This document shows positions 1 to 64,000 of a stretch of 64,000 nucleotides of DNA, piece by piece. The notes beneath the pieces are model-generated. The model searched no databases, had not been told where the DNA came from, and saw nothing but the letters and a program-made list of their open reading frames with translations. Each line of letters begins with the position of its first letter. Positions within the stretch are counted from its first letter, which is position 1. A program made the translations under genes and the position numbers. Source of the stretch: Nitrosomonas oligotropha (lineage in GTDB: Bacteria > Pseudomonadota > Gammaproteobacteria > Burkholderiales > Nitrosomonadaceae); NCBI RefSeq assembly GCF_900106555.1, contig NZ_FNOE01000003.1:62001-126000 (forward strand). Reading direction: 5' to 3'.

Positions 1-318
1 ATACAACAGCGCCGTGAATACCACGCAACCGATGGTAGTAATCGTCAGAAAGCGTTTTTTCGCGCCGGAATAATCAGCTATCGCGCCCACCACCGGCGCA
101 CTGATTAAAACCAGCGCATTCGCCGCCGCCATCGCCAGCGTCCACAACAACGTGGCATCGCCGCTCCCCTGCCCGGCGGCGATCACGCCGACAAAGTAGG
201 CATTGAAAATAGCGGTCAGGATAACGGTGGTATAGCCGGAATTGGCAAAATCGTACATGCACCACGCGAAACGTTCGCGGCGCGTGACCGGTTCGGAAGA
301 ATTGGAAGAAGCGGCCAT
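1..318 (-). CDS. MFS transporter, UMF1 family (N-terminal part, cut by window edge)
   Basis: Only the first 106 residues are in the window; the gene continues past base 1. It starts with ATG at 318, six bases after the fumC stop, so it is probably co-transcribed with fumC. The N-terminus has a short polar leader, then WCMYDFANSGYTTVI, which closely resembles the WxxYDFANSxYxT signature of UMF1/Atg22-like major facilitator proteins. Two hydrophobic segments follow (about residues 25-50 and 58-80), separated by a short loop, then the basic AKKRF loop before a third segment. The substrate cannot be told from this fragment. Family assignment is fairly secure from the signature; function is inferred only as a membrane transporter. 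Confidence 0.8.
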   Translation of the reverse strand, partial: MAASSNSSEPVTRRERFAWCMYDFANSGYTTVILTAIFNAYFVGVIAAGQGSGDATLLWTLAMAAANALVLISAPVVGAIADYSGAKKRFLTITTIGCVVFTALLY

Positions 319-324
319 CGAGCG

Positions 325-1710
<1,386 letters not shown>

Positions 1711-1804
1711 AGATAGTTACCTCATCAAATTAGATCATTGAATAAATTGCAGCTCTGGTTTACCAACGAATCGCTGAATTACCATGAGTTTATCATTCTA
1801 CTAG

Positions 1805-2398
1805 TTAAGAACGCGCAAATAGCAGGAGTGGCTTTATAGCGTGATTGTCAGCGGCACGTAAGGCTTCAATATAGCGAGCGCGGGTTTCTCCAACATCGAC
1901 CAGATTTGCACGCCCCCATGTGAATGGCTCCTGTTCAAGCTGCTGGGCGAGAAGATCGCCGATAAAACGCGAGAAGCGTCCGTTTCCGTTGGGAAACGGA
2001 TGGATTGCAACAAGGCGGTGACTAAACCGCACCGCAATTTCATCCGGCGGGTAGGTTTTATGTTCGATCCAGTAACAAGCATCGCCAATGGCTTGATGCA
2101 CATCCATTGTGATCCGATAGGCATCGACACCAATGTTGCGGGCTGAGGTGCGATATTGCCCCGCCCAACGCCACACATCCCCAAACATGCGCTTGTGCAA
2201 TTGGCGCAAGAAATTTTGATCCAGCACATCCCGTTTCTTGCGTGCGGTAGCCCAGCGCAACGCCTGGCCGATGTTGATTTGCTCCGCTTCGTTGAGTTCG
2301 TGCCGCAGCGTGATATAGGCAGGAATAAGCTGCTCACGCTCTTCGTCTGTAAGTGGGGTATTAGCATCATCGTCATCGATTAATAATGGATCTGGCAT
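1805..2398 (-). CDS. Mobile mystery protein B (Fic family)
   Basis: A 197-residue Fic-domain protein matching the mobile mystery protein B family, always found downstream of a partner HTH protein. The Fic active-site loop is HPFPNGNGRFSR, residues 133-144. His133 is the expected catalytic base and Arg141/Arg144 the phosphate-binding arginines. The position normally held by Asp/Glu (metal ligand) is Asn138, as I recall is common in this subfamily, so the AMP-transfer activity should not be assumed. The protein starts 7 bases after mobile mystery protein A and is surely in its operon. A toxin-antitoxin or host-modifying role is inference; no function has been proven for this family as far as I know. 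Confidence 0.9.
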   Translation of the reverse strand: MPDPLLIDDDDANTPLTDEEREQLIPAYITLRHELNEAEQINIGQALRWATARKKRDVLDQNFLRQLHKRMFGDVWRWAGQYRTSARNIGVDAYRITMDVHQAIGDACYWIEHKTYPPDEIAVRFSHRLVAIHPFPNGNGRFSRFIGDLLAQQLEQEPFTWGRANLVDVGETRARYIEALRAADNHAIKPLLLFARS

Positions 2399-2405
2399 GA
2401 CAATG

Positions 2406-2870
2406 CTATTTATCCTCCCATAACCCTTTTAGTGAGCCTGATAGGATCAGTTCGACCATGCGCCGCTGTTCATCGTCGAGATCGGATTTGAGCAAAGCCT
2501 GGTTTTCCAGTCGCATGGTGTGATCGAGCCGGGCAATATCTTTGCGCGTTTTCTGGATGGCACGCTCACGCAGAATATCATCGAGCGGTTTTGCCGGCAC
2601 GAAAGCATACACAAAGGTACAGTTCATTGCCTCGGCAGCTTCACGCAAGGTTTTGATCGTAGTTGCTCCAGTCACTTCCGCTTTTTCGATCACCGGAATA
2701 CGTGAAGGGGAAGCATCCATACGCGCCGCAAGCTGGCGGGCAGTCATGCCAAGTGCTTCACGAATGGCCTTTATCCATCCTCGTGGCGGCGCAACAATCC
2801 CTGCCTCACGCAAGGGTGAGAGACGTCTTTCCAATTGCTTTCTAGCGAGCGATGCTTGGTTTTTGTTCAT
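2406..2870 (-). CDS. Mobile mystery protein A (XRE-type HTH regulator)
   Basis: A 154-residue protein of the mobile mystery protein A family, the upstream partner of the Fic protein. The N-terminus (ARKQLERRL, then PPRGWIKAIREALGMTARQLA) leads into a helix-turn-helix at about residues 30-85 (MTARQLAARMDASPSRIPVIEKAE), followed by a charged helical C-terminal half (DILRERAIQKTR onward). It probably represses its own operon: a perfect inverted repeat lies only two bases upstream of the ATG, with two imperfect copies further up. No strong Shine-Dalgarno sequence is seen; the operator occupies that place. The pair is often carried on mobile elements, which fits its position in an AT-rich patch between fumC and nrdB. 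Confidence 0.92.
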   Translation of the reverse strand: MNKNQASLARKQLERRLSPLREAGIVAPPRGWIKAIREALGMTARQLAARMDASPSRIPVIEKAEVTGATTIKTLREAAEAMNCTFVYAFVPAKPLDDILRERAIQKTRKDIARLDHTMRLENQALLKSDLDDEQRRMVELILSGSLKGLWEDK

Positions 2871-2872
2871 AT

Positions 2873-2951
2873 TAATATGTCCATATTATTAATTATATTA
2901 ATACATAAACATGAACATATCAATGACTAATTAACACTTATATATGAACAA
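2873..2951 (-). promoter_or_regulatory. Probable autoregulatory operator array of mobile mystery protein A
   Basis: A perfect 16-bp inverted repeat, TAATATG-TC-CATATTA, occupies 2873-2888, ending two bases from the start codon at 2870. Two weaker boxes with the same ATG-NN-CAT core lie at about 2909-2920 (ACATGAACATAT) and 2942-2951 (ATATGAACA). Their centres are about 34 and 33 bases apart, roughly three helical turns. The spacing and symmetry suggest cooperative binding by the HTH protein just downstream. Binding is inferred, not shown. Confidence 0.6.
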
Positions 2952-3008
2952 AAATATCGAAGGGGACAGATTCGTTTGTTAGGGAAGATTGCAAAATCCA
3001 TCAACACC

Positions 3009-3086
3009 GTAGGTTGGGTTGAATGAAATGAAGCCCAACGATTGGCTGCTCCGTTGTGTTGGGGTTCGTGCCTCACCCCAACCTAC
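3009..3086. repeat. Palindromic dispersed repeat, copy 1
   Basis: A 78-bp element bounded by the inverted repeat GTAGGTTGGG / CCCAACCTAC. Inside are two further hairpins: GTTGGG...CCCAAC on the left half and GTTGGGG...CCCCAAC on the right half. A second, slightly degraded copy in the same orientation lies at 3554-3630. The arrangement resembles REP/MITE-like small non-autonomous elements common in proteobacterial intergenic DNA. No coding capacity. Confidence 0.85.
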
Positions 3087-3112
3087 GAGCTGAAGTCAGG
3101 TTTACAAGCTTG

Positions 3113-3514
3113 TTATGCATTTACAATCTTCTCCCACTTGTCCTCATAGGGTAGAAGAATATCTTTGACTTGGGACTCCTTCTTTTGCTGCTTCGTCGTA
3201 CTAAGTAGCTTGCCATCACCTTTTGCCGCCAAAGCCTCGCTCTTGGTCATAACAAAGAAGCGAGTTTTATTCTTATCAACAATCACGATCACCAAGAAAT
3301 CATATTGTTTGTCGATGCATTTAATGGCGTTATTTGTGCTTTTGTTGCTTAGTTCGGTTGTCTTAACCTGAATCCTCACAATCTTTCCACTTGCAGGGAT
3401 AGCGGTTAGATCAAAGTCAGGTTGATTTGTTTTAATCGCTGGGTAAATCTCGACGTTCTGCTCAAGTAGACAGGCCAAAACGCGATATTCACCATACTTG
3501 CCAACGTACTTCAT
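3113..3514 (-). CDS. PD-(D/E)XK endonuclease-like protein
   Basis: A 133-residue protein with the layout of a small restriction-endonuclease-like fold. The N-terminal GKYGEYRVLACLL supplies the helix with a conserved Glu, PDFDL (residues 32-36) supplies the metal-binding Asp, and IQVKT (about residues 48-52) gives the (E/Q)xK half of the active site, here in Q-V-K form. This is the pattern of the group of small PD-(D/E)XK proteins related to pfam11645/DUF4365-like families. No DNA-binding domain is fused. The gene is alone, bracketed closely by two copies of a palindromic repeat, and has lower GC than its housekeeping neighbours, suggesting acquisition. A role in DNA repair, restriction or mobile element biology is possible but not indicated by context alone. 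Confidence 0.65.
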   Translation of the reverse strand: MKYVGKYGEYRVLACLLEQNVEIYPAIKTNQPDFDLTAIPASGKIVRIQVKTTELSNKSTNNAIKCIDKQYDFLVIVIVDKNKTRFFVMTKSEALAAKGDGKLLSTTKQQKKESQVKDILLPYEDKWEKIVNA

Positions 3515-3553
3515 AATGACTTAGAGGGATGCATAATGTTTGAATTATGCCAG

Positions 3554-3630
3554 CAGGTTAGGTTGAATGAAATGAAGCCCAACGATTGGTGGCTTTGTTA
3601 TGTTGGGGTTCGTGCCTCACCCCAACCTAC
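3554..3630. repeat. Palindromic dispersed repeat, copy 2
   Basis: Second copy of the element at 3009-3086, same orientation and nearly the same length. The central segment TTGAATGAAATGAAGCCC and the right half GGGGTTCGTGCCTCACCCC are identical; the left tip is changed (AGGTTAGG instead of AGGTTGGG) and a few bases in the centre differ. The two copies sit directly either side of the nuclease-like gene, about 545 bp apart start to start. Confidence 0.85.
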
Positions 3631-3677
3631 GAGCTAAGATTCCAGTTTGAGACTTCATTTATTGTATATTTCGGAGG

Positions 3678-4514
3678 CTAGGGAGACCGCGCAGTTTTAT
3701 CGTGTAAATCCCCCTGTACCACCGGGTTAGATAGTTTTACGTTGTTTTGTTGAGGTAATGGAAAGCCGATATACGCTGCTTGAGTTAACTGAAACAGGGT
3801 ATAAAGAACACTGACGAAGCTTAAGAGCTTTGCAGCGGGATTTTCCATAAATTCGTTTATGCGATTCCAGAAATTTGTATGAGTAGTTCTGATTTTTCTA
3901 GCCTGAAGTTTAGAATACATCGACTGGAACCAGTACACTTTGCTTATCGTGGACTTATGTAACTTGATGTATTCCTTATTTCTGAATGCTTCAACTTCCT
4001 CAGGGCCAGTTAGTTGATCGCGAGGACGACCACCATTAAGTTGCATTAGATTGACCATCCTTGGATTATTAACACAATTTCCGCCATAAATGGCCAAGAT
4101 TAGTGTTGAAAGATTAAATCTTCTTGAGTCTGGTACTTGAGGAGCATCAGTACCGGACAGAACCTTATAGCGGTGTGCGATAGCTTCAAATCCATAGTTG
4201 ATGTTGCTCATGTTCCAGTGAATCCACAAGGCGCCTTGATGTGATTTTACAAAGTCATAGAATTGAATAAGCATGTGCTTTTCAAGATCATCGTAATGAT
4301 CATGAATTTCTTCTCTCTTCACATTGCGAACTTCTGCAATCAGGTGAATTGAGAAACTATGCATACTTGAGCTTGCAAGATGCAGCACAGCGATTGAAGT
4401 GATACGAGGCGATAGACCTTCATTTCCATCGCCGAGAGACTGGCAGGAATAGTGAATCGCCAGCAATTGAGATTCATGCTGTTTAAGGTGTTGTAAAGCT
4501 TCTTTTGATTTCAT
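3678..4514 (-). CDS. Hypothetical protein with C-terminal membrane segment
   Basis: I do not recognise this 278-residue protein. The first two thirds are soluble and rich in His, Trp and aromatic residues (LAIHYSCQSLGDGNEG near residues 18-33, HLASSSMHSFSIHLIAE near 45-61, ALWIHWNMSNINYGFEAIAHRY near 95-116). A basic stretch SKLQARKIRTTHTN precedes a probable membrane segment (about residues 229-252, LLSFVSVLYTLFQLTQAAYIG). The tail is polar. The uninterrupted frame and absence of the organism's housekeeping context suggest an accessory gene; it stands between the repeat-flanked nuclease gene and nrdB on the same strand. A membrane-anchored sensor or effector is possible, but nothing in the sequence proves it. 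Confidence 0.6.
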   Translation of the reverse strand: MKSKEALQHLKQHESQLLAIHYSCQSLGDGNEGLSPRITSIAVLHLASSSMHSFSIHLIAEVRNVKREEIHDHYDDLEKHMLIQFYDFVKSHQGALWIHWNMSNINYGFEAIAHRYKVLSGTDAPQVPDSRRFNLSTLILAIYGGNCVNNPRMVNLMQLNGGRPRDQLTGPEEVEAFRNKEYIKLHKSTISKVYWFQSMYSKLQARKIRTTHTNFWNRINEFMENPAAKLLSFVSVLYTLFQLTQAAYIGFPLPQQNNVKLSNPVVQGDLHDKTARSP

Positions 4515-4586
4515 GACTGGAGCGAGATGAATTAATATAAACGACTAATATGTCGCATAAACTGATTGCATCGGCTGCAGCAACCC

Positions 4587-5783
4587 TCAATCCCAACTCA
4601 GCGCCCCACCCGTTTGATACTCCGTCACGCGCGTTTCAAAGAAATTCTTCTCTTTCTTCAGATCGATCATTTCCGACATCCACGGGAACGGATTGTTGGC
4701 GTTCGGGTACAGCGTGTCGAGGCCGATTTGCTGGCAGCGGCGGTTGGCGATGTAGCGCAGGTATTCCTTGAACATCGGCGCGTTCATGCCGAGCACGCCG
4801 CGCGGCATGGTGTCTTCGGCGTAGCGGTATTCCAGCGCCACGGCTTTTTGCATCAGCGCGCTGATTTCATCGCGGAACGCCTTGGTCCACAGATGCGGAT
4901 TTTCCATTTTGATCTGGTTGATGACGTCGATGCCGAAATTGCAGTGCATCGATTCGTCGCGCAGGATGTATTGGTATTGCTCCGCCGCGCCGGTCATTTT
5001 GTTTTGCCGCCCGAGTGCCAGGATTTGCGTGAAGCCGACATAGAAGAACAAGCCTTCCATGATGCAGGCGAACACGATCAGGCTTTTCAGCAATTGCTGA
5101 TCGGTTTCCAAGGTGCCGGTTCTGAAGTTGGGATTGGTCAGCGTATCGATGAACGGAATCAGAAACTCGTCCTTGTCGCGGATCGACGATACTTCGTGGT
5201 ATGCATTGAAGATTTCGCCTTCGTCCAGGCCCAGCGATTCGACGATGTATTGATACGCATGGGTATGAATCGCTTCCTCGAACGCCTGGCGCAGCAAATA
5301 CTGGCGGCATTCCGGGTTGGTGATGTGGCGGTAGGTGCCGAGCACGATGTTGTTCGCCGCTAGCGAATCGGCGGTGACGAAAAAACCGAGATTGCGCTTG
5401 ACCAGGCGGCGCTCGTCCTCGGTTAGGCCGTTCGGGTCTTTCCACAGCGCGATGTCGCGGCTCATGCTGATTTCCTGCGGCATCCAATGATTGGCGCAAG
5501 CACCGAGGTATTTATCCCACGCCCATTTGTACTTGAACGGCACCAGTTGATTGACGTCCGCTTTGCAGTTGATGATGGATTTGTCCTCGACTGAGATGCG
5601 GCGGTTCGCGCTGCCCGCTACATCTTGCCCGCATTCCGCACCTAGCTGGTGGCTGGCGGTGCTGTGATCGCGGTCATCCTGCGCCGGTGTTGCCAGCGGC
5701 AATTCAAAATCGTGCGCGGTGCGCGGCATGGCGTTGACCGGTGGTGTTTGCGGTTGTTGCGGTTCGTCTTCAAATGTCAGCAT
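4587..5783 (-). CDS. nrdB: Ribonucleoside-diphosphate reductase beta subunit
   Basis: The radical-generating subunit of class Ia ribonucleotide reductase, which provides the tyrosyl radical used by NrdA to make deoxyribonucleotides. With the ATG at 5783 (398 residues) all expected residues are present: diiron ligands Asp139, Glu170, His173, Glu243, Glu277 and His280, and radical Tyr177 (EAIHTHAY). Their spacings (31, 3, 4, ..., 34, 3) are those of E. coli NrdB. An ATG exists 21 bases further up, but AGGAG lies 8 bases before the ATG at 5783, so that one is preferred. The first 60 residues are a poorly conserved Pro/Gln-rich extension. It lies 66 bases downstream of nrdA, in the same operon. 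Confidence 0.97.
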
Positions 5784-5849
5784 GGGGTTTACTCCTTTAT
5801 TCATATTGTTGAGGAAACATCGATTAATTCAGCGTTTCCTGGTTGTTCT

Positions 5850-8714
5850 TTACTGGCAGGACTCGCAGCTCTCGTCATCAATGGCGCAATATTTGATTTC
5901 CACCGTGGATACTTCCACTGCGGCTTTGACCACGCCGCCATCGGACGGCACCGCGTTCAGCGAACCGGCGCGCACTGTGGATTTTTCCGCCGCTGTCGCG
6001 CCCATCGAACGCAGGTAATACGTGGTTTTAAGACCGCGCAGCCACGCCAGCTTGTAGGTTTCGTCCAATTTCTTGCCAGAAACCCCGCCCATGTAAATAT
6101 TCAGCGATTGCGATTGGTCGATCCATTTCTGCCGCCGCGCGCCCGCTTCGATCAGCCAGCGCGGATCCATCTCGAACGCGGTGGCATACAGCGTGCGGAT
6201 ATTGTCCGGAATGCGGTCGATTTTGCTGATTGCGCCGTCGAAGTATTTCAGGTCGGCGATCATCACCTCATCCCACAAATTGAGTTTTTTCAGATCGTTG
6301 ACCAGCGATTTGTTGGCAATGGTGAATTCACCGGACAGATTGGATTTGACGTACAGATTCTGATACGTCGGCTCGATGCTGGCGGAAACGCCGACGATGT
6401 TGGAAATCGTCGCGGTCGGCGCAATCGCCAGACAGTTGGAATTGCGCATGCCGTATTGCTGGGTGCGCGCGCGCAATGCGTCCCAATCGAGCGTCGCCGA
6501 CAAATCGGCTTCGACAAAACCGCCGCGCTCGTTGCGCAACACTTCCAGCGTGTCGTGCGGCAGGATGCCACGATCCCACAAGCTGCCTTTGTAGCTGCTG
6601 TAGCAACCGCGCTCTTGCGCCAGTTCGGTCGACGCCCAGTAGGCGTGATACGCCACCGCTTCCATCGAACGGTCGGCGAATTCCACCGCTTCGTTCGAGC
6701 TATAAGGAATGCCCAGCTGATGCAGGCAATCCTGGAATCCCATGATGCCCAGGCCAACCGGACGGTGTTTCAGGTTGGCGTTGCGCGCTTTGGCGACGGC
6801 GTAGAAATTGATGTCGATGACGTTGTCGAGCATGCGCATGGCAATGCGCACGGTGCGTTTCAGTTTATCCAGATCGAGCGCGCCGTCCTTCAGGTGCGCG
6901 AGCAGATTGACCGAACCGAGATTGCACACGGCAATTTCCTTGTCGTTGGTGTTCAGCGTGATTTCCGTGCACAAATTCGAGCTATGCACCACGCCGATAT
7001 GGTTCTGCGGCGAACGCACGTTGCACGGATCCTTGAACGTGATCCACGGATGGCCGGTTTCGAACAGCATGCTCAGCATCTTGCGCCACAATTGCACCGC
7101 TGGGATTTTTTTGTACAGCGTCAGCTCGCCGCGTTCGATTTTCGCTTCGTAACCGAGATACGCTTGCTCGAATTGCTGGCCGAATTTTTCGTGCAAATCG
7201 GGCGTATCCGACGGCGAGAACAGTGTCCAATCGCTGCCATCCATCACACGTTTCATGAATAAATCGGGAATCCACGTCGCGGTGTTCATGTCGTGCGTGC
7301 GGCGGCGGTCGTCGCCGGTGTTTTTGCGCAATTCCAGGAATTCCTCAATATCCAGATGCCAGCATTCCAGGTACGCGCATACCGCACCCTTGCGTTTGCC
7401 ACCCTGATTGACCGCCACGGCGGTGTCGGACACCACTTTCAGGAACGGCACCACGCCTTGCGATTTGCCGTTGGTACCCTTGATGCGCGCGCCCATCGCC
7501 CGCACCGGCGTCCAATCGTTACCCAAGCCGCCGGCGTATTTGGCCAGCAACGCATTTTCCTTGATCGCTTCGTAGATGCCGTCAAGATCGTCCGGCACGG
7601 TCGTGAGATAGCACGACGACAATTGCGAACGGCAAGTGCCGGAATTGAACAGTGTCGGCGTCGAGCTCATGAAATCGAAACTCGACAGCACGTGATAAAA
7701 CTCGATGGCGCGCGCTTCGCGGTCGATTTCGTTCAGCGCCAAACCCATCGCTACGCGCATGAAGAACGCTTGCGGCAATTCGATGCGGCGTTCCTTGATA
7801 TGCAGGAAATAGCGGTCGTACAGCGTTTGCAAACCGAGGTAATCAAACTGCAAGTCACGATCCGCGTCCAGCGCTTCGGACAAGCGCTTCAGGTCGAACT
7901 GCGCCAGCCGCGGATCGAGCAATTCGGCTTCGATGCCGCGCTTGATGAATACTGGGAAGTATTCCTGATACTGCGCGTGCATCGCCTGTTGCGTGACTTC
8001 CTCGCCCAGCACTTCGTGGCGCACGTTGTTCAGCAACAAGCGCGCGGTGACATAGCTGTACGCCGGGTCTTTCTCGATCAGCACGCGCGCCGACAGCACC
8101 AGGGATTTGTTGACTTCATCGAGCGATACGCCATCGTACAAGTCCTTGACGGTGGCTTTCAGAATCAGCGCGGGATCGACGGTATTGCCCAAGCCGGCGC
8201 AGGAGGATTCGATCAATGCGGATAACTTGGCGATGTCGAGCGGCACGCGCTGCCCGTTATCGACGACGTACAACGTTTCCGCCGCGGTCTCGGCGGCCGA
8301 TTTCTGTTTCAGCTTGGCCCGTTCGCGTGTGCGCTCTTCACGATACAGCACATAAGCTCGCGCCACGTCGTGTTCGCCTGAGCGCATCAACGCCAGTTCG
8401 ACCTGATCCTGAATATCTTCGATATGGAACGTGCCGCCATCCGGCTGGCGACGCAGCAGTGCATTCACCACATCGTTGGTCAACCCGGCCACCACTTCGC
8501 GCACCCGCACCGATGCCGCGCCCTGCCCGCCATCGACGGCGATAAACGCCTTGGTCAGCGCAACTGAAATCTTGCCCGGCTCGAACGACACCACCGCACC
8601 GTTGCGGCGGATGACTTTATGCTGGGAAAAACGGGGATTTTGCGCAGGTGTATCCATAAAACTTTGATTTCCGGAAACAGGTTTGGGGTGAGTTTGTTCT
8701 GTCGTAAGCTGCAT
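5850..8714 (-). CDS. nrdA: Ribonucleoside-diphosphate reductase alpha subunit
   Basis: The 954-residue catalytic subunit of class Ia ribonucleotide reductase. The N-terminus holds two consecutive ATP-cone domains (about residues 33-125, starting VIRRNGAVVSFEPGK, and about 148-240, starting YVVDNGQRVPLD), which carry the ATP/dATP activity switch. The catalytic barrel follows, with the active-site cysteine in SQLSSC, the NLCTEI motif (Asn, radical Cys, Glu) and the C-terminal pair ESCESCQ that passes electrons from thioredoxin or glutaredoxin. GGAGGA 7 bases before the ATG at 8714 fixes the start. Double ATP-cones are less usual than the single cone of E. coli NrdA and occur in several other bacteria. 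An NrdR box lies about 80 bases upstream. Confidence 0.98.
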   Translation of the reverse strand: MQLTTEQTHPKPVSGNQSFMDTPAQNPRFSQHKVIRRNGAVVSFEPGKISVALTKAFIAVDGGQGAASVRVREVVAGLTNDVVNALLRRQPDGGTFHIEDIQDQVELALMRSGEHDVARAYVLYREERTRERAKLKQKSAAETAAETLYVVDNGQRVPLDIAKLSALIESSCAGLGNTVDPALILKATVKDLYDGVSLDEVNKSLVLSARVLIEKDPAYSYVTARLLLNNVRHEVLGEEVTQQAMHAQYQEYFPVFIKRGIEAELLDPRLAQFDLKRLSEALDADRDLQFDYLGLQTLYDRYFLHIKERRIELPQAFFMRVAMGLALNEIDREARAIEFYHVLSSFDFMSSTPTLFNSGTCRSQLSSCYLTTVPDDLDGIYEAIKENALLAKYAGGLGNDWTPVRAMGARIKGTNGKSQGVVPFLKVVSDTAVAVNQGGKRKGAVCAYLECWHLDIEEFLELRKNTGDDRRRTHDMNTATWIPDLFMKRVMDGSDWTLFSPSDTPDLHEKFGQQFEQAYLGYEAKIERGELTLYKKIPAVQLWRKMLSMLFETGHPWITFKDPCNVRSPQNHIGVVHSSNLCTEITLNTNDKEIAVCNLGSVNLLAHLKDGALDLDKLKRTVRIAMRMLDNVIDINFYAVAKARNANLKHRPVGLGIMGFQDCLHQLGIPYSSNEAVEFADRSMEAVAYHAYWASTELAQERGCYSSYKGSLWDRGILPHDTLEVLRNERGGFVEADLSATLDWDALRARTQQYGMRNSNCLAIAPTATISNIVGVSASIEPTYQNLYVKSNLSGEFTIANKSLVNDLKKLNLWDEVMIADLKYFDGAISKIDRIPDNIRTLYATAFEMDPRWLIEAGARRQKWIDQSQSLNIYMGGVSGKKLDETYKLAWLRGLKTTYYLRSMGATAAEKSTVRAGSLNAVPSDGGVVKAAVEVSTVEIKYCAIDDESCESCQ

Positions 8715-8795
8715 CGGTGATTCCTCCTGACTGATGATTCATCAAAGAAAAATACAAATTTCTGTTGATTCAATGGAATAGCATTATTTGAATAG

Positions 8796-8815
8796 AACCA
8801 CAATATCTAGTGGTT
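8796..8815 (-). promoter_or_regulatory. NrdR box upstream of nrdA
   Basis: The 20-bp near-palindrome AACCAC-AATATCTA-GTGGTT has perfect 6-bp arms and an AT-rich core, matching the form of NrdR boxes (about ACAC-AATATATAG-TGT). It lies about 82-101 bases upstream of the nrdA start. NrdR boxes usually occur in pairs at a helical spacing; a convincing second copy was not found, although a looser ACACAAATTATTTTTTGTG inverted repeat lies about 50 bases farther out. NrdR represses RNR genes when dNTP/ATP levels are high. Confidence 0.65.
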
Positions 8816-9332
8816 GATGGAGAATGCTATGGCACTAATGGTACAACACAAATTATTTTTTGTGCAGGAAAATTTTGCGGATTTTTTAATTTGGAATCAA
8901 AAAATCGATCATCTTTTGATTAAGATTAATTGCTATCAGGCAGTTAAGATTGCACGGATGCGTGATGCTAATTTGCAACGGTTGTCGAAAATTAGGGAAC
9001 TGCCAGATTTACGATGAATTCAGCAATCGCAATTTCCGGCGGATGATGCGAGCACCAACCTGGTCATCATCCCTTCCATTTCACTTAAAAACTTCCCGGC
9101 GTCCGGCGTTTCCCTAGCGTACGAAGCAGCTATTCTGATTGGCCGCCTTTTTGGCATATTTCCAGCAATTCTCGATTATTCAACAATGTGATGCTAAAAA
9201 CTCCGGAAGAGTTTTATTACAGAAATGTTACAAATTACTGATTGCACATTATTTTTCACCGCGAATGTATAATAAAAATATGATTTCAATTTTGCGTGTG
9301 AGTTTAGTATCAAATTCACGATGGAGTGTTCT
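8816..9332. other. Intergenic region between nrdA and the methylase-like gene
   Basis: Over 500 bases without a convincing gene. The nrdA side (8816-9017) is AT-rich. A short reading frame on the plus strand (8814-9017) overlaps the NrdR box and has no ribosome site, so it is not called. On the minus strand, 9020-9157 could encode a 45-residue peptide (listed separately). The part 9170-9330 is AT-rich and probably holds the promoter for the gene at 9333. Confidence 0.5.
9020..9157 (-). CDS. Possible 45-residue peptide or gene remnant
   Basis: A short frame from ATG (9157) to TGA (9020) encoding a basic N-terminus (MPKRRPIRIAASYARETP) and a C-terminal half GKFLSEMEGMMTRLVLASSAGN. The GC content is higher than in the DNA on either side. 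No Shine-Dalgarno sequence is apparent. It reads like the tail of a once longer protein or part of a dispersed repeat rather than an independent gene. I cannot assign a function, and it may not be translated. Confidence 0.2.
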   Translation of the reverse strand: MPKRRPIRIAASYARETPDAGKFLSEMEGMMTRLVLASSAGNCDC

Positions 9333-10196
9333 ATGAAGTTCAATACCCCGCTGCGTTACCCCAAAGGAAGAAGCAATATACCAAGCTTCTTTAAAATAAT
9401 TTTTGCGCACAATGATTTGCTGGATGGACATTATGTTGAGCCCTATGCTGAAAGCGCAGGGATCGCGCTGAATTTACTCACGCAAGGTTACGTGTCTCGT
9501 GTTCATTTAAACGCTGCAAATCCTGCGGTATACGCTTTTTGGCACAGCGTCATCAATCAACCTGAAGCGCTTTGTAAAGCTATTCACGATATTAAAATAA
9601 CAACAGAAGAATGGCAGCGGCAACAAGATATCTTGCGTTCTCCTGAAAATCACAGCGCACTCGAAGTGGGCTTCTCAATCTTCTTTCTAAATCGGATTAA
9701 TCGGTTAGCAATTCTATACGGAGATGTTACTGATGGAAAAAGCCAAGGCAAGCACTGGAAGTTTGATGCCCGCTTTAATAAGCTAGATTTGATTCGCGGC
9801 ATTGAATGGATTGCGCTGCATCGTTCACTCATTCATTTATATAACCAAGATGCTACCGGCTTAATTAAGACAGTATTACCGTCACTGCCTGATAAAACAC
9901 TCGTTTATTTTGATATTCCCTGTCATACCGAAGAACGAGGTCTTCATCACGATCACGATTCTCATCATCATCGAGTGAGTTTGGCAAAATTGATCAAGGA
10001 AAATATCTTGCAGCACTGGATAGTTTCATATCCTAATCATCCCGGAATTGTGGAGCTGTACAAAGGTTATCCGACTATTGTCCATGATATCTCCAGCAAT
10101 GCACGAAATCGCCCTGAAGATTCTGAAATCATGATTTTCAGTAATCGATTGATCATTCCTGACTGGAAAAATCCATCCAATTTAAAAACCGCTTAA
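9333..10196 (+). CDS. D12-class adenine DNA methylase homologue lacking catalytic motifs
   Basis: A 287-residue protein collinear with D12-class (Dam-type) N6-adenine methyltransferases: TPLRYPKGRS at the start, YVEPYAESAG (34-43) where the SAM-binding EPFAGG-type motif belongs, VYAFW, FFLNRINR (117-124), GKSQGKHW, DARFNK, IVSYPN and a C-terminal IMIFSNRL. The catalytic DPPY is replaced by DIPC (194-197), the two glycines of the SAM motif by ES, and the usual IND by LNA. A histidine-rich stretch (LHHDHDSHHH, 204-213) replaces the substrate loop. The frame is intact, so this looks like a pseudoenzyme kept for another purpose, not decay. GGAG six bases before the ATG at 9333 favours that start over one 12 bases upstream. 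Confidence 0.75.
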   Translation: MKFNTPLRYPKGRSNIPSFFKIIFAHNDLLDGHYVEPYAESAGIALNLLTQGYVSRVHLNAANPAVYAFWHSVINQPEALCKAIHDIKITTEEWQRQQDILRSPENHSALEVGFSIFFLNRINRLAILYGDVTDGKSQGKHWKFDARFNKLDLIRGIEWIALHRSLIHLYNQDATGLIKTVLPSLPDKTLVYFDIPCHTEERGLHHDHDSHHHRVSLAKLIKENILQHWIVSYPNHPGIVELYKGYPTIVHDISSNARNRPEDSEIMIFSNRLIIPDWKNPSNLKTA

Positions 10197-10309
10197 CATT
10201 TAAGCGCGCAGCTCTCTACCAACGCCAATTAATCGAGATGGGCTGCCATAATCCGCCCTCACGGTCTTTACAGCAACTCGAGGGAAAAGAACCTCATACC
10301 TTTGTCTAA

Positions 10310-10347
10310 GATAACAGAATGGGAATCTATGCCCCCATTCTGTTATC
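10310..10347. terminator. Strong hairpin between convergent genes
   Basis: A perfect 14-bp stem, GATAACAGAATGGG paired with CCCATTCTGTTATC, around a 10-base loop, placed between the convergent genes ending at 10196 (+) and 10361 (-). There is no clear T-run on either side, so it may act as a bidirectional terminator or as an mRNA 3'-end stabiliser. Confidence 0.65.
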
Positions 10348-10360
10348 GGTAAAACCTAAA

Positions 10361-11791
10361 TTATAGCGATGATAACTTTCTACGACGCACCATAAATCCC
10401 AATAAGCCCAGTCCAGCTAACAACATTGCATAGGTTTCCGGCTCTGGAATTGCGGCTACTGCTTGAGGAAGAAAAATAGATCCTCCAAGATCCGCATCCT
10501 TGAAGCCAATCACGAAGAACTGATTATCCCCAGCAATGGCTGAAAAATCATTGTCATTGGCTAAGATGAGCGTGTGGTAAGTTTCCGCACCAACGATGAC
10601 GTCATCACCAAAAGCCGCGCCTTCCAGCTTGGCCGGAATATTCGCATCCGTAATTCCATTCGCATTGAGCAGCGCTCTGATGTCGAGGAACAAGCTCTTA
10701 TCCGGGTGTCCCTGATTGGCTAACAAATTGGCTTCGCCGCTAATTCCGCTGATGTCGGTAGCACCATTCAAATCAACCTTCCATAATTGTTTGATCGCTG
10801 CTTTTGAACCGTCGCCCAATCCCTTGCCATCCCGTTCAAGAACCAAGAATTCATGATTATTAATGGCAAGTATCTCACTGCTATTGTAATTTTTAGTACC
10901 AATCTGGTTATCGTAGGCAAATTCGTGCGTTGCGCCAGTAACAATATCTATCGAAACGATGCGGTTGGCTCGTCCGCCGTCACCGCCATCCTGCAGCAAT
11001 GGGCTTTGCATAAAACCGAATAGCGTTGTGCCATCCGGAGAAATAGCCAGTCCTTCCATACCTTTGTTGGCAACCCGGCCAGTGGCGTTGCCGCTGATCT
11101 CAGAAGCACCACTTGAACTTAGATTAGCGGCAGCTAAATTATCCGGCAAGGTGAACGATTTGATCCGCTCGCCGGTTTGACGGTCGAATTGATAAACGTA
11201 AGGGCCGTATTCATCCGAGATAAATATGCTTTTACCGTCGTTTGAGACGCGAATGCCTTCCGGGTCGAGTCTTCCATTATTGGGATTGAGTGAGTTGCCC
11301 GCCGCAAAATTATCCGAACGGCCGCTGAAATAATTGATCGTTGCTGTGTTTGACGAAGGCGCGGCGCCGCTTGCATAGTTCAGAGGCGTGGTGCTTGAAA
11401 ACAGAGTAGTGCTGTTTAAAGCGGTTGTCACTGCGAGAGGAAGCGTGGTGCCTGCCGAATAGCTTAAGCTAATTGTATGAAAACGGGAAATATAGGATGT
11501 CGTGTTATCCACGCTACTTCCTCCGGCATAGGCGAGCGCATTCGGTCCTCTATCCGGCAACGCCAAGAACGTATTGTTGCCGGCATATGCAAAACCAGAA
11601 CCCATTCCGCCGAGTAGGTTAGCAGAAGTTCCACTTTCAAGTGTACCTGTCAAACCTGACAAATCACTTCCGGTTCCTGGAAGATTACCGATACCTAGCA
11701 ATACGGGCGTTGCATTGGCAATCGGTACTACGAATGAGATTGCCAAAAACATTGGCAGAATTATTTTTGATTTTTGTTTGAAAATTAGCAT
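10361..11791 (-). CDS. PEP-CTERM protein with phytase/esterase-like domain
   Basis: A 476-residue exported protein. A signal peptide (about residues 1-28, ending PIANA) is followed by a beta-propeller-like domain of the 'esterase-like activity of phytase' family: FLALPDRGPNA, RLDPEGIRVSNDGKSIFISDEYGPYVYQFD, NKGMEGLAISPDG and ILVLERD-type segments (NHEFLVLERDGKG). The C-terminus is a sorting signal: PEPETYAMLLAGLGLLGF followed by RRRK, which is recognised by exosortase and removed during export to the cell surface or matrix. The ATG at 11797 has AGGA only one base before it; the ATG at 11791 has it at 7 bases and is preferred. A near-perfect Pho box lies about 90 bases upstream, so phosphate limitation probably induces it. 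Enzymatic activity on organic phosphate is inference. Confidence 0.9.
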   Translation of the reverse strand: MLIFKQKSKIILPMFLAISFVVPIANATPVLLGIGNLPGTGSDLSGLTGTLESGTSANLLGGMGSGFAYAGNNTFLALPDRGPNALAYAGGSSVDNTTSYISRFHTISLSYSAGTTLPLAVTTALNSTTLFSSTTPLNYASGAAPSSNTATINYFSGRSDNFAAGNSLNPNNGRLDPEGIRVSNDGKSIFISDEYGPYVYQFDRQTGERIKSFTLPDNLAAANLSSSGASEISGNATGRVANKGMEGLAISPDGTTLFGFMQSPLLQDGGDGGRANRIVSIDIVTGATHEFAYDNQIGTKNYNSSEILAINNHEFLVLERDGKGLGDGSKAAIKQLWKVDLNGATDISGISGEANLLANQGHPDKSLFLDIRALLNANGITDANIPAKLEGAAFGDDVIVGAETYHTLILANDNDFSAIAGDNQFFVIGFKDADLGGSIFLPQAVAAIPEPETYAMLLAGLGLLGFMVRRRKLSSL

Positions 11792-11877
11792 ATTCATTTC
11801 CTACGAAGTTCGATGAAATTCAGTCATTTGATGAGTAATCTTGATACTGGAAAGCCGTGCAATTTTTACACGCTGGG

Positions 11878-11895
11878 ATGACAGCAGCATGACAG
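11878..11895 (-). promoter_or_regulatory. Pho box (PhoB site) upstream of the phytase-like gene
   Basis: Read on the minus strand the sequence is CTGTCAT-GCTG-CTGTCAT: two exact 7-bp PhoB half-sites with 4-base spacing, the classic 18-bp Pho box. Nine bases downstream is TGTAAAAAT, a plausible -10 element, which is the usual geometry when a Pho box replaces the -35 element. A weaker third half-site (ATTCATG) precedes it at the same 11-base period. It points to the gene at 11791-10361. Confidence 0.75.
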
Positions 11896-12090
11896 AAACA
11901 TGAATCGGATCAGATCTTCTCAATGGCATAAGCTAGGCTTTCAACACAAACTTGCGCGTGCTTTTTCAACCCCATCGGTTAATTAAGCCCGCATAGCAAT
12001 TTCTGAGAATTGTCATTCAGGCGTAACAGTCAATTGAATAAAATTCATTTTTTATAAAAACAAATGAAATTGCTGACCAAGGAAATAGAA

Positions 12091-12351
12091 ATGTTAACCA
12101 CAAAACAAGTATCAGAAATATTGGGTTGCTGCGCTATTACAGCCAAGCGAAAGCTGGAAAATGCTGGCATCAAAGCCAAAATGCAAACATCGATAAATGG
12201 CAACAGAAGAAAACATTTTTTTGACATCACTGAGCAGCAATTGCATGAATTAATTTTAAAGCAGAGAAAAAACTCGGGAAAAAGGGTCTTGCAGCAAGCC
12301 GTATCGCTGCGTGCATTGGAATCTATGTTTAATAGACAATTACGAATGTAA
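12091..12351 (+). CDS. Small helix-turn-helix (excisionase/MerR-like) protein
   Basis: An 86-residue basic protein. LTTKQVSEILGCCAITAKRKLENAGI (residues 2-27) fits a winged helix-turn-helix of the kind in excisionases and MerR-type N-termini; RKHFFDITEQQLHEL may form the wing and following helix. AGGA 8 bases before the ATG at 12091 supports this start; an upstream in-frame ATG at 12064 has none. It is alone, divergent from the PEP-CTERM gene and its Pho box, with about 300 bases between them. No integrase or recombinase is nearby, so a transcriptional role is more likely than excision. Function unknown. Confidence 0.6.
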   Translation: MLTTKQVSEILGCCAITAKRKLENAGIKAKMQTSINGNRRKHFFDITEQQLHELILKQRKNSGKRVLQQAVSLRALESMFNRQLRM

Positions 12352-12526
12352 TAAACCCGGCCTAACGGGAAGCAAATGGTTACGGGATTCCGGAACGACT
12401 TACAGCGTAATGATGATCTTTATACGATAGCGGCAGGCTTTTGCTATCTTTCCGGCCTGAGAGTACAAGCAAGTCACGGATCAGATGAGTGATGCTAGTT
12501 TTGACAGAATGAGCAACCTGGCCCGG

Positions 12527-12967
12527 TTATTGGGCCAATAGCTTATCCAATTGATTGGCAAACACTTTACGGTCATTCTGGTTCATGGTGGCCTGACCGC
12601 CGGTATCCACGCCGCTGTTGCGCAGGTTTTCCATGAAATCCCGCATGCTTAAACGCGCGCCGATATTTTCCTTGGTGTACAGTTCGCCGCGCGGGCTCAA
12701 TACCAGACCTTCTTTCCGGATCACTTCCGCCGCCAAGGGAATATCGCTGGTAATCACCAGATCGCCGCTTTCCACTCGTTTGACGATTTCATTGTCGGCC
12801 ACGTCAAATCCGGATTCGACTTGCTGCATGCGGATAAACGGCGATGGCGGGATGTAGAGAGGATGATTGGCGATCAGTATCAACTGCCGTTTCGTTCGTT
12901 CAGCCGCTCTGAACAGAATTTCTTTAATGACGACCGGGCAGGCATCCGCATCAATCCATATTTTCAT
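12527..12967 (-). CDS. YaiI/YqxD (UPF0178) family protein
   Basis: A 146-residue member of the YaiI/YqxD family, which has a PIN-like fold. The N-terminal [18 protein letters not shown], the central [15 protein letters not shown] and the [20 protein letters not shown] stretch are typical and conserved across bacteria. The conserved acidic residues (Asp6, Asp8, Asp75-region Asp) suggest a nuclease-like centre, but no substrate is established. It follows pgsA by 32 bases on the same strand and is probably translated from the same message as the uvrC-pgsA group. Confidence 0.9.
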
Positions 12968-12999
12968 TGCTGATCGTCCCGGTCATGTTTATGAAACCA

Positions 13000-13584
13000 T
13001 CAGGAACGTTTTGTTTCATCTTCTAGCACTTTCGGCACGGCGGCTTTCAGGTAATAAAACATCGACCACAACGTTAACACGGCGGCAATATAAATAAACC
13101 AAGTGCCGACTTGCTGCGGATCGAAATGCTCGCCGATTTTCTCATGATACAGCAGCAGCGGAATGGCGATCATTTGCGACGTGGTTTTGATTTTGCCGAG
13201 GAATGATACCGCGACGCTTTTCGATTGGCCGATTTGCGCCATCCATTCGCGCAATGCCGATACGGTAATCTCCCGCCCGATGATCACAAAAGCGATAGGC
13301 GCATCCAGCCGTTCCAGATAAACCAGCACGATCAAAGCCGCGCAAACCATCAGTTTATCGGCGACCGGATCGAGAAAAGCGCCGAATGCCGAGGTTTGGT
13401 TTAAAACCCGCGCCAGATAACCATCCAGCCAATCGGTTATCGCCGCACCGGCAAAAATGAGCGTCGCCACTAAATTTTGCTGCGTGGGCGACAGCCAGTC
13501 GTGCGGCAGATAGAAAATACCGACAAATAGCGGAATGGCCAGGATGCGCAGCCAGGTGAGAATATTGGGAAGGTTGAAAGGCAT
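13000..13584 (-). CDS. pgsA: CDP-diacylglycerol-glycerol-3-phosphate 3-phosphatidyltransferase
   Basis: A 194-residue inner-membrane enzyme that makes phosphatidylglycerol phosphate, the committed step to phosphatidylglycerol and cardiolipin. It opens with NLPNILTWLRI, typical of the family, and carries the CDP-alcohol phosphotransferase signature DWLDGYLARVLNQTSAFGAFLDPVADK (given here as DGxxAR...G...D...D), at about residues 51-77. Four or more hydrophobic segments cover most of the protein. Downstream of uvrC by 57 bases on the same strand, a conserved arrangement in proteobacteria. Confidence 0.96.
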   Translation of the reverse strand: MPFNLPNILTWLRILAIPLFVGIFYLPHDWLSPTQQNLVATLIFAGAAITDWLDGYLARVLNQTSAFGAFLDPVADKLMVCAALIVLVYLERLDAPIAFVIIGREITVSALREWMAQIGQSKSVAVSFLGKIKTTSQMIAIPLLLYHEKIGEHFDPQQVGTWFIYIAAVLTLWSMFYYLKAAVPKVLEDETKRS

Positions 13585-13641
13585 GATGTATGAAATGGAT
13601 TGTTTAACGGGAAGCCGTCCGGATGGCTATCCAGCGCGAAA

Positions 13642-15459
13642 TTAATGTAATTCCTTATAGATTTTTTCCGCCAATTTCCGGCTGATTCCCTCAGTTTGTT
13701 GTAATTCTTCAATGCTTGCGGTCAACACGCCCTTCAATCCGCCAAACCGGCCCAGCAATTGCTGTCTGCGCTTGGCGCCAATACCCTCGATATTCTCCAG
13801 TGATGAACTGGTGCGGGCTTTGGCGCGCCGGCCGCGGTGGCCTTGTATCGCAAAACGGTGGGCTTCGTCGCGGATTTGTTGAATCAGGTGTAATGCCGCA
13901 TGCTCGCTGGGCAATTGTAACGGCTTTTCGAACAGCGGAGAAATCAATTGTTCCAACCCGGGTTTGCGTTCTTCGCCCTTGGCGACACCCAGCAAGTTCG
14001 CGTCGGAGATACCGAGCTCCTGCAACGCTTCCTGCGCCGCCGTCACCTGCCCTTTGCCGCCGTCGATCAGAATCAGATCGGGCAATTGCCCTTCGCCGCT
14101 GACGACTTTCTGATAGCGCCGCGACAATGCTTCGCGCATCGCCGCATAATCGTCGCCGGGCGTGATGCCGTCGATGTTATAGCGGCGGTATTCGTTATTG
14201 CGCATGGCAAAATTATCGTACACCACGCACGACGCCACGGTTGCTTCGCCGAGCGTATGACTGATGTCGAAACATTCGATGCGTTGGATTCCCGGCATCT
14301 GCAATTCTTGCTGCAACGCTTGTAAACGCTTTTCCTGGCTGGCATGGCGGCTCATCATCTGTTTCAACGCCAGCTGCGCATTCTCGATGGCCATGTTGAG
14401 CCACACGCGCTTCTCGCCGATCGGATTGAGCTGGATGGTGATTTTATGTCCGCACTGTTCGGTTAGTAATTGCTGCAATGCTTCGCGTTCGATTTTCTCG
14501 CCTAGAATAATCAATGGCGGCGCGCTGCGGTTCAAATAATGCTGCGCCAGAAATGCTTCGACCACATTGGCTGCGCTGTAATCGTCCGCATTTTGCGGAA
14601 AAAAACTCTTGTCGCCCAAATGCCGTCCGCCGCGGATCATCGCCAAATTGACGCACGCTTTACCGGAACCATCCGGCGATAGCACGCAAGCAACGACATC
14701 CGCATCGAGCGCTTTGCCGCTATCGACAAACTGTTTCTCGCGAATGCGCCGCAACGCCTGAATCTGATCGCGCAATAGCGCGGCCTGCTCGTACTCCATG
14801 CGCTCGGACGCTTGCTGCATCTTGGCGTTGATCACTTCCATGACCTCGGTTTGCTTGCCTTGCAAAAACAATTCGGCATTGTTGACGTCCGCCTGATATT
14901 CCTGCGGGCTGATCCGATGGATGCACGGGCCGCTGCAGCGCTTGATCTGATACAACAGACAGGGCCGCGTGCGATTGCTGAACACACTGTCTTCACAGGT
15001 GCGCAAGCGGAAGATTTTTTGCAGCAGCTGGATGCTTTCGCGCACGATACCAGCGTTCGGATACGGCCCGAAATACTGATGCGTCTTATCCAGCGCACCG
15101 CGGTAAAACCCCAGGCGCGGAAATTCGTGCCCGCTCAGGATTACGTACGGATACGATTTATCGTCGCGGAACAGAATGTTGTAGCGCGGCTTCAGGCTTT
15201 TGATCAGATTGTTTTCCAGCAGCAGCGCTTCGGCTTCCGAACGGGTGACCGTGGTTTCAATCCCGCTCACCTGCGACACCATCAATTGCGTTCTGGGCGC
15301 CAGATTGCTTTTCTGAAAATACGAAGAAACCCGCTTTCTCAGGCTCACTGCCTTGCCGACGTAGATCACTTCGCCTTTGGCGTTGAGCATGCGGTAAACG
15401 CCCGGTTGCAACGGCAAATCCCGGCAAAACGCCTTGGCGTTAAAGACGGTGTCGGTCAA
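13642..15459 (-). CDS. uvrC: Excinuclease ABC subunit C
   Basis: The 605-residue dual-incision nuclease of nucleotide excision repair. In order: GIY-YIG domain (residues 16-95, PGVYRML...IYVGKA), cysteine-containing linker (RPCLLYQIKRCSGPC), UVR motif that contacts UvrB (about 200-235, EYEQAALLRDQIQAL), RNase H-like endonuclease domain (FDISHTLGEATVASCVV, LILIDGGKGQ) and C-terminal helix-hairpin-helix pairs (ENIEGIGAKRRQQLL, LQQTEGISRKLA). The length is as usual. It starts 5 bases after a small tautomerase gene and precedes pgsA. Confidence 0.98.
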   Translation of the reverse strand: MTDTVFNAKAFCRDLPLQPGVYRMLNAKGEVIYVGKAVSLRKRVSSYFQKSNLAPRTQLMVSQVSGIETTVTRSEAEALLLENNLIKSLKPRYNILFRDDKSYPYVILSGHEFPRLGFYRGALDKTHQYFGPYPNAGIVRESIQLLQKIFRLRTCEDSVFSNRTRPCLLYQIKRCSGPCIHRISPQEYQADVNNAELFLQGKQTEVMEVINAKMQQASERMEYEQAALLRDQIQALRRIREKQFVDSGKALDADVVACVLSPDGSGKACVNLAMIRGGRHLGDKSFFPQNADDYSAANVVEAFLAQHYLNRSAPPLIILGEKIEREALQQLLTEQCGHKITIQLNPIGEKRVWLNMAIENAQLALKQMMSRHASQEKRLQALQQELQMPGIQRIECFDISHTLGEATVASCVVYDNFAMRNNEYRRYNIDGITPGDDYAAMREALSRRYQKVVSGEGQLPDLILIDGGKGQVTAAQEALQELGISDANLLGVAKGEERKPGLEQLISPLFEKPLQLPSEHAALHLIQQIRDEAHRFAIQGHRGRRAKARTSSSLENIEGIGAKRRQQLLGRFGGLKGVLTASIEELQQTEGISRKLAEKIYKELH

Positions 15460-15464
15460 ACCGC

Positions 15465-15653
15465 TTAATCCTCGCTGCCGAGCAGTTTTCCCGCGACCGC
15501 CCAGTTTTCATCGGGCAGTTCGTCAAAGCAAATGTAGGTGTACGATTTCGGTTTCTTGGCGATGCGTTCCAGCGTATCGGTCAGTTCCTCGGCGATCTGC
15601 CGTTTTTGCTCGCGCGTTAAGGTTCCCGCCACGCGGATATTGACGTAAGGCAT
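15465..15653 (-). CDS. 4-oxalocrotonate tautomerase family protein
   Basis: A 62-residue tautomerase subunit. After removal of the initiator Met the protein begins with Pro, the catalytic base of this superfamily (PYVNIRVAGTLTREQK). The IRVAG and SYTYICFDELPDENWAVAG segments follow the small-subunit pattern; such proteins form hexamers. The natural substrate is not evident: no aromatic catabolic genes are nearby. It is separated from uvrC by only 5 bases and from the upstream glycosylase gene by 27, so the three are likely one transcript. Confidence 0.92.
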   Translation of the reverse strand: MPYVNIRVAGTLTREQKRQIAEELTDTLERIAKKPKSYTYICFDELPDENWAVAGKLLGSED

Positions 15654-15680
15654 GTAAAGTTTCTCCTTCTTAATGGATTG

Positions 15681-16355
15681 TTATGATTGAAGTTCAGCAA
15701 CGATGTTAGCAAACACTTGCTCGAACATTTCTGCCGTTAAGCGTTTGGTTTGCGTATTGTAGCGGCTGCAATGGTAACTGTCATAAAGCCGTACGCCATT
15801 GCCCGGCGGTAACTGATGCACCTGGCCGTGACCGAACGGATAATCCTTTGCTTTCAGCCGCAAGCTCAACAGCACCGCCTGATGTGCCACCGTACCCAGC
15901 GCCAGCACGGCAGCACCGCCTTGTTGCACAAACTGATCGAGTTCAACCGACAAATATTGATTGCATTGCTTGATTTCTTGCGGAACCGGCTTATTCTCCG
16001 GCGGCAGGCATTTCACTGCATTGGTGATGCGGCAGCCGGTCAGTTGCAATCCATCATCGGCCGATACCGATTCATGATGGGTGGCAAAACCGTATTTATG
16101 CAAGGTTTGATACAACAAAATCCCGGCATAATCGCCGGTAAACGGCCGCCCGGTGCGGTTGGCGCCGTGCATGCCGGGCGCCAGGCCGACGATCAGCAGC
16201 TTGGGGTTCGCATCGCCGAACGCGCTGACGGGGCGCGCATGATAATCCGGGTATTGCGCTTTCACCGCTTGCAAAAAATCGGCCAAGCGCGGGCATTGCG
16301 TGCAATCCAGGATATTCAAACTGTCGCAGGCCGGTGTTAAAGAATCATTGGTCAT
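15681..16355 (-). CDS. Uracil-DNA glycosylase, Fe-S type (family 5-like)
   Basis: A 224-residue DNA glycosylase that removes uracil or deaminated bases from DNA. The active-site loop is GLAPGMHGANRTGRPFTGD (about residues 57-75), close to the GLAPA-HGxNRTGRxFTGD of family 5 (UdgB) enzymes but with Gly in place of the last Ala. The C-terminal motif YDSYHCSRYN supplies the catalytic-site His. Cysteines in LDCTQCPRL, AVKCLPP and IKQCNQY are placed for a 4Fe-4S cluster as in families 4 and 5. It heads the group glycosylase-tautomerase-uvrC-pgsA-yaiI, mostly DNA repair, which suits its role. Confidence 0.88.
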   Translation of the reverse strand: MTNDSLTPACDSLNILDCTQCPRLADFLQAVKAQYPDYHARPVSAFGDANPKLLIVGLAPGMHGANRTGRPFTGDYAGILLYQTLHKYGFATHHESVSADDGLQLTGCRITNAVKCLPPENKPVPQEIKQCNQYLSVELDQFVQQGGAAVLALGTVAHQAVLLSLRLKAKDYPFGHGQVHQLPPGNGVRLYDSYHCSRYNTQTKRLTAEMFEQVFANIVAELQS

Positions 16356-16458
16356 GAAGAAAACCGGAAAAATGGGTTAGCCGTAGCGGCTCAATCAAGT
16401 CGCGAATAGATTGCATTATCGCCCGCATGCGTTATAAATCAAACCATGGAATGAAAGA

Positions 16459-19140
16459 TCACAGCAGTTGTTTCACAATCCGCCGGATGGCGCTATCTTC
16501 CTGGCTGATGCTCGCTTCGAAACCAAGCCGGTGCACCAGCTCCAGCATCGATCGATTGGTTGCCAGCACTTCGCCTTCCATGGCTTTGATACCTTTGGCG
16601 CGGGCGGCATCAAACAGGCAATTCATCAACTTGTTGCCGATACCTTTGTTTTGCCATTCGTCCGCCACAACCAAAGCAAACTCGCAGGATTGGCCATCGG
16701 CGCTCGCCACATAGCGGCATACGCCTAACTCTTTTTCCCGGTTATCGTGTTTCAGTACGGCGATGAACGCCATTTCACGGTCATAATCAATTTGCGTGAA
16801 ACGCACCAGCATGCTTTGCGAAAGCTCTTGCAGTGTGTCCATGAAACGGAAATATTTTGCCTCGGCGGATAATCCACGTGCAAATTCCTGCTCTATTTCC
16901 GCATCTTCCGGGCGTATCGGCCGGATCGTCAGGCCGGTGCCGTCCGGCAATTGCCAGCGCGTGATCAGGTGAGCGGGATACGGATGAATCGCCATGTGCG
17001 CATAGTGATCGGCGGAGGGTTGCAGATAATCCACCACAATGCGCGCATCAACGGCGCACGCGCCGTTTTCATCGACGATCAGCGGATTGATATCCATTTC
17101 CTTGATCCACGGTAATGCGCACACCATTTCCGATATGCGCAGCAAAATGCTTTCCAGCGCCGCCATGTCGACGGCTGGCATGTGGCGGAAAGTGTTCAGC
17201 AGTTTGGCGATCTGTGTGCGCTGAATCATATCCTTCACCAAGAAACCATTCAGCGGCGGCAAAGCCACAGTGCGATCGCCCAGCACTTCGACCAGCACAC
17301 CGCCCGCGCCGAACGTAATGACCGGGCCAAATACTGCGTCCGTCGTCACACCGGCCATTAACTCCCGGCCATTCGGTTTGACAACCATCGGTTCGACGAC
17401 GATGCCGTCGATTCTTGCGCCGGGATTTTTCTTTTGCACCGATTGGATGATGTCGTGATACGCCGCGCGGACCGCTTGCGCATTACCGAGATTGAGGCGG
17501 ATTCCACCCACATCGGATTTATGCGTAATATCCGGCGAATTGATTTTCATCACAACCGGAAAGCCGAATTCTTCCGCAATCAACAGGGCTTCGTTCGGAG
17601 AACGCACCACTACGGCTTTGGCGATCGGAATGCGAAACGCCGCCAGAATCGCTTTCGATTCAATCTCGGACAGAATCTTGCGATGCTCCGCCAATGCGCC
17701 TTCAATCAGCAAGCGCGCGCCTTCTTCGTCCGGCACGTCATGATCGGAAATCGGGCCGGGGGTTTGCATGAGCAGCTTTTGATTCTGATAATAAGCAGAG
17801 ATAAAGGAAAACACTTCGACAGCGGGTTCCGGTGTGCGGAAATTGGGGATTCCTGCCCGGTTGAACGCTTGTCTGCTGGCGTCAACTTGCACTTCTCCCA
17901 TCCAGCAAGCAATGAGCGGTTTATCGAACTGCGCGGCCATCGCAATGATCGTATTGGCCACTTCCAGCGGCTGGGTCATCGCCTGCGGTGCCAGAATCAC
18001 CAGCACGCCATCCACGCCATCATCCTGCAGACAGTGTGCGACCGCATGGCGATAACGTTCCGCAGTCGCATCGCCGATGATATCGAGCGGATTGCCGTGC
18101 GACCACGTATCTGGCAAAACCGCATTCAATTGCGCTAACGTGCCGTCGGACAACGTAGCCATCGTCACGCCCAGATCCGCGGCGCGATCGGCCGCCATGA
18201 CGCCGGGACCGCCACCGTTGGTGACGATGGCCAGCCGGTTGCCTCCGGGACGGAAATGGGTTGAGAGCGCCTTGGCCGCAGAAAATAATTGCACGATGGT
18301 GTCGACCCGGACCACTCCGGCGCGCTGCAAGGCTGCATCGAATGCATCGTCCGAGCCGACCAGCGCACCGGTATGGGAAAGCGCCGCCTTGGAACCCACC
18401 GCGTGACGGCCCGCTTTGACGATGAAGATCGGTTTGATCCGCGCCACCGCGCGCAACGCACTCATAAAGCTGCGGGCATGCTGCACACCTTCGATATACA
18501 GCAGAATACTTTCGGTATGCGGGTCGGACGCAAGGTAATCGAGAATCTCGCCGAAATCCATGCCCGCAGCGGAACCCATCGAAATGATGCTGGAAAAACC
18601 GACATTGTTGGGCTTAGCCCAATCCATGATGGCGGTGCAGAATGCGCCGGATTGCGAAATCAGCGCCAATCCGCCCGCTTTCGCGCCACCGTTGCTGAAG
18701 GTGGCATTCAATCCCGACGCCGGGCACAAAATACCCAGACAATTCGGTCCGATCAGCCGCATGCCATAACGCCGGGCATTTGCAACCACGGCCTGCTCCA
18801 GCGCGGCGCCCTGCGGCCCGGTTTCCCTGAATCCCGCCGACAATACCAAAGCAAACCGCACGCCGCGCTTGCCACACGATTCGACGACATCCGGCACTGT
18901 CGCCGCCCGGGTGATGATGATCGCCAGATCGACCGGCTCGGCAATCGACTCAATGCTGGCATAAGCGGGAAGACCCTGGATCTCAGCGTGATTCGGATTC
19001 ACCGGATAAAGCTGACCTTGGTAGCCACTATCCAGCATATTCTTGAACACGACGCCGCCGACCGAATCCAACCGGCTGCTGGCACCGATCACGGCTACGG
19101 AACGCGGGGAGAAAAGCAGGCTGAGGTAATGTTTACTCAT
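16459..19140 (-). CDS. Acyl-CoA synthetase (NDP-forming)/GNAT acetyltransferase fusion, Pat-like
   Basis: An 893-residue fusion of an NDP-forming acyl-CoA synthetase and a C-terminal GNAT domain. In order: CoA-binding domain (SVAVIGAS... PVNPNHAEIQGLPAY), succinyl-CoA-ligase-like domain with GPNCLGI, ISQSGAF and SHTGALVGSDDAF, ATP-grasp domain (about residues 490-710, FPVVMKINSPDITHKSDVGGI, MDINPLIVDE), then GNAT (about 725-893, IRPIRPEDAEIEQEFARGL; VADEWQNKGIGNKLM as acetyl-CoA site). This is the layout of the protein lysine acetyltransferase Pat/YfiQ that acetylates acetyl-CoA synthetase. The SHTG histidine of active synthetases is present, so residual ligase activity cannot be ruled out. 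It stands alone between the glycosylase and der. Confidence 0.93.
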   Translation of the reverse strand: MSKHYLSLLFSPRSVAVIGASSRLDSVGGVVFKNMLDSGYQGQLYPVNPNHAEIQGLPAYASIESIAEPVDLAIIITRAATVPDVVESCGKRGVRFALVLSAGFRETGPQGAALEQAVVANARRYGMRLIGPNCLGILCPASGLNATFSNGGAKAGGLALISQSGAFCTAIMDWAKPNNVGFSSIISMGSAAGMDFGEILDYLASDPHTESILLYIEGVQHARSFMSALRAVARIKPIFIVKAGRHAVGSKAALSHTGALVGSDDAFDAALQRAGVVRVDTIVQLFSAAKALSTHFRPGGNRLAIVTNGGGPGVMAADRAADLGVTMATLSDGTLAQLNAVLPDTWSHGNPLDIIGDATAERYRHAVAHCLQDDGVDGVLVILAPQAMTQPLEVANTIIAMAAQFDKPLIACWMGEVQVDASRQAFNRAGIPNFRTPEPAVEVFSFISAYYQNQKLLMQTPGPISDHDVPDEEGARLLIEGALAEHRKILSEIESKAILAAFRIPIAKAVVVRSPNEALLIAEEFGFPVVMKINSPDITHKSDVGGIRLNLGNAQAVRAAYHDIIQSVQKKNPGARIDGIVVEPMVVKPNGRELMAGVTTDAVFGPVITFGAGGVLVEVLGDRTVALPPLNGFLVKDMIQRTQIAKLLNTFRHMPAVDMAALESILLRISEMVCALPWIKEMDINPLIVDENGACAVDARIVVDYLQPSADHYAHMAIHPYPAHLITRWQLPDGTGLTIRPIRPEDAEIEQEFARGLSAEAKYFRFMDTLQELSQSMLVRFTQIDYDREMAFIAVLKHDNREKELGVCRYVASADGQSCEFALVVADEWQNKGIGNKLMNCLFDAARAKGIKAMEGEVLATNRSMLELVHRLGFEASISQEDSAIRRIVKQLL

Positions 19141-19308
19141 TGATTGGCCCCTATCAATTCAGGAAGGTACGGCAGAATGCCGGAAGAAGTCCGTTTCCGC
19201 TTCAGCGGTCAATCTAATCCGATCGAATCAGTCCGTCAATCGGCAGCGATGTTAGAATCTAAGCGTTGCATCCGGGTAAGCGGAAGATGAGTAACCACGT
19301 TTTCCGGT

Positions 19309-20706
19309 TTAGCCGTATTTCTTGCGGTTACGTCTGCGCCGGTTATGCGCGCGCCGTTGTTCATCTTCGGTTGGCGGAGCGGGCTTTTTGTCGGCGTAGG
19401 GATTGTGCCCGACTTTAAAATCGACGCGCAACGGCGTGCCTTTGAGTTCAAAAGTCTCGCGAAACGTGTTTTCGAGATAGCGCCGGTAAGTTTCCGGTAC
19501 ATGTTGGAGCATGCTGCCGTGCACGATGATCAACGGCGGGTTGGAGCCGCCTTGATGCGCGTAACGCATCTTCGGACGAGACATGCCGCCGCGCGGCGGC
19601 GGGTGCTTTTCGACCGCGGCTATCAATGCGCGCGTCAGTTTCGGCGTCGGCAAATGCGCCATGGCCGCGGCATAAGCCGTATCGATCGAAGGCAGCAGAT
19701 TCTTCATGCCAGTGCCGTGCAACGCGGAAATGTAGTGCAATTGCGCGAAGCTCAGAAATGCCAATTTGCGGTTTAATTCGCGTTTAATCGTATCGCGCTG
19801 ATAGTCGTCCAGACCGTCCCATTTGTTTACTACAATGACCAGCGCACGTCCTGTTTCCAGGATGAATCCGGCGATATGTGTGTCCTGATCGGAAATTTCA
19901 TTGCGCGCATCCAGCACCAGCACGACGACATTCGCGTCTTCAATCGTTTGCAGCGTTTTGATGACGGAGAATTTTTCCACAGTTTCATGCACTTGACCAC
20001 GGCGGCGCAATCCGGCCGTATCAATCAACGTGTATTGTTTGTCTTTGTGCGTGAAATCGATATAAATGCTGTCGCGCGTTGTGCCCGGCTGGTCGAAAGC
20101 GATCACCCGCTCTTCGCCAAGCAGCGTATTGACCAGCGTGGATTTTCCGACATTCGGACGACCCACGATGGCAATTTTGGGATGCTTGCTTTCAGGGGTT
20201 TCTTCTTCGGCATCCGGAAAATCCACCAAGGCTAGATCGGCAAGTTCCTGGATGTTATCGCCATGCATGGCTGAAATTGCACAGGGATCACCCAAACCTA
20301 ATTCATAAAACTCCGCCGTGACGACGGCGGTTGCCATGCCTTCGGTCTTATTCACCACCAACAGAATCTTTTGCCCGGATTTACGCAATTGCTCGGCGAT
20401 GATTTTGTCGTGCGCGGTCACACCCTGACGGCCGTCGACGATGAACATTACTTTGTCCGCTTCGTCAATGGCTTGCAGCGTCTGCTTAGCCATGGCGTGC
20501 AGAATGCCTTCCTTGATAACTGGCTCAAGACCACCGGTATCCATGACCAGATAGGGCTTATTCCCTACCCGGCCTTGGCCGTAATGCCGGTCTCGCGTCA
20601 AACCGGGAATATCCGCGACGATGGCGTCGCGCGTGCGCGTCAAGCGATTGAATAAGGTCGATTTGCCGACATTCGGACGGCCAACCAGAACAAGAGTGGG
20701 TTTCAT
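19309..20706 (-). CDS. der: Ribosome biogenesis GTPase Der (EngA)
   Basis: A 465-residue essential GTPase with two tandem G domains that assists 50S subunit assembly. Each domain begins with [10 protein letters not shown] (about residues 8-17 and 180-189), followed by DTGG / DTAGLRRRG switch motifs and NKxE / NKWD base-recognition motifs. A KH-like C-terminal domain follows ([14 protein letters not shown] onwards) and a very basic tail ([13 protein letters not shown]). It is 56 bases downstream of bamB, the usual bamB-der order. Confidence 0.98.
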
Positions 20707-20762
20707 GATATTTGCTGCTACCGTAACACGTTATGTGTCGTCAAATGGAAAGAATGAAGCTG

Positions 20763-21986
20763 TTAGAATTGCGTGCTGAAAGCGTAAACACCGCCCTTTG
20801 TTGTCTGCACTACAAAACCATCCGGCAAAACACTGGCCGCATTATGAATCACACTGCCGTCGGTGGCGGAGCGGGCCACCAATGCGCCATCATAATTACG
20901 TAATACATTAACAAAACCCTGATCGTCCGCGACCACAATATACTGCCCGATGATCACAGGTCGGGTTAATTTCTTACTTCCCAGGCGGCTTTGTTTCCAC
21001 ATGCCGGCGCCGCTCATTAGATCGTAGGCCGCCACCACGCCGTTATCCTCGGTTACATACACATAATCGTTGTCCATCACCAAGCCCGCGCTACTGGAGG
21101 ATTCACGCGACCAGATGTACGCGCCGTCGTTAATCGCAAAGCAGGCAACACGCCCTTGGTACGCAACCGCGCAGACGAGGCGATTGTTAATCACCGGCGC
21201 GCTGGTGATATCGGTCATGCGCTCCAATTCGGTTACGCCACGCGGTTGCGAAACGGCGACTTCCCAGCCAATGTTGCCGTTGAACAAGCTCATCGCAACC
21301 ATTTTTCCGCCTGGAAAACCGGCAAATATGGCGCCATGCGCCAGTGTTATTCCGGCCGTGCTGCGCACCGTCAATGACGGCGTCGCGCCTTGGTAAATCC
21401 ATTTCCGCTTGCCATCGATGGCATCCAGTGCAAATATACGGCCATCGACAGTACGTACGGCCACGATATTATTCTGCACTTGCGGCGGACTGAGGATTTC
21501 GCTGGTGACCGACGCTTGCCATAACATATGGCCGGATTCATTATAAGCAAGTACTTCGCCTTTGAAGGTTCCGATCAGGATCAATCCTTCGCCAATACCC
21601 ACGCCGGCAGAAAATTTGTTTTTGGATTTGACCTGCCACTCCTGCTTGCCCGTTGCGGCATTATATTTGGTCAGTTTACCGGCTTCATCAGCAACATAGA
21701 CTGCGCCATTGTCGTACGCGGTATAGAAGGAAGCGATCTCATTTTCACCCACTTTATTTTTCCACTTCAGCGGAATACGATCGGCTGCCTTTAAAGCGGC
21801 CAACTCTTCCTTCTCATAGACGATCGGCTCATCGGTGATCATCAGATCGGATATTCCCGTGCTCATCGATTCGATGACACGCATATCGAAGGGGTTGAAC
21901 GTGCTACAGCCTGACAGCAGCAACGCAACAATCAACCAGGAAGGAAGTAATCGCCCGGATCGGGTGAGACTCAACAAAACAGCCAC
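20763..21986 (-). CDS. bamB: Outer membrane assembly lipoprotein BamB
   Basis: A 407-residue lipoprotein of the BAM complex that inserts beta-barrel proteins in the outer membrane. The signal peptide ends in the lipobox LLSGC (Cys at about residue 27). The rest is an eight-bladed PQQ-repeat propeller with recurring blades such as GAVYVADEAGKLTKYNAATGKQEW and DNDYVYVTEDNGVVAAYDLMSG. It starts 13 bases after the yfgM stop and precedes der. Confidence 0.96.
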   Translation of the reverse strand: MAVLLSLTRSGRLLPSWLIVALLLSGCSTFNPFDMRVIESMSTGISDLMITDEPIVYEKEELAALKAADRIPLKWKNKVGENEIASFYTAYDNGAVYVADEAGKLTKYNAATGKQEWQVKSKNKFSAGVGIGEGLILIGTFKGEVLAYNESGHMLWQASVTSEILSPPQVQNNIVAVRTVDGRIFALDAIDGKRKWIYQGATPSLTVRSTAGITLAHGAIFAGFPGGKMVAMSLFNGNIGWEVAVSQPRGVTELERMTDITSAPVINNRLVCAVAYQGRVACFAINDGAYIWSRESSSSAGLVMDNDYVYVTEDNGVVAAYDLMSGAGMWKQSRLGSKKLTRPVIIGQYIVVADDQGFVNVLRNYDGALVARSATDGSVIHNAASVLPDGFVVQTTKGGVYAFSTQF

Positions 21987-21999
21987 TTTAGCAACGGAT

Positions 22000-22635
22000 C
22001 TAATCGGAATCGCCCAACGCGTCCAGTTTCATTTGGACGATATTGAAGTAGTTGTTACTTTTACTCATTTTATCAATCGCTTCCTGATAACTCAGCTTAG
22101 CCTCGGCAATCTTTCCGGCTGCCACTTGAATATCGCCTTTGCGATCCAAATACAATCCGGCGAAAGTTTTTCCGTGCCCAGCGCTCAACAAGCGTAATGC
22201 TTCATCGTACTTTCCTTCGTCCAATAAGATGCCGGATATTCTTAAGCGCGCCAGATCATGCATTTCAGTTTCTTTGGCATGATCGATAATCCATTGCAGG
22301 GTTTGTATGGCACGCTTGTTATTGCCCGCCTGAACATCGGCTTGCGCGGCGATCAGTGCCGCCCGGGGCGCATAGCCGCTGGAGGGGTAGCCTGTTGTCA
22401 GCAGTTGCGCGGCATCGTTGATTTTTGCGGCATCCTCGCTGGTTTGCACTTGCTGCAATAAAGCGTACAAATCGGCCGCTTGCAGTGCCTGCTTTTGCTG
22501 ATAATACTGCCAGGCCTTCGTACCGCCTGCCGTGACAAGAACCGCAATCAAAAAAATGGAAATCGTATTGCCGTACCGATTCCACCACGCAGCGAATCCT
22601 TCAATTCTTTCTTGATCTTCGTGAGAATATGCCAT
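22000..22635 (-). CDS. yfgM: YfgM-like tetratricopeptide membrane protein
   Basis: A 211-residue protein with a cytoplasmic N-terminus (MAYSHEDQERIEGFAAWWNRYG), one membrane segment (about residues 24-42) and a periplasmic TPR-like domain. This is YfgM, an ancillary partner of the SecYEG translocon and periplasmic chaperones. Helical repeats are visible (AADLYALLQQ, RAIQTLQWIIDHA, DEALRLLSAG). Position between hisS and bamB is diagnostic for this family. Confidence 0.93.
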   Translation of the reverse strand: MAYSHEDQERIEGFAAWWNRYGNTISIFLIAVLVTAGGTKAWQYYQQKQALQAADLYALLQQVQTSEDAAKINDAAQLLTTGYPSSGYAPRAALIAAQADVQAGNNKRAIQTLQWIIDHAKETEMHDLARLRISGILLDEGKYDEALRLLSAGHGKTFAGLYLDRKGDIQVAAGKIAEAKLSYQEAIDKMSKSNNYFNIVQMKLDALGDSD

Positions 22636-22674
22636 GGTATTTCCCTGATTAGTGCTAATTTATTGATGATAAAA

Positions 22675-23934
22675 TTACTTATTAATTAATTCAGTAACGG
22701 TGTTTAATTTCACCCGTGCCTGCTCGACCGGTTCACGCAATGGCTTAAGCGTCACTTCTTGCGCCTGACATTCATCATCGCCGATAATCATGGCATAGCG
22801 CGCGCCGGAGCCATCGGCCTTTTTCATTTGCGATTTGAAACTGCCGCCGCCGCAATGCAAAATCACATCAAACCCTTCATCGCGGAGAAATTCAGCGCAT
22901 GTCCAAGCGTAATCCATCGCCTGATCCCCTTGGTGGACAATATAAATATCTGGCGCCGGTTGCGCAATTTCCTTACCGCATTCCTGCATCAATGCCAGCA
23001 AGCGTTCGATACCCATGGCAAAACCGCACGCCGGCGAAGGCTTACCGCCTATTTGTTCAACCAAACCATCGTAGCGCCCGCCCGCGCACACTGTTCCTTG
23101 TGCGCCGAGCTTATCGGTGACCCATTCAAAAACAGTGCGATTGTAATAGTCAAGCCCTCGGACCAAGCGCAGATTAATTTCAAAGTTAATGCCCCGCACC
23201 CGCAGAATATGCTGCAAAGACTCAAAATGACTAAGCGATTCGGCGTCCAAATCGTCCATCAGCTTAGGCGCATTGTTGATAATATCTTGCATGCCTGGAT
23301 TTTTGCTGTCGAGTATACGCAACGGATTGGTATGCAAGCGTCTCAGCGCATCTTCATCCAGCGCATCACGGTGCTGTTCAAAGTATTTGATCAACCGGGT
23401 ACGATGCAACGCGCGCGACTCGGCGTTGCCCAATGTGCTGATTTCCAGCCGTAAACCGGAGATTCCCAGTAAATCCCAAAGACGCGCGCACATCACAATC
23501 AGCTCGGCGTCGACATCCGGTCCGGCATAACCCAATGCTTCCACACCAACTTGATGAAATTGCCGGTAGCGGCCTTTTTGCGGACGCTCATGGCGGAACA
23601 TCGGACCGGCATAATACAAGCGCTGCGGACCGGAATATAACAGGCTATGTTCGATCACAGCACGCACGCATGAAGCCGTGCCCTCCGGCCGCAGCGTTAA
23701 GCTGTCATTGTTGAGATGGTCCACAAAGGTATACATCTCTTTCTCAACAATATCAGTAACTTCTCCAATGGATCGGATAAATAAATCGGTCTGTTCGACG
23801 ATTGGGGTACGGATGTTGCGGTAACCATACGCAGCAAGCCATTGCTGCACCGTTTGTTCAAAATACGCCCAGAGATAGGATTCATCCGGCAGGATGTCGT
23901 TCATCCCGCGGATTGCTTTAACACCATTAGCCAT
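22675..23934 (-). CDS. hisS: Histidyl-tRNA synthetase
   Basis: A 419-residue class II aminoacyl-tRNA synthetase that charges tRNA-His. Visible are motif 1 (around the [12 protein letters not shown] region), motif 2 ([17 protein letters not shown]), the histidine-specific motifs [14 protein letters not shown] and AGGRYDGL, motif 3 ([10 protein letters not shown]) and a C-terminal anticodon-binding domain ([13 protein letters not shown] onwards). The start codon overlaps the ispG stop by one base (TGATG), so translation is coupled. Confidence 0.98.
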
Positions 23935-25172
23935 CAGACAGCTTTTCTCGGATACTTTTCGCTGACATATCGATCAACAATCGCACGGAATTCGTTGGCG
24001 ATATTATCGCCTTTCAAAGTGACGGTTTTTTGTCCGTCCACGAATACCGGCGCTACCGGATTTTCACCAGAACCCGGCAAGCTGATACCGATATTGGCAT
24101 GTTTACTTTCACCCGGACCGTTCACCACGCATCCCATTACAGCCAGTGACATATTTTCTACGCCATCGTATTGCTCGCGCCACACCACCATTTCATCACG
24201 CACATACGCTTGAATGCTTTCCGCCAATTCTTGGAAATACGTGCTGGTGGTACGGCCACACCCCGGGCAAGCCGCCACCAGCGGAACAAACGCGCGCAAT
24301 CCCATCGTTTGCAGAATCTCCTGTGCAACAATTACTTCGCGCGAACGGCTGCCACCCGGTTCCGGTGTCAACGAGATACGAATCGTATCGCCGATGCCTT
24401 CCTGCAACAGCACGGCCAATGCCGCCGTGGATGCCACGATCCCTTTGGAGCCCATACCTGCTTCGGTCAATCCCAGATGCAACGCATAATCACAACGCGC
24501 AGCCAATTCGCGATAGACCATGATCAAGTCCTGCACACCGCTGACTTTGCACGATAAAACAATCTTATTGCGATTCAAGCCGATTTCTTCCGCCTTTGCC
24601 GCGCTTTCCAGCGCCGAGGTGATCAGCGCTTCGCGCATGACGTACTTGGCATCTTGCGGATCGCTGGAAGCAGCATTTTCATCCATGATGCGCGCCAGCA
24701 TTTCCGGATCGAGGCTTCCCCAGTTGACGCCGATACGTACCGGCTTGTCATATTTACACGCAGTTTCAATCAATGTCGCGAATTGTTCATCACGTTTCTT
24801 GCCGTGACCGACATTTCCCGGATTGATACGAAATTTCGCCAGAGCCTTGGCGCAATCGGGATAACTGGTCAGCAATTTGTGCCCGTTGAAGTGAAAATCA
24901 CCGACCAGCGGCACGTGGCATCCCATATCATCCAAACGCGCGCGGATTCCGGCTACTGCTTTCGCCGCTTCCATGGAATTGACGGTGATACGCACCAGTT
25001 CGGATCCGGCGCGCGCCAATTGCGCAACTTGCTCGGTTGTGGCAACTTCATCAACCGTATCCGTATTTGTCATGGATTGCACTACGACCGGCGCACCGCC
25101 GCCCAGCATGACAGAACCAATCCGGACACCCACACTGGATCGGCGATTTATTGCAGAATTATTCTCAGGCAT
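23934..25172 (-). CDS. ispG: 4-hydroxy-3-methylbut-2-enyl diphosphate synthase (flavodoxin)
   Basis: A 412-residue iron-sulfur enzyme of the non-mevalonate isoprenoid pathway; it converts the cyclic diphosphate MEcPP to HMBPP. The N-terminal TIM-barrel part contains [14 protein letters not shown]; the C-terminal 4Fe-4S domain has [13 protein letters not shown] and the third ligand in [15 protein letters not shown]. Length is in the range of the proteobacterial long form. Overlaps hisS by one base and follows rodZ by 38 bases, the conserved rodZ-ispG-hisS order. Confidence 0.98.
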
Positions 25173-25210
25173 AATTTAGTTGTATTAAGATCAAAAGATT
25201 ACAGGCATTT

Positions 25211-26374
25211 TTATTCGAGCGTGAAACGCGCGGTTCCACCTTGTTTCTTATAGGATGAAATATCGATTTCCTTGTCATTATAGGTGAGATTGACACCTGA
25301 TGCATTGCCAATGACCAGGGATAGCGGCCGCTTACCCGTGACAATCTGCTCGCTGCCGCTCTTTTTAAGCTGCTCGAACACAGTTACACCTTTGCCATCC
25401 ACCACTTTGATCCATGAATCCGCAGTGAGTTTAAAATATAAATGACCGGTGTTTTTATCGAAAGCAACGGTTTTCTCAGTTTTTTCAACAGCGGATTTAT
25501 TTTCTGGCGCGCTTTCAGTTTTTGCATCCGCCTGAGCCGCTGTATTTTCCGTGGCCGGAACCGGATTATTGACTTCCGATGACTTATTGGCTTGTGAGTC
25601 GAATGTATTGGATGTATTTTTAACCACTCCCGGCAAAGGCAGCTGAATTTCCACTGAGGCTGTGGCGGATTCCGTTTTCGTTTCTACACTTTCGGCACTG
25701 ATGTCAGAATTTTTATTCCAACCACCGTTTTCAAACAGGAAATACGCACCCAGGATAATGACAAACAAAATGATCGCGATGATCAATGAATGGTTGCCGG
25801 GTTTCTCGCGATTCGAGGAAAACGATATTTGTTTGTTCTTAAACGGCGTACGCTCGTAAGTCGATATTACTCGGGTCGATTCGGGAAGCATTTGCAGCAG
25901 CGGAACGGGATTCAATTGAACCAGATTGGCATAATTGCGGATGAAGCCGCGCAAGAAAGTCCGTCCAGGTAATTTCTCAAAATCTTCTTTTTCAATCGCT
26001 TCAATTTGTTGCGCCGACAACCGCAATTGCCGCGACACATCATCAATACTCAAGCCTTTGGCCGTTCTCGCATTACGCAGCAAGTGTCCGACGCTTTGCA
26101 CGACACTCGCCGAATCGATAGCGTTGAATTCATTTCTCGCCTGATTATTGTCAAATGAAGTATTCATGCTGTTGTAATTATTATTCGTTTGCAGTTGCTT
26201 TTGATGACTATTCAAACCGGAAGCCAGCGGACTGAAATCATCCACGGGTTTATCAGATGACAGTTCGATTGTTTCCGTCGCGGTCATCTGCACATTTCCA
26301 TGCGTCACTGGATCCGGTGACTCATTCTCAGGAAACGAACGATTATCGCTGCTCTTTTCATCAGTCATCGTCAT
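25211..26374 (-). CDS. rodZ: Cytoskeleton protein RodZ with long N-terminal extension
   Basis: A 387-residue bitopic membrane protein that links MreB filaments to the cell-wall elongation machinery. The HTH_25 domain lies at about residues 92-160 (VGHLLRNARTAKGLSIDDVSRQLRLS), a basic juxtamembrane stretch at 175-192, one membrane segment at about 194-214, a Ser/Thr/Ala/Glu-rich linker and the C-terminal DUF4115 beta domain (LYFKLTADSWIKVVDGKG). Most RodZ proteins begin almost at the HTH; here about 85 residues, rich in Asn and acidic residues, precede it. The start codon overlaps the pilF stop (TAATG). Confidence 0.93.
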   Translation of the reverse strand: MTMTDEKSSDNRSFPENESPDPVTHGNVQMTATETIELSSDKPVDDFSPLASGLNSHQKQLQTNNNYNSMNTSFDNNQARNEFNAIDSASVVQSVGHLLRNARTAKGLSIDDVSRQLRLSAQQIEAIEKEDFEKLPGRTFLRGFIRNYANLVQLNPVPLLQMLPESTRVISTYERTPFKNKQISFSSNREKPGNHSLIIAIILFVIILGAYFLFENGGWNKNSDISAESVETKTESATASVEIQLPLPGVVKNTSNTFDSQANKSSEVNNPVPATENTAAQADAKTESAPENKSAVEKTEKTVAFDKNTGHLYFKLTADSWIKVVDGKGVTVFEQLKKSGSEQIVTGKRPLSLVIGNASGVNLTYNDKEIDISSYKKQGGTARFTLE

Positions 26375-27162
26375 TATCTCATCCTTCCTTCTCGAACCAT
26401 GGCCGTTTCTTTAGATTCCGGAAAATGTTTTTGCAACTGAAAAATGTAACTTTCAGCGGCTAATTGATTGCCCATTGCTTGTTCAATCTTTATCGCCATC
26501 AGCAGACTCTCTGCTGTTTGCGTGTTATTTTGCAAAAACAGTGCGAGCTTGGATTTTGCATCGGCTAAATTGCCACGTTGAAAATCGATATCAATCAATC
26601 CGATCGCTGCGGGTGCATAATTGGACTTAAGGGATAATGCTTTTTGTAAAAAAACTTTCGCTTCAGTGTAATTCTGGCGCTTAGTCTCGCAAATCCCGGC
26701 ATTGGTATAAGACATCTCCGGTGTTGCGTAAAGAGGGTCTTTAGCAGCCATCATAAAATGATCTATGGCTTGATCCATGCGTTGTGAAAAGCGCTGGCAT
26801 AAGAACCATCCATAGTTATTGCGAATTTCCGAATTCCTCGGCGCCAAACGAATAGCGCGCTCAAAATTATCCAGTGCTTTGCTATCTTCATTCAGCGTCA
26901 TATTAATCAGCCCCAGCACATTGTAGGCAAGCGCATAATTGGATTGCGCTTTTAATGCTTCGTTTACTTCCTCGATCGCCACATCCAGCTGGCCGCGATA
27001 GAAATATTCCGCTGCCAGTTCCGTATGAATCTTCGCGCTTTGAAAAGCCCGGTCCGAGTTTGCTTGAACCGGCATTCCGTTATTCGTTGACTGTTGCACG
27101 CACCCACTAAACCCTATCAGAAATTGCAGCAGTATGAAAAAAAACAACAGTTTTTTTTTCAC
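26374..27162 (-). CDS. pilF: Type IV pilus biogenesis/stability lipoprotein PilF (PilW)
   Basis: A 262-residue outer-membrane lipoprotein needed for multimerisation of the PilQ secretin. A signal peptide with lipobox GFSGC (Cys at about residue 21) precedes six TPR-type repeats (for example [27 protein letters not shown] and [24 protein letters not shown]). It begins with GTG at 27162 and overlaps the rlmN stop by 4 bases (GTGA). The T-rich/A-rich run at the start ([11 protein letters not shown]) is a slippery homopolymer but the frame is intact. Confidence 0.93.
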
Positions 27163-28259
27163 TGCATCGCCTCTGTCTTTAAATTAGCCGTGCGGCGTGT
27201 TTTGTCTTTTACCTGCCCGGCAAGCTGGCCGCAGGCCGCCGCAATATCGTCACCACGGGTTTTACGTACCGTAGTCACCAATCCCGCTTGCATCAATATC
27301 TCGCGGAAAATCCGCACAGCTTCGGCGCTTGAGCGCTTGAAACCGGAACCCGGAAATGAATTGAACGGAATTAAATTAAATTTGCAAGGAACATCCTGCA
27401 CCAGTTTTATAAGCTCGCGCGCATGTGCAGTGCTGTCATTCACACCGTCCAGCATGACATACTCAAATGTGATGAAATCACGCGGCGCTGACGGCAGATA
27501 GCGCTGACAGGCAGCCAACAGCTCCTTGATCGGATATTTCTTATTGATTGGCACCAGTTGATCGCGTAACGCATCGTTCGGCGCATGTAAGGAAATCGCC
27601 AAAGCGACCGGGCAACGCTCGCGCAATCGATCGATGGCGGGCACCAGCCCAGATGTACTGACCGTGACGCGCCGGCGCGAAAGACCATAAGCATGATCAT
27701 CCAGCATGATGTCCAGCGCGGTTACCACATTATCAAAATTGGCCAGCGGTTCACCCATGCCCATCATCACCACATTGGTCACGACTCTGTTTGCATGGGA
27801 TGCATGGTCACCGGTATTCAACCCAACTGTTTTGTTGGCAATCCACAGTTGCCCGATGATCTCAGCCACTGTTAAATTACGATTAAAGCCTTGTTTTCCG
27901 GTTGAACAGAAAGTACAGGCCAAAGCGCATCCTACCTGACTGGAAACGCATAGCGTGCCGCGATTTGCTTCCGGTATGAAGACAGTTTCTATGCCATTGC
28001 CGGAGCCGACGGACAGCAGCCATTTGCGGGTGCCGTCTGCGGCGACATGATCAGAAGTGATCTGTGGCAATTCGATAACCGCCATCGCAGCGAGTTTTTC
28101 ACGCAAACTTTTTGCCAAGTCGCTCATCGCAGCAAAATCAGCGGTACCGGACTGATGGATCCAGTGCAGCAGCTGCTTTGCACGAAAAGGTTTCTCGCCT
28201 ATTCCGGTACAAAGATCAGCCAGGCCTTTACCATCGTAATTTAACAGATTGATTGTCAC
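27159..28259 (-). CDS. rlmN: Dual-specificity RNA methyltransferase RlmN
   Basis: A 366-residue radical SAM enzyme that methylates C2 of A2503 in 23S rRNA and A37 of some tRNAs. The radical SAM cluster motif CALACTFC (C-x3-C-x2-C, about residues 111-118) is followed by [12 protein letters not shown]. The C-terminal cysteine that forms the transient methyl link lies in AACGQLAG (near residue 350). Length is typical. It follows ndk by 24 bases and overlaps pilF by 4. Confidence 0.97.
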
Positions 28260-28283
28260 TATTGAGCTACAGCACGCAGTGCT

Positions 28284-28709
28284 TCAACGGGAATGGATAT
28301 TTAATGTTGGAAAAAAACAGGCAATTTCAACCGCGGCCGTTTCCGGTGCATCGGAACCATGTACTGCATTGGCGTCAATGCTGTCGGCAAAATCGGCGCG
28401 AATCGTTCCTTTCTCCGCTTTCTTGGGATCGGTAGCGCCCATTAGATCGCGGTTCTTTTTAATGGCCTCATCTCCTTCCAATACTTGCACCATCACAGGA
28501 CCCGATATCATGAATTTGACCAGATCGTTAAAAAACGGACGCGCGCGATGCACGGCGTAAAATTGCTCAGCTTCTGCTTGTGACAAATGCATCATTCGCG
28601 CCGCAATGATTTTCAAACCATTTGATTCAAAACGGGAATAAATCTGCCCAATCACATTCTTCGCCACAGCATCCGGTTTAATGATGGATAGTGTCCTCTC
28701 AATTGCCAT
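28284..28709 (-). CDS. ndk: Nucleoside diphosphate kinase
   Basis: A 141-residue enzyme that transfers phosphate from ATP to other NDPs through phospho-His117 (NAVHGSD). The N-terminal [12 protein letters not shown] is characteristic. A TTG lies in frame 12 bases upstream at 28721, but its GGAG is the ribosome site for the ATG at 28709 (spacing 7), which gives the canonical 141-residue protein. It is the first gene of the ndk-rlmN-pilF-rodZ-ispG-hisS-yfgM-bamB-der run. Confidence 0.98.
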
Positions 28710-28857
28710 TAAATACTCCAATAAATTAGTAAATTAAGCGGTGCATTTTAACAAAAAAACAGCCGGGAATCGTAAAACATATGGATTAATTCCGGTATCG
28801 GGCGTTTTTCGTTGCGGAATCCATCCAATCAACTTACCGGTCAGGATGGATAAACAC

Positions 28858-29691
28858 TTATCTCTTTTGTACGGACTTGGGGCGATCACGAAAATATTGT
28901 TTATTTTCATAATAAGACTCACTGTCGTTATCGCCAATCCAACCCGGATATCCTAAAAGTGGAACCGGCACCAAATCGGAAGTTGACGATAATGTTTGCA
29001 ATAAGTAAAGCTCCAACATGGCATCGATAGCACGCAATTGAGCTGGTAAATCGTGCGCAAAAAAAGCTTCCGGCACATCAAAAATTATCGCCTTGCCCGT
29101 CATACCGGCATAGGGATTTAATGTCTTCTCGTACAGTCCATGGCCAAAAACAAAAAATCGCATTGATAACAGCACCGTTTTGCGCTGCTGCCAAAACAAT
29201 TCCTTCCATTCAAAATCTTTTATCAACTGAATTAATGCTGTCTGACTGCATACGACAATCACCCCGGATTCATCGAACAGCGTTGCAGCATCTCGTAATT
29301 TGCAACGATTCCGTAACTGATTTGATAACTCAACCAACTGTGCCTGATAGTGCAGCTGGTTGAGCACGGATTTAGCTTGCGGAAAAATTTGCCACACCAA
29401 AGCATTAAAAAAATCGTGCCAATTCTGCGCTCTAGTCGGTATTTTACCGGTTAAGTAAATTCCGGATTCATATCGTTGCTCAGCATCAAACTTGCCGGGA
29501 ATTTGAGGCACAAAGCGGACCGGTTTTCCTGATCGGGTAAGTATTTTCCGGTTCTGCTGAGCGCAGAGCTTATTTAGATCGTCAGGCTCGGGCCAGGATT
29601 GCTGATTCTTGAAATATCTTTGCAGATACGAAAAAGGCTCAAATATCGGCGAGAGCTCAATAAAATCATGATTCCACTGTTGCTCATTCAT
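28858..29691 (-). CDS. DUF3025 domain-containing protein
   Basis: A 277-residue member of the DUF3025 family. Typical segments are FVPQ-type motif PVRFVPQIPG, YESGIYLTGKIPTRAQNWHDFFNALVWQIFP (here the NWHDFFNAL core), DESGVIVVCS, FGHGLYEKTLNPYAGMTGKAI and PVPLLGYPGW. No catalytic centre or membrane segment is evident; function is unknown. An in-frame TTG lies 12 bases upstream; the ATG at 29691 is preferred, although AGGA is unusually close to it. It lies 148 bases before ndk and 48 bases after the EI24 gene, all on the same strand. Confidence 0.88.
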   Translation of the reverse strand: MNEQQWNHDFIELSPIFEPFSYLQRYFKNQQSWPEPDDLNKLCAQQNRKILTRSGKPVRFVPQIPGKFDAEQRYESGIYLTGKIPTRAQNWHDFFNALVWQIFPQAKSVLNQLHYQAQLVELSNQLRNRCKLRDAATLFDESGVIVVCSQTALIQLIKDFEWKELFWQQRKTVLLSMRFFVFGHGLYEKTLNPYAGMTGKAIIFDVPEAFFAHDLPAQLRAIDAMLELYLLQTLSSTSDLVPVPLLGYPGWIGDNDSESYYENKQYFRDRPKSVQKR

Positions 29692-29739
29692 TCCTGATTT
29701 CAATTTGACCGGAATTATTACTGCTTCAACGGGTACAAA

Positions 29740-30489
29740 TTAATGATTATCCGCAGGTAGGCTACTATTCAGTAGATTTTGAGCGCGCAAAAGCTTCAGA
29801 TGATCCAATCCAAAATGAATAAACGCGAGTGCCGTATAAATTGGCGCCAGCAAATTGAGTATCGGTATAAATTGAATTAATCCGGTCAATAATCCCAATC
29901 CCCACAATGAATATCTGTTTTTCGCGCATATCGTCTTGATTTCCTGTTTACTGGCATGCTCCGATAATGCATCGTAGCGGAATAGTTGCTGATTCATAAA
30001 GGCTGCAGCAGCAAAAGGAATAATGATACCCGCACCCACCGCCCATAACGGTAACGTGACAACCCAAATGAGTATAAAAATACCGCACGCCAGAACTGCA
30101 TTGACGACACTACCGGCGATGCTACCGCCATATTCCCGTTTAAGCTCCGGATAGTCGCGATTCGCCACCAGATTGATAAGCGCGGGCATTACAAAAATAG
30201 CGGTAATCATCAGCGTTGTCATTATTACGAGCGGCACGTATACCATGAAGTATAAGAGATTCTGAATAGCAGAGGACACCCAATCAGACTGCATATCCCG
30301 CAACCATTCGCCAATTCCAATCTGATCAAATAACATGGCAACTAATTCAGAAAAACTATTCTGGAAAACAAAACCGATGATGAGCCATAACAGGATCGAA
30401 ACCATAATTGGCCAAATAATGATCCAAGCAATTTTGAAACGTACTAAGTCGCGAAATGCACTGGCACTTGCTTTAAATATAAAAGACAT
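29740..30489 (-). CDS. EI24/CysZ-like integral membrane protein
   Basis: A 249-residue protein of the EI24 domain family. About six hydrophobic segments are seen: residues 22-45 (IAWIIIWPIMVSILLWLII-type), 76-110, 132-170 and 203-230. CysZ, a sulfate transporter, belongs to this superfamily, but betaproteobacterial homologues of this type are of unknown substrate. The C-terminal NSSLPADNH tail is polar. It is first in a group with DUF3025 and ndk; the divergent flgM gene starts about 280 bases away. Confidence 0.85.
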   Translation of the reverse strand: MSFIFKASASAFRDLVRFKIAWIIIWPIMVSILLWLIIGFVFQNSFSELVAMLFDQIGIGEWLRDMQSDWVSSAIQNLLYFMVYVPLVIMTTLMITAIFVMPALINLVANRDYPELKREYGGSIAGSVVNAVLACGIFILIWVVTLPLWAVGAGIIIPFAAAAFMNQQLFRYDALSEHASKQEIKTICAKNRYSLWGLGLLTGLIQFIPILNLLAPIYTALAFIHFGLDHLKLLRAQNLLNSSLPADNH

Positions 30490-30710
30490 TTAGCTACCGG
30501 TTAGAAATAATATATGATGGTTTCCGAGGAAAATTGATTATCTACGATATCCATTTGGTTTACCAGTCACCAAAATCTGGCAAAACAATAGAATTATATA
30601 TTTCAAAATACTGAATTTCATTTCAACTTGTGTCGTAACAACATTACAACAATAAAAAATTTAATCATTTGCTTTAATATTCTTAAGTTTCATGAAAAAG
30701 CTTTGATTAC

Positions 30711-30737
30711 TAAAGTTCTGCATAAAGGTGTCGATAA
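30711..30737 (+). promoter_or_regulatory. Sigma-28 (FliA) promoter for flgM-flgN
   Basis: TAAAGTTC, 11 bases, then GTCGATAA: one mismatch in the -10 element relative to the flagellar class III consensus (TAAAGTTT-N11-GCCGATAA). It ends 33 bases before the flgM start. FliA itself is encoded 2.5 kb away on the opposite strand, so this would give the usual feedback loop of FliA raising its own anti-sigma factor. Confidence 0.8.
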
Positions 30738-30770
30738 GGCACTCAATGAATTTCGTCAAGAGGTCTAAAA

Positions 30771-31076
30771 GTGAAAATAGATAAATCATTACAGCCAGTG
30801 TCAACCGTATCTGTCAGTGATGGAAAAAGGCGGGCTGATATCACACCCAGCACGGATGCGAGTCAAGAAAATAGTGTGCATTTAAGCCCGAACGCGGCGA
30901 AACTGCAAAATATTGATAGTAGTTCCGCAAATGGCTCGATTGTTAATACTGCTCGTGTCGCAGAAATAAAACAAGCAATTAGCGAAGGTAATTTTCAGAT
31001 AAATCCTGAAGTTGTAGCTGATCGATTACTCGAAACAGTTAAAGAATTAATTCAATCTAAGAAAGGTGCCGTCTAA
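30771..31076 (+). CDS. flgM: Anti-sigma-28 factor FlgM
   Basis: A 101-residue protein that binds FliA until the hook-basal body is complete and is then exported through the flagellar apparatus. The N-terminal half is polar and probably disordered; the C-terminal half has the FliA-binding helices (ARVAEIKQAISEGNFQINPEVVADRLLETVKELI, given here by its ends VAEIKQAI and ADRLLET). The GTG start at 30771 is preceded by AGAGG at 7 bases. The stop overlaps the flgN start (TAATG). Confidence 0.93.
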   Translation: MKIDKSLQPVSTVSVSDGKRRADITPSTDASQENSVHLSPNAAKLQNIDSSSANGSIVNTARVAEIKQAISEGNFQINPEVVADRLLETVKELIQSKKGAV

Positions 31077-31540
31077 TGTCTCAATCACAGCACATAATGT
31101 GCTTTATGAATGAACTAAAGGATGAACAAGGTATTTTTCAAGCATTTATTGAGATTCTCAGAAAAGAAGAAAATGCGCTCGTGGAAGGAAAAATAGAAGC
31201 GATAGATTTTCTCGCTTCAGATAAATCACGCTTAATCGAAGAATTGATACAGTTTGATGAACATCGCACTGATTACCTTAAGAAACAAGGACTCAATCTA
31301 GAGAAAAAAAGTATTGATGCCTGGTTGATCGGACTAATCGAGCAACATTCAGATCTATTGGAAGTAAAAAATTTATGGAATGAATTACTCGATTTGGCAA
31401 AATTAGCTCAACAACTGAATCACTCAAATGGTTTGATGATTTCAACTCAACTACAACATAATCAACGCGCTTTCGCCGCACTGCACTGTGCGGCAGGAAA
31501 TGTTTCACTCTACGGCCCCAAAGGTCAGACTTACATTTAA
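31076..31540 (+). CDS. flgN: Flagellar export chaperone FlgN
   Basis: A 154-residue, mostly helical protein, chaperone for the hook-junction proteins FlgK and FlgL. It shows the expected long N-terminal helices (FQAFIEILRKEENALVEG), the central DKSRLIEEL segment and a second long helix pair ending in NQRAFAALHCAAGN, and the tail LYGPKGQTYI is typical of betaproteobacterial FlgN. It is translationally coupled to flgM. The stop is 17 bases from the convergent motD stop, with no clear terminator between. Confidence 0.9.
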   Translation: MSQSQHIMCFMNELKDEQGIFQAFIEILRKEENALVEGKIEAIDFLASDKSRLIEELIQFDEHRTDYLKKQGLNLEKKSIDAWLIGLIEQHSDLLEVKNLWNELLDLAKLAQQLNHSNGLMISTQLQHNQRAFAALHCAAGNVSLYGPKGQTYI

Positions 31541-31557
31541 GCTTAGCGCAATTACAA

Positions 31558-32349
31558 TTACTCAACGATAGGAATTTCGGTTACTTTATCTGGATCGGCA
31601 GATAAAATCATAACCGATACCCGGCGGTTTCTTTTTCTTCCCTCAGGGGTGTCATTACTCTCTATCGGCCGATTCTCGCCATATCCCACTGCAGTCAGCC
31701 GTTGCGCTTCAACGCCATTTTCTATAAATAATCTGACCACGCTGCTAGCACGAGCAGTCGATAATTCCCAGTTTGATGGAAAACTGCCATTATGGATCGG
31801 CAAATTATCCGTATGCCCTTCGACATGAATTTCGTGCTCATGACCCTTGATCACATTGGCTACGGCCTGGAGCGTCAAGCTTGAATTCTCGGCCAGTTTT
31901 GCTTGCCCTGGTGAAAAAAGAACGCTGGCATTAATCTCTACCGTTATTCCCAAAGAACTTTGGGTAATTCTCACCTGACCATCCTTCACTAAAGGATCCA
32001 AAGCATGAAGGATATTCTTAGCCATGCTTTTCATTTTTTCTTGTTTTTTTGCTTTATGAATACTGAGATTATCAATCAGTTTGATTGAATCCGTTTCATT
32101 TGATGGGTGGATATTAATCGGTATAAATTCCGTCGACTGCACCGGCACCGCGTTTGTTGGATTACTGCTCTTAAATGCGCTCACTAACGAAGAACTTAGA
32201 ACGCGGTACTTGCCTTCATTTACCGATGAAACGGCATACATCACCACAAAAAAAGCAAACAGCAGCGTTATGAAATCAGCATAGGACACAAGCCAACGTT
32301 CCTGATTTTCAGTGTGATCATCATTTTTTTGTTTTCTTTTTCTCAGCAT
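31558..32349 (-). CDS. motD: Flagellar motor stator protein MotD/MotB-type
   Basis: A 263-residue stator B subunit. A short basic cytoplasmic N-terminus leads into one membrane helix (SYADFITLLFAFFVVMYAV, about 22-40) with Asp25, the proton-accepting residue. A plug/linker follows, then an OmpA-like peptidoglycan-binding domain with EGHTDNLPI and SNWELSTARASSVVR and the YGENRPI segment. It is paired with the A subunit just upstream (48-base gap) and ends the flhB-to-motD run. Assigned to the MotCD-type second stator by its position next to fliA; it could equally be named motB. Confidence 0.9.
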   Translation of the reverse strand: MLRKRKQKNDDHTENQERWLVSYADFITLLFAFFVVMYAVSSVNEGKYRVLSSSLVSAFKSSNPTNAVPVQSTEFIPINIHPSNETDSIKLIDNLSIHKAKKQEKMKSMAKNILHALDPLVKDGQVRITQSSLGITVEINASVLFSPGQAKLAENSSLTLQAVANVIKGHEHEIHVEGHTDNLPIHNGSFPSNWELSTARASSVVRLFIENGVEAQRLTAVGYGENRPIESNDTPEGRKRNRRVSVMILSADPDKVTEIPIVE

Positions 32350-32397
32350 CGGATTTTCAGAAATTATTTACTGATCGTTATTCTGCTTGTATCAGAT

Positions 32398-33156
32398 TTA
32401 AATGAAATAGCCGTTCAACCGGCTCTCGATGAGTCGCGGATGCTCGCCCTGCGCAATCGCCACAAAACCATCAAGCAGAATTTCCTGCATTACGACATGC
32501 TCGCCGATGATAGTTTTGAGCTTATTTGCTACCGGCAAGAAAACCAGATTGGCTAATCCAACACCGTAGACTGTCGCCACAAAAGCAACCGCAATACCGT
32601 TTCCCAGAAGATTGGGATCGGATAAGTTTTCCATTACGTGAATCAATCCGAGTACGGCGCCTAAAATGCCAATCGTCGGCGCATAACCGCCGGCAGCTTC
32701 CCAGATCCGGGCCGACTGACGTTGATAGTTCTCCAAAGCCAAAACATCAATTTCTAAAGCTTCACGGATTTTTTCAGGCGGACTGCCATCCGCCAGCAAT
32801 TGCAATCCCTTCTTTGTCAACGGATCCTTTACACCGGGAACAAACTCTTCAAGCACCAGCAACCCTTCCTTCCGTGCAATATGCGCCCAATTAATAATTT
32901 GTTTAATCAGGGCTTGCGGAGAGTGCTCCGGTGGAAAGAAAACCCATGCGCCCATTCGCAGACCATTGACAAAAATTTTCATCGGACTTTGCAGTAAAAC
33001 CGCTCCGACAGTGCCGCCCATCACGATTACAAATGCGGCCGCTTGCAACAAAGAACTGATATGCCCGCCTTCAAGAAACTGCCCGCCTATGATTGCCACC
33101 AAGGCCAGCAGAATGCCAAAGACGCTGTTCAAATCCATCTTCGATTTTTTAAGCAT
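32398..33156 (-). CDS. motC: Flagellar motor stator protein MotC/MotA-type
   Basis: A 252-residue stator A subunit of the PomA/MotC type with four membrane helices (about residues 9-30, 35-54, 148-170, 180-205). The cytoplasmic loop between helices 2 and 3 carries conserved charges that contact FliG (the stretch PPEHSPQALIKQI, then ARKEGLLVLEE). The GGYAPTIGILGAVLGLI segment is the family hallmark of helix 3 with its proline. A GTG immediately upstream of ATG 33156 could also start it; neither has a good ribosome site. Follows fliA by 43 bases. Confidence 0.9.
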   Translation of the reverse strand: MLKKSKMDLNSVFGILLALVAIIGGQFLEGGHISSLLQAAAFVIVMGGTVGAVLLQSPMKIFVNGLRMGAWVFFPPEHSPQALIKQIINWAHIARKEGLLVLEEFVPGVKDPLTKKGLQLLADGSPPEKIREALEIDVLALENYQRQSARIWEAAGGYAPTIGILGAVLGLIHVMENLSDPNLLGNGIAVAFVATVYGVGLANLVFLPVANKLKTIIGEHVVMQEILLDGFVAIAQGEHPRLIESRLNGYFI

Positions 33157-33199
33157 CACATAATCCGTTTAATGGCGCGGATAGACGGTATAAAACACT

Positions 33200-33916
33200 T
33201 CAAGTATTTCTTAAGCGGCTGCGCAGCCTTGCCACTGCTTGCGTGTGCAACTGACATACACGGGATTCGCTGACACCCAGCACCTCACCGATTTCCCTCA
33301 GATTCATTTCCTGCTCGTAATGCATACCCATGACCTGCTTTTCCCGTGGCGGGAGGTTATCAATGGCAGCAATCAATGTGCTGCGAAAATTTTCATCCAG
33401 CAGCGCATTTAGCGGATCGCCTTCGGAATCAATGAAAAGCCGATCCAGAAACGGCTCTTCATCATCCTGCTGAAAATCTTCGTAATAAATCAACTGTGCG
33501 CCGCGTGCACTTTGCAGGGTCTCGTGGTATTCATCCAACGACATCTCCAGTTCGGCTGCCAGATCCAGCTCATTCGGTGCGCACCCATTCCGTTGTTCCA
33601 GCATATTCACCGCCGCTTCGATCCGGCGCATCTTTTTACGGATACTGCGTGGCAGCCAATCGGCTTCACGCAGCTCATCCAGAATCGAACCGCGTATCCG
33701 TTGGGCCGCATAACTCTCAAACTGACGCCCGTAAGATCCTTCGTAGCGATTAATCGCATCCAGCAAGCCGATCATGCCGACCTGAATCAAATCATCAACT
33801 TGTACGCTAGCTGGCAGACGCGTCATCATATGGTAAGCAATGCGCTTTACCAGTGGCGTAAATTCAGTGATAAATTGTTCTTTATCAATCGTTTTGGTTC
33901 CAGTCGCAGTATACAT
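33200..33916 (-). CDS. fliA: RNA polymerase sigma-28 factor FliA
   Basis: A 238-residue sigma-70-type factor for late flagellar genes. Region 2 (DLIQVGMIGLLDAINRYEG, then YAAQRIRGSILDELREADWLPRS) and region 4 with the helix-turn-helix MNLREIGEVLGVSESRVCQLHTQA are intact. The ATG at 33916 lies six bases after the flhG stop; an in-frame TTG two codons earlier is less likely. It lies in the flhA-flhF-flhG-fliA arrangement of polar flagellates and beside its own anti-sigma factor gene flgM. Confidence 0.96.
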   Translation of the reverse strand: MYTATGTKTIDKEQFITEFTPLVKRIAYHMMTRLPASVQVDDLIQVGMIGLLDAINRYEGSYGRQFESYAAQRIRGSILDELREADWLPRSIRKKMRRIEAAVNMLEQRNGCAPNELDLAAELEMSLDEYHETLQSARGAQLIYYEDFQQDDEEPFLDRLFIDSEGDPLNALLDENFRSTLIAAIDNLPPREKQVMGMHYEQEMNLREIGEVLGVSESRVCQLHTQAVARLRSRLRNT

Positions 33917-33922
33917 ATTCAA

Positions 33923-34819
33923 TCACACCGTAAAATTAGCCATACTCAAATGGCTCGTCATAATCAATCGCTGCATGAAATGATCCATTCCCCCGCTATA
34001 TTTATCCGGGCAAGTAGAGCGCAAAATATTTTCTGCTACATGCCGGAAGCAAATAGCCGCCTGAGAAGCCGGAAACATCTCGATCACCGGTTTACACAAT
34101 TGCGTTGCACTCCGTAATCGCTCATCACTTTCAACGTAACCGGCATATTCAAGCGAAACCGACAAATATTGGCGCGCCACCCGGTATAAATTCTGATAAA
34201 TCATCAGTGCTTCCGTTTCCGATTCAACCTTATTCACCAAAATCAGAAAATGCTGCTTGGAATACTCCTGACTCATGATTTTGATCAGCGCGTAAGCACC
34301 AGTAATTGATGCCGCAGAACCGGAAATCACGATCATGACTTGTTCCGAAGCCAGGCTTAACGGTAAAACATGCGTCGTGCCGGTCATGGCGGTATCGATC
34401 AACACAATATCGACGGACTCCGTCAGCTCGGAAAAACTCTTGACCAGCCAATCCTGTTCGAGCGGGTTCAACTTGTTCAGTGCATGAATGCCGCGCATCG
34501 CCGATAAGATCGTGATATTTTCCGGGCCTTGCAGCAGCACCTGGTCGAGTCTTTTATCCTTATGAATCACGTGCAGTAAATCGAAGCGCGCCTGCAAACC
34601 CAAACTGGTGCAGATATTGTTATGACAAGGATTCTCATCGATCAATAAAACCCGTTGCCCGTTCTGCGCCAGCGCTGCCGCAAGATTCACAACCATACTG
34701 GTTTTCCCGACACGCGATTTGCCGCCGGCGATGGTAAAGACGCGCGCCGGATCACGCTTCTGATAGAAAGTCAGGTTGCGCAAACCCGCGGCCTGATCTT
34801 GTAAAATCAACCTAGTCAT
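33923..34819 (-). CDS. flhG: Flagellar number regulator FlhG (FleN), MinD-like ATPase
   Basis: A 298-residue ParA/MinD-type ATPase that limits flagellar number and works with FlhF on placement. The deviant Walker A is GGKSRVGKTS (residues 32-41), with both signature lysines but Ser-Arg where Gly-Gly or Gly is usual. RVLLIDENPCHNNI and VLIDTAMTG supply the switch regions. The C-terminus contains an amphipathic stretch. Its start overlaps flhF by 8 bases. The FlhF-FlhG pair indicates a controlled, probably polar, flagellation pattern. Confidence 0.92.
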   Translation of the reverse strand: MTRLILQDQAAGLRNLTFYQKRDPARVFTIAGGKSRVGKTSMVVNLAAALAQNGQRVLLIDENPCHNNICTSLGLQARFDLLHVIHKDKRLDQVLLQGPENITILSAMRGIHALNKLNPLEQDWLVKSFSELTESVDIVLIDTAMTGTTHVLPLSLASEQVMIVISGSAASITGAYALIKIMSQEYSKQHFLILVNKVESETEALMIYQNLYRVARQYLSVSLEYAGYVESDERLRSATQLCKPVIEMFPASQAAICFRHVAENILRSTCPDKYSGGMDHFMQRLIMTSHLSMANFTV

Positions 34820-36143
34820 ACATGAATCCCGCTAATGATCTTTCTTCCGATGGCGCTGGCTCGGTATTCCGGGTTGCCATAACCAACGCGAACTCCGCAT
34901 CCTGTAAAGTAAAAGCCGTATCACCCGGCACTGATTTAAAAATGCGATGCAACAAATAGCGTGAATTGGCGGTATGAATATCTTCCGGAACCTTCTGCCC
35001 GTTGGCGACATAGTGCAGCGGCAATTTTCTCCGGATAACGACATCCAGCGCCACGCCCAGGCTCGCAGCTTCATCGATTTTTGTGATGATGCAACCGTAA
35101 ATTCCGTTCTTCTGATACGCGGCGATCACTTCATCCAATGTGCTGCCATTGGATGCAGCGCTGAGAACGAGCATGCGCTTCACATCCGCGCCGCAGTTGC
35201 TGAGCATGGCGATTTGCTGCGCCACCATTTGATCGCGCTGACTCATGCCCACGGTATCGATCAGCACCATATGCTTATTCTTAAGTTCCGACAGCGTCAG
35301 CTGTAAATCCTCGGTATCCTTGATATTGCGTACCGGAATACCCAATAATTGCCCATAAATTCTCAATTGCTCATGACCGCCGATACGGTAACTATCGGTC
35401 GTCAGCAACGCAACCTTGTCGGCACCATGCCGGATCACGCAACGCGCCGCCAGCTTCGCTGTGGTCGTTGTTTTACCGACTCCGGTCGGGCCGATCAGTG
35501 CATACACCCCGCCTTTTTCAATTATGTCGTCACTGGCCGCTGTCCGCAGATTAAAGGCCAGCGCGGACATGGCTTGTTTCAAACTGTGCTCGTAATCGAG
35601 ACCGGCGGATAGTTTGTCGATCAGACGGCGCGCCAATAGCGGACTGAATCCCGTATCCAGCAGAGTGCGTAACAGCTTTACTTTTTCCGGGCTGCGCTGG
35701 GTGAAACTCCCCCAGGCTACGGTCGCCAGCTGATCTTCCAGCGTACTTTTCATCGCTTGAATCTCGGTGATGATGTCCTTGGCTAAGGATGCGGACAGCA
35801 CATCGCTCGAAGTTTTGCGCGACTCCGCCGGTTCATTGCGCATGGGCAGCATGTCTGAATACGGATCCGCCGCGTTCAGCATTTTGCTTTGCTCATAATG
35901 CGAAATACCCTGCAACGGCGGCATTGAAGGCATTGAATGGGTTGATTGCATTGATGGCTTAGCCGGTATAGCCGGTGTGTTTGGTTGCACCAGATCGGTC
36001 ATATCGGAATCCGCCAATGCCATGATCTCCACGCCATCCCGGGTTTTACGGTTCGACAGAATTACCGCGTCCTCACCCAATTCCTCTTTGACATGACGGA
36101 GCGCTTCGCGGGATGTGGAAGCAAGATAGCGTTTTACTTTCAT
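34812..36143 (-). CDS. flhF: Flagellar biosynthesis GTPase FlhF
   Basis: A 443-residue SRP-type GTPase that marks the flagellar pole. An N-terminal B domain (VKRYLASTSREALRHVKEELGEDAVILSNRKT) and a proline/methionine-rich linker (about 55-95) precede the NG domain. The P-loop is GPTGVGKTTTTAKLAA (about 217-232), with TTDSYRIGGHEQL, DTVGMSQRD and TKIDEAASLG as later G motifs. It overlaps flhA by 4 bases (ATGA) and flhG by 8. Confidence 0.95.
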   Translation of the reverse strand: MKVKRYLASTSREALRHVKEELGEDAVILSNRKTRDGVEIMALADSDMTDLVQPNTPAIPAKPSMQSTHSMPSMPPLQGISHYEQSKMLNAADPYSDMLPMRNEPAESRKTSSDVLSASLAKDIITEIQAMKSTLEDQLATVAWGSFTQRSPEKVKLLRTLLDTGFSPLLARRLIDKLSAGLDYEHSLKQAMSALAFNLRTAASDDIIEKGGVYALIGPTGVGKTTTTAKLAARCVIRHGADKVALLTTDSYRIGGHEQLRIYGQLLGIPVRNIKDTEDLQLTLSELKNKHMVLIDTVGMSQRDQMVAQQIAMLSNCGADVKRMLVLSAASNGSTLDEVIAAYQKNGIYGCIITKIDEAASLGVALDVVIRRKLPLHYVANGQKVPEDIHTANSRYLLHRIFKSVPGDTAFTLQDAEFALVMATRNTEPAPSEERSLAGFMYD

Positions 36144-38233
36144 TTGTTACCTCCAACCACGGAAGTGATTTTGATTTTTCGTGAATCCGGAATTTCAGAA
36201 TGCGCCAACACCCTTAACTGTGGAATCGCGCGGCGTAAAAATTTGGCCAGCAGGAAACGGATCGAGCCCGGCGCCAGCAATACCATCGGCAATCCCAGTT
36301 TTTCCTGCTGCTGAGCCGCATTACGCGCTTCTCTCAACAAGGTATCGGCCAACCCGGGTTCGATTCCGGCACCCTGTCCGCCACCGGTCTGCATAACGTG
36401 ACCCAGTATGTTTTCCAGGTCATGATGCAGGCTCATGACTTGGACTTCAGAACCGGCAGGATAAAATTGATCGACGATCGCACGCCCCAAAGCGGTTCTA
36501 ACAACTGCGGTCAGTTCGATCGCGTCTTGTGTCTGCGCTGCATATTCGGTCAGCACATCAATGATGGTGCGCATGTCGCGGATATGCACATTTTCTTCCA
36601 ATAGATTGTGTAAAACTTTTTGTACCGTCGATAACGGCAGCAACTTCGGTACCAAGTCTTCGATAAGTTTCGGAAACTGCGCATTGAGATGATCCAGCAG
36701 CTTTTGCAATTCTTGCCGGCCCAGCAACTCGGCCGCATGCATATGAATCAAATGATTGATATGCGTGGTCACCACGGTACTAGCATCAACCACGGTATAA
36801 CCGTTGATTTGCGCTTGCTCGCGCAAATTGGCTTCGATCCAAACGGCGGGAAGACCAAACGCCGGATCGGTCGTTGCGGTGCCAGGCAACTGCGCAGTGA
36901 CACGGCCAGGATTGATCGCCAGATACATGCCGGAATACGACTCGCCTTGCCCGATGATCGAACCTTTCAACGTGATGCAATAAGCATTCGGACGTAGTTC
37001 CAGGTTGTCGCGGATATGAATGACCGGTGGCAGGAAACCGATTTCCTGGGCGAATTTTCTGCGGATACCATTGATTCTTTTCAGCAGATCGCCCTGTTGC
37101 GCTTTATCGACCAAAGGAATCAAGCGATAGCCGACTTCCAATCCCAACGTATCAATCGGGGTAACGTCACTCCAGCTTGCGTCCGTTTTTTCGATGGAAG
37201 GCAATTCCGGAACCACCGTTTCAACCGGCTTAACAACTGGATTTTTTATTTTCAAGTAGGCTATTCCACCCAAAATGGACGAAATCAGCAGAAATACAAA
37301 ATTCGGCATGCCGGGAATCATTCCCATCACGCCCAAAATAACTGCGGTGATAACCAATATTTGCGGTTTGTTGAACAGCTGATTCAGAACTTGTTCGCCC
37401 AGATCTTCATCGGTGGTGACACGGCTCACCATCAAACCGGCTGCGGTCGAAATAATCAGCGCCGGGATTTGTCCGACCAAGCCGTCGCCAATGGTCAACA
37501 AGGTGTAATTCTTTGCCGCCGCGCCCAGCTCCAGATCATGTTGCATGACACCGACAATCAACCCGCCGATGATGGTAATCAACATAATCAAGATGCCGGC
37601 AATCGCATCGCCGCGCACGAATTTGCTGGCACCATCCATGGAACCGTAAAAATCCGCTTCCTGGGAAATCGTTGCTCTGCGTTTGCGCGCTTCATCCTCG
37701 CCGATCAAACCGGCGTTCAGGTCGGCATCGATCGCCATTTGCTTACCCGGCATGGCGTCCAAGGTAAAACGCGCGCTGACTTCGGCAATACGTCCCGCAC
37801 CTTTGGTAATCACAACAAAGTTGATCACCACCAGAATAATGAATACGACGATACCGACCGCGTAATTCCCGCCCACCAGAAAGTGCCCGAACGCTTCGAT
37901 CACCTTACCGGCAGCATCGGGCCCGGTATGACCTTCGAGCAATACCACCCGGGTGGAAGCGATGTTCAGCGATAACCGCAGCAAGGTAGTAATTAGCAGA
38001 ATTGTCGGGAAAACCGCGAAATCCAGCGGATTCCGTGTGTACAGACTGACCATCAGCACGATGATCGATACCGCGATATTGAAAGTGAAGAACACATCCA
38101 GAATGAATGGCGGCAGCGGCAACACCATCATGGCCAGAATCATAATAATCAACATTGGCCCAGCCAAGTTCTTAAGATTATTGAGCATTCCTACGGATGA
38201 CAATGTAGCTGCATTATTCATAGTGTGGGCCAT
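36140..38233 (-). CDS. flhA: Flagellar type III export gate protein FlhA
   Basis: A 697-residue export-gate component. The N-terminal half has about eight membrane helices, with the FHIPEP-type cytoplasmic loop (VSARFTLDAMPGKQMAIDADLNAG, cited by its ends FTLDAMPGKQMAIDADL) at about 150-170. The C-terminal cytoplasmic domain (from about 345) docks substrates and chaperones (GYRLIPLVDKAQQGDLL; VIHIRDNLELRPNAYCI). Length is normal. It starts 41 bases after flhB. Confidence 0.97.
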   Translation of the reverse strand: MAHTMNNAATLSSVGMLNNLKNLAGPMLIIMILAMMVLPLPPFILDVFFTFNIAVSIIVLMVSLYTRNPLDFAVFPTILLITTLLRLSLNIASTRVVLLEGHTGPDAAGKVIEAFGHFLVGGNYAVGIVVFIILVVINFVVITKGAGRIAEVSARFTLDAMPGKQMAIDADLNAGLIGEDEARKRRATISQEADFYGSMDGASKFVRGDAIAGILIMLITIIGGLIVGVMQHDLELGAAAKNYTLLTIGDGLVGQIPALIISTAAGLMVSRVTTDEDLGEQVLNQLFNKPQILVITAVILGVMGMIPGMPNFVFLLISSILGGIAYLKIKNPVVKPVETVVPELPSIEKTDASWSDVTPIDTLGLEVGYRLIPLVDKAQQGDLLKRINGIRRKFAQEIGFLPPVIHIRDNLELRPNAYCITLKGSIIGQGESYSGMYLAINPGRVTAQLPGTATTDPAFGLPAVWIEANLREQAQINGYTVVDASTVVTTHINHLIHMHAAELLGRQELQKLLDHLNAQFPKLIEDLVPKLLPLSTVQKVLHNLLEENVHIRDMRTIIDVLTEYAAQTQDAIELTAVVRTALGRAIVDQFYPAGSEVQVMSLHHDLENILGHVMQTGGGQGAGIEPGLADTLLREARNAAQQQEKLGLPMVLLAPGSIRFLLAKFLRRAIPQLRVLAHSEIPDSRKIKITSVVGGNK

Positions 38234-38274
38234 AAAAACTGTTCATTAATAGTGTTCAACGTTATCCCGTCCCG

Positions 38275-39417
38275 CTAGACTGCCTGCTGTCCCGGATCCA
38301 ATTCCGCAGGAACTGGCACATCCACTGGCGGTTGCGGTGCTTTTCCGCCGTATTCGTTATAGCGCTTCAACTGGAAAACATAAGCCAGCACTTCGGCGAC
38401 TGCGGTATACAATTTTTCCGGTATTTCACTTTCCAATTCGGCGTGATGATATAAAGCACGCGCCAGCGGCGGGGCTTCCAGAATTGGGATACGATGTTCT
38501 TCGGCAACCTCACGAATGCGCGCTGCCAGTAAATGCACGCCTTTGGCGATGACTTTCGGCGCCCGCATGCTGTTACTGTGATAGCGCAGTGCCACGGCGT
38601 AATGCGTCGGGTTTGTGACAATAACGTCGGCTTTCGGTACTTCCGCCATCATGCGGCGGCGCGCGGCTTCCCGTTGCAAACCGCGGATACGTGCTTTAAT
38701 AAATGGATCGCCTTCACTTTCCTTGTATTCCTTGCGGATCTCTTCCTTGGTCATTCGCAATTGCTTGGCATGTTCCCAGATTTTGTAAGGCACATCGATC
38801 ACAACCACCAGGATCATCGCACCCACAATCAGCAGAAAACTCATCATCAGGAATTCACCCGTGCGGCTGATGCCAAGATCGATAGGCAACGTCAGCAGCA
38901 TCATCACGGATTCCTTGTTGTACCAGATCACCAACGCGGCGACACCACCGATCACGATCGTTTTAAGAATCGCTTTCACCAGCTCGATCAGGCTGTTCAC
39001 GGAGAAAATCCGGCCGATACCTTTAATGGGGTCAATGCGGTCAAATTTGGGCATCAGTGCCTTGGTGCTGAACATCCAGCCACTCAATGACATCGGTGCG
39101 AAGAAGGCTACGACCAGAAGTAAAAACAACAAAGGCGCAATCGCGATTAAAGCTTCAAACGCAAGCTCGTACATGCGGTTGACCATCAGATCCGGTTGAA
39201 ATGCCAGCTCACGGTCCAATTGCATGCCCGCTTTCATGAGTTTCAGCAACTTGTCCATCATGCCGCTTCCCATGAACAATATCCCGGCAGAGGATGCCAG
39301 CAATACAGTAAACGTAGTCAGTTCCAGAGAACGCGCAACCTGACCTTCCTCTCGCGCTTTCTCTATGCGCTTCGGCGTCGCCTCCTCGGTACGTTCTAAA
39401 TCACTATCTTCAGCCAT
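38275..39417 (-). CDS. flhB: Flagellar type III export switch protein FlhB
   Basis: A 380-residue export protein that controls hook-to-filament substrate switching by self-cleavage. The N-terminus (DLERTEEATPKRIEKAREEGQV) and four membrane helices are followed by the cytoplasmic domain with the NPTH autocleavage site (VIVTNPTHYAVALRY). The ATG at 39417 is chosen: GGAG lies 7 bases before it, inside an alternative TTG-started extension at 39429. First gene of the flagellar run; about 220 AT-rich bases separate it from the divergent acylase gene and must contain its promoter, which I could not identify. Confidence 0.96.
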   Translation of the reverse strand: MAEDSDLERTEEATPKRIEKAREEGQVARSLELTTFTVLLASSAGILFMGSGMMDKLLKLMKAGMQLDRELAFQPDLMVNRMYELAFEALIAIAPLLFLLLVVAFFAPMSLSGWMFSTKALMPKFDRIDPIKGIGRIFSVNSLIELVKAILKTIVIGGVAALVIWYNKESVMMLLTLPIDLGISRTGEFLMMSFLLIVGAMILVVVIDVPYKIWEHAKQLRMTKEEIRKEYKESEGDPFIKARIRGLQREAARRRMMAEVPKADVIVTNPTHYAVALRYHSNSMRAPKVIAKGVHLLAARIREVAEEHRIPILEAPPLARALYHHAELESEIPEKLYTAVAEVLAYVFQLKRYNEYGGKAPQPPVDVPVPAELDPGQQAV

Positions 39418-39638
39418 GACAAGCTCCAAATATCTACAAATGAATTATCATTGCGAACACTGGGATTCAATAGCGGGAATAAAGAAGGAATCATCCCCTT
39501 TATTATCGAAACATTGAAAATAATAACGAATAATTATTAATATCAATATGTTAAATAATAATTCATGCATAATATCGCGCCTTCGATGTATGTCCCGCAT
39601 CGCTACTCACCTAACGATCTAATTACTTTCATTTCCTT

Positions 39639-42023
39639 ATGCAGTCTACGTTACGTTTTATCCGCCTCTTCCTGATAACAAGCCTGTTAATCGTTTGCTT
39701 ATTGATGCTTACAGCAGCGTTATTATTGCGCGGCAGCTTGCCGCAATATGACGGCGAAGCGGCGTTACCCGGCTTGGCCAGCACGGTATTCATCGACCGG
39801 GATGCGTTAGGCAGTGTCACCTTGCAAGGTCAAAACCAGCTGGATCTGGCGCAGGCGCTGGGTTACGTGCATGCGCAGGAACGTTTCTTCGAGATGGATT
39901 TGATGCGCCGCCAAGCGGCGGGTGAATTGGCCGAATTATTCGGCTCCGGTGCAGCGCCGCATGACCGTAAAGCACGATTATTTCGCATGCGCGCACGCGC
40001 AACCGAGGTGCTGAATCAGCTTTCCGGAGAACAGCGGCAATTGCTTGATGCTTACCGGACCGGCGTGAATCAGGGACTCACCGCTTTGGCGGTGCGCCCG
40101 TTTCCTTATTTACTGACACAAAACCAGCCTGTCGCTTGGCGCAACGAGGACAGTATCCTGGTCATTTATGCGATGTTCTTCACCTTGAACGAAGAAAACA
40201 TTGACCGGGAGCTGGCGTTATCGCGGTTACGCGCAACGCTACCCGCATCGGTCTATCAATTTCTGACGCAGAATGCCGGAAATTGGGATGCGCCGCTGCT
40301 TGATGCGCCGATTACCCAGGCGCAACTCCCGCCGGCAACCGATATCAACCTGCAAGTGCTGGATAAACATTTATTCAAGGATGGCCAGCTGGATACGGAA
40401 CAGTCCCCGGGCAGTAACAGTTTCGCGGTTTCCGGCGCGTTAGCCGATGGTGCTGCAATCGTCGCCAATGACATGCATTTGACGCTGCGGGTGCCGAATC
40501 TGTGGTTCCGTTCCCGGCTGATTTATCCCGATGCCACCACTTCGGGCCAGCAGCACGACATCACCGGCATAAGCTTACCCGGTGTCCCTTCGATCGTGAC
40601 CGGATCAAACCGGCATATTGCGTGGAGCTTCACCAATAGCCACGGCGATTTTTCCGATTGGGTGCGCATTACAATCGATGATCGCGATAACACACGCTAT
40701 CTCGGCGCAACCGGCTGGCAACCGCTGCAAATCGTCGAGGAAACCATCCGTATCCGCAACGCCCCGGATGAAGTATTGACGATTTCCGAAACCGGATGGG
40801 GGCCGGTCATTGCGGAAGATCATGATAAAACACCGCTGGCGCTGGCCTGGACTGCGCTGCGGCCGGAAGCCGTCAATCTCAATCTGATCCAGCTGGAACA
40901 AGTAAAAACCGCCGCACAGGCCGCGAAAATTGCGCAACAATTTGGCATTCCGGTACAAAACTTCATCGCCGGTGATCGCGACGGCAATATCAGCTGGACG
41001 CTCGCGGGCCGCATTCCCGCCCGTTCCGGCAATTATGATGGGCAAATACCCGCCGATTGGACGCAACCCGATACCGGCTGGCATGGCTGGCTCGATCCCG
41101 GGCATTATCCAGTGCTTCACAACCCCGCTTCGCAACGATTATGGTCAGCCAATTCCCGCACTGTCTCGGGCGATCAACTCATGCTGCTGGGCAATGGCGG
41201 TTTCGATCTGGGCGCACGCGCCACGCAAATCCGTGACAGCTTATTGGCGCGCGAACAGTTTACCGTCGATGACTTGCAAGCCATTCAGCTGGATTACCGC
41301 GCGCTGTTGTTAACCCGCTGGCATCAGTTACTGCAAGCCACGCTCGAAACAGCAGACGACGCGGCCTCATGGATTCCGGTCATGAAAACCGCGCTGGCCG
41401 GTTGGAATGAACAGGCTGCCGCGGATTCTGTTGCATACCGCATCGTACGTGCGTACCGCTATGAAGTGATGAAAACCGTGTTAAATGGATTTGCTGCACC
41501 GGTGCGGCAGCATCATGAAAATTTTGAACTCCCCAGACTCAGCCAAACCGAATCGATTCTCTGGCAATTGATCGAGCACCAGCCGCAGCATCTGCTTCCG
41601 TCACCGTATAAAACTTGGGATGAATTACTCTACCGCTGCGCGCAAACGATTGCGGCACAATTACAGCAGGATGGCGGCATTGCCGAGCGAAACTGGGGAA
41701 TGCAGAATGCCGCGCGGATCAAGCATCCGCTCAGCCAGAAACTGCCCGGGTGGATTGCGCAATGGCTGGATATGCCGCACGACCCGCTGCCCGGCGATCA
41801 CAACATGCCGCGTGTGCAATCGCCCAACTTCGGCGCATCGCAACGCTCGGTGGTTGCGCCAGGGCAGGAAGAACAAGGATATTTTGATATGCCCGGCGGG
41901 CAAAGCGGACACCCGTTGTCGCCGTATTACGGCAGCGGGCACGCCAATTGGGTCAGCGGGAAACCAACGGCATTTCTTCCGGGTGTTGCTCAAAGGCAGA
42001 TGAAATTGATTCCATCGAAATAG
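39639..42023 (+). CDS. Penicillin acylase family protein (Ntn hydrolase)
   Basis: A 794-residue periplasmic Ntn-hydrolase precursor. An N-terminal membrane/signal segment (about residues 8-30) precedes the alpha-chain region (VFIDRDALGSVTLQG, LGYVHAQERFFEMDLMRR). The autoproteolytic site is PGSNSF: Ser259 would become the N-terminal nucleophile of the beta chain. Beta-chain motifs follow (IVANDMHLTLRVPNLWF, HIAWSFTNSHGD, NRxARIKHPL-type tail NMPRVQSPNFGASQRSV). The family includes penicillin G acylase, cephalosporin acylase and AHL-acylases that destroy quorum signals; the substrate here is not predictable from sequence. Divergent from flhB, transcribed alone. Confidence 0.93.
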   Translation: MQSTLRFIRLFLITSLLIVCLLMLTAALLLRGSLPQYDGEAALPGLASTVFIDRDALGSVTLQGQNQLDLAQALGYVHAQERFFEMDLMRRQAAGELAELFGSGAAPHDRKARLFRMRARATEVLNQLSGEQRQLLDAYRTGVNQGLTALAVRPFPYLLTQNQPVAWRNEDSILVIYAMFFTLNEENIDRELALSRLRATLPASVYQFLTQNAGNWDAPLLDAPITQAQLPPATDINLQVLDKHLFKDGQLDTEQSPGSNSFAVSGALADGAAIVANDMHLTLRVPNLWFRSRLIYPDATTSGQQHDITGISLPGVPSIVTGSNRHIAWSFTNSHGDFSDWVRITIDDRDNTRYLGATGWQPLQIVEETIRIRNAPDEVLTISETGWGPVIAEDHDKTPLALAWTALRPEAVNLNLIQLEQVKTAAQAAKIAQQFGIPVQNFIAGDRDGNISWTLAGRIPARSGNYDGQIPADWTQPDTGWHGWLDPGHYPVLHNPASQRLWSANSRTVSGDQLMLLGNGGFDLGARATQIRDSLLAREQFTVDDLQAIQLDYRALLLTRWHQLLQATLETADDAASWIPVMKTALAGWNEQAAADSVAYRIVRAYRYEVMKTVLNGFAAPVRQHHENFELPRLSQTESILWQLIEHQPQHLLPSPYKTWDELLYRCAQTIAAQLQQDGGIAERNWGMQNAARIKHPLSQKLPGWIAQWLDMPHDPLPGDHNMPRVQSPNFGASQRSVVAPGQEEQGYFDMPGGQSGHPLSPYYGSGHANWVSGKPTAFLPGVAQRQMKLIPSK

Positions 42024-42060
42024 CTGGTAACACAGCGTGTACCGGCTGATTTAACTCCGT

Positions 42061-42426
42061 TTAATGTTTTTTCTGCTCGTTGCGGGCTTCTGTTTCTTCA
42101 ATGATCTGCGCATCCTCGATGATCACGGTCTGATCCGTTTCCGCTTGCCGGTTGGCATCGCCGGGATGTTGCATGGAATTTTCATACTTCCTGCGTAACC
42201 ACCAGAAGCGTGTTCCGACCACCAAAATGGCCACTGCCAGTAGCGCAAGAAAAGCGGCAAAAAAGAATATGCCGAGTACGATCATGATCGCCACAACGGG
42301 AATGAGTATCGCATAGGTCAGCCAGCGATTCACCGGAGAAACCGGCACACGCTGATATTGACCTGATTCGTCCTGGCGGTACTCGGAAACTCTGCTGATA
42401 ATAATTTTCCTTTCTTCATCGCTCAT
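42061..42426 (-). CDS. Small membrane protein downstream of pepP
   Basis: A 121-residue protein. A charged N-terminus (SDEERKIIISRVSEYRQDESGQYQRVPVSPVNRW) precedes two close hydrophobic segments (about 37-58 and 58-76) forming a hairpin, then a basic loop (FWWLRRKYENS) and an acidic C-terminal tail rich in Glu. Its start overlaps the pepP stop by 4 bases (ATGA), so it is translationally coupled. I recognise no named family; a similar small membrane gene beside pepP is plausible in relatives but I cannot verify it. Confidence 0.7.
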   Translation of the reverse strand: MSDEERKIIISRVSEYRQDESGQYQRVPVSPVNRWLTYAILIPVVAIMIVLGIFFFAAFLALLAVAILVVGTRFWWLRRKYENSMQHPGDANRQAETDQTVIIEDAQIIEETEARNEQKKH

Positions 42427-43730
42427 TGCATCAACTCCTCTATTTCGGCAATTGTTTTGGGCGCCGCCAGCGTCAAAATCTCATGGCCCGATGGAGTAAC
42501 CACGACATCGTCTTCGATGCGGATACCAATATTCCAGAAATGTTCCGGCACATTATCCGCCGGACGAATGTAACACCCCGGCTCAACGGTGAGCACCATG
42601 CCAGGCTGCAATGCACGCCATTCGCCCTTCTGCTTGTACTCACCGGCATCGTGCACATCCATGCCCAGCCAATGCCCGGTTCTGTGCATGTAAAAACGTT
42701 TGTAATCTTCCGATTCCAGCACCGCATCGACGCTGCCTTGGCACAATCCCAGATCGATGAAACCCTGGGCCAATACCTGCAATGCCGCCTGATGCGGATC
42801 ATTCCAGCGCCTTCCCGGCTGTACTTGCGCTATTGCGGCGGCTTGCGCAGCCAACACCAGTTGATAAACATCGCGCTGCGCGGCGGTAAATTTACCATTC
42901 ACTGGAAATGTGCGGGTGATATCCGACGCGTAACCATCCAGCTCGCACCCGGCATCGATCAGTAATAAATCGCCTGATTTCAGCTCGGCATCATTCTGCA
43001 CATAATGTAACACGCATGCATTGGCGCCGCCTGCAACAATGGAAGTATAAGCCGGTGCTTGCGACCCGTGCCGGTAAAACGTATAAAGCAATTCCGCTTC
43101 GACTTCAAATTCGCGCATACCTGGACGCACCGTCTGCATCGCGCGCTGATGCGCTTGCGCCGAAATATCCGCGGCACGCTGCATGATCTGCAATTCATCG
43201 GTGCCTTTGATCAGGCGCATTTCATCCAGAAGCGCACGGCTATCATGAATTTCCGCCGGTACAGCAACGCCCGTGCGCGCTAATTCACGCACCCGGTTTA
43301 ACCAGCCGATAACGCGTTGATCCCACGCCGCATCCAATCCCATTGCGGTATAGACCGCCGGTTGATCGGCCAATAATTTGGGCAGCAATGCATCCAGTTG
43401 ATCGATCGGGTGCGCTTCGTCAAAACCAAATATTGTTTTGGCGGCCTCGGGGCCATAACGGAAGCCATCCCAGATCTCGCGTTCCTGGTCTTTCTGGCGG
43501 CAGAACAAAATATGCTTCGACGGTGCTTTATCATTCGCAGCAACAAGGACCAACACCGCTTCGGGTTCGCGGAAGCCGGTCAAATAATAAAAATAGCTGT
43601 CGAACCGGTACGGATAATGCGCATCCCGGTTACGCAACCGTTCCGGCGCTGTCGGAATAACCGCGATGCCGGATTGCATTGTGTTGGCCAGATGCTGGCG
43701 GCGGGCGATGAAATGTTGAAAATGTGTCAT
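42423..43730 (-). CDS. pepP: Xaa-Pro aminopeptidase
   Basis: A 435-residue metallopeptidase that removes an N-terminal residue next to proline. The creatinase-type N-terminal domain (ARRQHLANTMQSGIAVIPTAPERLRNRD) precedes the pita-bread catalytic domain with dimanganese ligands: LLIDAGCELDGYASDITRTF (two Asp), the His in HRTGHWLGMDVHD, Glu in TVEPGCYI and Glu in GIRIEDDVVVT. Length is that of E. coli PepP. It follows murU by 18 bases and overlaps the next gene. Confidence 0.96.
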   Translation of the reverse strand: MTHFQHFIARRQHLANTMQSGIAVIPTAPERLRNRDAHYPYRFDSYFYYLTGFREPEAVLVLVAANDKAPSKHILFCRQKDQEREIWDGFRYGPEAAKTIFGFDEAHPIDQLDALLPKLLADQPAVYTAMGLDAAWDQRVIGWLNRVRELARTGVAVPAEIHDSRALLDEMRLIKGTDELQIMQRAADISAQAHQRAMQTVRPGMREFEVEAELLYTFYRHGSQAPAYTSIVAGGANACVLHYVQNDAELKSGDLLLIDAGCELDGYASDITRTFPVNGKFTAAQRDVYQLVLAAQAAAIAQVQPGRRWNDPHQAALQVLAQGFIDLGLCQGSVDAVLESEDYKRFYMHRTGHWLGMDVHDAGEYKQKGEWRALQPGMVLTVEPGCYIRPADNVPEHFWNIGIRIEDDVVVTPSGHEILTLAAPKTIAEIEELMQ

Positions 43731-43748
43731 AAACGAGTTCTGATGTCC

Positions 43749-44465
43749 TTAAACCGATCCTGCTGTTGATTCTGCGCGCGATTGGAGTTGTTTGTCCAGC
43801 CATTCAAGCCGCTGCGGTGTTCCGACATCGACCCACTGCCCGGAAAAATATTCACCGCTGACTTTTCCTTCTGTCATGGCTTGCCGCAGCAGCGGCGCCA
43901 GTTTCACCGGCAAGCCAGGCGATATACCGCTAAAAAGCTGCGCCTGATAGATGCCGATACCGCTGAATGTCAGCTTAGGATTTCCAGTCAGCTTTACTTG
44001 ATCGCCATGCAGCGCAAAATCACCATCGGTATGATGTGGCGGATTGTCAATCAGCACCAGATGAGCAAGCCGCTGGTTTGTATCGGTTTGCATCGCATGC
44101 AAAACCGGTAGCAACGCCGCGTAGTCCATGCCGCAAAAAATATCCGCATTGACGACAAGAAACGGCAGACTACCGGATTCATCCGTCAACAGCGGCAAAG
44201 CATTGGCAATCCCGCCAGCCGTTTCCAGCACCACTTTCTCGGGTGAATAGTGAATATTAACACCATAACGTTCACCGCAACCCAATGCATTTTCGATCAT
44301 TTCACCCAGATATGCATGATTGATGACGATATCGGTAAAACCCGCGCGCGCCAGATTGTGCAACTGATATTCGATCAACGCATGGCCGCCCGCTTTCAGT
44401 AAAGGCTTCGGCACCGCATCGGTAAGCGGACGCATGCGCTCGCCGCGTCCCGCGGCAAGAATCAT
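43749..44465 (-). CDS. murU: N-acetylmuramate alpha-1-phosphate uridylyltransferase MurU
   Basis: A 238-residue nucleotidyltransferase that converts MurNAc-1-phosphate and UTP to UDP-MurNAc, part of the peptidoglycan recycling shortcut that bypasses fosfomycin-sensitive synthesis. The signature MILAAGRGERMRPLTDAVPKPLL opens the protein, with VNADIFCGMDYAALL (metal-binding Asp) and PGLPVKLAPLLR in the middle. The ATG at 44465, directly at the family's usual N-terminus, is chosen; the frame is open further up but would overlap amgK. The neighbour amgK, which makes its substrate, confirms the role. Confidence 0.93.
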   Translation of the reverse strand: MILAAGRGERMRPLTDAVPKPLLKAGGHALIEYQLHNLARAGFTDIVINHAYLGEMIENALGCGERYGVNIHYSPEKVVLETAGGIANALPLLTDESGSLPFLVVNADIFCGMDYAALLPVLHAMQTDTNQRLAHLVLIDNPPHHTDGDFALHGDQVKLTGNPKLTFSGIGIYQAQLFSGISPGLPVKLAPLLRQAMTEGKVSGEYFSGQWVDVGTPQRLEWLDKQLQSRAESTAGSV

Positions 44466-44484
44466 CGCTTTATAAGGAATACGC

Positions 44485-45489
44485 TTAGAAGGTGTAGCCA
44501 ATTTTCTGATCTGACTCAACAGGATGCAATTCATCCAGCAAATTCAGCAGCGGAGCCAGTTCACGGTAGCGCTCGCACGCTTTACGCAGATAATGCATCA
44601 CCAGCGGCATATCGTTCAAATAATTGGCTTTCCCATCGCGGTAATTCAGGCGGGCAAAAATTCCCAGCACTTTGAGATGGCGCTGCACGCCCATCCATTC
44701 AAAATCCCGGTAAAACTCCGCGAAATCGGCGGCGATTGGCAGCCCGGCCTTGCGCGCTTTCTCCCAATAACGGATCGTCCAATCCAAAATGCGCTCCTCG
44801 TCCCAATGGATATAGGCATCCTTGAATAACGACACCAGATCGTAGGTGATCGGGCCATACACGGCATCCTGAAAATCGATGATGCCTGGATTGGGAGACG
44901 TCACCATCAGATTGCGCGAGTGATAATCGCGATGCACCAGCACTTTCGGTTGCGCCAGATTGTTCTGCAAAATCCGGGAAAAAACAGCGCGCAAAACGGC
45001 TTGTTGCTGTTCCGTCAAATCCACTTGCAAATGCTTCGCGATATACCAATCCGGAAACAAATCGAGTTCCCGTTGCAGCAAGGCTTCATCGTAAGCTGGC
45101 AGACTTGCCGCCTGATGCGACAATTGTATCTTGATCAGCGCATCCGCCGCTTCCCCGTAAAGCTTGCTAGCATTACCGTTCTGGTGATTCAATGCTTGCA
45201 AAAATGTCGTATTGCCCAGATCGGACAGCAGCAAAAAACCCAGATCCAAATTTTGCGCCAGTATTTTCGGCACATGCACACCGCTAGCCGTCAGAATTTC
45301 CGCTACGCGCAAGAATGGCGTACAGTCTTCCTGTTGCGGCGGCGCATCCATGACGATAAACGTCTGATCACCCAAGGATGCACGAAAATAGCGGCGGAAG
45401 CTGGCATCCGAGGATGCAGGCTGCAAAGTAAATGGCTGCGCAGGAAATTGATCTTGCAGCCAGCGTTCGAGTAATTGTTTACGTTCCAT
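44485..45489 (-). CDS. amgK: Anomeric MurNAc/GlcNAc kinase AmgK
   Basis: A 334-residue sugar kinase of the aminoglycoside phosphotransferase fold; it phosphorylates MurNAc at C1 for MurU. The catalytic loop VLVHRDYHSRNLMV and metal-binding IIDFQDAVYGPITYDLVSL are intact, and the N-terminal lobe shows SSDASFRRYFRAS and FIVMDAPP. The stop is 19 bases before the murU start. The pair is diagnostic for the MurNAc recycling pathway found in Pseudomonas and many betaproteobacteria. Confidence 0.93.
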   Translation of the reverse strand: MERKQLLERWLQDQFPAQPFTLQPASSDASFRRYFRASLGDQTFIVMDAPPQQEDCTPFLRVAEILTASGVHVPKILAQNLDLGFLLLSDLGNTTFLQALNHQNGNASKLYGEAADALIKIQLSHQAASLPAYDEALLQRELDLFPDWYIAKHLQVDLTEQQQAVLRAVFSRILQNNLAQPKVLVHRDYHSRNLMVTSPNPGIIDFQDAVYGPITYDLVSLFKDAYIHWDEERILDWTIRYWEKARKAGLPIAADFAEFYRDFEWMGVQRHLKVLGIFARLNYRDGKANYLNDMPLVMHYLRKACERYRELAPLLNLLDELHPVESDQKIGYTF

Positions 45490-45732
45490 TGATGTACCCG
45501 GATAATTTACCGGTATTAAAACAAAGCACTAATTGAGTGTATTCATCTATTCACCGGCCAGCGGCAACATGGCACAATAACCAGCGATTGATAACAGTTT
45601 GTTTAAACTGGAACCCAATTCAATAACAGTGGATAATCCGTTTTCGTAAAGTAAAAAGTGTTTTGGATTTTATCACGTAGCCATCCCAATCAGCTGATCA
45701 ACTGGTAAGTCTCATCAACAAGGAGAACATCA

Positions 45733-46029
45733 ATGCTTAACAAAAATGTAATCGACGAAATCAATACCAAAGTCAGCGAAATATTGCAGAACAGCCCAGC
45801 CAAAGATATCGAAAAAAATATTCGTGTCCTGTTATCGGGCGCATTCTCACGGCTTGATCTCGTTACGCGCGATGAATTCGATATCCAGCAGGAAGTGCTG
45901 CAACGCACCCGGGAGAAATTAATACTTCTCGAAGCCAGGGTTGCTGAACTGGAAGCGCGCTTTAATCAATCCACCTCTACCTCAACAGAAAGAAATGTGA
46001 CACCGGATCAAATACAGACCGAAGGGTAA
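45733..46029 (+). CDS. ubiK: Ubiquinone biosynthesis accessory factor UbiK
   Basis: A 98-residue coiled-coil protein (BMFP/YqiC family) that assists late steps of ubiquinone assembly with UbiJ. The first half ([47 protein letters not shown], cited by its ends) is followed by the long coiled coil with [23 protein letters not shown]. The C-terminal 20 residues are polar and variable. AAGGAGA 6 bases before the ATG supports the start. ComM follows 78 bases downstream, a common order. Confidence 0.95.
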
Positions 46030-46107
46030 TTTACGCAGATCATCACTCCTGGCTTCGTTCAGACCTGCTCCAGGCCGTACTTTCGCCTCTAGGATTACGA
46101 CTCGCCT

Positions 46108-47619
46108 ATGTCTCTCGCTGTTCTGTATAGCCGGGCGTTGGCAGGTATTCAAGCACCGTTGGTGACGGTGGAAACACACATCGCCAACGGTTTGCCCAGC
46201 TTCACCATCGTCGGACTCCCCGACACCGAAGTCAAAGAAAGTAAAGACCGCGTCCGAGCGGCATTGCAAAACGCGCAATTCAAAATCCCCGCGCAACGCA
46301 TCACCGTTAACCTGGCGCCCGCCGATCTGCCCAAAGAAAGCGGGCGTTTCGATCTGCCCATCGCCTTGGGAATACTCGCTGCCACGGGGCAAATCCCCAG
46401 CGACAAACTGGATCAATATGAATGGGCCGGAGAATTGGCGTTAACCGGCGAATTGCGGCCAATCCACGGCGCGCTGGCGATGACTTACAACGCATCGCAA
46501 TCCGGACGAAGTTTTGTTTTACCGCAACAAAACGCCGCCGAAGCGGCACTCGTCAACAAAGCCACGATTTACGCCGCCAAGTCGCTGCTGCAAATCTGCG
46601 CGCACCTGAGCGGACACGAATCCTTGCCGGTTTACCAAAATCCCGCAGCCAATGACATGGATACCAGCGGTTCTGCTTACCCGGATCTGGACGAAGTCAA
46701 AGGACAAACGCACGCCAAACGCGCATTGGAAATTGCCGCCGCAGGTGGACACAGCCTACTGATGATCGGCCCGCCCGGCACCGGAAAATCAATGCTCGCG
46801 GCACGTTTTCCCGGTATTCTGCCGCCCATGACCGAAGCGGAAGCGCTGGAATCCGCTGCAATCCAATCATTGAGCCAGGGTAGCTTCAATATTGATAACT
46901 GGAAAAAACGCCCATTCCGCTCCCCGCACCACACCGCTTCCGGCATTGCTCTGGTCGGCGGCGGCAGCTACCCGCGCCCCGGAGAAATTTCGCTGGCGAT
47001 GCACGGCGTGCTATTTCTCGACGAACTGGCCGAATTCGACCGCAAAGTCTTGGAAGTCCTGCGCGAACCGCTCGAATCCGGCAAAATAACCATCTCCCGC
47101 GCCGCACGGCAAGCCGAATTTCCCGCACAATTTCAGCTGATTGCCGCGATGAATCCCTGCCCTTGCGGCTATTTAGGCCACCCCTCCGGCAAATGCCACT
47201 GCACCCCCGATCAAATCGCCCGCTACCGCGGACGAATCTCCGGTCCATTACTCGACCGCATCGACATGCAAATCGAAGTACCGGCGGTGCCGCAACAAGA
47301 ATTGATGAAACAGCAAACAACAGGCGAGAAAAGCAGCACCATCCGCCAGCGCGTTGAAAAAGCCCATCAATTGCAGCTTAACCGGCAAGGCAAAACCAAC
47401 AGCCGCTTGAGTGTTAAGGAAATCGACCAACTCTGCGCACTCGATGACGCCAGCGAGAATCTGCTGAAACAAGCGATCAGCCGTTTGAACTTATCCGCCC
47501 GTGCATACCATCGAATTTTAAAAGTCGCGCGAACGATTGCGGATTTGGCGAGCATTGAGAAAATCAACAATCAACATATTGCGGAAGCGATTCAGTATCG
47601 CCGGCTGGATAAGCAATAG
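46108..47619 (+). CDS. comM: YifB/ComM family Mg-chelatase-like AAA+ ATPase
   Basis: A 503-residue protein. ComM is a hexameric helicase that promotes branch migration during integration of transformed DNA. An N-terminal Lon-like/ChlI domain (TVETHIANGLPSFTIVGLPDTEVKESKDRVRAAL, cited by its ends) precedes the AAA+ core: P-loop GPPGTGKSMLAARFPG (about 222-237), Walker B VLFLDELAEFD, a Zn/Cys segment CPCGYLG.. KCHC and the arginine-finger region RGRISGPLLDRID. The C-terminal NLSARAYHRILKVARTIADL is diagnostic. Consistent with a naturally transformable species together with pilF, though competence is inference. Confidence 0.95.
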   Translation: MSLAVLYSRALAGIQAPLVTVETHIANGLPSFTIVGLPDTEVKESKDRVRAALQNAQFKIPAQRITVNLAPADLPKESGRFDLPIALGILAATGQIPSDKLDQYEWAGELALTGELRPIHGALAMTYNASQSGRSFVLPQQNAAEAALVNKATIYAAKSLLQICAHLSGHESLPVYQNPAANDMDTSGSAYPDLDEVKGQTHAKRALEIAAAGGHSLLMIGPPGTGKSMLAARFPGILPPMTEAEALESAAIQSLSQGSFNIDNWKKRPFRSPHHTASGIALVGGGSYPRPGEISLAMHGVLFLDELAEFDRKVLEVLREPLESGKITISRAARQAEFPAQFQLIAAMNPCPCGYLGHPSGKCHCTPDQIARYRGRISGPLLDRIDMQIEVPAVPQQELMKQQTTGEKSSTIRQRVEKAHQLQLNRQGKTNSRLSVKEIDQLCALDDASENLLKQAISRLNLSARAYHRILKVARTIADLASIEKINNQHIAEAIQYRRLDKQ

Positions 47620-47757
47620 GCTTCAACAGTTTTGCGGGTTTTGGAGGGAGTTAGTCGGACTATGTGTCAATAGCGTCACGCTATCCGTCTTGTGGAGCTG
47701 AGCAAGTTTGTTATGATGACAGCAAATTGAAATTGGATGATTCTCAAAACTTAACCG

Positions 47758-50559
47758 ATGCCCCGCGCTTTTGTTTCTCACAGCAGTGCCGACGACAGTT
47801 TCGTCGCGGAAATGGAATCCTTTTTACGCGCAGCCGGTTTCGATGATGTCTTCAATGATATCAGCGCCATCAAGCCGGATGAACAGTTCTGGCCGCGCAT
47901 CGAACAAGGCATTGCCGAGTCTGACACCTTCGTCGTCGTAATTACCGCTGCCTCAAATTCCTCCGCTTGGGTAAGCCGGGAAGTCGAACTCGCTCGCCGC
48001 CTCGGCAAACGCGTTATCCCGGTATGGCGCGAAGATTGCCCGCTGCCCCAGAGCTTCAGTGATCGCGACGTTATAGACTTCCGTCCCGGTACACGAGCCG
48101 AACGCTGTTTCGATATCGCTCGCATTGGTAAATATGCTCCAGCCCAACTCATCGGCCGCGAGGAAGAAACCCAGCTCCTCAACGAAGCATGGCAAAAGAC
48201 GCTTCGCTTGGAGAAAGGCCGCCCGCACATCCTTACCTTCGTTGCCTTGGGCGGTGAAGGCAAAACTTCCCTCGCCGCCAAGTGGGTCGCGGAACTGGCG
48301 GGGCAGGACTGGCCCGGTTGCGATGCCGCCTTTGCTTGGAGTTTCTACAGCCAGGGCACGCGCGATCAGGTCGCGGCATCGTCTGACCTGTTCTTGAAGG
48401 AAGCACTGAACTTCTTTGCCAAGGATGAAAAGGACAAGGAATTCGCTGCGAGTGGCGCAGGCGCGTTCGAGAAGGGCCAGCGCCTCGCTCGCCTCGTCGG
48501 CCAGCGGCGCAGCTTGCTCATCCTCGACGGTCTCGAGCCACTGCAATACGCACCCAGCGCGCCTATGCCAGGCGAACTCAAGGACCAAGGTATTACCGCG
48601 CTGCTCAAAGGCTTGGCTGCCGCCAGTCACGGCCTGTGCATCGTCACCACTCGGCATTCGTTGCCGGACTTGCGGGCGTTCCGGCAAACCACCGCACCAG
48701 AAGTGCCGCTGCTGCGCCTGTCCCTCGATGCCGGTGTGCATCTGCTCAAAACCTTGGGCGTGCACGGCGGGAGCCAAGAATTCGCGGCGCTGGTCGAAGA
48801 CGTGAAAGGCCACGCCCTCACGCTGACCCTGCTCGGCGGATTCCTGAAACGCGCTTTCAACGGCAACATCCACCAACGCGACCGCGTGAAGTTCGAAAAA
48901 GCCGACGAGAAGATGGACGGCGGGCACGCGTTCCGCACCATGGCCGCCTACCAGCAATGGCTGTTGCGCGACGGCGGCATTGAGGGCCAGCGCGAAGTGG
49001 CCGTGCTGCGGCTCATGGGTCTATTTGACCGGCCAGCTGACGCCGTCTGCCTCACGGCCCTGCGGCGCGAAACCATCCCTAGCCTCACCGAACCGCTCGC
49101 CGGACTGGCCGACGACGATTGGGAATTCTGCCTCAGCGGTCTCGAGGCCGCAAAACTGCTCACGGTGAACCGCGATGCGTCCGGCGCGCTCGTCTCGCTG
49201 GATGCGCATCCGCTTCTGCGCGAATACTTCGCCCGGCAACTGCGCACCCAACAACCCGACACCTGGTGCGCCGCCCACCGGCGGCTCTACGAACACCTTT
49301 GCGCGACCACGGAGGACAAAGACGAGCCCACGCTCGAAGATCTCCAGCCGCTCTACCAAACCGTGGCCCACGGCTGCCAGGCGGAGTTGCAGCAGGAGGC
49401 TTGTGATAAGGTTTACTTTGGCCGCACACTTCGTAGGAATGAACACTATAGCCTCGACAAGCTCGGCGCGTTCGGTCCTGATTTAGGAGCAGTCGCCTGC
49501 TTCTTTGATTCACCGTGGAGTCGTGTCTCAATGAAACTTACAGAAACCAACCAACTTTGGCTGCTAGGTGCAGCCGCCACACGCCTGCGTGCCTTGGGTA
49601 GACTAACGGAGGCCATCGAACCGATGCGAACTGGACTTAAAGGTCGCGTCAAACTGGAGCAGTGGAAGCAAGCAGCTCAAGCCGCCAGCAACCTGAGCGA
49701 GCTGGAGCTGGCGCTGGGCGAAGTAGCGAGAGCGGTGGGAAATGCCGAGCAATCCCTGACCTACGCCGACCGCAGCGGCGATGTGTTTCTGCGGATGGCC
49801 TTTCGCACGACCCACGCCGACGCCCTGCACCAGGCGGGCCGCCGGGCCGAGGCGGAGAAACTCTTCCGCGAGGCCGAGCAAATGCAGCAGGAAAGGCAGT
49901 CCGACTACCCGCTGCTCTACTCGGTACAAGGCTTCCGGTATTGCGCCCTGCTCCTCTCCGCCCCCAAGCGCGCCGCGTGGCAAATCATCTGTAGCGGCGG
50001 TTTGCAACCACCAGAAGAAATCATCGCTCATAGCACGACGCTACAAGACGTCTCCCAACGCACAAAGCAGACACTCGAGTGGGCCAAGCTTAACAACATC
50101 GCACTTCTCGACATTGCCCTCAATCACCTAACTCTGGGCCGCGCTGCACTCTACGCGGCGATTCTGGAAGGAGGAGATGGTGCGTTTGAAACCGCCCGCC
50201 GCGAACTAGATGCCGCCGTGTCCGGCCTCCGCCGCGCCGGCACGATGCACCACATTCCCCGTGGCCTCCTCACCCGCGCCTGGCTGCGGTTCCTCGAAGA
50301 CAGACAGACCGGCCCCGAGAGCGCGCAGGCCGATTTGGACGAAGCCTGGGAAATCGCCGAACGCGGTCCCATGCGGCTGTACATGGCTGCTATTCACCTC
50401 CACCGCGCCCGCCTCTTCTTCCGCGAAACAACGTACCCTTGGAACTCGCCCGCCGCCGATCTTGCCGCAGCGCGAAAATTGATCGAGCAATGTGGCTATG
50501 GACGCCGGAAGGCAGAACTCGAAGATGCCGAAATCATAATCAGACAGCAATGTTCATGA
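47758..50559 (+). CDS. TIR-STAND-TPR protein, probable defence sensor
   Basis: A 933-residue three-part protein. Residues 1-125 form a TIR domain (AFVSHSSADDSFVAEME; the W-x3-E motif with putative NADase Glu75; RVIPVW). Residues 130-500 form a STAND NTPase: P-loop GGEGKT (165-170), Walker B SLLILDGLE (252-260) and sensor VTTRHS, with winged-helix region after about 400. The remainder (about 560-930) is TPR-like (for example EAEKLFREAEQMQQ, ARRELDAAVSGLRRAG). This is the architecture of bacterial NLR-like antiphage proteins: the repeats sense, the STAND module oligomerises, the TIR domain depletes NAD. The gene is alone and visibly GC-richer than its neighbours, which suggests transfer. The ATG has no clear ribosome site. 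Defence function is inferred. Confidence 0.88.
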   Translation: MPRAFVSHSSADDSFVAEMESFLRAAGFDDVFNDISAIKPDEQFWPRIEQGIAESDTFVVVITAASNSSAWVSREVELARRLGKRVIPVWREDCPLPQSFSDRDVIDFRPGTRAERCFDIARIGKYAPAQLIGREEETQLLNEAWQKTLRLEKGRPHILTFVALGGEGKTSLAAKWVAELAGQDWPGCDAAFAWSFYSQGTRDQVAASSDLFLKEALNFFAKDEKDKEFAASGAGAFEKGQRLARLVGQRRSLLILDGLEPLQYAPSAPMPGELKDQGITALLKGLAAASHGLCIVTTRHSLPDLRAFRQTTAPEVPLLRLSLDAGVHLLKTLGVHGGSQEFAALVEDVKGHALTLTLLGGFLKRAFNGNIHQRDRVKFEKADEKMDGGHAFRTMAAYQQWLLRDGGIEGQREVAVLRLMGLFDRPADAVCLTALRRETIPSLTEPLAGLADDDWEFCLSGLEAAKLLTVNRDASGALVSLDAHPLLREYFARQLRTQQPDTWCAAHRRLYEHLCATTEDKDEPTLEDLQPLYQTVAHGCQAELQQEACDKVYFGRTLRRNEHYSLDKLGAFGPDLGAVACFFDSPWSRVSMKLTETNQLWLLGAAATRLRALGRLTEAIEPMRTGLKGRVKLEQWKQAAQAASNLSELELALGEVARAVGNAEQSLTYADRSGDVFLRMAFRTTHADALHQAGRRAEAEKLFREAEQMQQERQSDYPLLYSVQGFRYCALLLSAPKRAAWQIICSGGLQPPEEIIAHSTTLQDVSQRTKQTLEWAKLNNIALLDIALNHLTLGRAALYAAILEGGDGAFETARRELDAAVSGLRRAGTMHHIPRGLLTRAWLRFLEDRQTGPESAQADLDEAWEIAERGPMRLYMAAIHLHRARLFFRETTYPWNSPAADLAAARKLIEQCGYGRRKAELEDAEIIIRQQCS

Positions 50560-50773
50560 GCCTACAGCGGTTATCGCTTCAGGGTTTCAACGATTGGGTA
50601 TATTTAATCAGCGGTAAAGCTCTACGGCCATACTCACCATCGGTAGTTGTACCAGCAAAATACACACGCGCTATTTGCTTTAATCGTTAAGTAGCACGAG
50701 CGCACACTACAGCAGTGTGCACCATCCTTCATGTAAATCGCATTAGCATTAGCTATCCCGGTTTAGAATTGGA
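50560..50773. other. Intergenic region with hairpin
   Basis: About 210 bases between the TIR-STAND gene and the EAL gene. A perfect 7-bp stem GCACACT-ACAGC-AGTGTGC lies at 50702-50720. It lacks a T-run, so it may not be a rho-independent terminator. No gene seen. Confidence 0.4.
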
Positions 50774-52444
50774 ATGATTTATAATTCCCTGCATCAATCA
50801 GCTATTGGGGAACACAAGATTAATAATCGTCAATCACAGCGTAGTGCAATGAATTTTACGGCTATCGATTCGTCTTGTGGACTCGCTTGGGTTGATACGG
50901 CAGGAAAAATCATATCCGCCAATCCGGCTTTTCTAAATCTTCTTGCCTTACCGCCGGATGTTGCGGATAAAACATTATTTGATTTGACCACCCCGCTCAA
51001 TGGGTCAGCACCCGATCTACTCCGGCAAGCCATTGCCGGACAGCATACAAAAACGATCAAACTGACTTCTACAGTCGATAACAAAACGCTTCATGTGCAT
51101 GTCATCACATGCAATCAGGAACAGCGGTTGATCATCGTTGAGAGTTTGTCTTCCAGCAATTTTTCGCAATCCGTAATCAACCATCAAGCACAAAACCATA
51201 GCCCTGTACCATTGGCCAATCGCGGCATGCTCAATGAATGCATCGCAAATTGGAAACCGGATGAATCCGGTGCTGCTTCGCTGGCCATGATCATGATCGG
51301 TTTGGATCGCTTCAAGAAAATCAATGAAACACTGGGACACGATGCCGGTGATCAATTATTGAAATTCGCCGCGCAGCGATTATTGCGCATCGTTCGTTCG
51401 GATGATTTTGTAGCGCATTTTTCGGGCGATCAATTCGTCGTGCTGCAAATCAATCAAAATCAACCGGTAGCCGCTACCGCAATGGCGGAGCGCATCATCG
51501 GGCTGCTCAAACGCCCTTTTTTGATCAATGGTCAACAAGCCAATATCAGTGCCAGCATCGGTCTTGCGATTTTGCATCAGGATACCGGATCAAGCGGCGA
51601 TCTGATCAAACATGCGGAACTGGCGCTGTATGATGCTAAGCACAATGCGCGCGGGAGTTATCGCTTGTATGAACAATCCCTGCAAGAAAATGCGGGCGAA
51701 CAGCATGATCTTGAAGTTGGCTTGCGGCGCGCACTTTTTTTACAGGAATTCACGTTATTTTATCAAGCGCAAGTCCGCATGCAGGATAGAAAAATAGTTG
51801 GGTTTGAAGCGCTTATCCGTTGGGAAAAACCAGGCGCCGGAATCATATCGCCGGTCCGGCTTATTCCGTTGGCGAAGGAAACAGGGGAAATTCACGAAAT
51901 TGGCAAGTGGGTGCTGCATACGGCTTGCCGGGAAGCAACAACCTGGCCGGAAGACATCAAGATTGCCGTTAACGTCTCACCCGTGCAGTTTGAAAACGGC
52001 AACTTGAAACAAATCGTTCAAGCGGCGCTTTCAGCCAGCAGCCTTGCACCGCAACGCCTGGAACTGGAAATTACCGAGGGCTTGCTGATCAAAAATGTAG
52101 CAAACGCTTTGGAGCAACTCAAGGAAATACAGGCGTTGGGCGTATCTGTTGCGATGGATGATTTTGGTACAGGATATTCTTCACTCAATTATTTGAGCAG
52201 TTTTCCGTTTTCAAAAATCAAAATTGATCAATCATTTGTTCACCGTATGCAAATTGACAAGTCACGCACCCTGATTAAGGCGGTAATAACGCTCGGTAGC
52301 GCGCTGGGGATAAAAACCCTGGCCGAAGGCGTTGAGACAGAAGAGCAGTTCGAATATCTGGCACACAATGGTTGCATGGAAATTCAAGGCTATTTAATCA
52401 GCAAACCGGTCCCGGCTGAACAAATTCAAGCGCTCATATCATAG
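50774..52444 (+). CDS. PAS-GGDEF-EAL protein; EAL phosphodiesterase with degenerate GGDEF
   Basis: A 556-residue cytoplasmic c-di-GMP signalling protein. A PAS-like region (about 28-125, CGLAWVDTAGKIISANPAFL) is followed by a GGDEF domain (about 140-300) whose active site reads SGDQF (217-221), so cyclase activity is probably lost; the domain may bind GTP as a regulator. The EAL domain (about 312-556) keeps all catalytic residues: EAL 345-347, Asn400, ExTE 432-435, DDFGTG 462-467, Lys483/Asp485, Glu518/Glu521 and Gln525. It should hydrolyse c-di-GMP to pGpG. A BLUF photoreceptor gene follows 33 bases downstream. The start is uncertain: GGA is directly at the ATG, and a second ATG lies at codon 26. 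Confidence 0.92.
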   Translation: MIYNSLHQSAIGEHKINNRQSQRSAMNFTAIDSSCGLAWVDTAGKIISANPAFLNLLALPPDVADKTLFDLTTPLNGSAPDLLRQAIAGQHTKTIKLTSTVDNKTLHVHVITCNQEQRLIIVESLSSSNFSQSVINHQAQNHSPVPLANRGMLNECIANWKPDESGAASLAMIMIGLDRFKKINETLGHDAGDQLLKFAAQRLLRIVRSDDFVAHFSGDQFVVLQINQNQPVAATAMAERIIGLLKRPFLINGQQANISASIGLAILHQDTGSSGDLIKHAELALYDAKHNARGSYRLYEQSLQENAGEQHDLEVGLRRALFLQEFTLFYQAQVRMQDRKIVGFEALIRWEKPGAGIISPVRLIPLAKETGEIHEIGKWVLHTACREATTWPEDIKIAVNVSPVQFENGNLKQIVQAALSASSLAPQRLELEITEGLLIKNVANALEQLKEIQALGVSVAMDDFGTGYSSLNYLSSFPFSKIKIDQSFVHRMQIDKSRTLIKAVITLGSALGIKTLAEGVETEEQFEYLAHNGCMEIQGYLISKPVPAEQIQALIS

Positions 52445-52476
52445 TTTACGATGACCATCGCAGTGAGGAAGCAACC

Positions 52477-52938
52477 ATGACACAAAATTTATACCGGCTG
52501 ATTTATTTAAGTCAAAACACGATTCTTGGCAGCAATGAAAATGTTCATAAGGAAATCGAACAGATATTGACCATTTCCCGGCAACGCAATGCGGCATCCG
52601 GCATTACCGGCGCGCTCATGTTCAACCAGGAATGCTTTGCTCAAGTGCTCGAAGGCATGCACGATGATATTCAGGAAACTTTCGAGCGCATTCAGTGTGA
52701 TCCACGCCATGGCGATGTGGTCGTCCTTGATTTCGAACCGGTAGACGCACGCCGTTTTTCGCAATGGTCGATGGGCTACATCGGCTACGATACGCTGGCC
52801 AGCAAGGAATTCACGCAAATCCAGCTGGCAACCGGATTCGATGTGAAACAACTCAGCGGAGAGCGCATATACGATCTGCTGCATGTGCATTTATATGCGG
52901 CTGAAAAAGCCGGCAGCAACCTGGAGAAAATTGCTTAA
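52477..52938 (+). CDS. BLUF-domain blue-light photoreceptor
   Basis: A 153-residue protein made almost wholly of a BLUF domain, which binds FAD and switches its hydrogen-bond network in blue light. The key residues are present: Tyr10 (RLIYLSQ), Asn38 (RQRNAASGITG), Gln56 (FAQVLEG), and Trp97/Met99 (FSQWSMGY). A C-terminal helical stretch (about 110-153) could carry the signal to a partner. It has no output domain of its own. It starts 33 bases after an EAL phosphodiesterase gene, so the two probably form a split light-regulated phosphodiesterase comparable with one-piece BLUF-EAL proteins. Confidence 0.92.
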   Translation: MTQNLYRLIYLSQNTILGSNENVHKEIEQILTISRQRNAASGITGALMFNQECFAQVLEGMHDDIQETFERIQCDPRHGDVVVLDFEPVDARRFSQWSMGYIGYDTLASKEFTQIQLATGFDVKQLSGERIYDLLHVHLYAAEKAGSNLEKIA

Positions 52939-53272
52939 TCCGGATAAAACCGTTTTTATGCATTGCTTTAAAGTAAACCTTCATCCCGGCGGGAAAATTT
53001 TCCGGGTCTCAGTACCATCAGCAAGTCATCTCGCCCATCCAATTACCTGTGTGCACCACAATTTCGGGTAACCACAGATCCCCGTTCCAATGCCCAACTG
53101 ACTAGATTTTACGCATCGTGTACCCCATAACCAGGGCAACCATCCTAAAAAATTAAGGAACATCTGACTACAGCATTAAACCATCGCACCGGTTAGTATT
53201 ACGCCTTAGTGTTGAATATAGTATTGGCAAAGTTGGATTTATTTTTACTCACTCAGGCAGAAGGTGAACATC
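52939..53272. other. Intergenic region upstream of the second PEP-CTERM gene
   Basis: About 330 bases without a gene. It contains a 12-bp perfect palindrome GGAAAATTTTCC at 52992-53003 inside a larger CCCGG...CCGGG stem (52985-53006), which could end the BLUF transcript but lacks a T-run. The downstream part must hold the promoter for the gene at 53273. I found no Pho box and no convincing sigma-54 element here. Confidence 0.4.
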
Positions 53273-53941
53273 ATGAAACGCATCATACAACTCGCAGTCG
53301 GGTCTCTCGTCACAATTTTCTTCTCCACATCCGCATTTGCGGTAACCGTATCCTGGACGGATTGGACGACTTCAACCGATTCGTTCTCGGCATCCGGTGA
53401 TTTGCTGGTTGGATCAACCACAGTCGGTGTCGGATACTCCGGTACCGGAGCGCACGCCTTTGTGCAGACGGCAGGAGGAGCAAATTTCTGGACAGGATCA
53501 GCGTATACCAACGGTACCGTCGATAATGCACCACCCGCTTCCGATATCGTTGCACTCAGTACAGGCGGCACAGTCACGATCACGTTTTCACAAACCGTCG
53601 TGGATTCGTACATCGGATTGGTGAGCTGGAATGGCAATACTGTGGATTTTGGCGTGCCTATCGTGATCGACAGTTTCGGTCCGGGATACTGGGGTGTGGG
53701 CACACCCATTCTGAATGGAACAAGCACGGGATTCTTCGGTTCCGGTGAAGTGCATGGCGTGATCAGACTGCCGGGTTCTTTTGATTCCATCACGTTTACC
53801 CATGTCTCCGAAGGCTGGCACGGATTTACAGTCGGTGTCGCCGGTATCGCACCGGTTCCCGAACCCGAAACTTATGCCATGCTGTTAGCAGGTCTCGGAC
53901 TATTGGGTTTCGCAGCGCGCCGCAAAAAAGCAAACGCATAA
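53273..53941 (+). CDS. PEP-CTERM sorting domain protein
   Basis: A 222-residue exported protein. A signal peptide (residues 1-23, ending STSAFA) is followed by a Gly/Ser/Thr-rich beta-sandwich-like region (SWTDWTTSTDSFSASGDLLVG, cited by its start) with no catalytic motif. The C-terminal exosortase signal is PVPEPETYAMLLAGLGLLGF then AARRKK, nearly identical to that of the phytase-like protein in this window. The ATG at 53273 has AAGG 8 bases before it and is preferred over a GTG at 53264. A clean terminator follows, so it is monocistronic. The role is probably in the extracellular matrix or surface. Confidence 0.92.
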   Translation: MKRIIQLAVGSLVTIFFSTSAFAVTVSWTDWTTSTDSFSASGDLLVGSTTVGVGYSGTGAHAFVQTAGGANFWTGSAYTNGTVDNAPPASDIVALSTGGTVTITFSQTVVDSYIGLVSWNGNTVDFGVPIVIDSFGPGYWGVGTPILNGTSTGFFGSGEVHGVIRLPGSFDSITFTHVSEGWHGFTVGVAGIAPVPEPETYAMLLAGLGLLGFAARRKKANA

Positions 53942-53964
53942 TCGCATTTCACTGCATTGCTAAC

Positions 53965-53997
53965 AAATCCCGCTCGAATAGCGGGATTTGTTTTTCT
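53965..53997 (+). terminator. Rho-independent terminator of the PEP-CTERM gene
   Basis: Perfect 10-bp stem AAATCCCGCT / AGCGGGATTT with a five-base loop, followed by GTTTTTCT. It lies 24 bases after the stop codon at 53941. Confidence 0.93.
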
Positions 53998-54049
53998 AAC
54001 CGGACGAAATTCCGGAACGCTCGGTTTTCTCCGTTCCGTTTGATATGCT

Positions 54050-54460
54050 TTAAATTGACTCCGCAGCCGCTGAATCGATGCTCGGGTGCGATTGCAATTG
54101 CGGGAAAAGCACACGCTCCTCATAGCGCACATGCGCAGCCAATAACTCACCAAACCGGCGCAACCGCGCAGGCAAATCCAATTCACAAGGTCCGCAAGCC
54201 AAACTGCGCAATTCCGCATGCTCGGCTAGGATTCGATCGACAGATTCAGCATCCACTGCATCCGCCGCCAAACGCAACAAATGCTCTTCTCGTGCGAAAT
54301 GCTCACACAATACGGTTCGCCAATGCTCTTCGATGCGTTTCATCATCGCTGGAAGAGCCGCACTATCGCCGCTCTCCGCTGCTTGACGGATAGCACGCGC
54401 TAACACCAGCGACGAATGGTGTTCACGGGATAATGAGAGTAAAGCGCCGCTTCGGGGCAT
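54050..54460 (-). CDS. Hemerythrin-domain protein
   Basis: A 136-residue four-helix protein of the hemerythrin HHE family, which binds a diiron centre and may sense or store oxygen or nitric oxide, or repair iron centres. Candidate ligands are His14/His15 (REHH), His54 and Glu58 (EHFAREE), His81 (AEHAEL), His110 and Glu114 (AHVRYEE), the spacing of the family. It stands alone on the minus strand, convergent with the PEP-CTERM gene. Confidence 0.9.
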   Translation of the reverse strand: MPRSGALLSLSREHHSSLVLARAIRQAAESGDSAALPAMMKRIEEHWRTVLCEHFAREEHLLRLAADAVDAESVDRILAEHAELRSLACGPCELDLPARLRRFGELLAAHVRYEERVLFPQLQSHPSIDSAAAESI

Positions 54461-54545
54461 ATTGTTTAAAAAGAACGGCTACACAAGAGAATCATTATTT
54501 TTGAATAAAATAAACTGAACTGTGATCGATAACGCTCAGCTCAGC

Positions 54546-55028
54546 TTATTCGTTCTGCTTTGCTTTGATAAATACTTTTTCATGTTCTGGATTAAGATAT
54601 TCACCAGGAGGAATAAATATACTTAATGCAATTCTGATTTTTTGAGCAGCATAGCAATTAAGTATCCCCTGATTTGCTAATACTCCATCATGCCCATTAT
54701 GAATAAAGATTAGCCCATTCGATGCTATTGCTATCTGTTCTTTTTTAGGCAAACCGAATATTTTCGCTGTGTAGTCATAGCATGGAATCAAATGCATATT
54801 TGACTGTAGCTTCGATGAAAGGATACGCATCTCTTGAGACATTTCTTTCTGTTTCTCATCACTTGCTGGTCTTGGGTTTGCATAGATATTGGCAGATAAA
54901 ATCAATTTATTCGCAACTTCAGCAATTGCAATCTTAAGTGATTGAACAGGATCAATGACCAATTTCATAATGATTTGACCCAAAACAAAAGTCCCAGCAC
55001 CTGCCAGTATCGTTAAGAATATTTCCAA
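54546..55028 (-). CDS. Membrane-anchored hypothetical protein, probable TTG start
   Basis: A 160-residue protein with one N-terminal membrane segment (EIFLTILAGAGTFVLGQIIMKLVI, about residues 2-25), then a cytoplasmic region DPVQSLKIAIAEVANKLILSANIYANP, a charged helix with MSQEMRILSSKL, and a C-terminal ordered part. The TTG at 55028 has AGGAG 7 bases upstream; no upstream ATG has a comparable site, and translation from TTG puts the membrane segment at the start. I recognise this as a conserved bacterial family but know no function for it. It follows the FNT gene on the same strand, about 76 bases away. Confidence 0.75.
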   Translation of the reverse strand: MEIFLTILAGAGTFVLGQIIMKLVIDPVQSLKIAIAEVANKLILSANIYANPRPASDEKQKEMSQEMRILSSKLQSNMHLIPCYDYTAKIFGLPKKEQIAIASNGLIFIHNGHDGVLANQGILNCYAAQKIRIALSIFIPPGEYLNPEHEKVFIKAKQNE

Positions 55029-55104
55029 TTGATGACTCCTACAGTAATTAATTGAATAATTATTACAGAACAATAAATCTTAAATTAAAAGACAAGTAGT
55101 AAGA

Positions 55105-55902
55105 TTACTGATTCACCTTCCCATAACTCCAATACAACATAAACCCGGTAAATAGCATTCCGCCGAATAAATTCCCCGCAATCACCGGCAATCCGTTCCA
55201 CAACCACCAATCCGCGATGGTGATATCCGCGCCGAGCCACATACCGGCGGGAATGACGAACATGTTGACGATGGCGTGTTCATAACCCAAACCGAAGAAC
55301 GTCATGATCGGCAGCCACATCGCGGCGATTTTTCCGATGGTGCTGGTCGAGGTGAACGCCATCACAGCGCCCAAGGTGACCATCCAGTTGCACAGCATCG
55401 CGCTGGTGAACGCGGCGATAGTGCCGTCGAAGCCCAGTTTCGCGTATTCGAGCGTTTTGGTTTCGGCGATGGTGATGGTGCGTTGCAATGCCGGGATAGT
55501 GGCCGGGTCTATCGAGCCCATTTTGGTCGCCACGATGCAGTACAAATACGCATACGTGACGCTACCGATCAGATTCCCGGTCAGCACCCAGGTCCAATTG
55601 ACGAGCAGGCGATTGAACGGAACTCTGTTATCTTTCACGGCAATCGGGATCAGCGCAAAATTACCGGTGGCAAGTTCCAATCCGAGCAGCACGATCATGA
55701 CAAAACCCACTGGAAACACCAGCGCACCGACGATGCCCCAGCCGGTTTGGGTTGCCGCCAGAATCGCCAGCGTGGTGGCGTAACCCAGGAAAGCACCCGA
55801 CAGGAAGCCGCGGATTAGCAACTGTTTGACCGGCAGACTGGCTTTCTTGGCACCCGCCTGCAACATGTTTTCGACGACTTCTTCCGGTTTTACATACGCC
55901 AT
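55105..55902 (-). CDS. Formate/nitrite transporter family channel (NirC/FocA-like)
   Basis: A 265-residue pentameric anion channel subunit with six membrane helices. The family repeat signature is visible in LLGLELATGNFALIPIAV and in FFGLGYEHAIVNMFVIPAGM, whose His lies at the pore centre and controls anion/proton passage. The N-terminal amphipathic gate helix (MAYVKPEEVVENML) is also present. Substrate choice between formate, nitrite and hydrosulfide is not readable from sequence; in an ammonia oxidiser, nitrite handling is the more sensible guess. Confidence 0.92.
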   Translation of the reverse strand: MAYVKPEEVVENMLQAGAKKASLPVKQLLIRGFLSGAFLGYATTLAILAATQTGWGIVGALVFPVGFVMIVLLGLELATGNFALIPIAVKDNRVPFNRLLVNWTWVLTGNLIGSVTYAYLYCIVATKMGSIDPATIPALQRTITIAETKTLEYAKLGFDGTIAAFTSAMLCNWMVTLGAVMAFTSTSTIGKIAAMWLPIMTFFGLGYEHAIVNMFVIPAGMWLGADITIADWWLWNGLPVIAGNLFGGMLFTGFMLYWSYGKVNQ

Positions 55903-55947
55903 ATCCGTGCCCCCTCAGTACAAATTCGAGGCTGCGATTTTAGCGCA

Positions 55948-57141
55948 TTATCCGGCGGAATTTTTTTCAGGCAGAAAGATTTGCAGCAGATCGTTGAGGA
56001 ATCGTCTACCCAAGATAGTCGGCTTGATGCGCAGATGATCGTGCACCAGCAAACCGCGTTGCTCGGCTTCATCCAGCTGTTGCCGCACGGCGCTGAGCGG
56101 CAAGCCGGTGCGTTCCTGGAACAAGGATGTGTCGAATCCGCCGTTCAGCCGCAACGCATTCATCATGAATTCAAAACCACGGTCTTCAGCAGTTACTTCT
56201 TGGTGTGTGTGAACCAACGACTCGCCGGATTGCGCTTTGCCCAGATATTCCTTTGGTTGTTTGTAGCGCATTTGGCGCACGATTTTATCGGCAAAACTGA
56301 TTTTGCTGTGCGCGCCCGCGCCAATCCCCAGATAGTCGCCGAACTGCCAGTAATTCATGTTATGGCGTGACTCCTTGCCTGCGCGCGCAAACGCCGAGGT
56401 TTCGTAATTGCGGTACTGCTGACTTGCCGTAACTTGTTCAATCATTTCCTGCATTGCCGCCGCTTGTTCGTCATCGGGAAGCACAGGCGGAAAACGGTGA
56501 AACAACGTGTTCGGTTCGAGCGTCAGATGATAAGCGGAAATATGCGTAACACCCGCAGCACATGCCGTTTCGATATCGTTTTGCGCTTCTGGCAAAGTCT
56601 GTCCGGGCAATGCATACATCAGGTCGAGATTGATATTATCGAAAATTTTTTGCGCAATTTCGACGGCGCGATGCGCTTCCTGATCGTCATGCACCCGTCC
56701 CAAGGCTTTCAGATGTTGGGGATTAAAACTTTGGATACCGATCGACAAACGGTTAATGCCTGCCGCGCGAAAATCGGCGAATTTCTGCGCTTCAAACGTG
56801 CCCGGATTGGCTTCCAGCGTGACTTCGGCGAAATGCTCCAGCGGCAACAATGTGCGTACCGCCGTCAAGATGGTATCGATCGACCGGGCGCTGAACAGAC
56901 TCGGCGTACCGCCACCGAAAAATACGCTGCTCAGGCGCCGCCCCCACACATCGGCTAGGGCGAGTTCAAGATCGCGTATCAGTGCCGCCACATATTCATC
57001 CTCGGGCGTTTGGTTGTCCTGCCCGCGAATTTCGTGCGAATTGAAATCGCAATAAGGACATTTCTTCAAACACCACGGAATATGAATATACAAACTCAGC
57101 GGCGGCAACGCTTTAAGTTTCGGTACTGGTAAATCGTTCAT
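55948..57141 (-). CDS. hemW: Radical SAM heme chaperone HemW
   Basis: A 397-residue radical SAM protein, long annotated as oxygen-independent coproporphyrinogen oxidase but now known as a heme chaperone. The cluster motif is CLKKCPYCDFNSH (C-x3-C-x2-C, about residues 24-31). GGGTPSLF, LEANPGT and RLSIGIQSFN follow, then the HemN C-terminal domain (GFEFMMNALRLNGGF). It follows the FtsX-like permease by 4 bases and is thus in the ybbA-permease-hemW transcript. Confidence 0.94.
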   Translation of the reverse strand: MNDLPVPKLKALPPLSLYIHIPWCLKKCPYCDFNSHEIRGQDNQTPEDEYVAALIRDLELALADVWGRRLSSVFFGGGTPSLFSARSIDTILTAVRTLLPLEHFAEVTLEANPGTFEAQKFADFRAAGINRLSIGIQSFNPQHLKALGRVHDDQEAHRAVEIAQKIFDNINLDLMYALPGQTLPEAQNDIETACAAGVTHISAYHLTLEPNTLFHRFPPVLPDDEQAAAMQEMIEQVTASQQYRNYETSAFARAGKESRHNMNYWQFGDYLGIGAGAHSKISFADKIVRQMRYKQPKEYLGKAQSGESLVHTHQEVTAEDRGFEFMMNALRLNGGFDTSLFQERTGLPLSAVRQQLDEAEQRGLLVHDHLRIKPTILGRRFLNDLLQIFLPEKNSAG

Positions 57142-57145
57142 GGAT

Positions 57146-59656
57146 TTATCCGATCTTGCGCAACGTCAACAATGGCGGACTCGATAGCGCTGAACGCGTA
57201 CCCAACAAACCGGCGATTAACACACCGGCCACGCCGATGGACACACCCACTGCCCAGATCCAGGGATTAAACGTGTAATTGAGATGCAGTACATGCTTAC
57301 CGATCACATACCCTAACGCACTGGCGCCCGCCGACGCGAATAATCCGGATAGCCCGCCTAGGATCACAAACTCCGCAGCCCAGGCGCGCGACAATTGTTC
57401 ACGCCGGGCGCCCAATGCCCGAAAAATAGCCGCTTCGTAAATGCGCTCATCCTGCGTTGCGGCTATCGCAGCATATAGCACGGCAAAACCAGCCAGCAGC
57501 GTAAACACAAAGACAAATTCAATCGCTTGCGAAACCTGCTGGATCATCTGCTGAACTTGATTGATGACCGTTGCCACATCGACCACCAGAATATTCGGAA
57601 ACGCTTTAACCAATTCATGCACGCGATGAATTTCCGTGGGCGGCACATAGAAACTGGTGATGTAACTGGCCGGATAATTTTCCAGCAAACCGGGAGGCAC
57701 AACGACAAAAAAGTTGACGCGGAAAGTATCCCAATCGATTTTCCGCATGCTGGTGATTTTGGCGGAAAAATGACTGCCCGCGATATCGTAAGTCAGTTCA
57801 TCACCTAGTTTGACGCGAATGGTTTTGGCAATGCCTTCTTCGATCGATAATTCCGCTTTCTGTGTACCGTTCTCCCACCAAGCGCCCTGTACCACTTGGT
57901 TATCCGATCCCAGCTCATCAGCCCAGGTCAAGTTGAACTCACGCCGGATATGTCTTTCCGCATGCAAATCATCGGCATAATCCTCCGCGGATACTTCCTT
58001 TCCATTGATTTTAATCAATCGGCCGCGAACCATAGGATGCATCTGTGGCGGCTCCAGCGCGTGCTGCTGGAAAAATTCCTGCAGTGGTTGCAACTGATCT
58101 GCCTGGATATTCACCAGAAAATGATTCGGCGCATCCGGCGGCAGGCTAGTATGCCAATCGTCGATCAGATCATCCTGGATCAGGGTCAACACCAGCAAGG
58201 CCATCAATCCCAATCCCAGCGCCACCGCTTGCAGAACACTCGAAACCGCGCGACGGCGGATACTGGCCAGACCATAGCGCCACGCGCCGCCTGCCTGATG
58301 TCGCAGGCTCGACAGCAAGCGGATCAGCAACCAGCCGAGACCGCCGAAAATGGCGATGGCTGCGATGAATCCCATCACGATATATAGTCCCAGCTTGAGA
58401 TCTTGCGCTTTCCAGATAAACAACAGGGATAAAGCCGCCAATCCCAGTAAATAACCCGCAATGCTGTGCGCGTTGGACAATCCGATATCCCGGCGCAGCA
58501 CGCGCAATGCCGGAACGCTGCGTAAATTGAGCACCGGTGGCAAGGCAAACCCAAGCAGCAAAACCATCCCCACCAGCAGCCCCTGCACCGCAGGCAGCCA
58601 ATTTGGCCACGGCAACTCGGTTTCCACGAGGCCGGTCAGCCAATGCGTCAGAATTTGCTGCGCGGCAAAACCGAGCAAACAGCCAATGCTACTGGCGATC
58701 ACCCCCAAGGCAACAAAATAATAAACATACAAATAAAACAGCTGGCGCTGGCTCGCGCCCAGACTGCGCATCACGGCGCAGCCGTCCAGATGACGCTGGG
58801 TAAAGCGGCGCACGGCCAAGGCGATTGCGGCAGCGGCCAAAACCACGCTGGCCAGTGCGGCCAGGCTGAGAAATTTTTCCGAGCGCTCCAGCGCGGCTTT
58901 AATTTCCGGGCGCGCATCGCGTATGCCTTCCATTCGTTGCGCTTTGGTCAGTTGAGGTTTTGCCCAATCACGGAATTGCTGCACCGCATGCGGTTCACCC
59001 GCGATCAGCAATTGATAGGCAACACGGCTGCCTTCTTGTATCAGACCGGTCTTTTCCAGATCGGCCGCGTTGATCATGGCGCGCGGCCCCATGTTGATGA
59101 ATCCCACCGAATGATCCGGCTCACGCACTACCAGCTCGGTGACCGTCAATTGCGTGACACCGACATCGACGACATCGCCAACCTTGAGATCCAACCGGGT
59201 CATGGCTTTTTCATCGACCCAGATGGCGCCCAGCTGCGGAATTCCATCAGCTTCGCGGATTTCCGCTTGCGTAGCAGAAGCTTGTGCTGATTGATTGGCC
59301 AAATGCACGCGTCCGCGTAGCGGATAGCCTTCGGTAACCGACTTAATCTCGGTCAGCAGATTGCTGTCCCCATTGGAAATCATGCTGGCAAGTTTGGTCA
59401 GCGATGAAACGGACAAACCGAGCCGCTGAGCTTCATCAGCGTATTGCTCGGGTAGCGGTTGGCTTGAAATAACCAGTAAATCCGCGCCCAGCAATTGATT
59501 GCTTTCACGCGCCAGCGCCGATTCCACCCGGTCGGCAAAAAAACCAACCGTAGCAATGCCGCTGACGGCAATAATCAGAGCCAGCAGCAAAACGTTGAGC
59601 TCACCTGCACGCCAATCGCGGTGCAGCATGCGCAAAGACAGCTTAAAATGATTCAT
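57146..59656 (-). CDS. FtsX-like ABC transporter permease (YbbP-like)
   Basis: An 836-residue inner-membrane permease with two FtsX domains. Membrane segments are seen at about 17-40, 262-285, 312-340, 355-385, 405-425, 428-450, and near 720-836, with two large periplasmic regions between. It pairs with the YbbA-type ATPase 61 bases upstream. In E. coli the YbbAP complex, with TesA nearby, is linked to lipid/ester handling and export; the exact cargo is unclear. Confidence 0.9.
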   Translation of the reverse strand: MNHFKLSLRMLHRDWRAGELNVLLLALIIAVSGIATVGFFADRVESALARESNQLLGADLLVISSQPLPEQYADEAQRLGLSVSSLTKLASMISNGDSNLLTEIKSVTEGYPLRGRVHLANQSAQASATQAEIREADGIPQLGAIWVDEKAMTRLDLKVGDVVDVGVTQLTVTELVVREPDHSVGFINMGPRAMINAADLEKTGLIQEGSRVAYQLLIAGEPHAVQQFRDWAKPQLTKAQRMEGIRDARPEIKAALERSEKFLSLAALASVVLAAAAIALAVRRFTQRHLDGCAVMRSLGASQRQLFYLYVYYFVALGVIASSIGCLLGFAAQQILTHWLTGLVETELPWPNWLPAVQGLLVGMVLLLGFALPPVLNLRSVPALRVLRRDIGLSNAHSIAGYLLGLAALSLLFIWKAQDLKLGLYIVMGFIAAIAIFGGLGWLLIRLLSSLRHQAGGAWRYGLASIRRRAVSSVLQAVALGLGLMALLVLTLIQDDLIDDWHTSLPPDAPNHFLVNIQADQLQPLQEFFQQHALEPPQMHPMVRGRLIKINGKEVSAEDYADDLHAERHIRREFNLTWADELGSDNQVVQGAWWENGTQKAELSIEEGIAKTIRVKLGDELTYDIAGSHFSAKITSMRKIDWDTFRVNFFVVVPPGLLENYPASYITSFYVPPTEIHRVHELVKAFPNILVVDVATVINQVQQMIQQVSQAIEFVFVFTLLAGFAVLYAAIAATQDERIYEAAIFRALGARREQLSRAWAAEFVILGGLSGLFASAGASALGYVIGKHVLHLNYTFNPWIWAVGVSIGVAGVLIAGLLGTRSALSSPPLLTLRKIG

Positions 59657-59717
59657 GAGAATGAGGGCCTTGGTGAAGAAATAAAGAAGAAATACCCACG
59701 CTGCTCAGTTTTTGCAT

Positions 59718-60404
59718 CTACCGTACCAACCGCCCGTCCGCCAATCGGATCTGGCGCGCACAACGCCGCGACAAAGCTTCATCATGCGTAACCAGTACCA
59801 GGGTCGTGCCATGTTCGCGATTGAGTTCAAACATCAAGTCGATAATTTGCACACCGGTAGCCGAATCGAGATTGCCGGTAGGCTCATCGGCCAATAACAA
59901 TTTGGGATCGGTTGCAAACGCACGCGCAATGGCGACCCGCTGCTGCTCTCCGCCGGATAACTGTTTGGGATAATGATGCAGGCGCTGACCCAATCCGACG
60001 CGTTCCAGCAATCTTCGCGCGGTAGTTTCCGCGTTGCCGGTGGCGGCTAATTCGAGCGGCAGCATAACGTTTTCAATCGCGGTCAAGGCAGGCAACAGTT
60101 GGAATGATTGAAACACAAAACCAAGAACCCTGCCGCGCAATGCCGCCCGGCTATCCTCATCCAGCGAGAAAATATCCACCGTATCCAGATGAACTTTCCC
60201 GGAAGTCGGCAAATCCAATCCAGCCAGAAGCCCTAATAAAGTCGATTTACCGGAACCGGATGCGCCTATAATTGCAACCGCTTCACCAGGATTTACTTGC
60301 AATTCGATATCCTGCAATATAGTCAATTGCTGATCGCCGGTATTCACTTGTTTGGTGAGCGCCTGCGTCCAAAGAATGGGTTGATTAATACGATTATCTG
60401 ACAT
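59718..60404 (-). CDS. ABC transporter ATP-binding protein (YbbA-like)
   Basis: A 228-residue ATPase of the LolD/MacB/YbbA group. Walker A GASGSGKSTLL, the Q-loop QSFQLLP, the signature LSGGEQQRVAIARA, Walker B LLLADEPTGNLDS and the H-loop VTHDEA are present. The ATG at 60404 gives the normal N-terminus (SDNRINQPILW); a longer reading would run into tesA. Its start codon overlaps that of the divergent tesA gene by two bases within the sequence CATG. Translated with the FtsX-like permease downstream. Confidence 0.93.
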   Translation of the reverse strand: MSDNRINQPILWTQALTKQVNTGDQQLTILQDIELQVNPGEAVAIIGASGSGKSTLLGLLAGLDLPTSGKVHLDTVDIFSLDEDSRAALRGRVLGFVFQSFQLLPALTAIENVMLPLELAATGNAETTARRLLERVGLGQRLHHYPKQLSGGEQQRVAIARAFATDPKLLLADEPTGNLDSATGVQIIDLMFELNREHGTTLVLVTHDEALSRRCARQIRLADGRLVR

Positions 60405-61047
60405 GAAAAAAAATTTCCTGATTATTCTGATTCTTGTTTTTACTTTCGCCACTCCCGCTACTGCATCCAGCAAAACAGTATTGGTCTTTGGCGATAGCCT
60501 GTCCGCCAATTACGGTATAGCGAGAGAATCTGGCTGGGTTGCATTGCTCACGCAACGGTTACAATCCGAGTTTGCCGATTATCAAATCATCAACGCCAGT
60601 ATCAGCGGTGAAACCACGCTGGGTGGCCGCAACCGGATTCAACAAACCCTTGAGAAACACCACCCTGAGATTATTATCCTTGAGCTTGGTGCAAACGACG
60701 GTTTACGTGGCGCGGCGATTAAATCCATCTATAGCAATCTGGCGGCGATCATTGAAAAATGTCAACAGCACAACGCTTTGGTCTTACTGGCTGGAATGCA
60801 ACTGCCGCCCAATTATGGCATGACTTATACACAAAAGTTCCAGGCTATTTTTCCGCAACTCGCTGAAAATTATAAAATCAAATTAGTGCCATTTCTATTA
60901 GCCGGTTTTGGCGATAAACACGAATATTTTCAGGCCGATGGAATACACCCGAACGAAGTTGCACAGAAAAAGATTGTAGAAAATGTTTGGGAAGTTTTAT
61001 ACACCATGTTTAAAACCAAACAAGTTGCCGCCACCCCGAAAAACTAG
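60403..61047 (+). CDS. tesA: SGNH-type arylesterase/lysophospholipase TesA
   Basis: A 214-residue exported esterase/thioesterase of the SGNH family. A signal peptide (1-21, ending TPATAS) is followed by block I FGDSLSANYGI (nucleophilic Ser), block III GANDGLRG, and block V DGIHPNEVAQ with catalytic Asp and His. The ATG at 60403 shares two bases with the start codon of the divergent ybbA gene, so its ribosome site and promoter must lie inside that gene. The pairing with ybbA-permease is known in gamma- and betaproteobacteria. Confidence 0.95.
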   Translation: MKKNFLIILILVFTFATPATASSKTVLVFGDSLSANYGIARESGWVALLTQRLQSEFADYQIINASISGETTLGGRNRIQQTLEKHHPEIIILELGANDGLRGAAIKSIYSNLAAIIEKCQQHNALVLLAGMQLPPNYGMTYTQKFQAIFPQLAENYKIKLVPFLLAGFGDKHEYFQADGIHPNEVAQKKIVENVWEVLYTMFKTKQVAATPKN

Positions 61048-61077
61048 CAGCGCATTATAGCACTTAGGCTCATTCCA

Positions 61078-62076
61078 TTAAGATCCGCGAGTGTGTGACG
61101 CTTGCGCACGCTCAAGACCATCGATAAATTTCTGTAGATCCATCGACAACGGCGATTGCAGCTGCATGCGCACTCCTGAAACCGGGTGTGTAATACGTAA
61201 CGTGTGAGCATGCAGAAACATACGAGCCAGTTTATTTGCTCCGCTCGCTTTGGCCAATTGCTTGTTCACTTCAAAATCGCCGTACTTATCGTCACCGGCG
61301 ATGGGAAACCCAATATGCGACAAATGGACGCGAATTTGGTGTGTCCGCCCGGTTTTAATCTCGGCATCGAGCAAACTGAAATTTTTCCAGGATTTTTGCA
61401 ACGTGAATATCGTATGCGCCTGCATCGGCTTGCTGTCTTTGTGAGTCCCGCTGGCAACCATTACACGCCGTTCACCGGCTGTTGTCACATATTTATCGAG
61501 CGCCAATTTGACATGTTGCTTGGCGTTACGCCACTCCCCTTTGACCATCACCCGGTAATGCTTTTCCATCAAGCCATCACGAATTTGCCGGTGCAGATCA
61601 ACCAGCGCGCTTCGTTTCTTCGCCAGTAAAAGTACGCCGGATGTCTCCCTATCCAAGCGGTGCACCAGTTCGAGAAATTTCCAGGTTGGATGCTGTGTGC
61701 GCAGCTGTTCGATGACACCGAAACTGATACCGCTGCCACCGTGGACCGCCATGCCGCTGGGTTTATCAATCACCAATAATGCATCGTCTTCATACAAAAT
61801 AGTGAAGTTAAAAAAATTGACCGGTGCAATCTGCTTGACCGCATTCTTTTCGGCGGTCTTGATCGGCGGAATCCGCACCATATCGCCCGATTGCAGGCGA
61901 TAACAGGCATCTATCCGTTTTCCGTTAACACGCACCTGGCCGCTTCTCACCAATTGATAGATGTGGCTTTTCGGTACATTCCTAAAACGCTTGAATAAGA
62001 AATTATCAATCCGCTGATCGTTTTCTTCTTCTCCTATGCATTCTTTGACGATTGATACAGGGGATTGAGTATTCAT
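61078..62076 (-). CDS. rluC: Ribosomal large subunit pseudouridine synthase RluC
   Basis: A 332-residue pseudouridine synthase for positions 955, 2504 and 2580 of 23S rRNA. An S4 RNA-binding domain (about residues 20-80, RIDNFLFKRFRNVPKSHIYQLVRSGQVRVNG, cited by its ends) precedes the catalytic domain with HRLDRETSG (catalytic Asp), SGMAVHGGSG and GRTHQIRVHL. The ATG at 62076 is preferred over a GTG two codons up. It is divergent from rne across 459 bases, the conserved rluC-rne arrangement. Confidence 0.95.
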   Translation of the reverse strand: MNTQSPVSIVKECIGEEENDQRIDNFLFKRFRNVPKSHIYQLVRSGQVRVNGKRIDACYRLQSGDMVRIPPIKTAEKNAVKQIAPVNFFNFTILYEDDALLVIDKPSGMAVHGGSGISFGVIEQLRTQHPTWKFLELVHRLDRETSGVLLLAKKRSALVDLHRQIRDGLMEKHYRVMVKGEWRNAKQHVKLALDKYVTTAGERRVMVASGTHKDSKPMQAHTIFTLQKSWKNFSLLDAEIKTGRTHQIRVHLSHIGFPIAGDDKYGDFEVNKQLAKASGANKLARMFLHAHTLRITHPVSGVRMQLQSPLSMDLQKFIDGLERAQASHTRGS

Positions 62077-62220
62077 TGTCACATTTTTGATTATTTCGGT
62101 TATTGATGCAAAGAAATGCAGATTTCTGACAAAAATCTAAAGATTTTACTCATTTCTTTTTAAAGTTGTTGCTGTAAAATCTACCGGCTATACTCACTAC
62201 CAGCAGCGTTAATAATATTG

Positions 62221-62253
62221 ACATAAAACAAAGTTCTGTTTGGAACTTTATGT
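62221..62253 (+). promoter_or_regulatory. Hairpin in the rne upstream region
   Basis: ACATA and AAGTTC on the left pair with GAACTT and TATGT on the right around a six-base loop TGTTTG, with a five-base AAACA-type bulge on the left arm. It is not followed by a T-run. It could be part of an RNase E-responsive leader or a rho-independent-like structure on the rluC side. Confidence 0.45.
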
Positions 62254-62272
62254 AAAATCTGTTACCTTAAAC

Positions 62273-62322
62273 GGGGACAATAAAACCTACTAAGTAACGA
62301 GGACAATAAAACCTGCTAAGTA
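62273..62322. repeat. Tandem direct repeat, 24 bp x 2, upstream of rne
   Basis: Two near-identical 24-bp units (GRGGACAATAAAACCT, R-CTAAGTA) begin at 62273 and 62299, 26 bases apart. They differ at two positions. As RNA they present two A-rich single-stranded ACAAUAAAACCU stretches, the kind of sequence RNase E cleaves. Confidence 0.8.
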
Positions 62323-62535
62323 GAGCATGGGCGAGCTTTAATGACTTCGACACAAAAAATTTCACCAATAAGAATAAGATATTGAAATATAACAATAAAA
62401 TAATTAGATTGATAAATAAGCATACAATAAAATTATTAAATCAAAGCCTCGTCATTACAACTACGCATACCAAAAAAATCTAACCGAAGAAATTGCGGAT
62501 AGTGTATTTATAAATAGAACACGTAAGGCTTGTAA

Positions 62536-64000
62536 ATGAAACGAATGTTATTTAATGCGACCCAACCTGAAGAGTTGCGAGTTGCAATCGTCAATGGTCA
62601 GACACTGATCGACCTTGACATAGAATCTATCAGTAAGGAACAACGTAAAAGCAATATCTACAAAGCTGTCATCACACGAATTGAACCCAGTCTGGAAGCC
62701 GCATTTGTAGATTATGGCTGCGAACGTCACGGTTTTTTACCCTTCAAAGAAATAGCCTCCTCTTGTCTTGCCGAAAATGGTACCGCCAATGGCCGTATTC
62801 AGGATCTATTGCAAGAAGGCCAGGAATTAATCGTACAAGTCGATAAAGATGAGCGTGGCACAAAAGGCGCCGCGCTGACAACCTATATCTCGCTGGCTGG
62901 CCGGTATCTGGTTTTAATACCCAACAATCCCAATAGCGGGGGCGTATCACGCCGTATCACCGGTGAAGAACGCAACGATTTACGCGAAGTGATCGCGCAG
63001 CTCCAAGTTCCTGATGGAATGAGCATCATTGCCAGAACTGCCGGAATCGGCCGCAGCACGGAAGAGTTGCAATGGGATTTGAATTACCTGACACAGCTCT
63101 GGTATGCGATTGAGGAAGCAGCCAATCATCAGGATGGTGTTTTTCTGATCTATCAGGAAAGCAGCTTGGTGATTCGCGCGATCCGCGACTATTTCAGCCA
63201 GGAAATCGGTGAAATCTTAATCGACAGCCGCGACATCTATGAACAAGCCAGTCAATTCATGGCGCATGTCATGCCCGCCAATGTTGATCGCCTGAAGTTT
63301 TATCACGACGATGTGCCGCTTTTTTCACGCTTTCAGATCGAACATCAGATAGAAACGGCCTATTCCAGGCAGGTTACGCTTCCTTCCGGCGGCGCAATTG
63401 TGATTGATCACACAGAAGCGTTGGTATCGGTTGACGTCAACTCAGCACGCGCTATCCGTGGATTGGATATTGAACATACTGCTTTAAATACCAATCTTGA
63501 AGCCGCTGATGAAATCGCCCGGCAATTGCGCTTGCGCGACTTGGGCGGATTGATCGTCATCGACTTTATTGATATGGATGTGCAGCGCAATCAACGTGAA
63601 GTTGAAGCCAGGTTACACGAAGCATTGCGGCAAGATCGCGCGCGCATCCAAGTTGGAAAAATATCGCGTTTTGGCCTTCTGGAGTTATCACGGCAACGCC
63701 TGCGCCCTTCCCTGGGTGAAAGCAATTATATTCCGTGCACACGCTGCCAAGGTACCGGATTTATCCGCGGAACCGATTCTTCGGCACTGCATGTGCTAAG
63801 AATCATCCAGGAAGAAGCCATGAAAGAAAACACCAGTGCATTGCACGTCCAGCTTCCAGTGGATGTGGCCACTTACCTTCTGAATGAGAAGCGAGCGGAA
63901 ATTTATGATATTGAAGTGCGACAGCGGATCAGTATCGTCCTCATACCTAATATCCATATTGAAACACCCACATACAATATCACTCGAATACGCCACGAAG
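62536..64000 (+). CDS. rne: Ribonuclease E (5' part, continues past the window)
   Basis: The first 488 residues of RNase E, the main endonuclease of RNA decay and processing; the gene runs off the right edge. An S1 domain (about 38-120, [24 protein letters not shown]) is followed by the 5'-sensor and RNase H-like regions and the DNase I-like catalytic part with the two metal-binding Asp residues in VSVDVNSAR and IVIDFIDMD (about 298-345). The zinc-link CTRCQGTG (about 402-409) needed for tetramer formation is intact. The scaffold domain that would bind degradosome partners lies outside the window. It starts with ATG at 62536. Confidence 0.97.

Follow-up and report, generated by a model that had tools for sequence, protein, structure and literature searches.

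The window (the whole 64-kb stretch of DNA that was analyzed) comes from a genome of 3.32 Mb in 80 contigs (G000), placed in Nitrosomonas by its relatives, and contains, on the plus strand, a frame open for 287 codons that encodes P0001, a disarmed homologue of the D12 adenine methylases. The start was assigned to the ATG at 9333, which is fitted by a GGAG at 9323 to 9326; another in-frame ATG lies at 9321. It is a solitary gene, with nrdA and nrdB upstream and a gene for a PEP-CTERM protein downstream, all on the opposite strand and all named from reading their sequences. Elsewhere in the window, two adjoining frames on the minus strand (1805 to 2870) appear to encode a Fic/DOC protein (HPFPNGNGR) and a helix-turn-helix partner, a pair that we take to resemble "mobile mystery proteins" B and A. 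The gene and the features upstream of it are as follows.

9268 to 9273, plus strand: TATAAT, a possible but weak −10 element
9310 to 9319, plus strand: leader, TCAAATTCAC
9323 to 9326, plus strand: ribosome site, GGAG
9333 to 10196, plus strand: P0001, disarmed D12 methylase homologue (287 amino acids)

These upstream features were compared among Nitrosomonas copies of the gene that have lost the motif IV sequence DPPY, which form four subclades (A to D) discussed below. The GGAG was present in 13 of 14 such copies, with GGAA in the copy from G016. The leader was kept, with small variants, in subclades A, B, and C despite their differing genomic locations: leader identity between these subclades was 68 to 76%, and that of the distal flanks was 34 to 44%. 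In subclade D, the leader was not kept beyond TGGAGT. TATAAT aligned with the same sequence in 6 of 13 DPPY-lost copies and with TATACT in 1 more, but it is weak as a −10 element because promoter-like sites were no commoner than in shuffled sequence (5 found by consensus scan versus 4.9 expected, with no excess at this gene).

P0001 matched proteins named DNA adenine methylase end to end (E values of about 1e-118 to 1e-158), and a Foldseek search with its structure model returned Escherichia coli Dam (E = 4e-11), Streptococcus pneumoniae DpnM (E = 5e-10), and 7m6b (Mcbe1). Searches of P0001 against Pfam and NCBIfam gave no match up to an E value of 1, and a PF02086 search of the entire source genome found nothing; among the relatives in set A1, 23 of 28 matched PF02086 at an E value of 0.1. 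The end-to-end matches and the fold make descent from D12 enzymes clear despite the lack of a Pfam match, and the initial annotation was correct in reading the frame as a full-length D12 homologue. P0001 resembles the orphan D12 adenine methylases of the phage-borne branch of PF02086 (7m6b, Mcbe1) in end-to-end homology and fold but differs from them in lacking DPPY, the GG of the S-adenosylmethionine (SAM) site in motif I, the Asp of LND, and the IGG loop and in having a chromosomal location among housekeeping genes instead of a prophage location. Dam and DpnM also share its fold but are active GATC enzymes, relative to which the hairpin and motif IV of P0001 are eroded. The altered elements and other residues considered below are as follows.

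9354 to 9371, plus strand: motif X (residues 8 to 13), RYPKGR for RYPGGK
9432 to 9470, plus strand: motif I (residues 34 to 46), YVEPYAESAGIAL for YVEPYAGGAGIAL
9504 to 9515, plus strand: residues 58 to 61, HLNA for HLND (LNA at 59 to 61)
9687 to 9755, plus strand: eroded segment aligned with the Dam hairpin (residues 119 to 141), NRINRLAILYGDVTDGKSQ for NRTNRSGIIWGGVIGGKNQ
9807 to 9809, plus strand: Trp159
9912 to 9923, plus strand: motif IV (residues 194 to 197), DIPC for DPPY
9942 to 9974, plus strand: histidine cluster (residues 204 to 214), LHHDHDSHHHR, not conserved
10068 to 10070, plus strand: Tyr246

The individual replacements described in the initial annotation were all present, namely, DIPC, LNA, LHHDHDSHHHR, and ES at residues 40 and 41, where intact relatives have GG. 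Its statement that every motif is replaced holds for P0001 and for P0002 (97% identical), the two copies with full motif replacement, but not for the next relatives, G045 (91%) and G040 (82%), which retain LND; even in P0001, Gly43 of motif I is kept.

Distribution and order of motif loss

A survey of 85 Nitrosomonas genomes found 18 copies at an identity of at least 51% in 17 genomes, of which 14 copies (13 genomes) had lost DPPY and 4 had kept it. A protein search matched 23 of the 85 genomes, the matches beyond the 17 being distant D12 relatives, and a DNA search of all 85 returned the same 17 and no remnants in the gene-free genomes. We conclude that the gene is dispensable for the genus, as it is present in just 17 of 85 genomes. 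In G039, the same gene block occurs twice (contigs C11 and C19; L038 and L039) with diverged copies reading DFSS and DFYS, and one of the two proteins is identical to that of G063; because the block is duplicated, the G039 bin may be mixed.

To place the losses, a tree of 88 rows was used, comprising 62 of 120 listed proteins and 26 genome-derived copies, with the weaker matches L026 to L030 and L052 left out. The loop segment IGG (residues 133 to 135) was missing from 41 rows and kept in 47, and its loss is one change on this tree, in which the motif columns were included: a single branch, with a support of only 92/62, separates the 41 rows, which include all 18 Nitrosomonas copies, from the others. 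DPPY was lost in 29 of the 41 IGG-less rows versus none of the 47 IGG-keeping rows, and a subgroup of 33 rows (support, 100/99) holds 28 of the 29. Counted as distinct sequences, 26 of 37 in the group lack DPPY, P0001 among them, which is beyond chance. Inside the IGG-less group, about six changes were required for DPPY, six for the motif I glycines, and five for the post-DPPY loop. The replaced loop itself varies among members, as P0022 keeps IG and G075 and G013 keep RVNRSG. Within subclade C, the copies share codons such as TTT and TCN, which fits a loss of DPPY before that subclade split. The motif losses are common to relatives and are not one strain's oddity. The replacements for DPPY were heterogeneous (DIPC, DTPC, DVPY, DLPF, DFPC, DLPS, VPPS, APPS, DFSS, DFYS, ETPW, NTPC, and others) and made up no new motif.

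The disarmed group has lost 38 of the 59 positions that do not vary in intact rows, and 32 of the 38 fell in motif X, motif I, Asp61, residues 120 to 140 (the hairpin segment), motif IV, or the post-DPPY loop, residues 133 to 135 being lost by definition of the two groups. Conversely, the 41 IGG-less rows share 64 constant positions (97% or more), 53 of them in residues 1 to 170; Arg8, Tyr9, and Asn60 were kept in all 41 rows and Asp194 was kept in 36. Erosion is centered on cofactor, catalytic, and DNA-hairpin positions; the N-terminal and helical half is retained. Tyr246 is Tyr in all 41 IGG-less rows versus 2 of 47 intact rows. Trp159 is Trp in 39 of 41 IGG-less rows and Lys or Arg in 39 of 47 intact rows; its standing as a gained residue is weakened by intact P0011, which already carries Trp. 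In a profile alignment of low significance (probability, 36%; E = 4e-4), the eroded segment fell on Dam residues 117 to 134, and Arg124, Ser125, and Ile127 were paired with Dam Tyr119, Asn120, and Leu122, respectively, which are DNA-contacting residues of Dam. Low-confidence loops in the P0001 model were considered as a sign of disarming, but the structure models do not show it, because an AlphaFold2 control of intact P0013 was low in mostly the same loops.

The genomic locations of the copies followed the subclades. Subclade A (G000, G045, and G040) occupies a common nrdA/PEP-CTERM location; subclades B and C and the DPPY-keeping G027 copy lie near a pyruvate kinase gene; and subclade D (G075 and G013) and the pair G025/G057 each have a location of their own. 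The dS of the gene was about that of its neighbors (1.30 versus 1.02 to 2.03 in subclade D and 0.17 to 0.38 versus 0.16 to 0.57 in subclade A), though somewhat low in two subclade A pairs, and its omega of 0.14 to 0.36 was above that of most neighbors. From the synteny and the similar dS of neighbors, we conclude that within each subclade the copies were inherited vertically with their surroundings. Two further features of the flanks were observed: in G045 (L032, 4237 to 7879), the neighboring PEP-CTERM gene is in two pieces split by frames resembling an inserted element, and at L039 (9225 to 9713) and L042 (9225 to 9722), the adjoining pyruvate kinase frame is cut to 162 to 165 amino acids (624 elsewhere). 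The family also occurs in 358 phage records and in viral contigs, and this wide presence suggests, but does not show, a phage origin; the viral loci compared were the best 80 of 429 and DPPY was part of the search pattern, so they cannot give the frequency of DPPY.

Selection after loss of DPPY

Omega was estimated with a GY94-type likelihood written for this analysis on 17 of the 18 Nitrosomonas copies plus G382, the G063 copy being omitted for its protein identity to a G039 copy. On branches inside the four DPPY-lost subclades, omega was 0.293, against 0.169 for branches that keep DPPY and 0.164 for the stems. A value of 1 was rejected for the DPPY-lost branches (2dl = 242.7; P of about 1e-54) and for each subclade separately (0.385 in A, 0.436 in B, 0.330 in C, and 0.163 in D; P of 4e-5 or less). 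Equality of the DPPY-lost and DPPY-keeping values was also rejected (2dl = 13.1; P = 3e-4), the DPPY-keeping class not being a clean active control because it consists mostly of Nitrosomonas copies that also lack IGG. Intact-type viral pairs gave a median omega of 0.057 (range, 0.036 to 0.153; 10 independent pairs by NG86 counting). If the gene were neutral, about 85 nonsense mutations would be expected (9.9 in A, 8.1 in B, 18.5 in C, and 48.2 in D) and none was observed; consistent with the initial report of an uninterrupted frame, none of 25 matches in the genus contained a stop, and lengths varied by whole codons.

Relaxation was concentrated in the parts that were lost. Motif columns had an omega of 0.228 on DPPY-lost branches versus 0.025, about a ninefold relaxation, and nonmotif columns had 0.300 versus 0.190, a 1.6-fold relaxation. 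By region, omega was 0.204 for residues 1 to 170 and 0.430 for residues 171 to 287, with a peak of 0.68 at residues 196 to 225. The rise in omega from 0.17 to 0.29 also fits a partial loss of function. Shared losses, open frames, and an omega well below 1, though higher than on DPPY-keeping branches, support the initial proposal that the gene was selectively disarmed and is not simply decaying.

Possible roles of a disarmed methylase

A pseudoenzyme is defined as a protein from which the catalytic motifs conserved in its family are missing (PMC10211241), and here they are missing and selection has continued after their loss. Because the methylating parts are lost yet selection keeps the gene in one piece, P0001 probably has some function other than DNA methylation. 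We infer that P0001 no longer methylates DNA and, with less certainty, that it works by binding a partner protein or nucleic acid. We think it reasonably probable that P0001 is a vertically inherited pseudo-methylase, likely of phage-type orphan origin, that is kept for a nonmethylating binding role. In this reading, a phage-type orphan D12 adenine methylase would have become resident in Nitrosomonas and would first have lost the segment corresponding to the DNA-reading hairpin of Dam; erosion of DPPY, the SAM-site glycines, and the post-DPPY loop would have followed, in parallel in several lineages. The N-terminal and helical half, being retained, would do the binding, and Trp159 and Tyr246 are candidates for the residues that make contact; the role would be akin to that of catalytically dead methylase relatives that serve as regulatory subunits elsewhere.

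We favor retention of such a pseudo-methylase over slow decay, in which several lineages would carry an accessory methylase that is under relaxed selection, has no present function, and is nearing loss. Decay is consistent with an omega above that of DPPY-keeping relatives and of the viral-pair median, with catalytic columns being freed most, and with absence of the gene from 68 of 85 genomes. We nevertheless consider it unlikely: an omega of 1 was rejected in every subclade, the G075/G013 omega of 0.14 to 0.16 at a dS of about 1.3 was near the 0.04 to 0.11 of neighbors, no stop or remnant was found in the genus, and a constant Tyr246 would not be expected. Alternatively, the protein could still be a methyltransferase in which a changed motif confers a lower rate or serves another base or another substrate. 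A D-x-P-C motif occurs in some m5C RNA methylases, which DIPC, DTPC, and DFPC resemble, and the retention of Asp194, Arg8, Tyr9, and Asn60 would fit such an activity, but the heterogeneity of the motif IV replacements and the additional loss of the SAM-site glycines and post-DPPY loop make it distinctly unlikely.

Less probable again, the protein could have kept recognition of its ancestral site and act there as a DNA-occupying regulator or a mask. In favor of this are the retention of Arg8, which aligns with Dam Lys9, and of most of the fold; against such reading, P0001 has Leu for Ser125 and Ala for Gly126 in the eroded segment, and mean net charge falls from +4.1 in intact to +1.0 in disarmed proteins. 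The initial suggestion that the protein binds DNA or methylated sites is therefore doubtful as far as Dam-like binding is concerned, the segment aligned with the DNA-reading hairpin being eroded. A metal-binding role for the histidines, also raised by the initial annotation, or a sensory one is very improbable. The cluster is real in P0001, with seven histidines in residues 198 to 217, but intact relatives already have about three at this site (e.g., LYENHYLHDDH). Nor is it conserved: seven histidines occur in P0001 and P0002 only, with five in G045, zero to four in other rows of the group, and none in G040 (Nitrosomonas oligotropha Nm45), and the region is the fastest evolving in the protein. 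A metal role is thus not supported.

It is in eukaryotes that regulatory methylase relatives without catalysis are best known, DNMT3L and METTL14 being noncatalytic subunits there. Plant MTB is likewise described as a catalytically dead methylase relative (PMC13408939). The role proposed for P0001 would resemble theirs, with a methylase fold kept without catalysis, but DNMT3L, METTL14, and MTB work with an active homologue. An active D12 partner was sought with PF02086 in the 13 genomes that carry a DPPY-lost copy: 6 had no match, 4 matched only their own copy, G013 had one marginal match of 44 positions, and 2 (G040 and G022) had another D12 protein. An obligate D12 partner is thus unlikely in the 10 genomes with no other match. 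M.EcoRII, a dual-function methylase repressor, offers another likeness, as catalytically inactive EcoRII methylase is described as still repressing (PMC12707154); the inactive form is a mutant engineered from a fused repressor, and no such fused domain was seen in the 287 residues of P0001. A literature search found no description of a protein like P0001, and no mention of a methylase in Nitrosomonas was found in PMC12707154, PMC5960693, or PMC3764937.

Tentatively, P0001 may be a bacterial counterpart of DNMT3L or METTL14 without a D12 partner, persisting through species divergence with its catalytic elements free to vary. Since phages carry its relatives, the protein might even counter the methylases of this family that phages encode. 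Such a lineage would also warn that automatic names mislead, as several copies are recorded as DNA adenine methylase and P0001 matches no model. If our reading is true, a bacterial DNA methylase lineage with repeated catalytic loss under purifying selection would provide a naturally occurring gradation between intact and fully disarmed enzymes.
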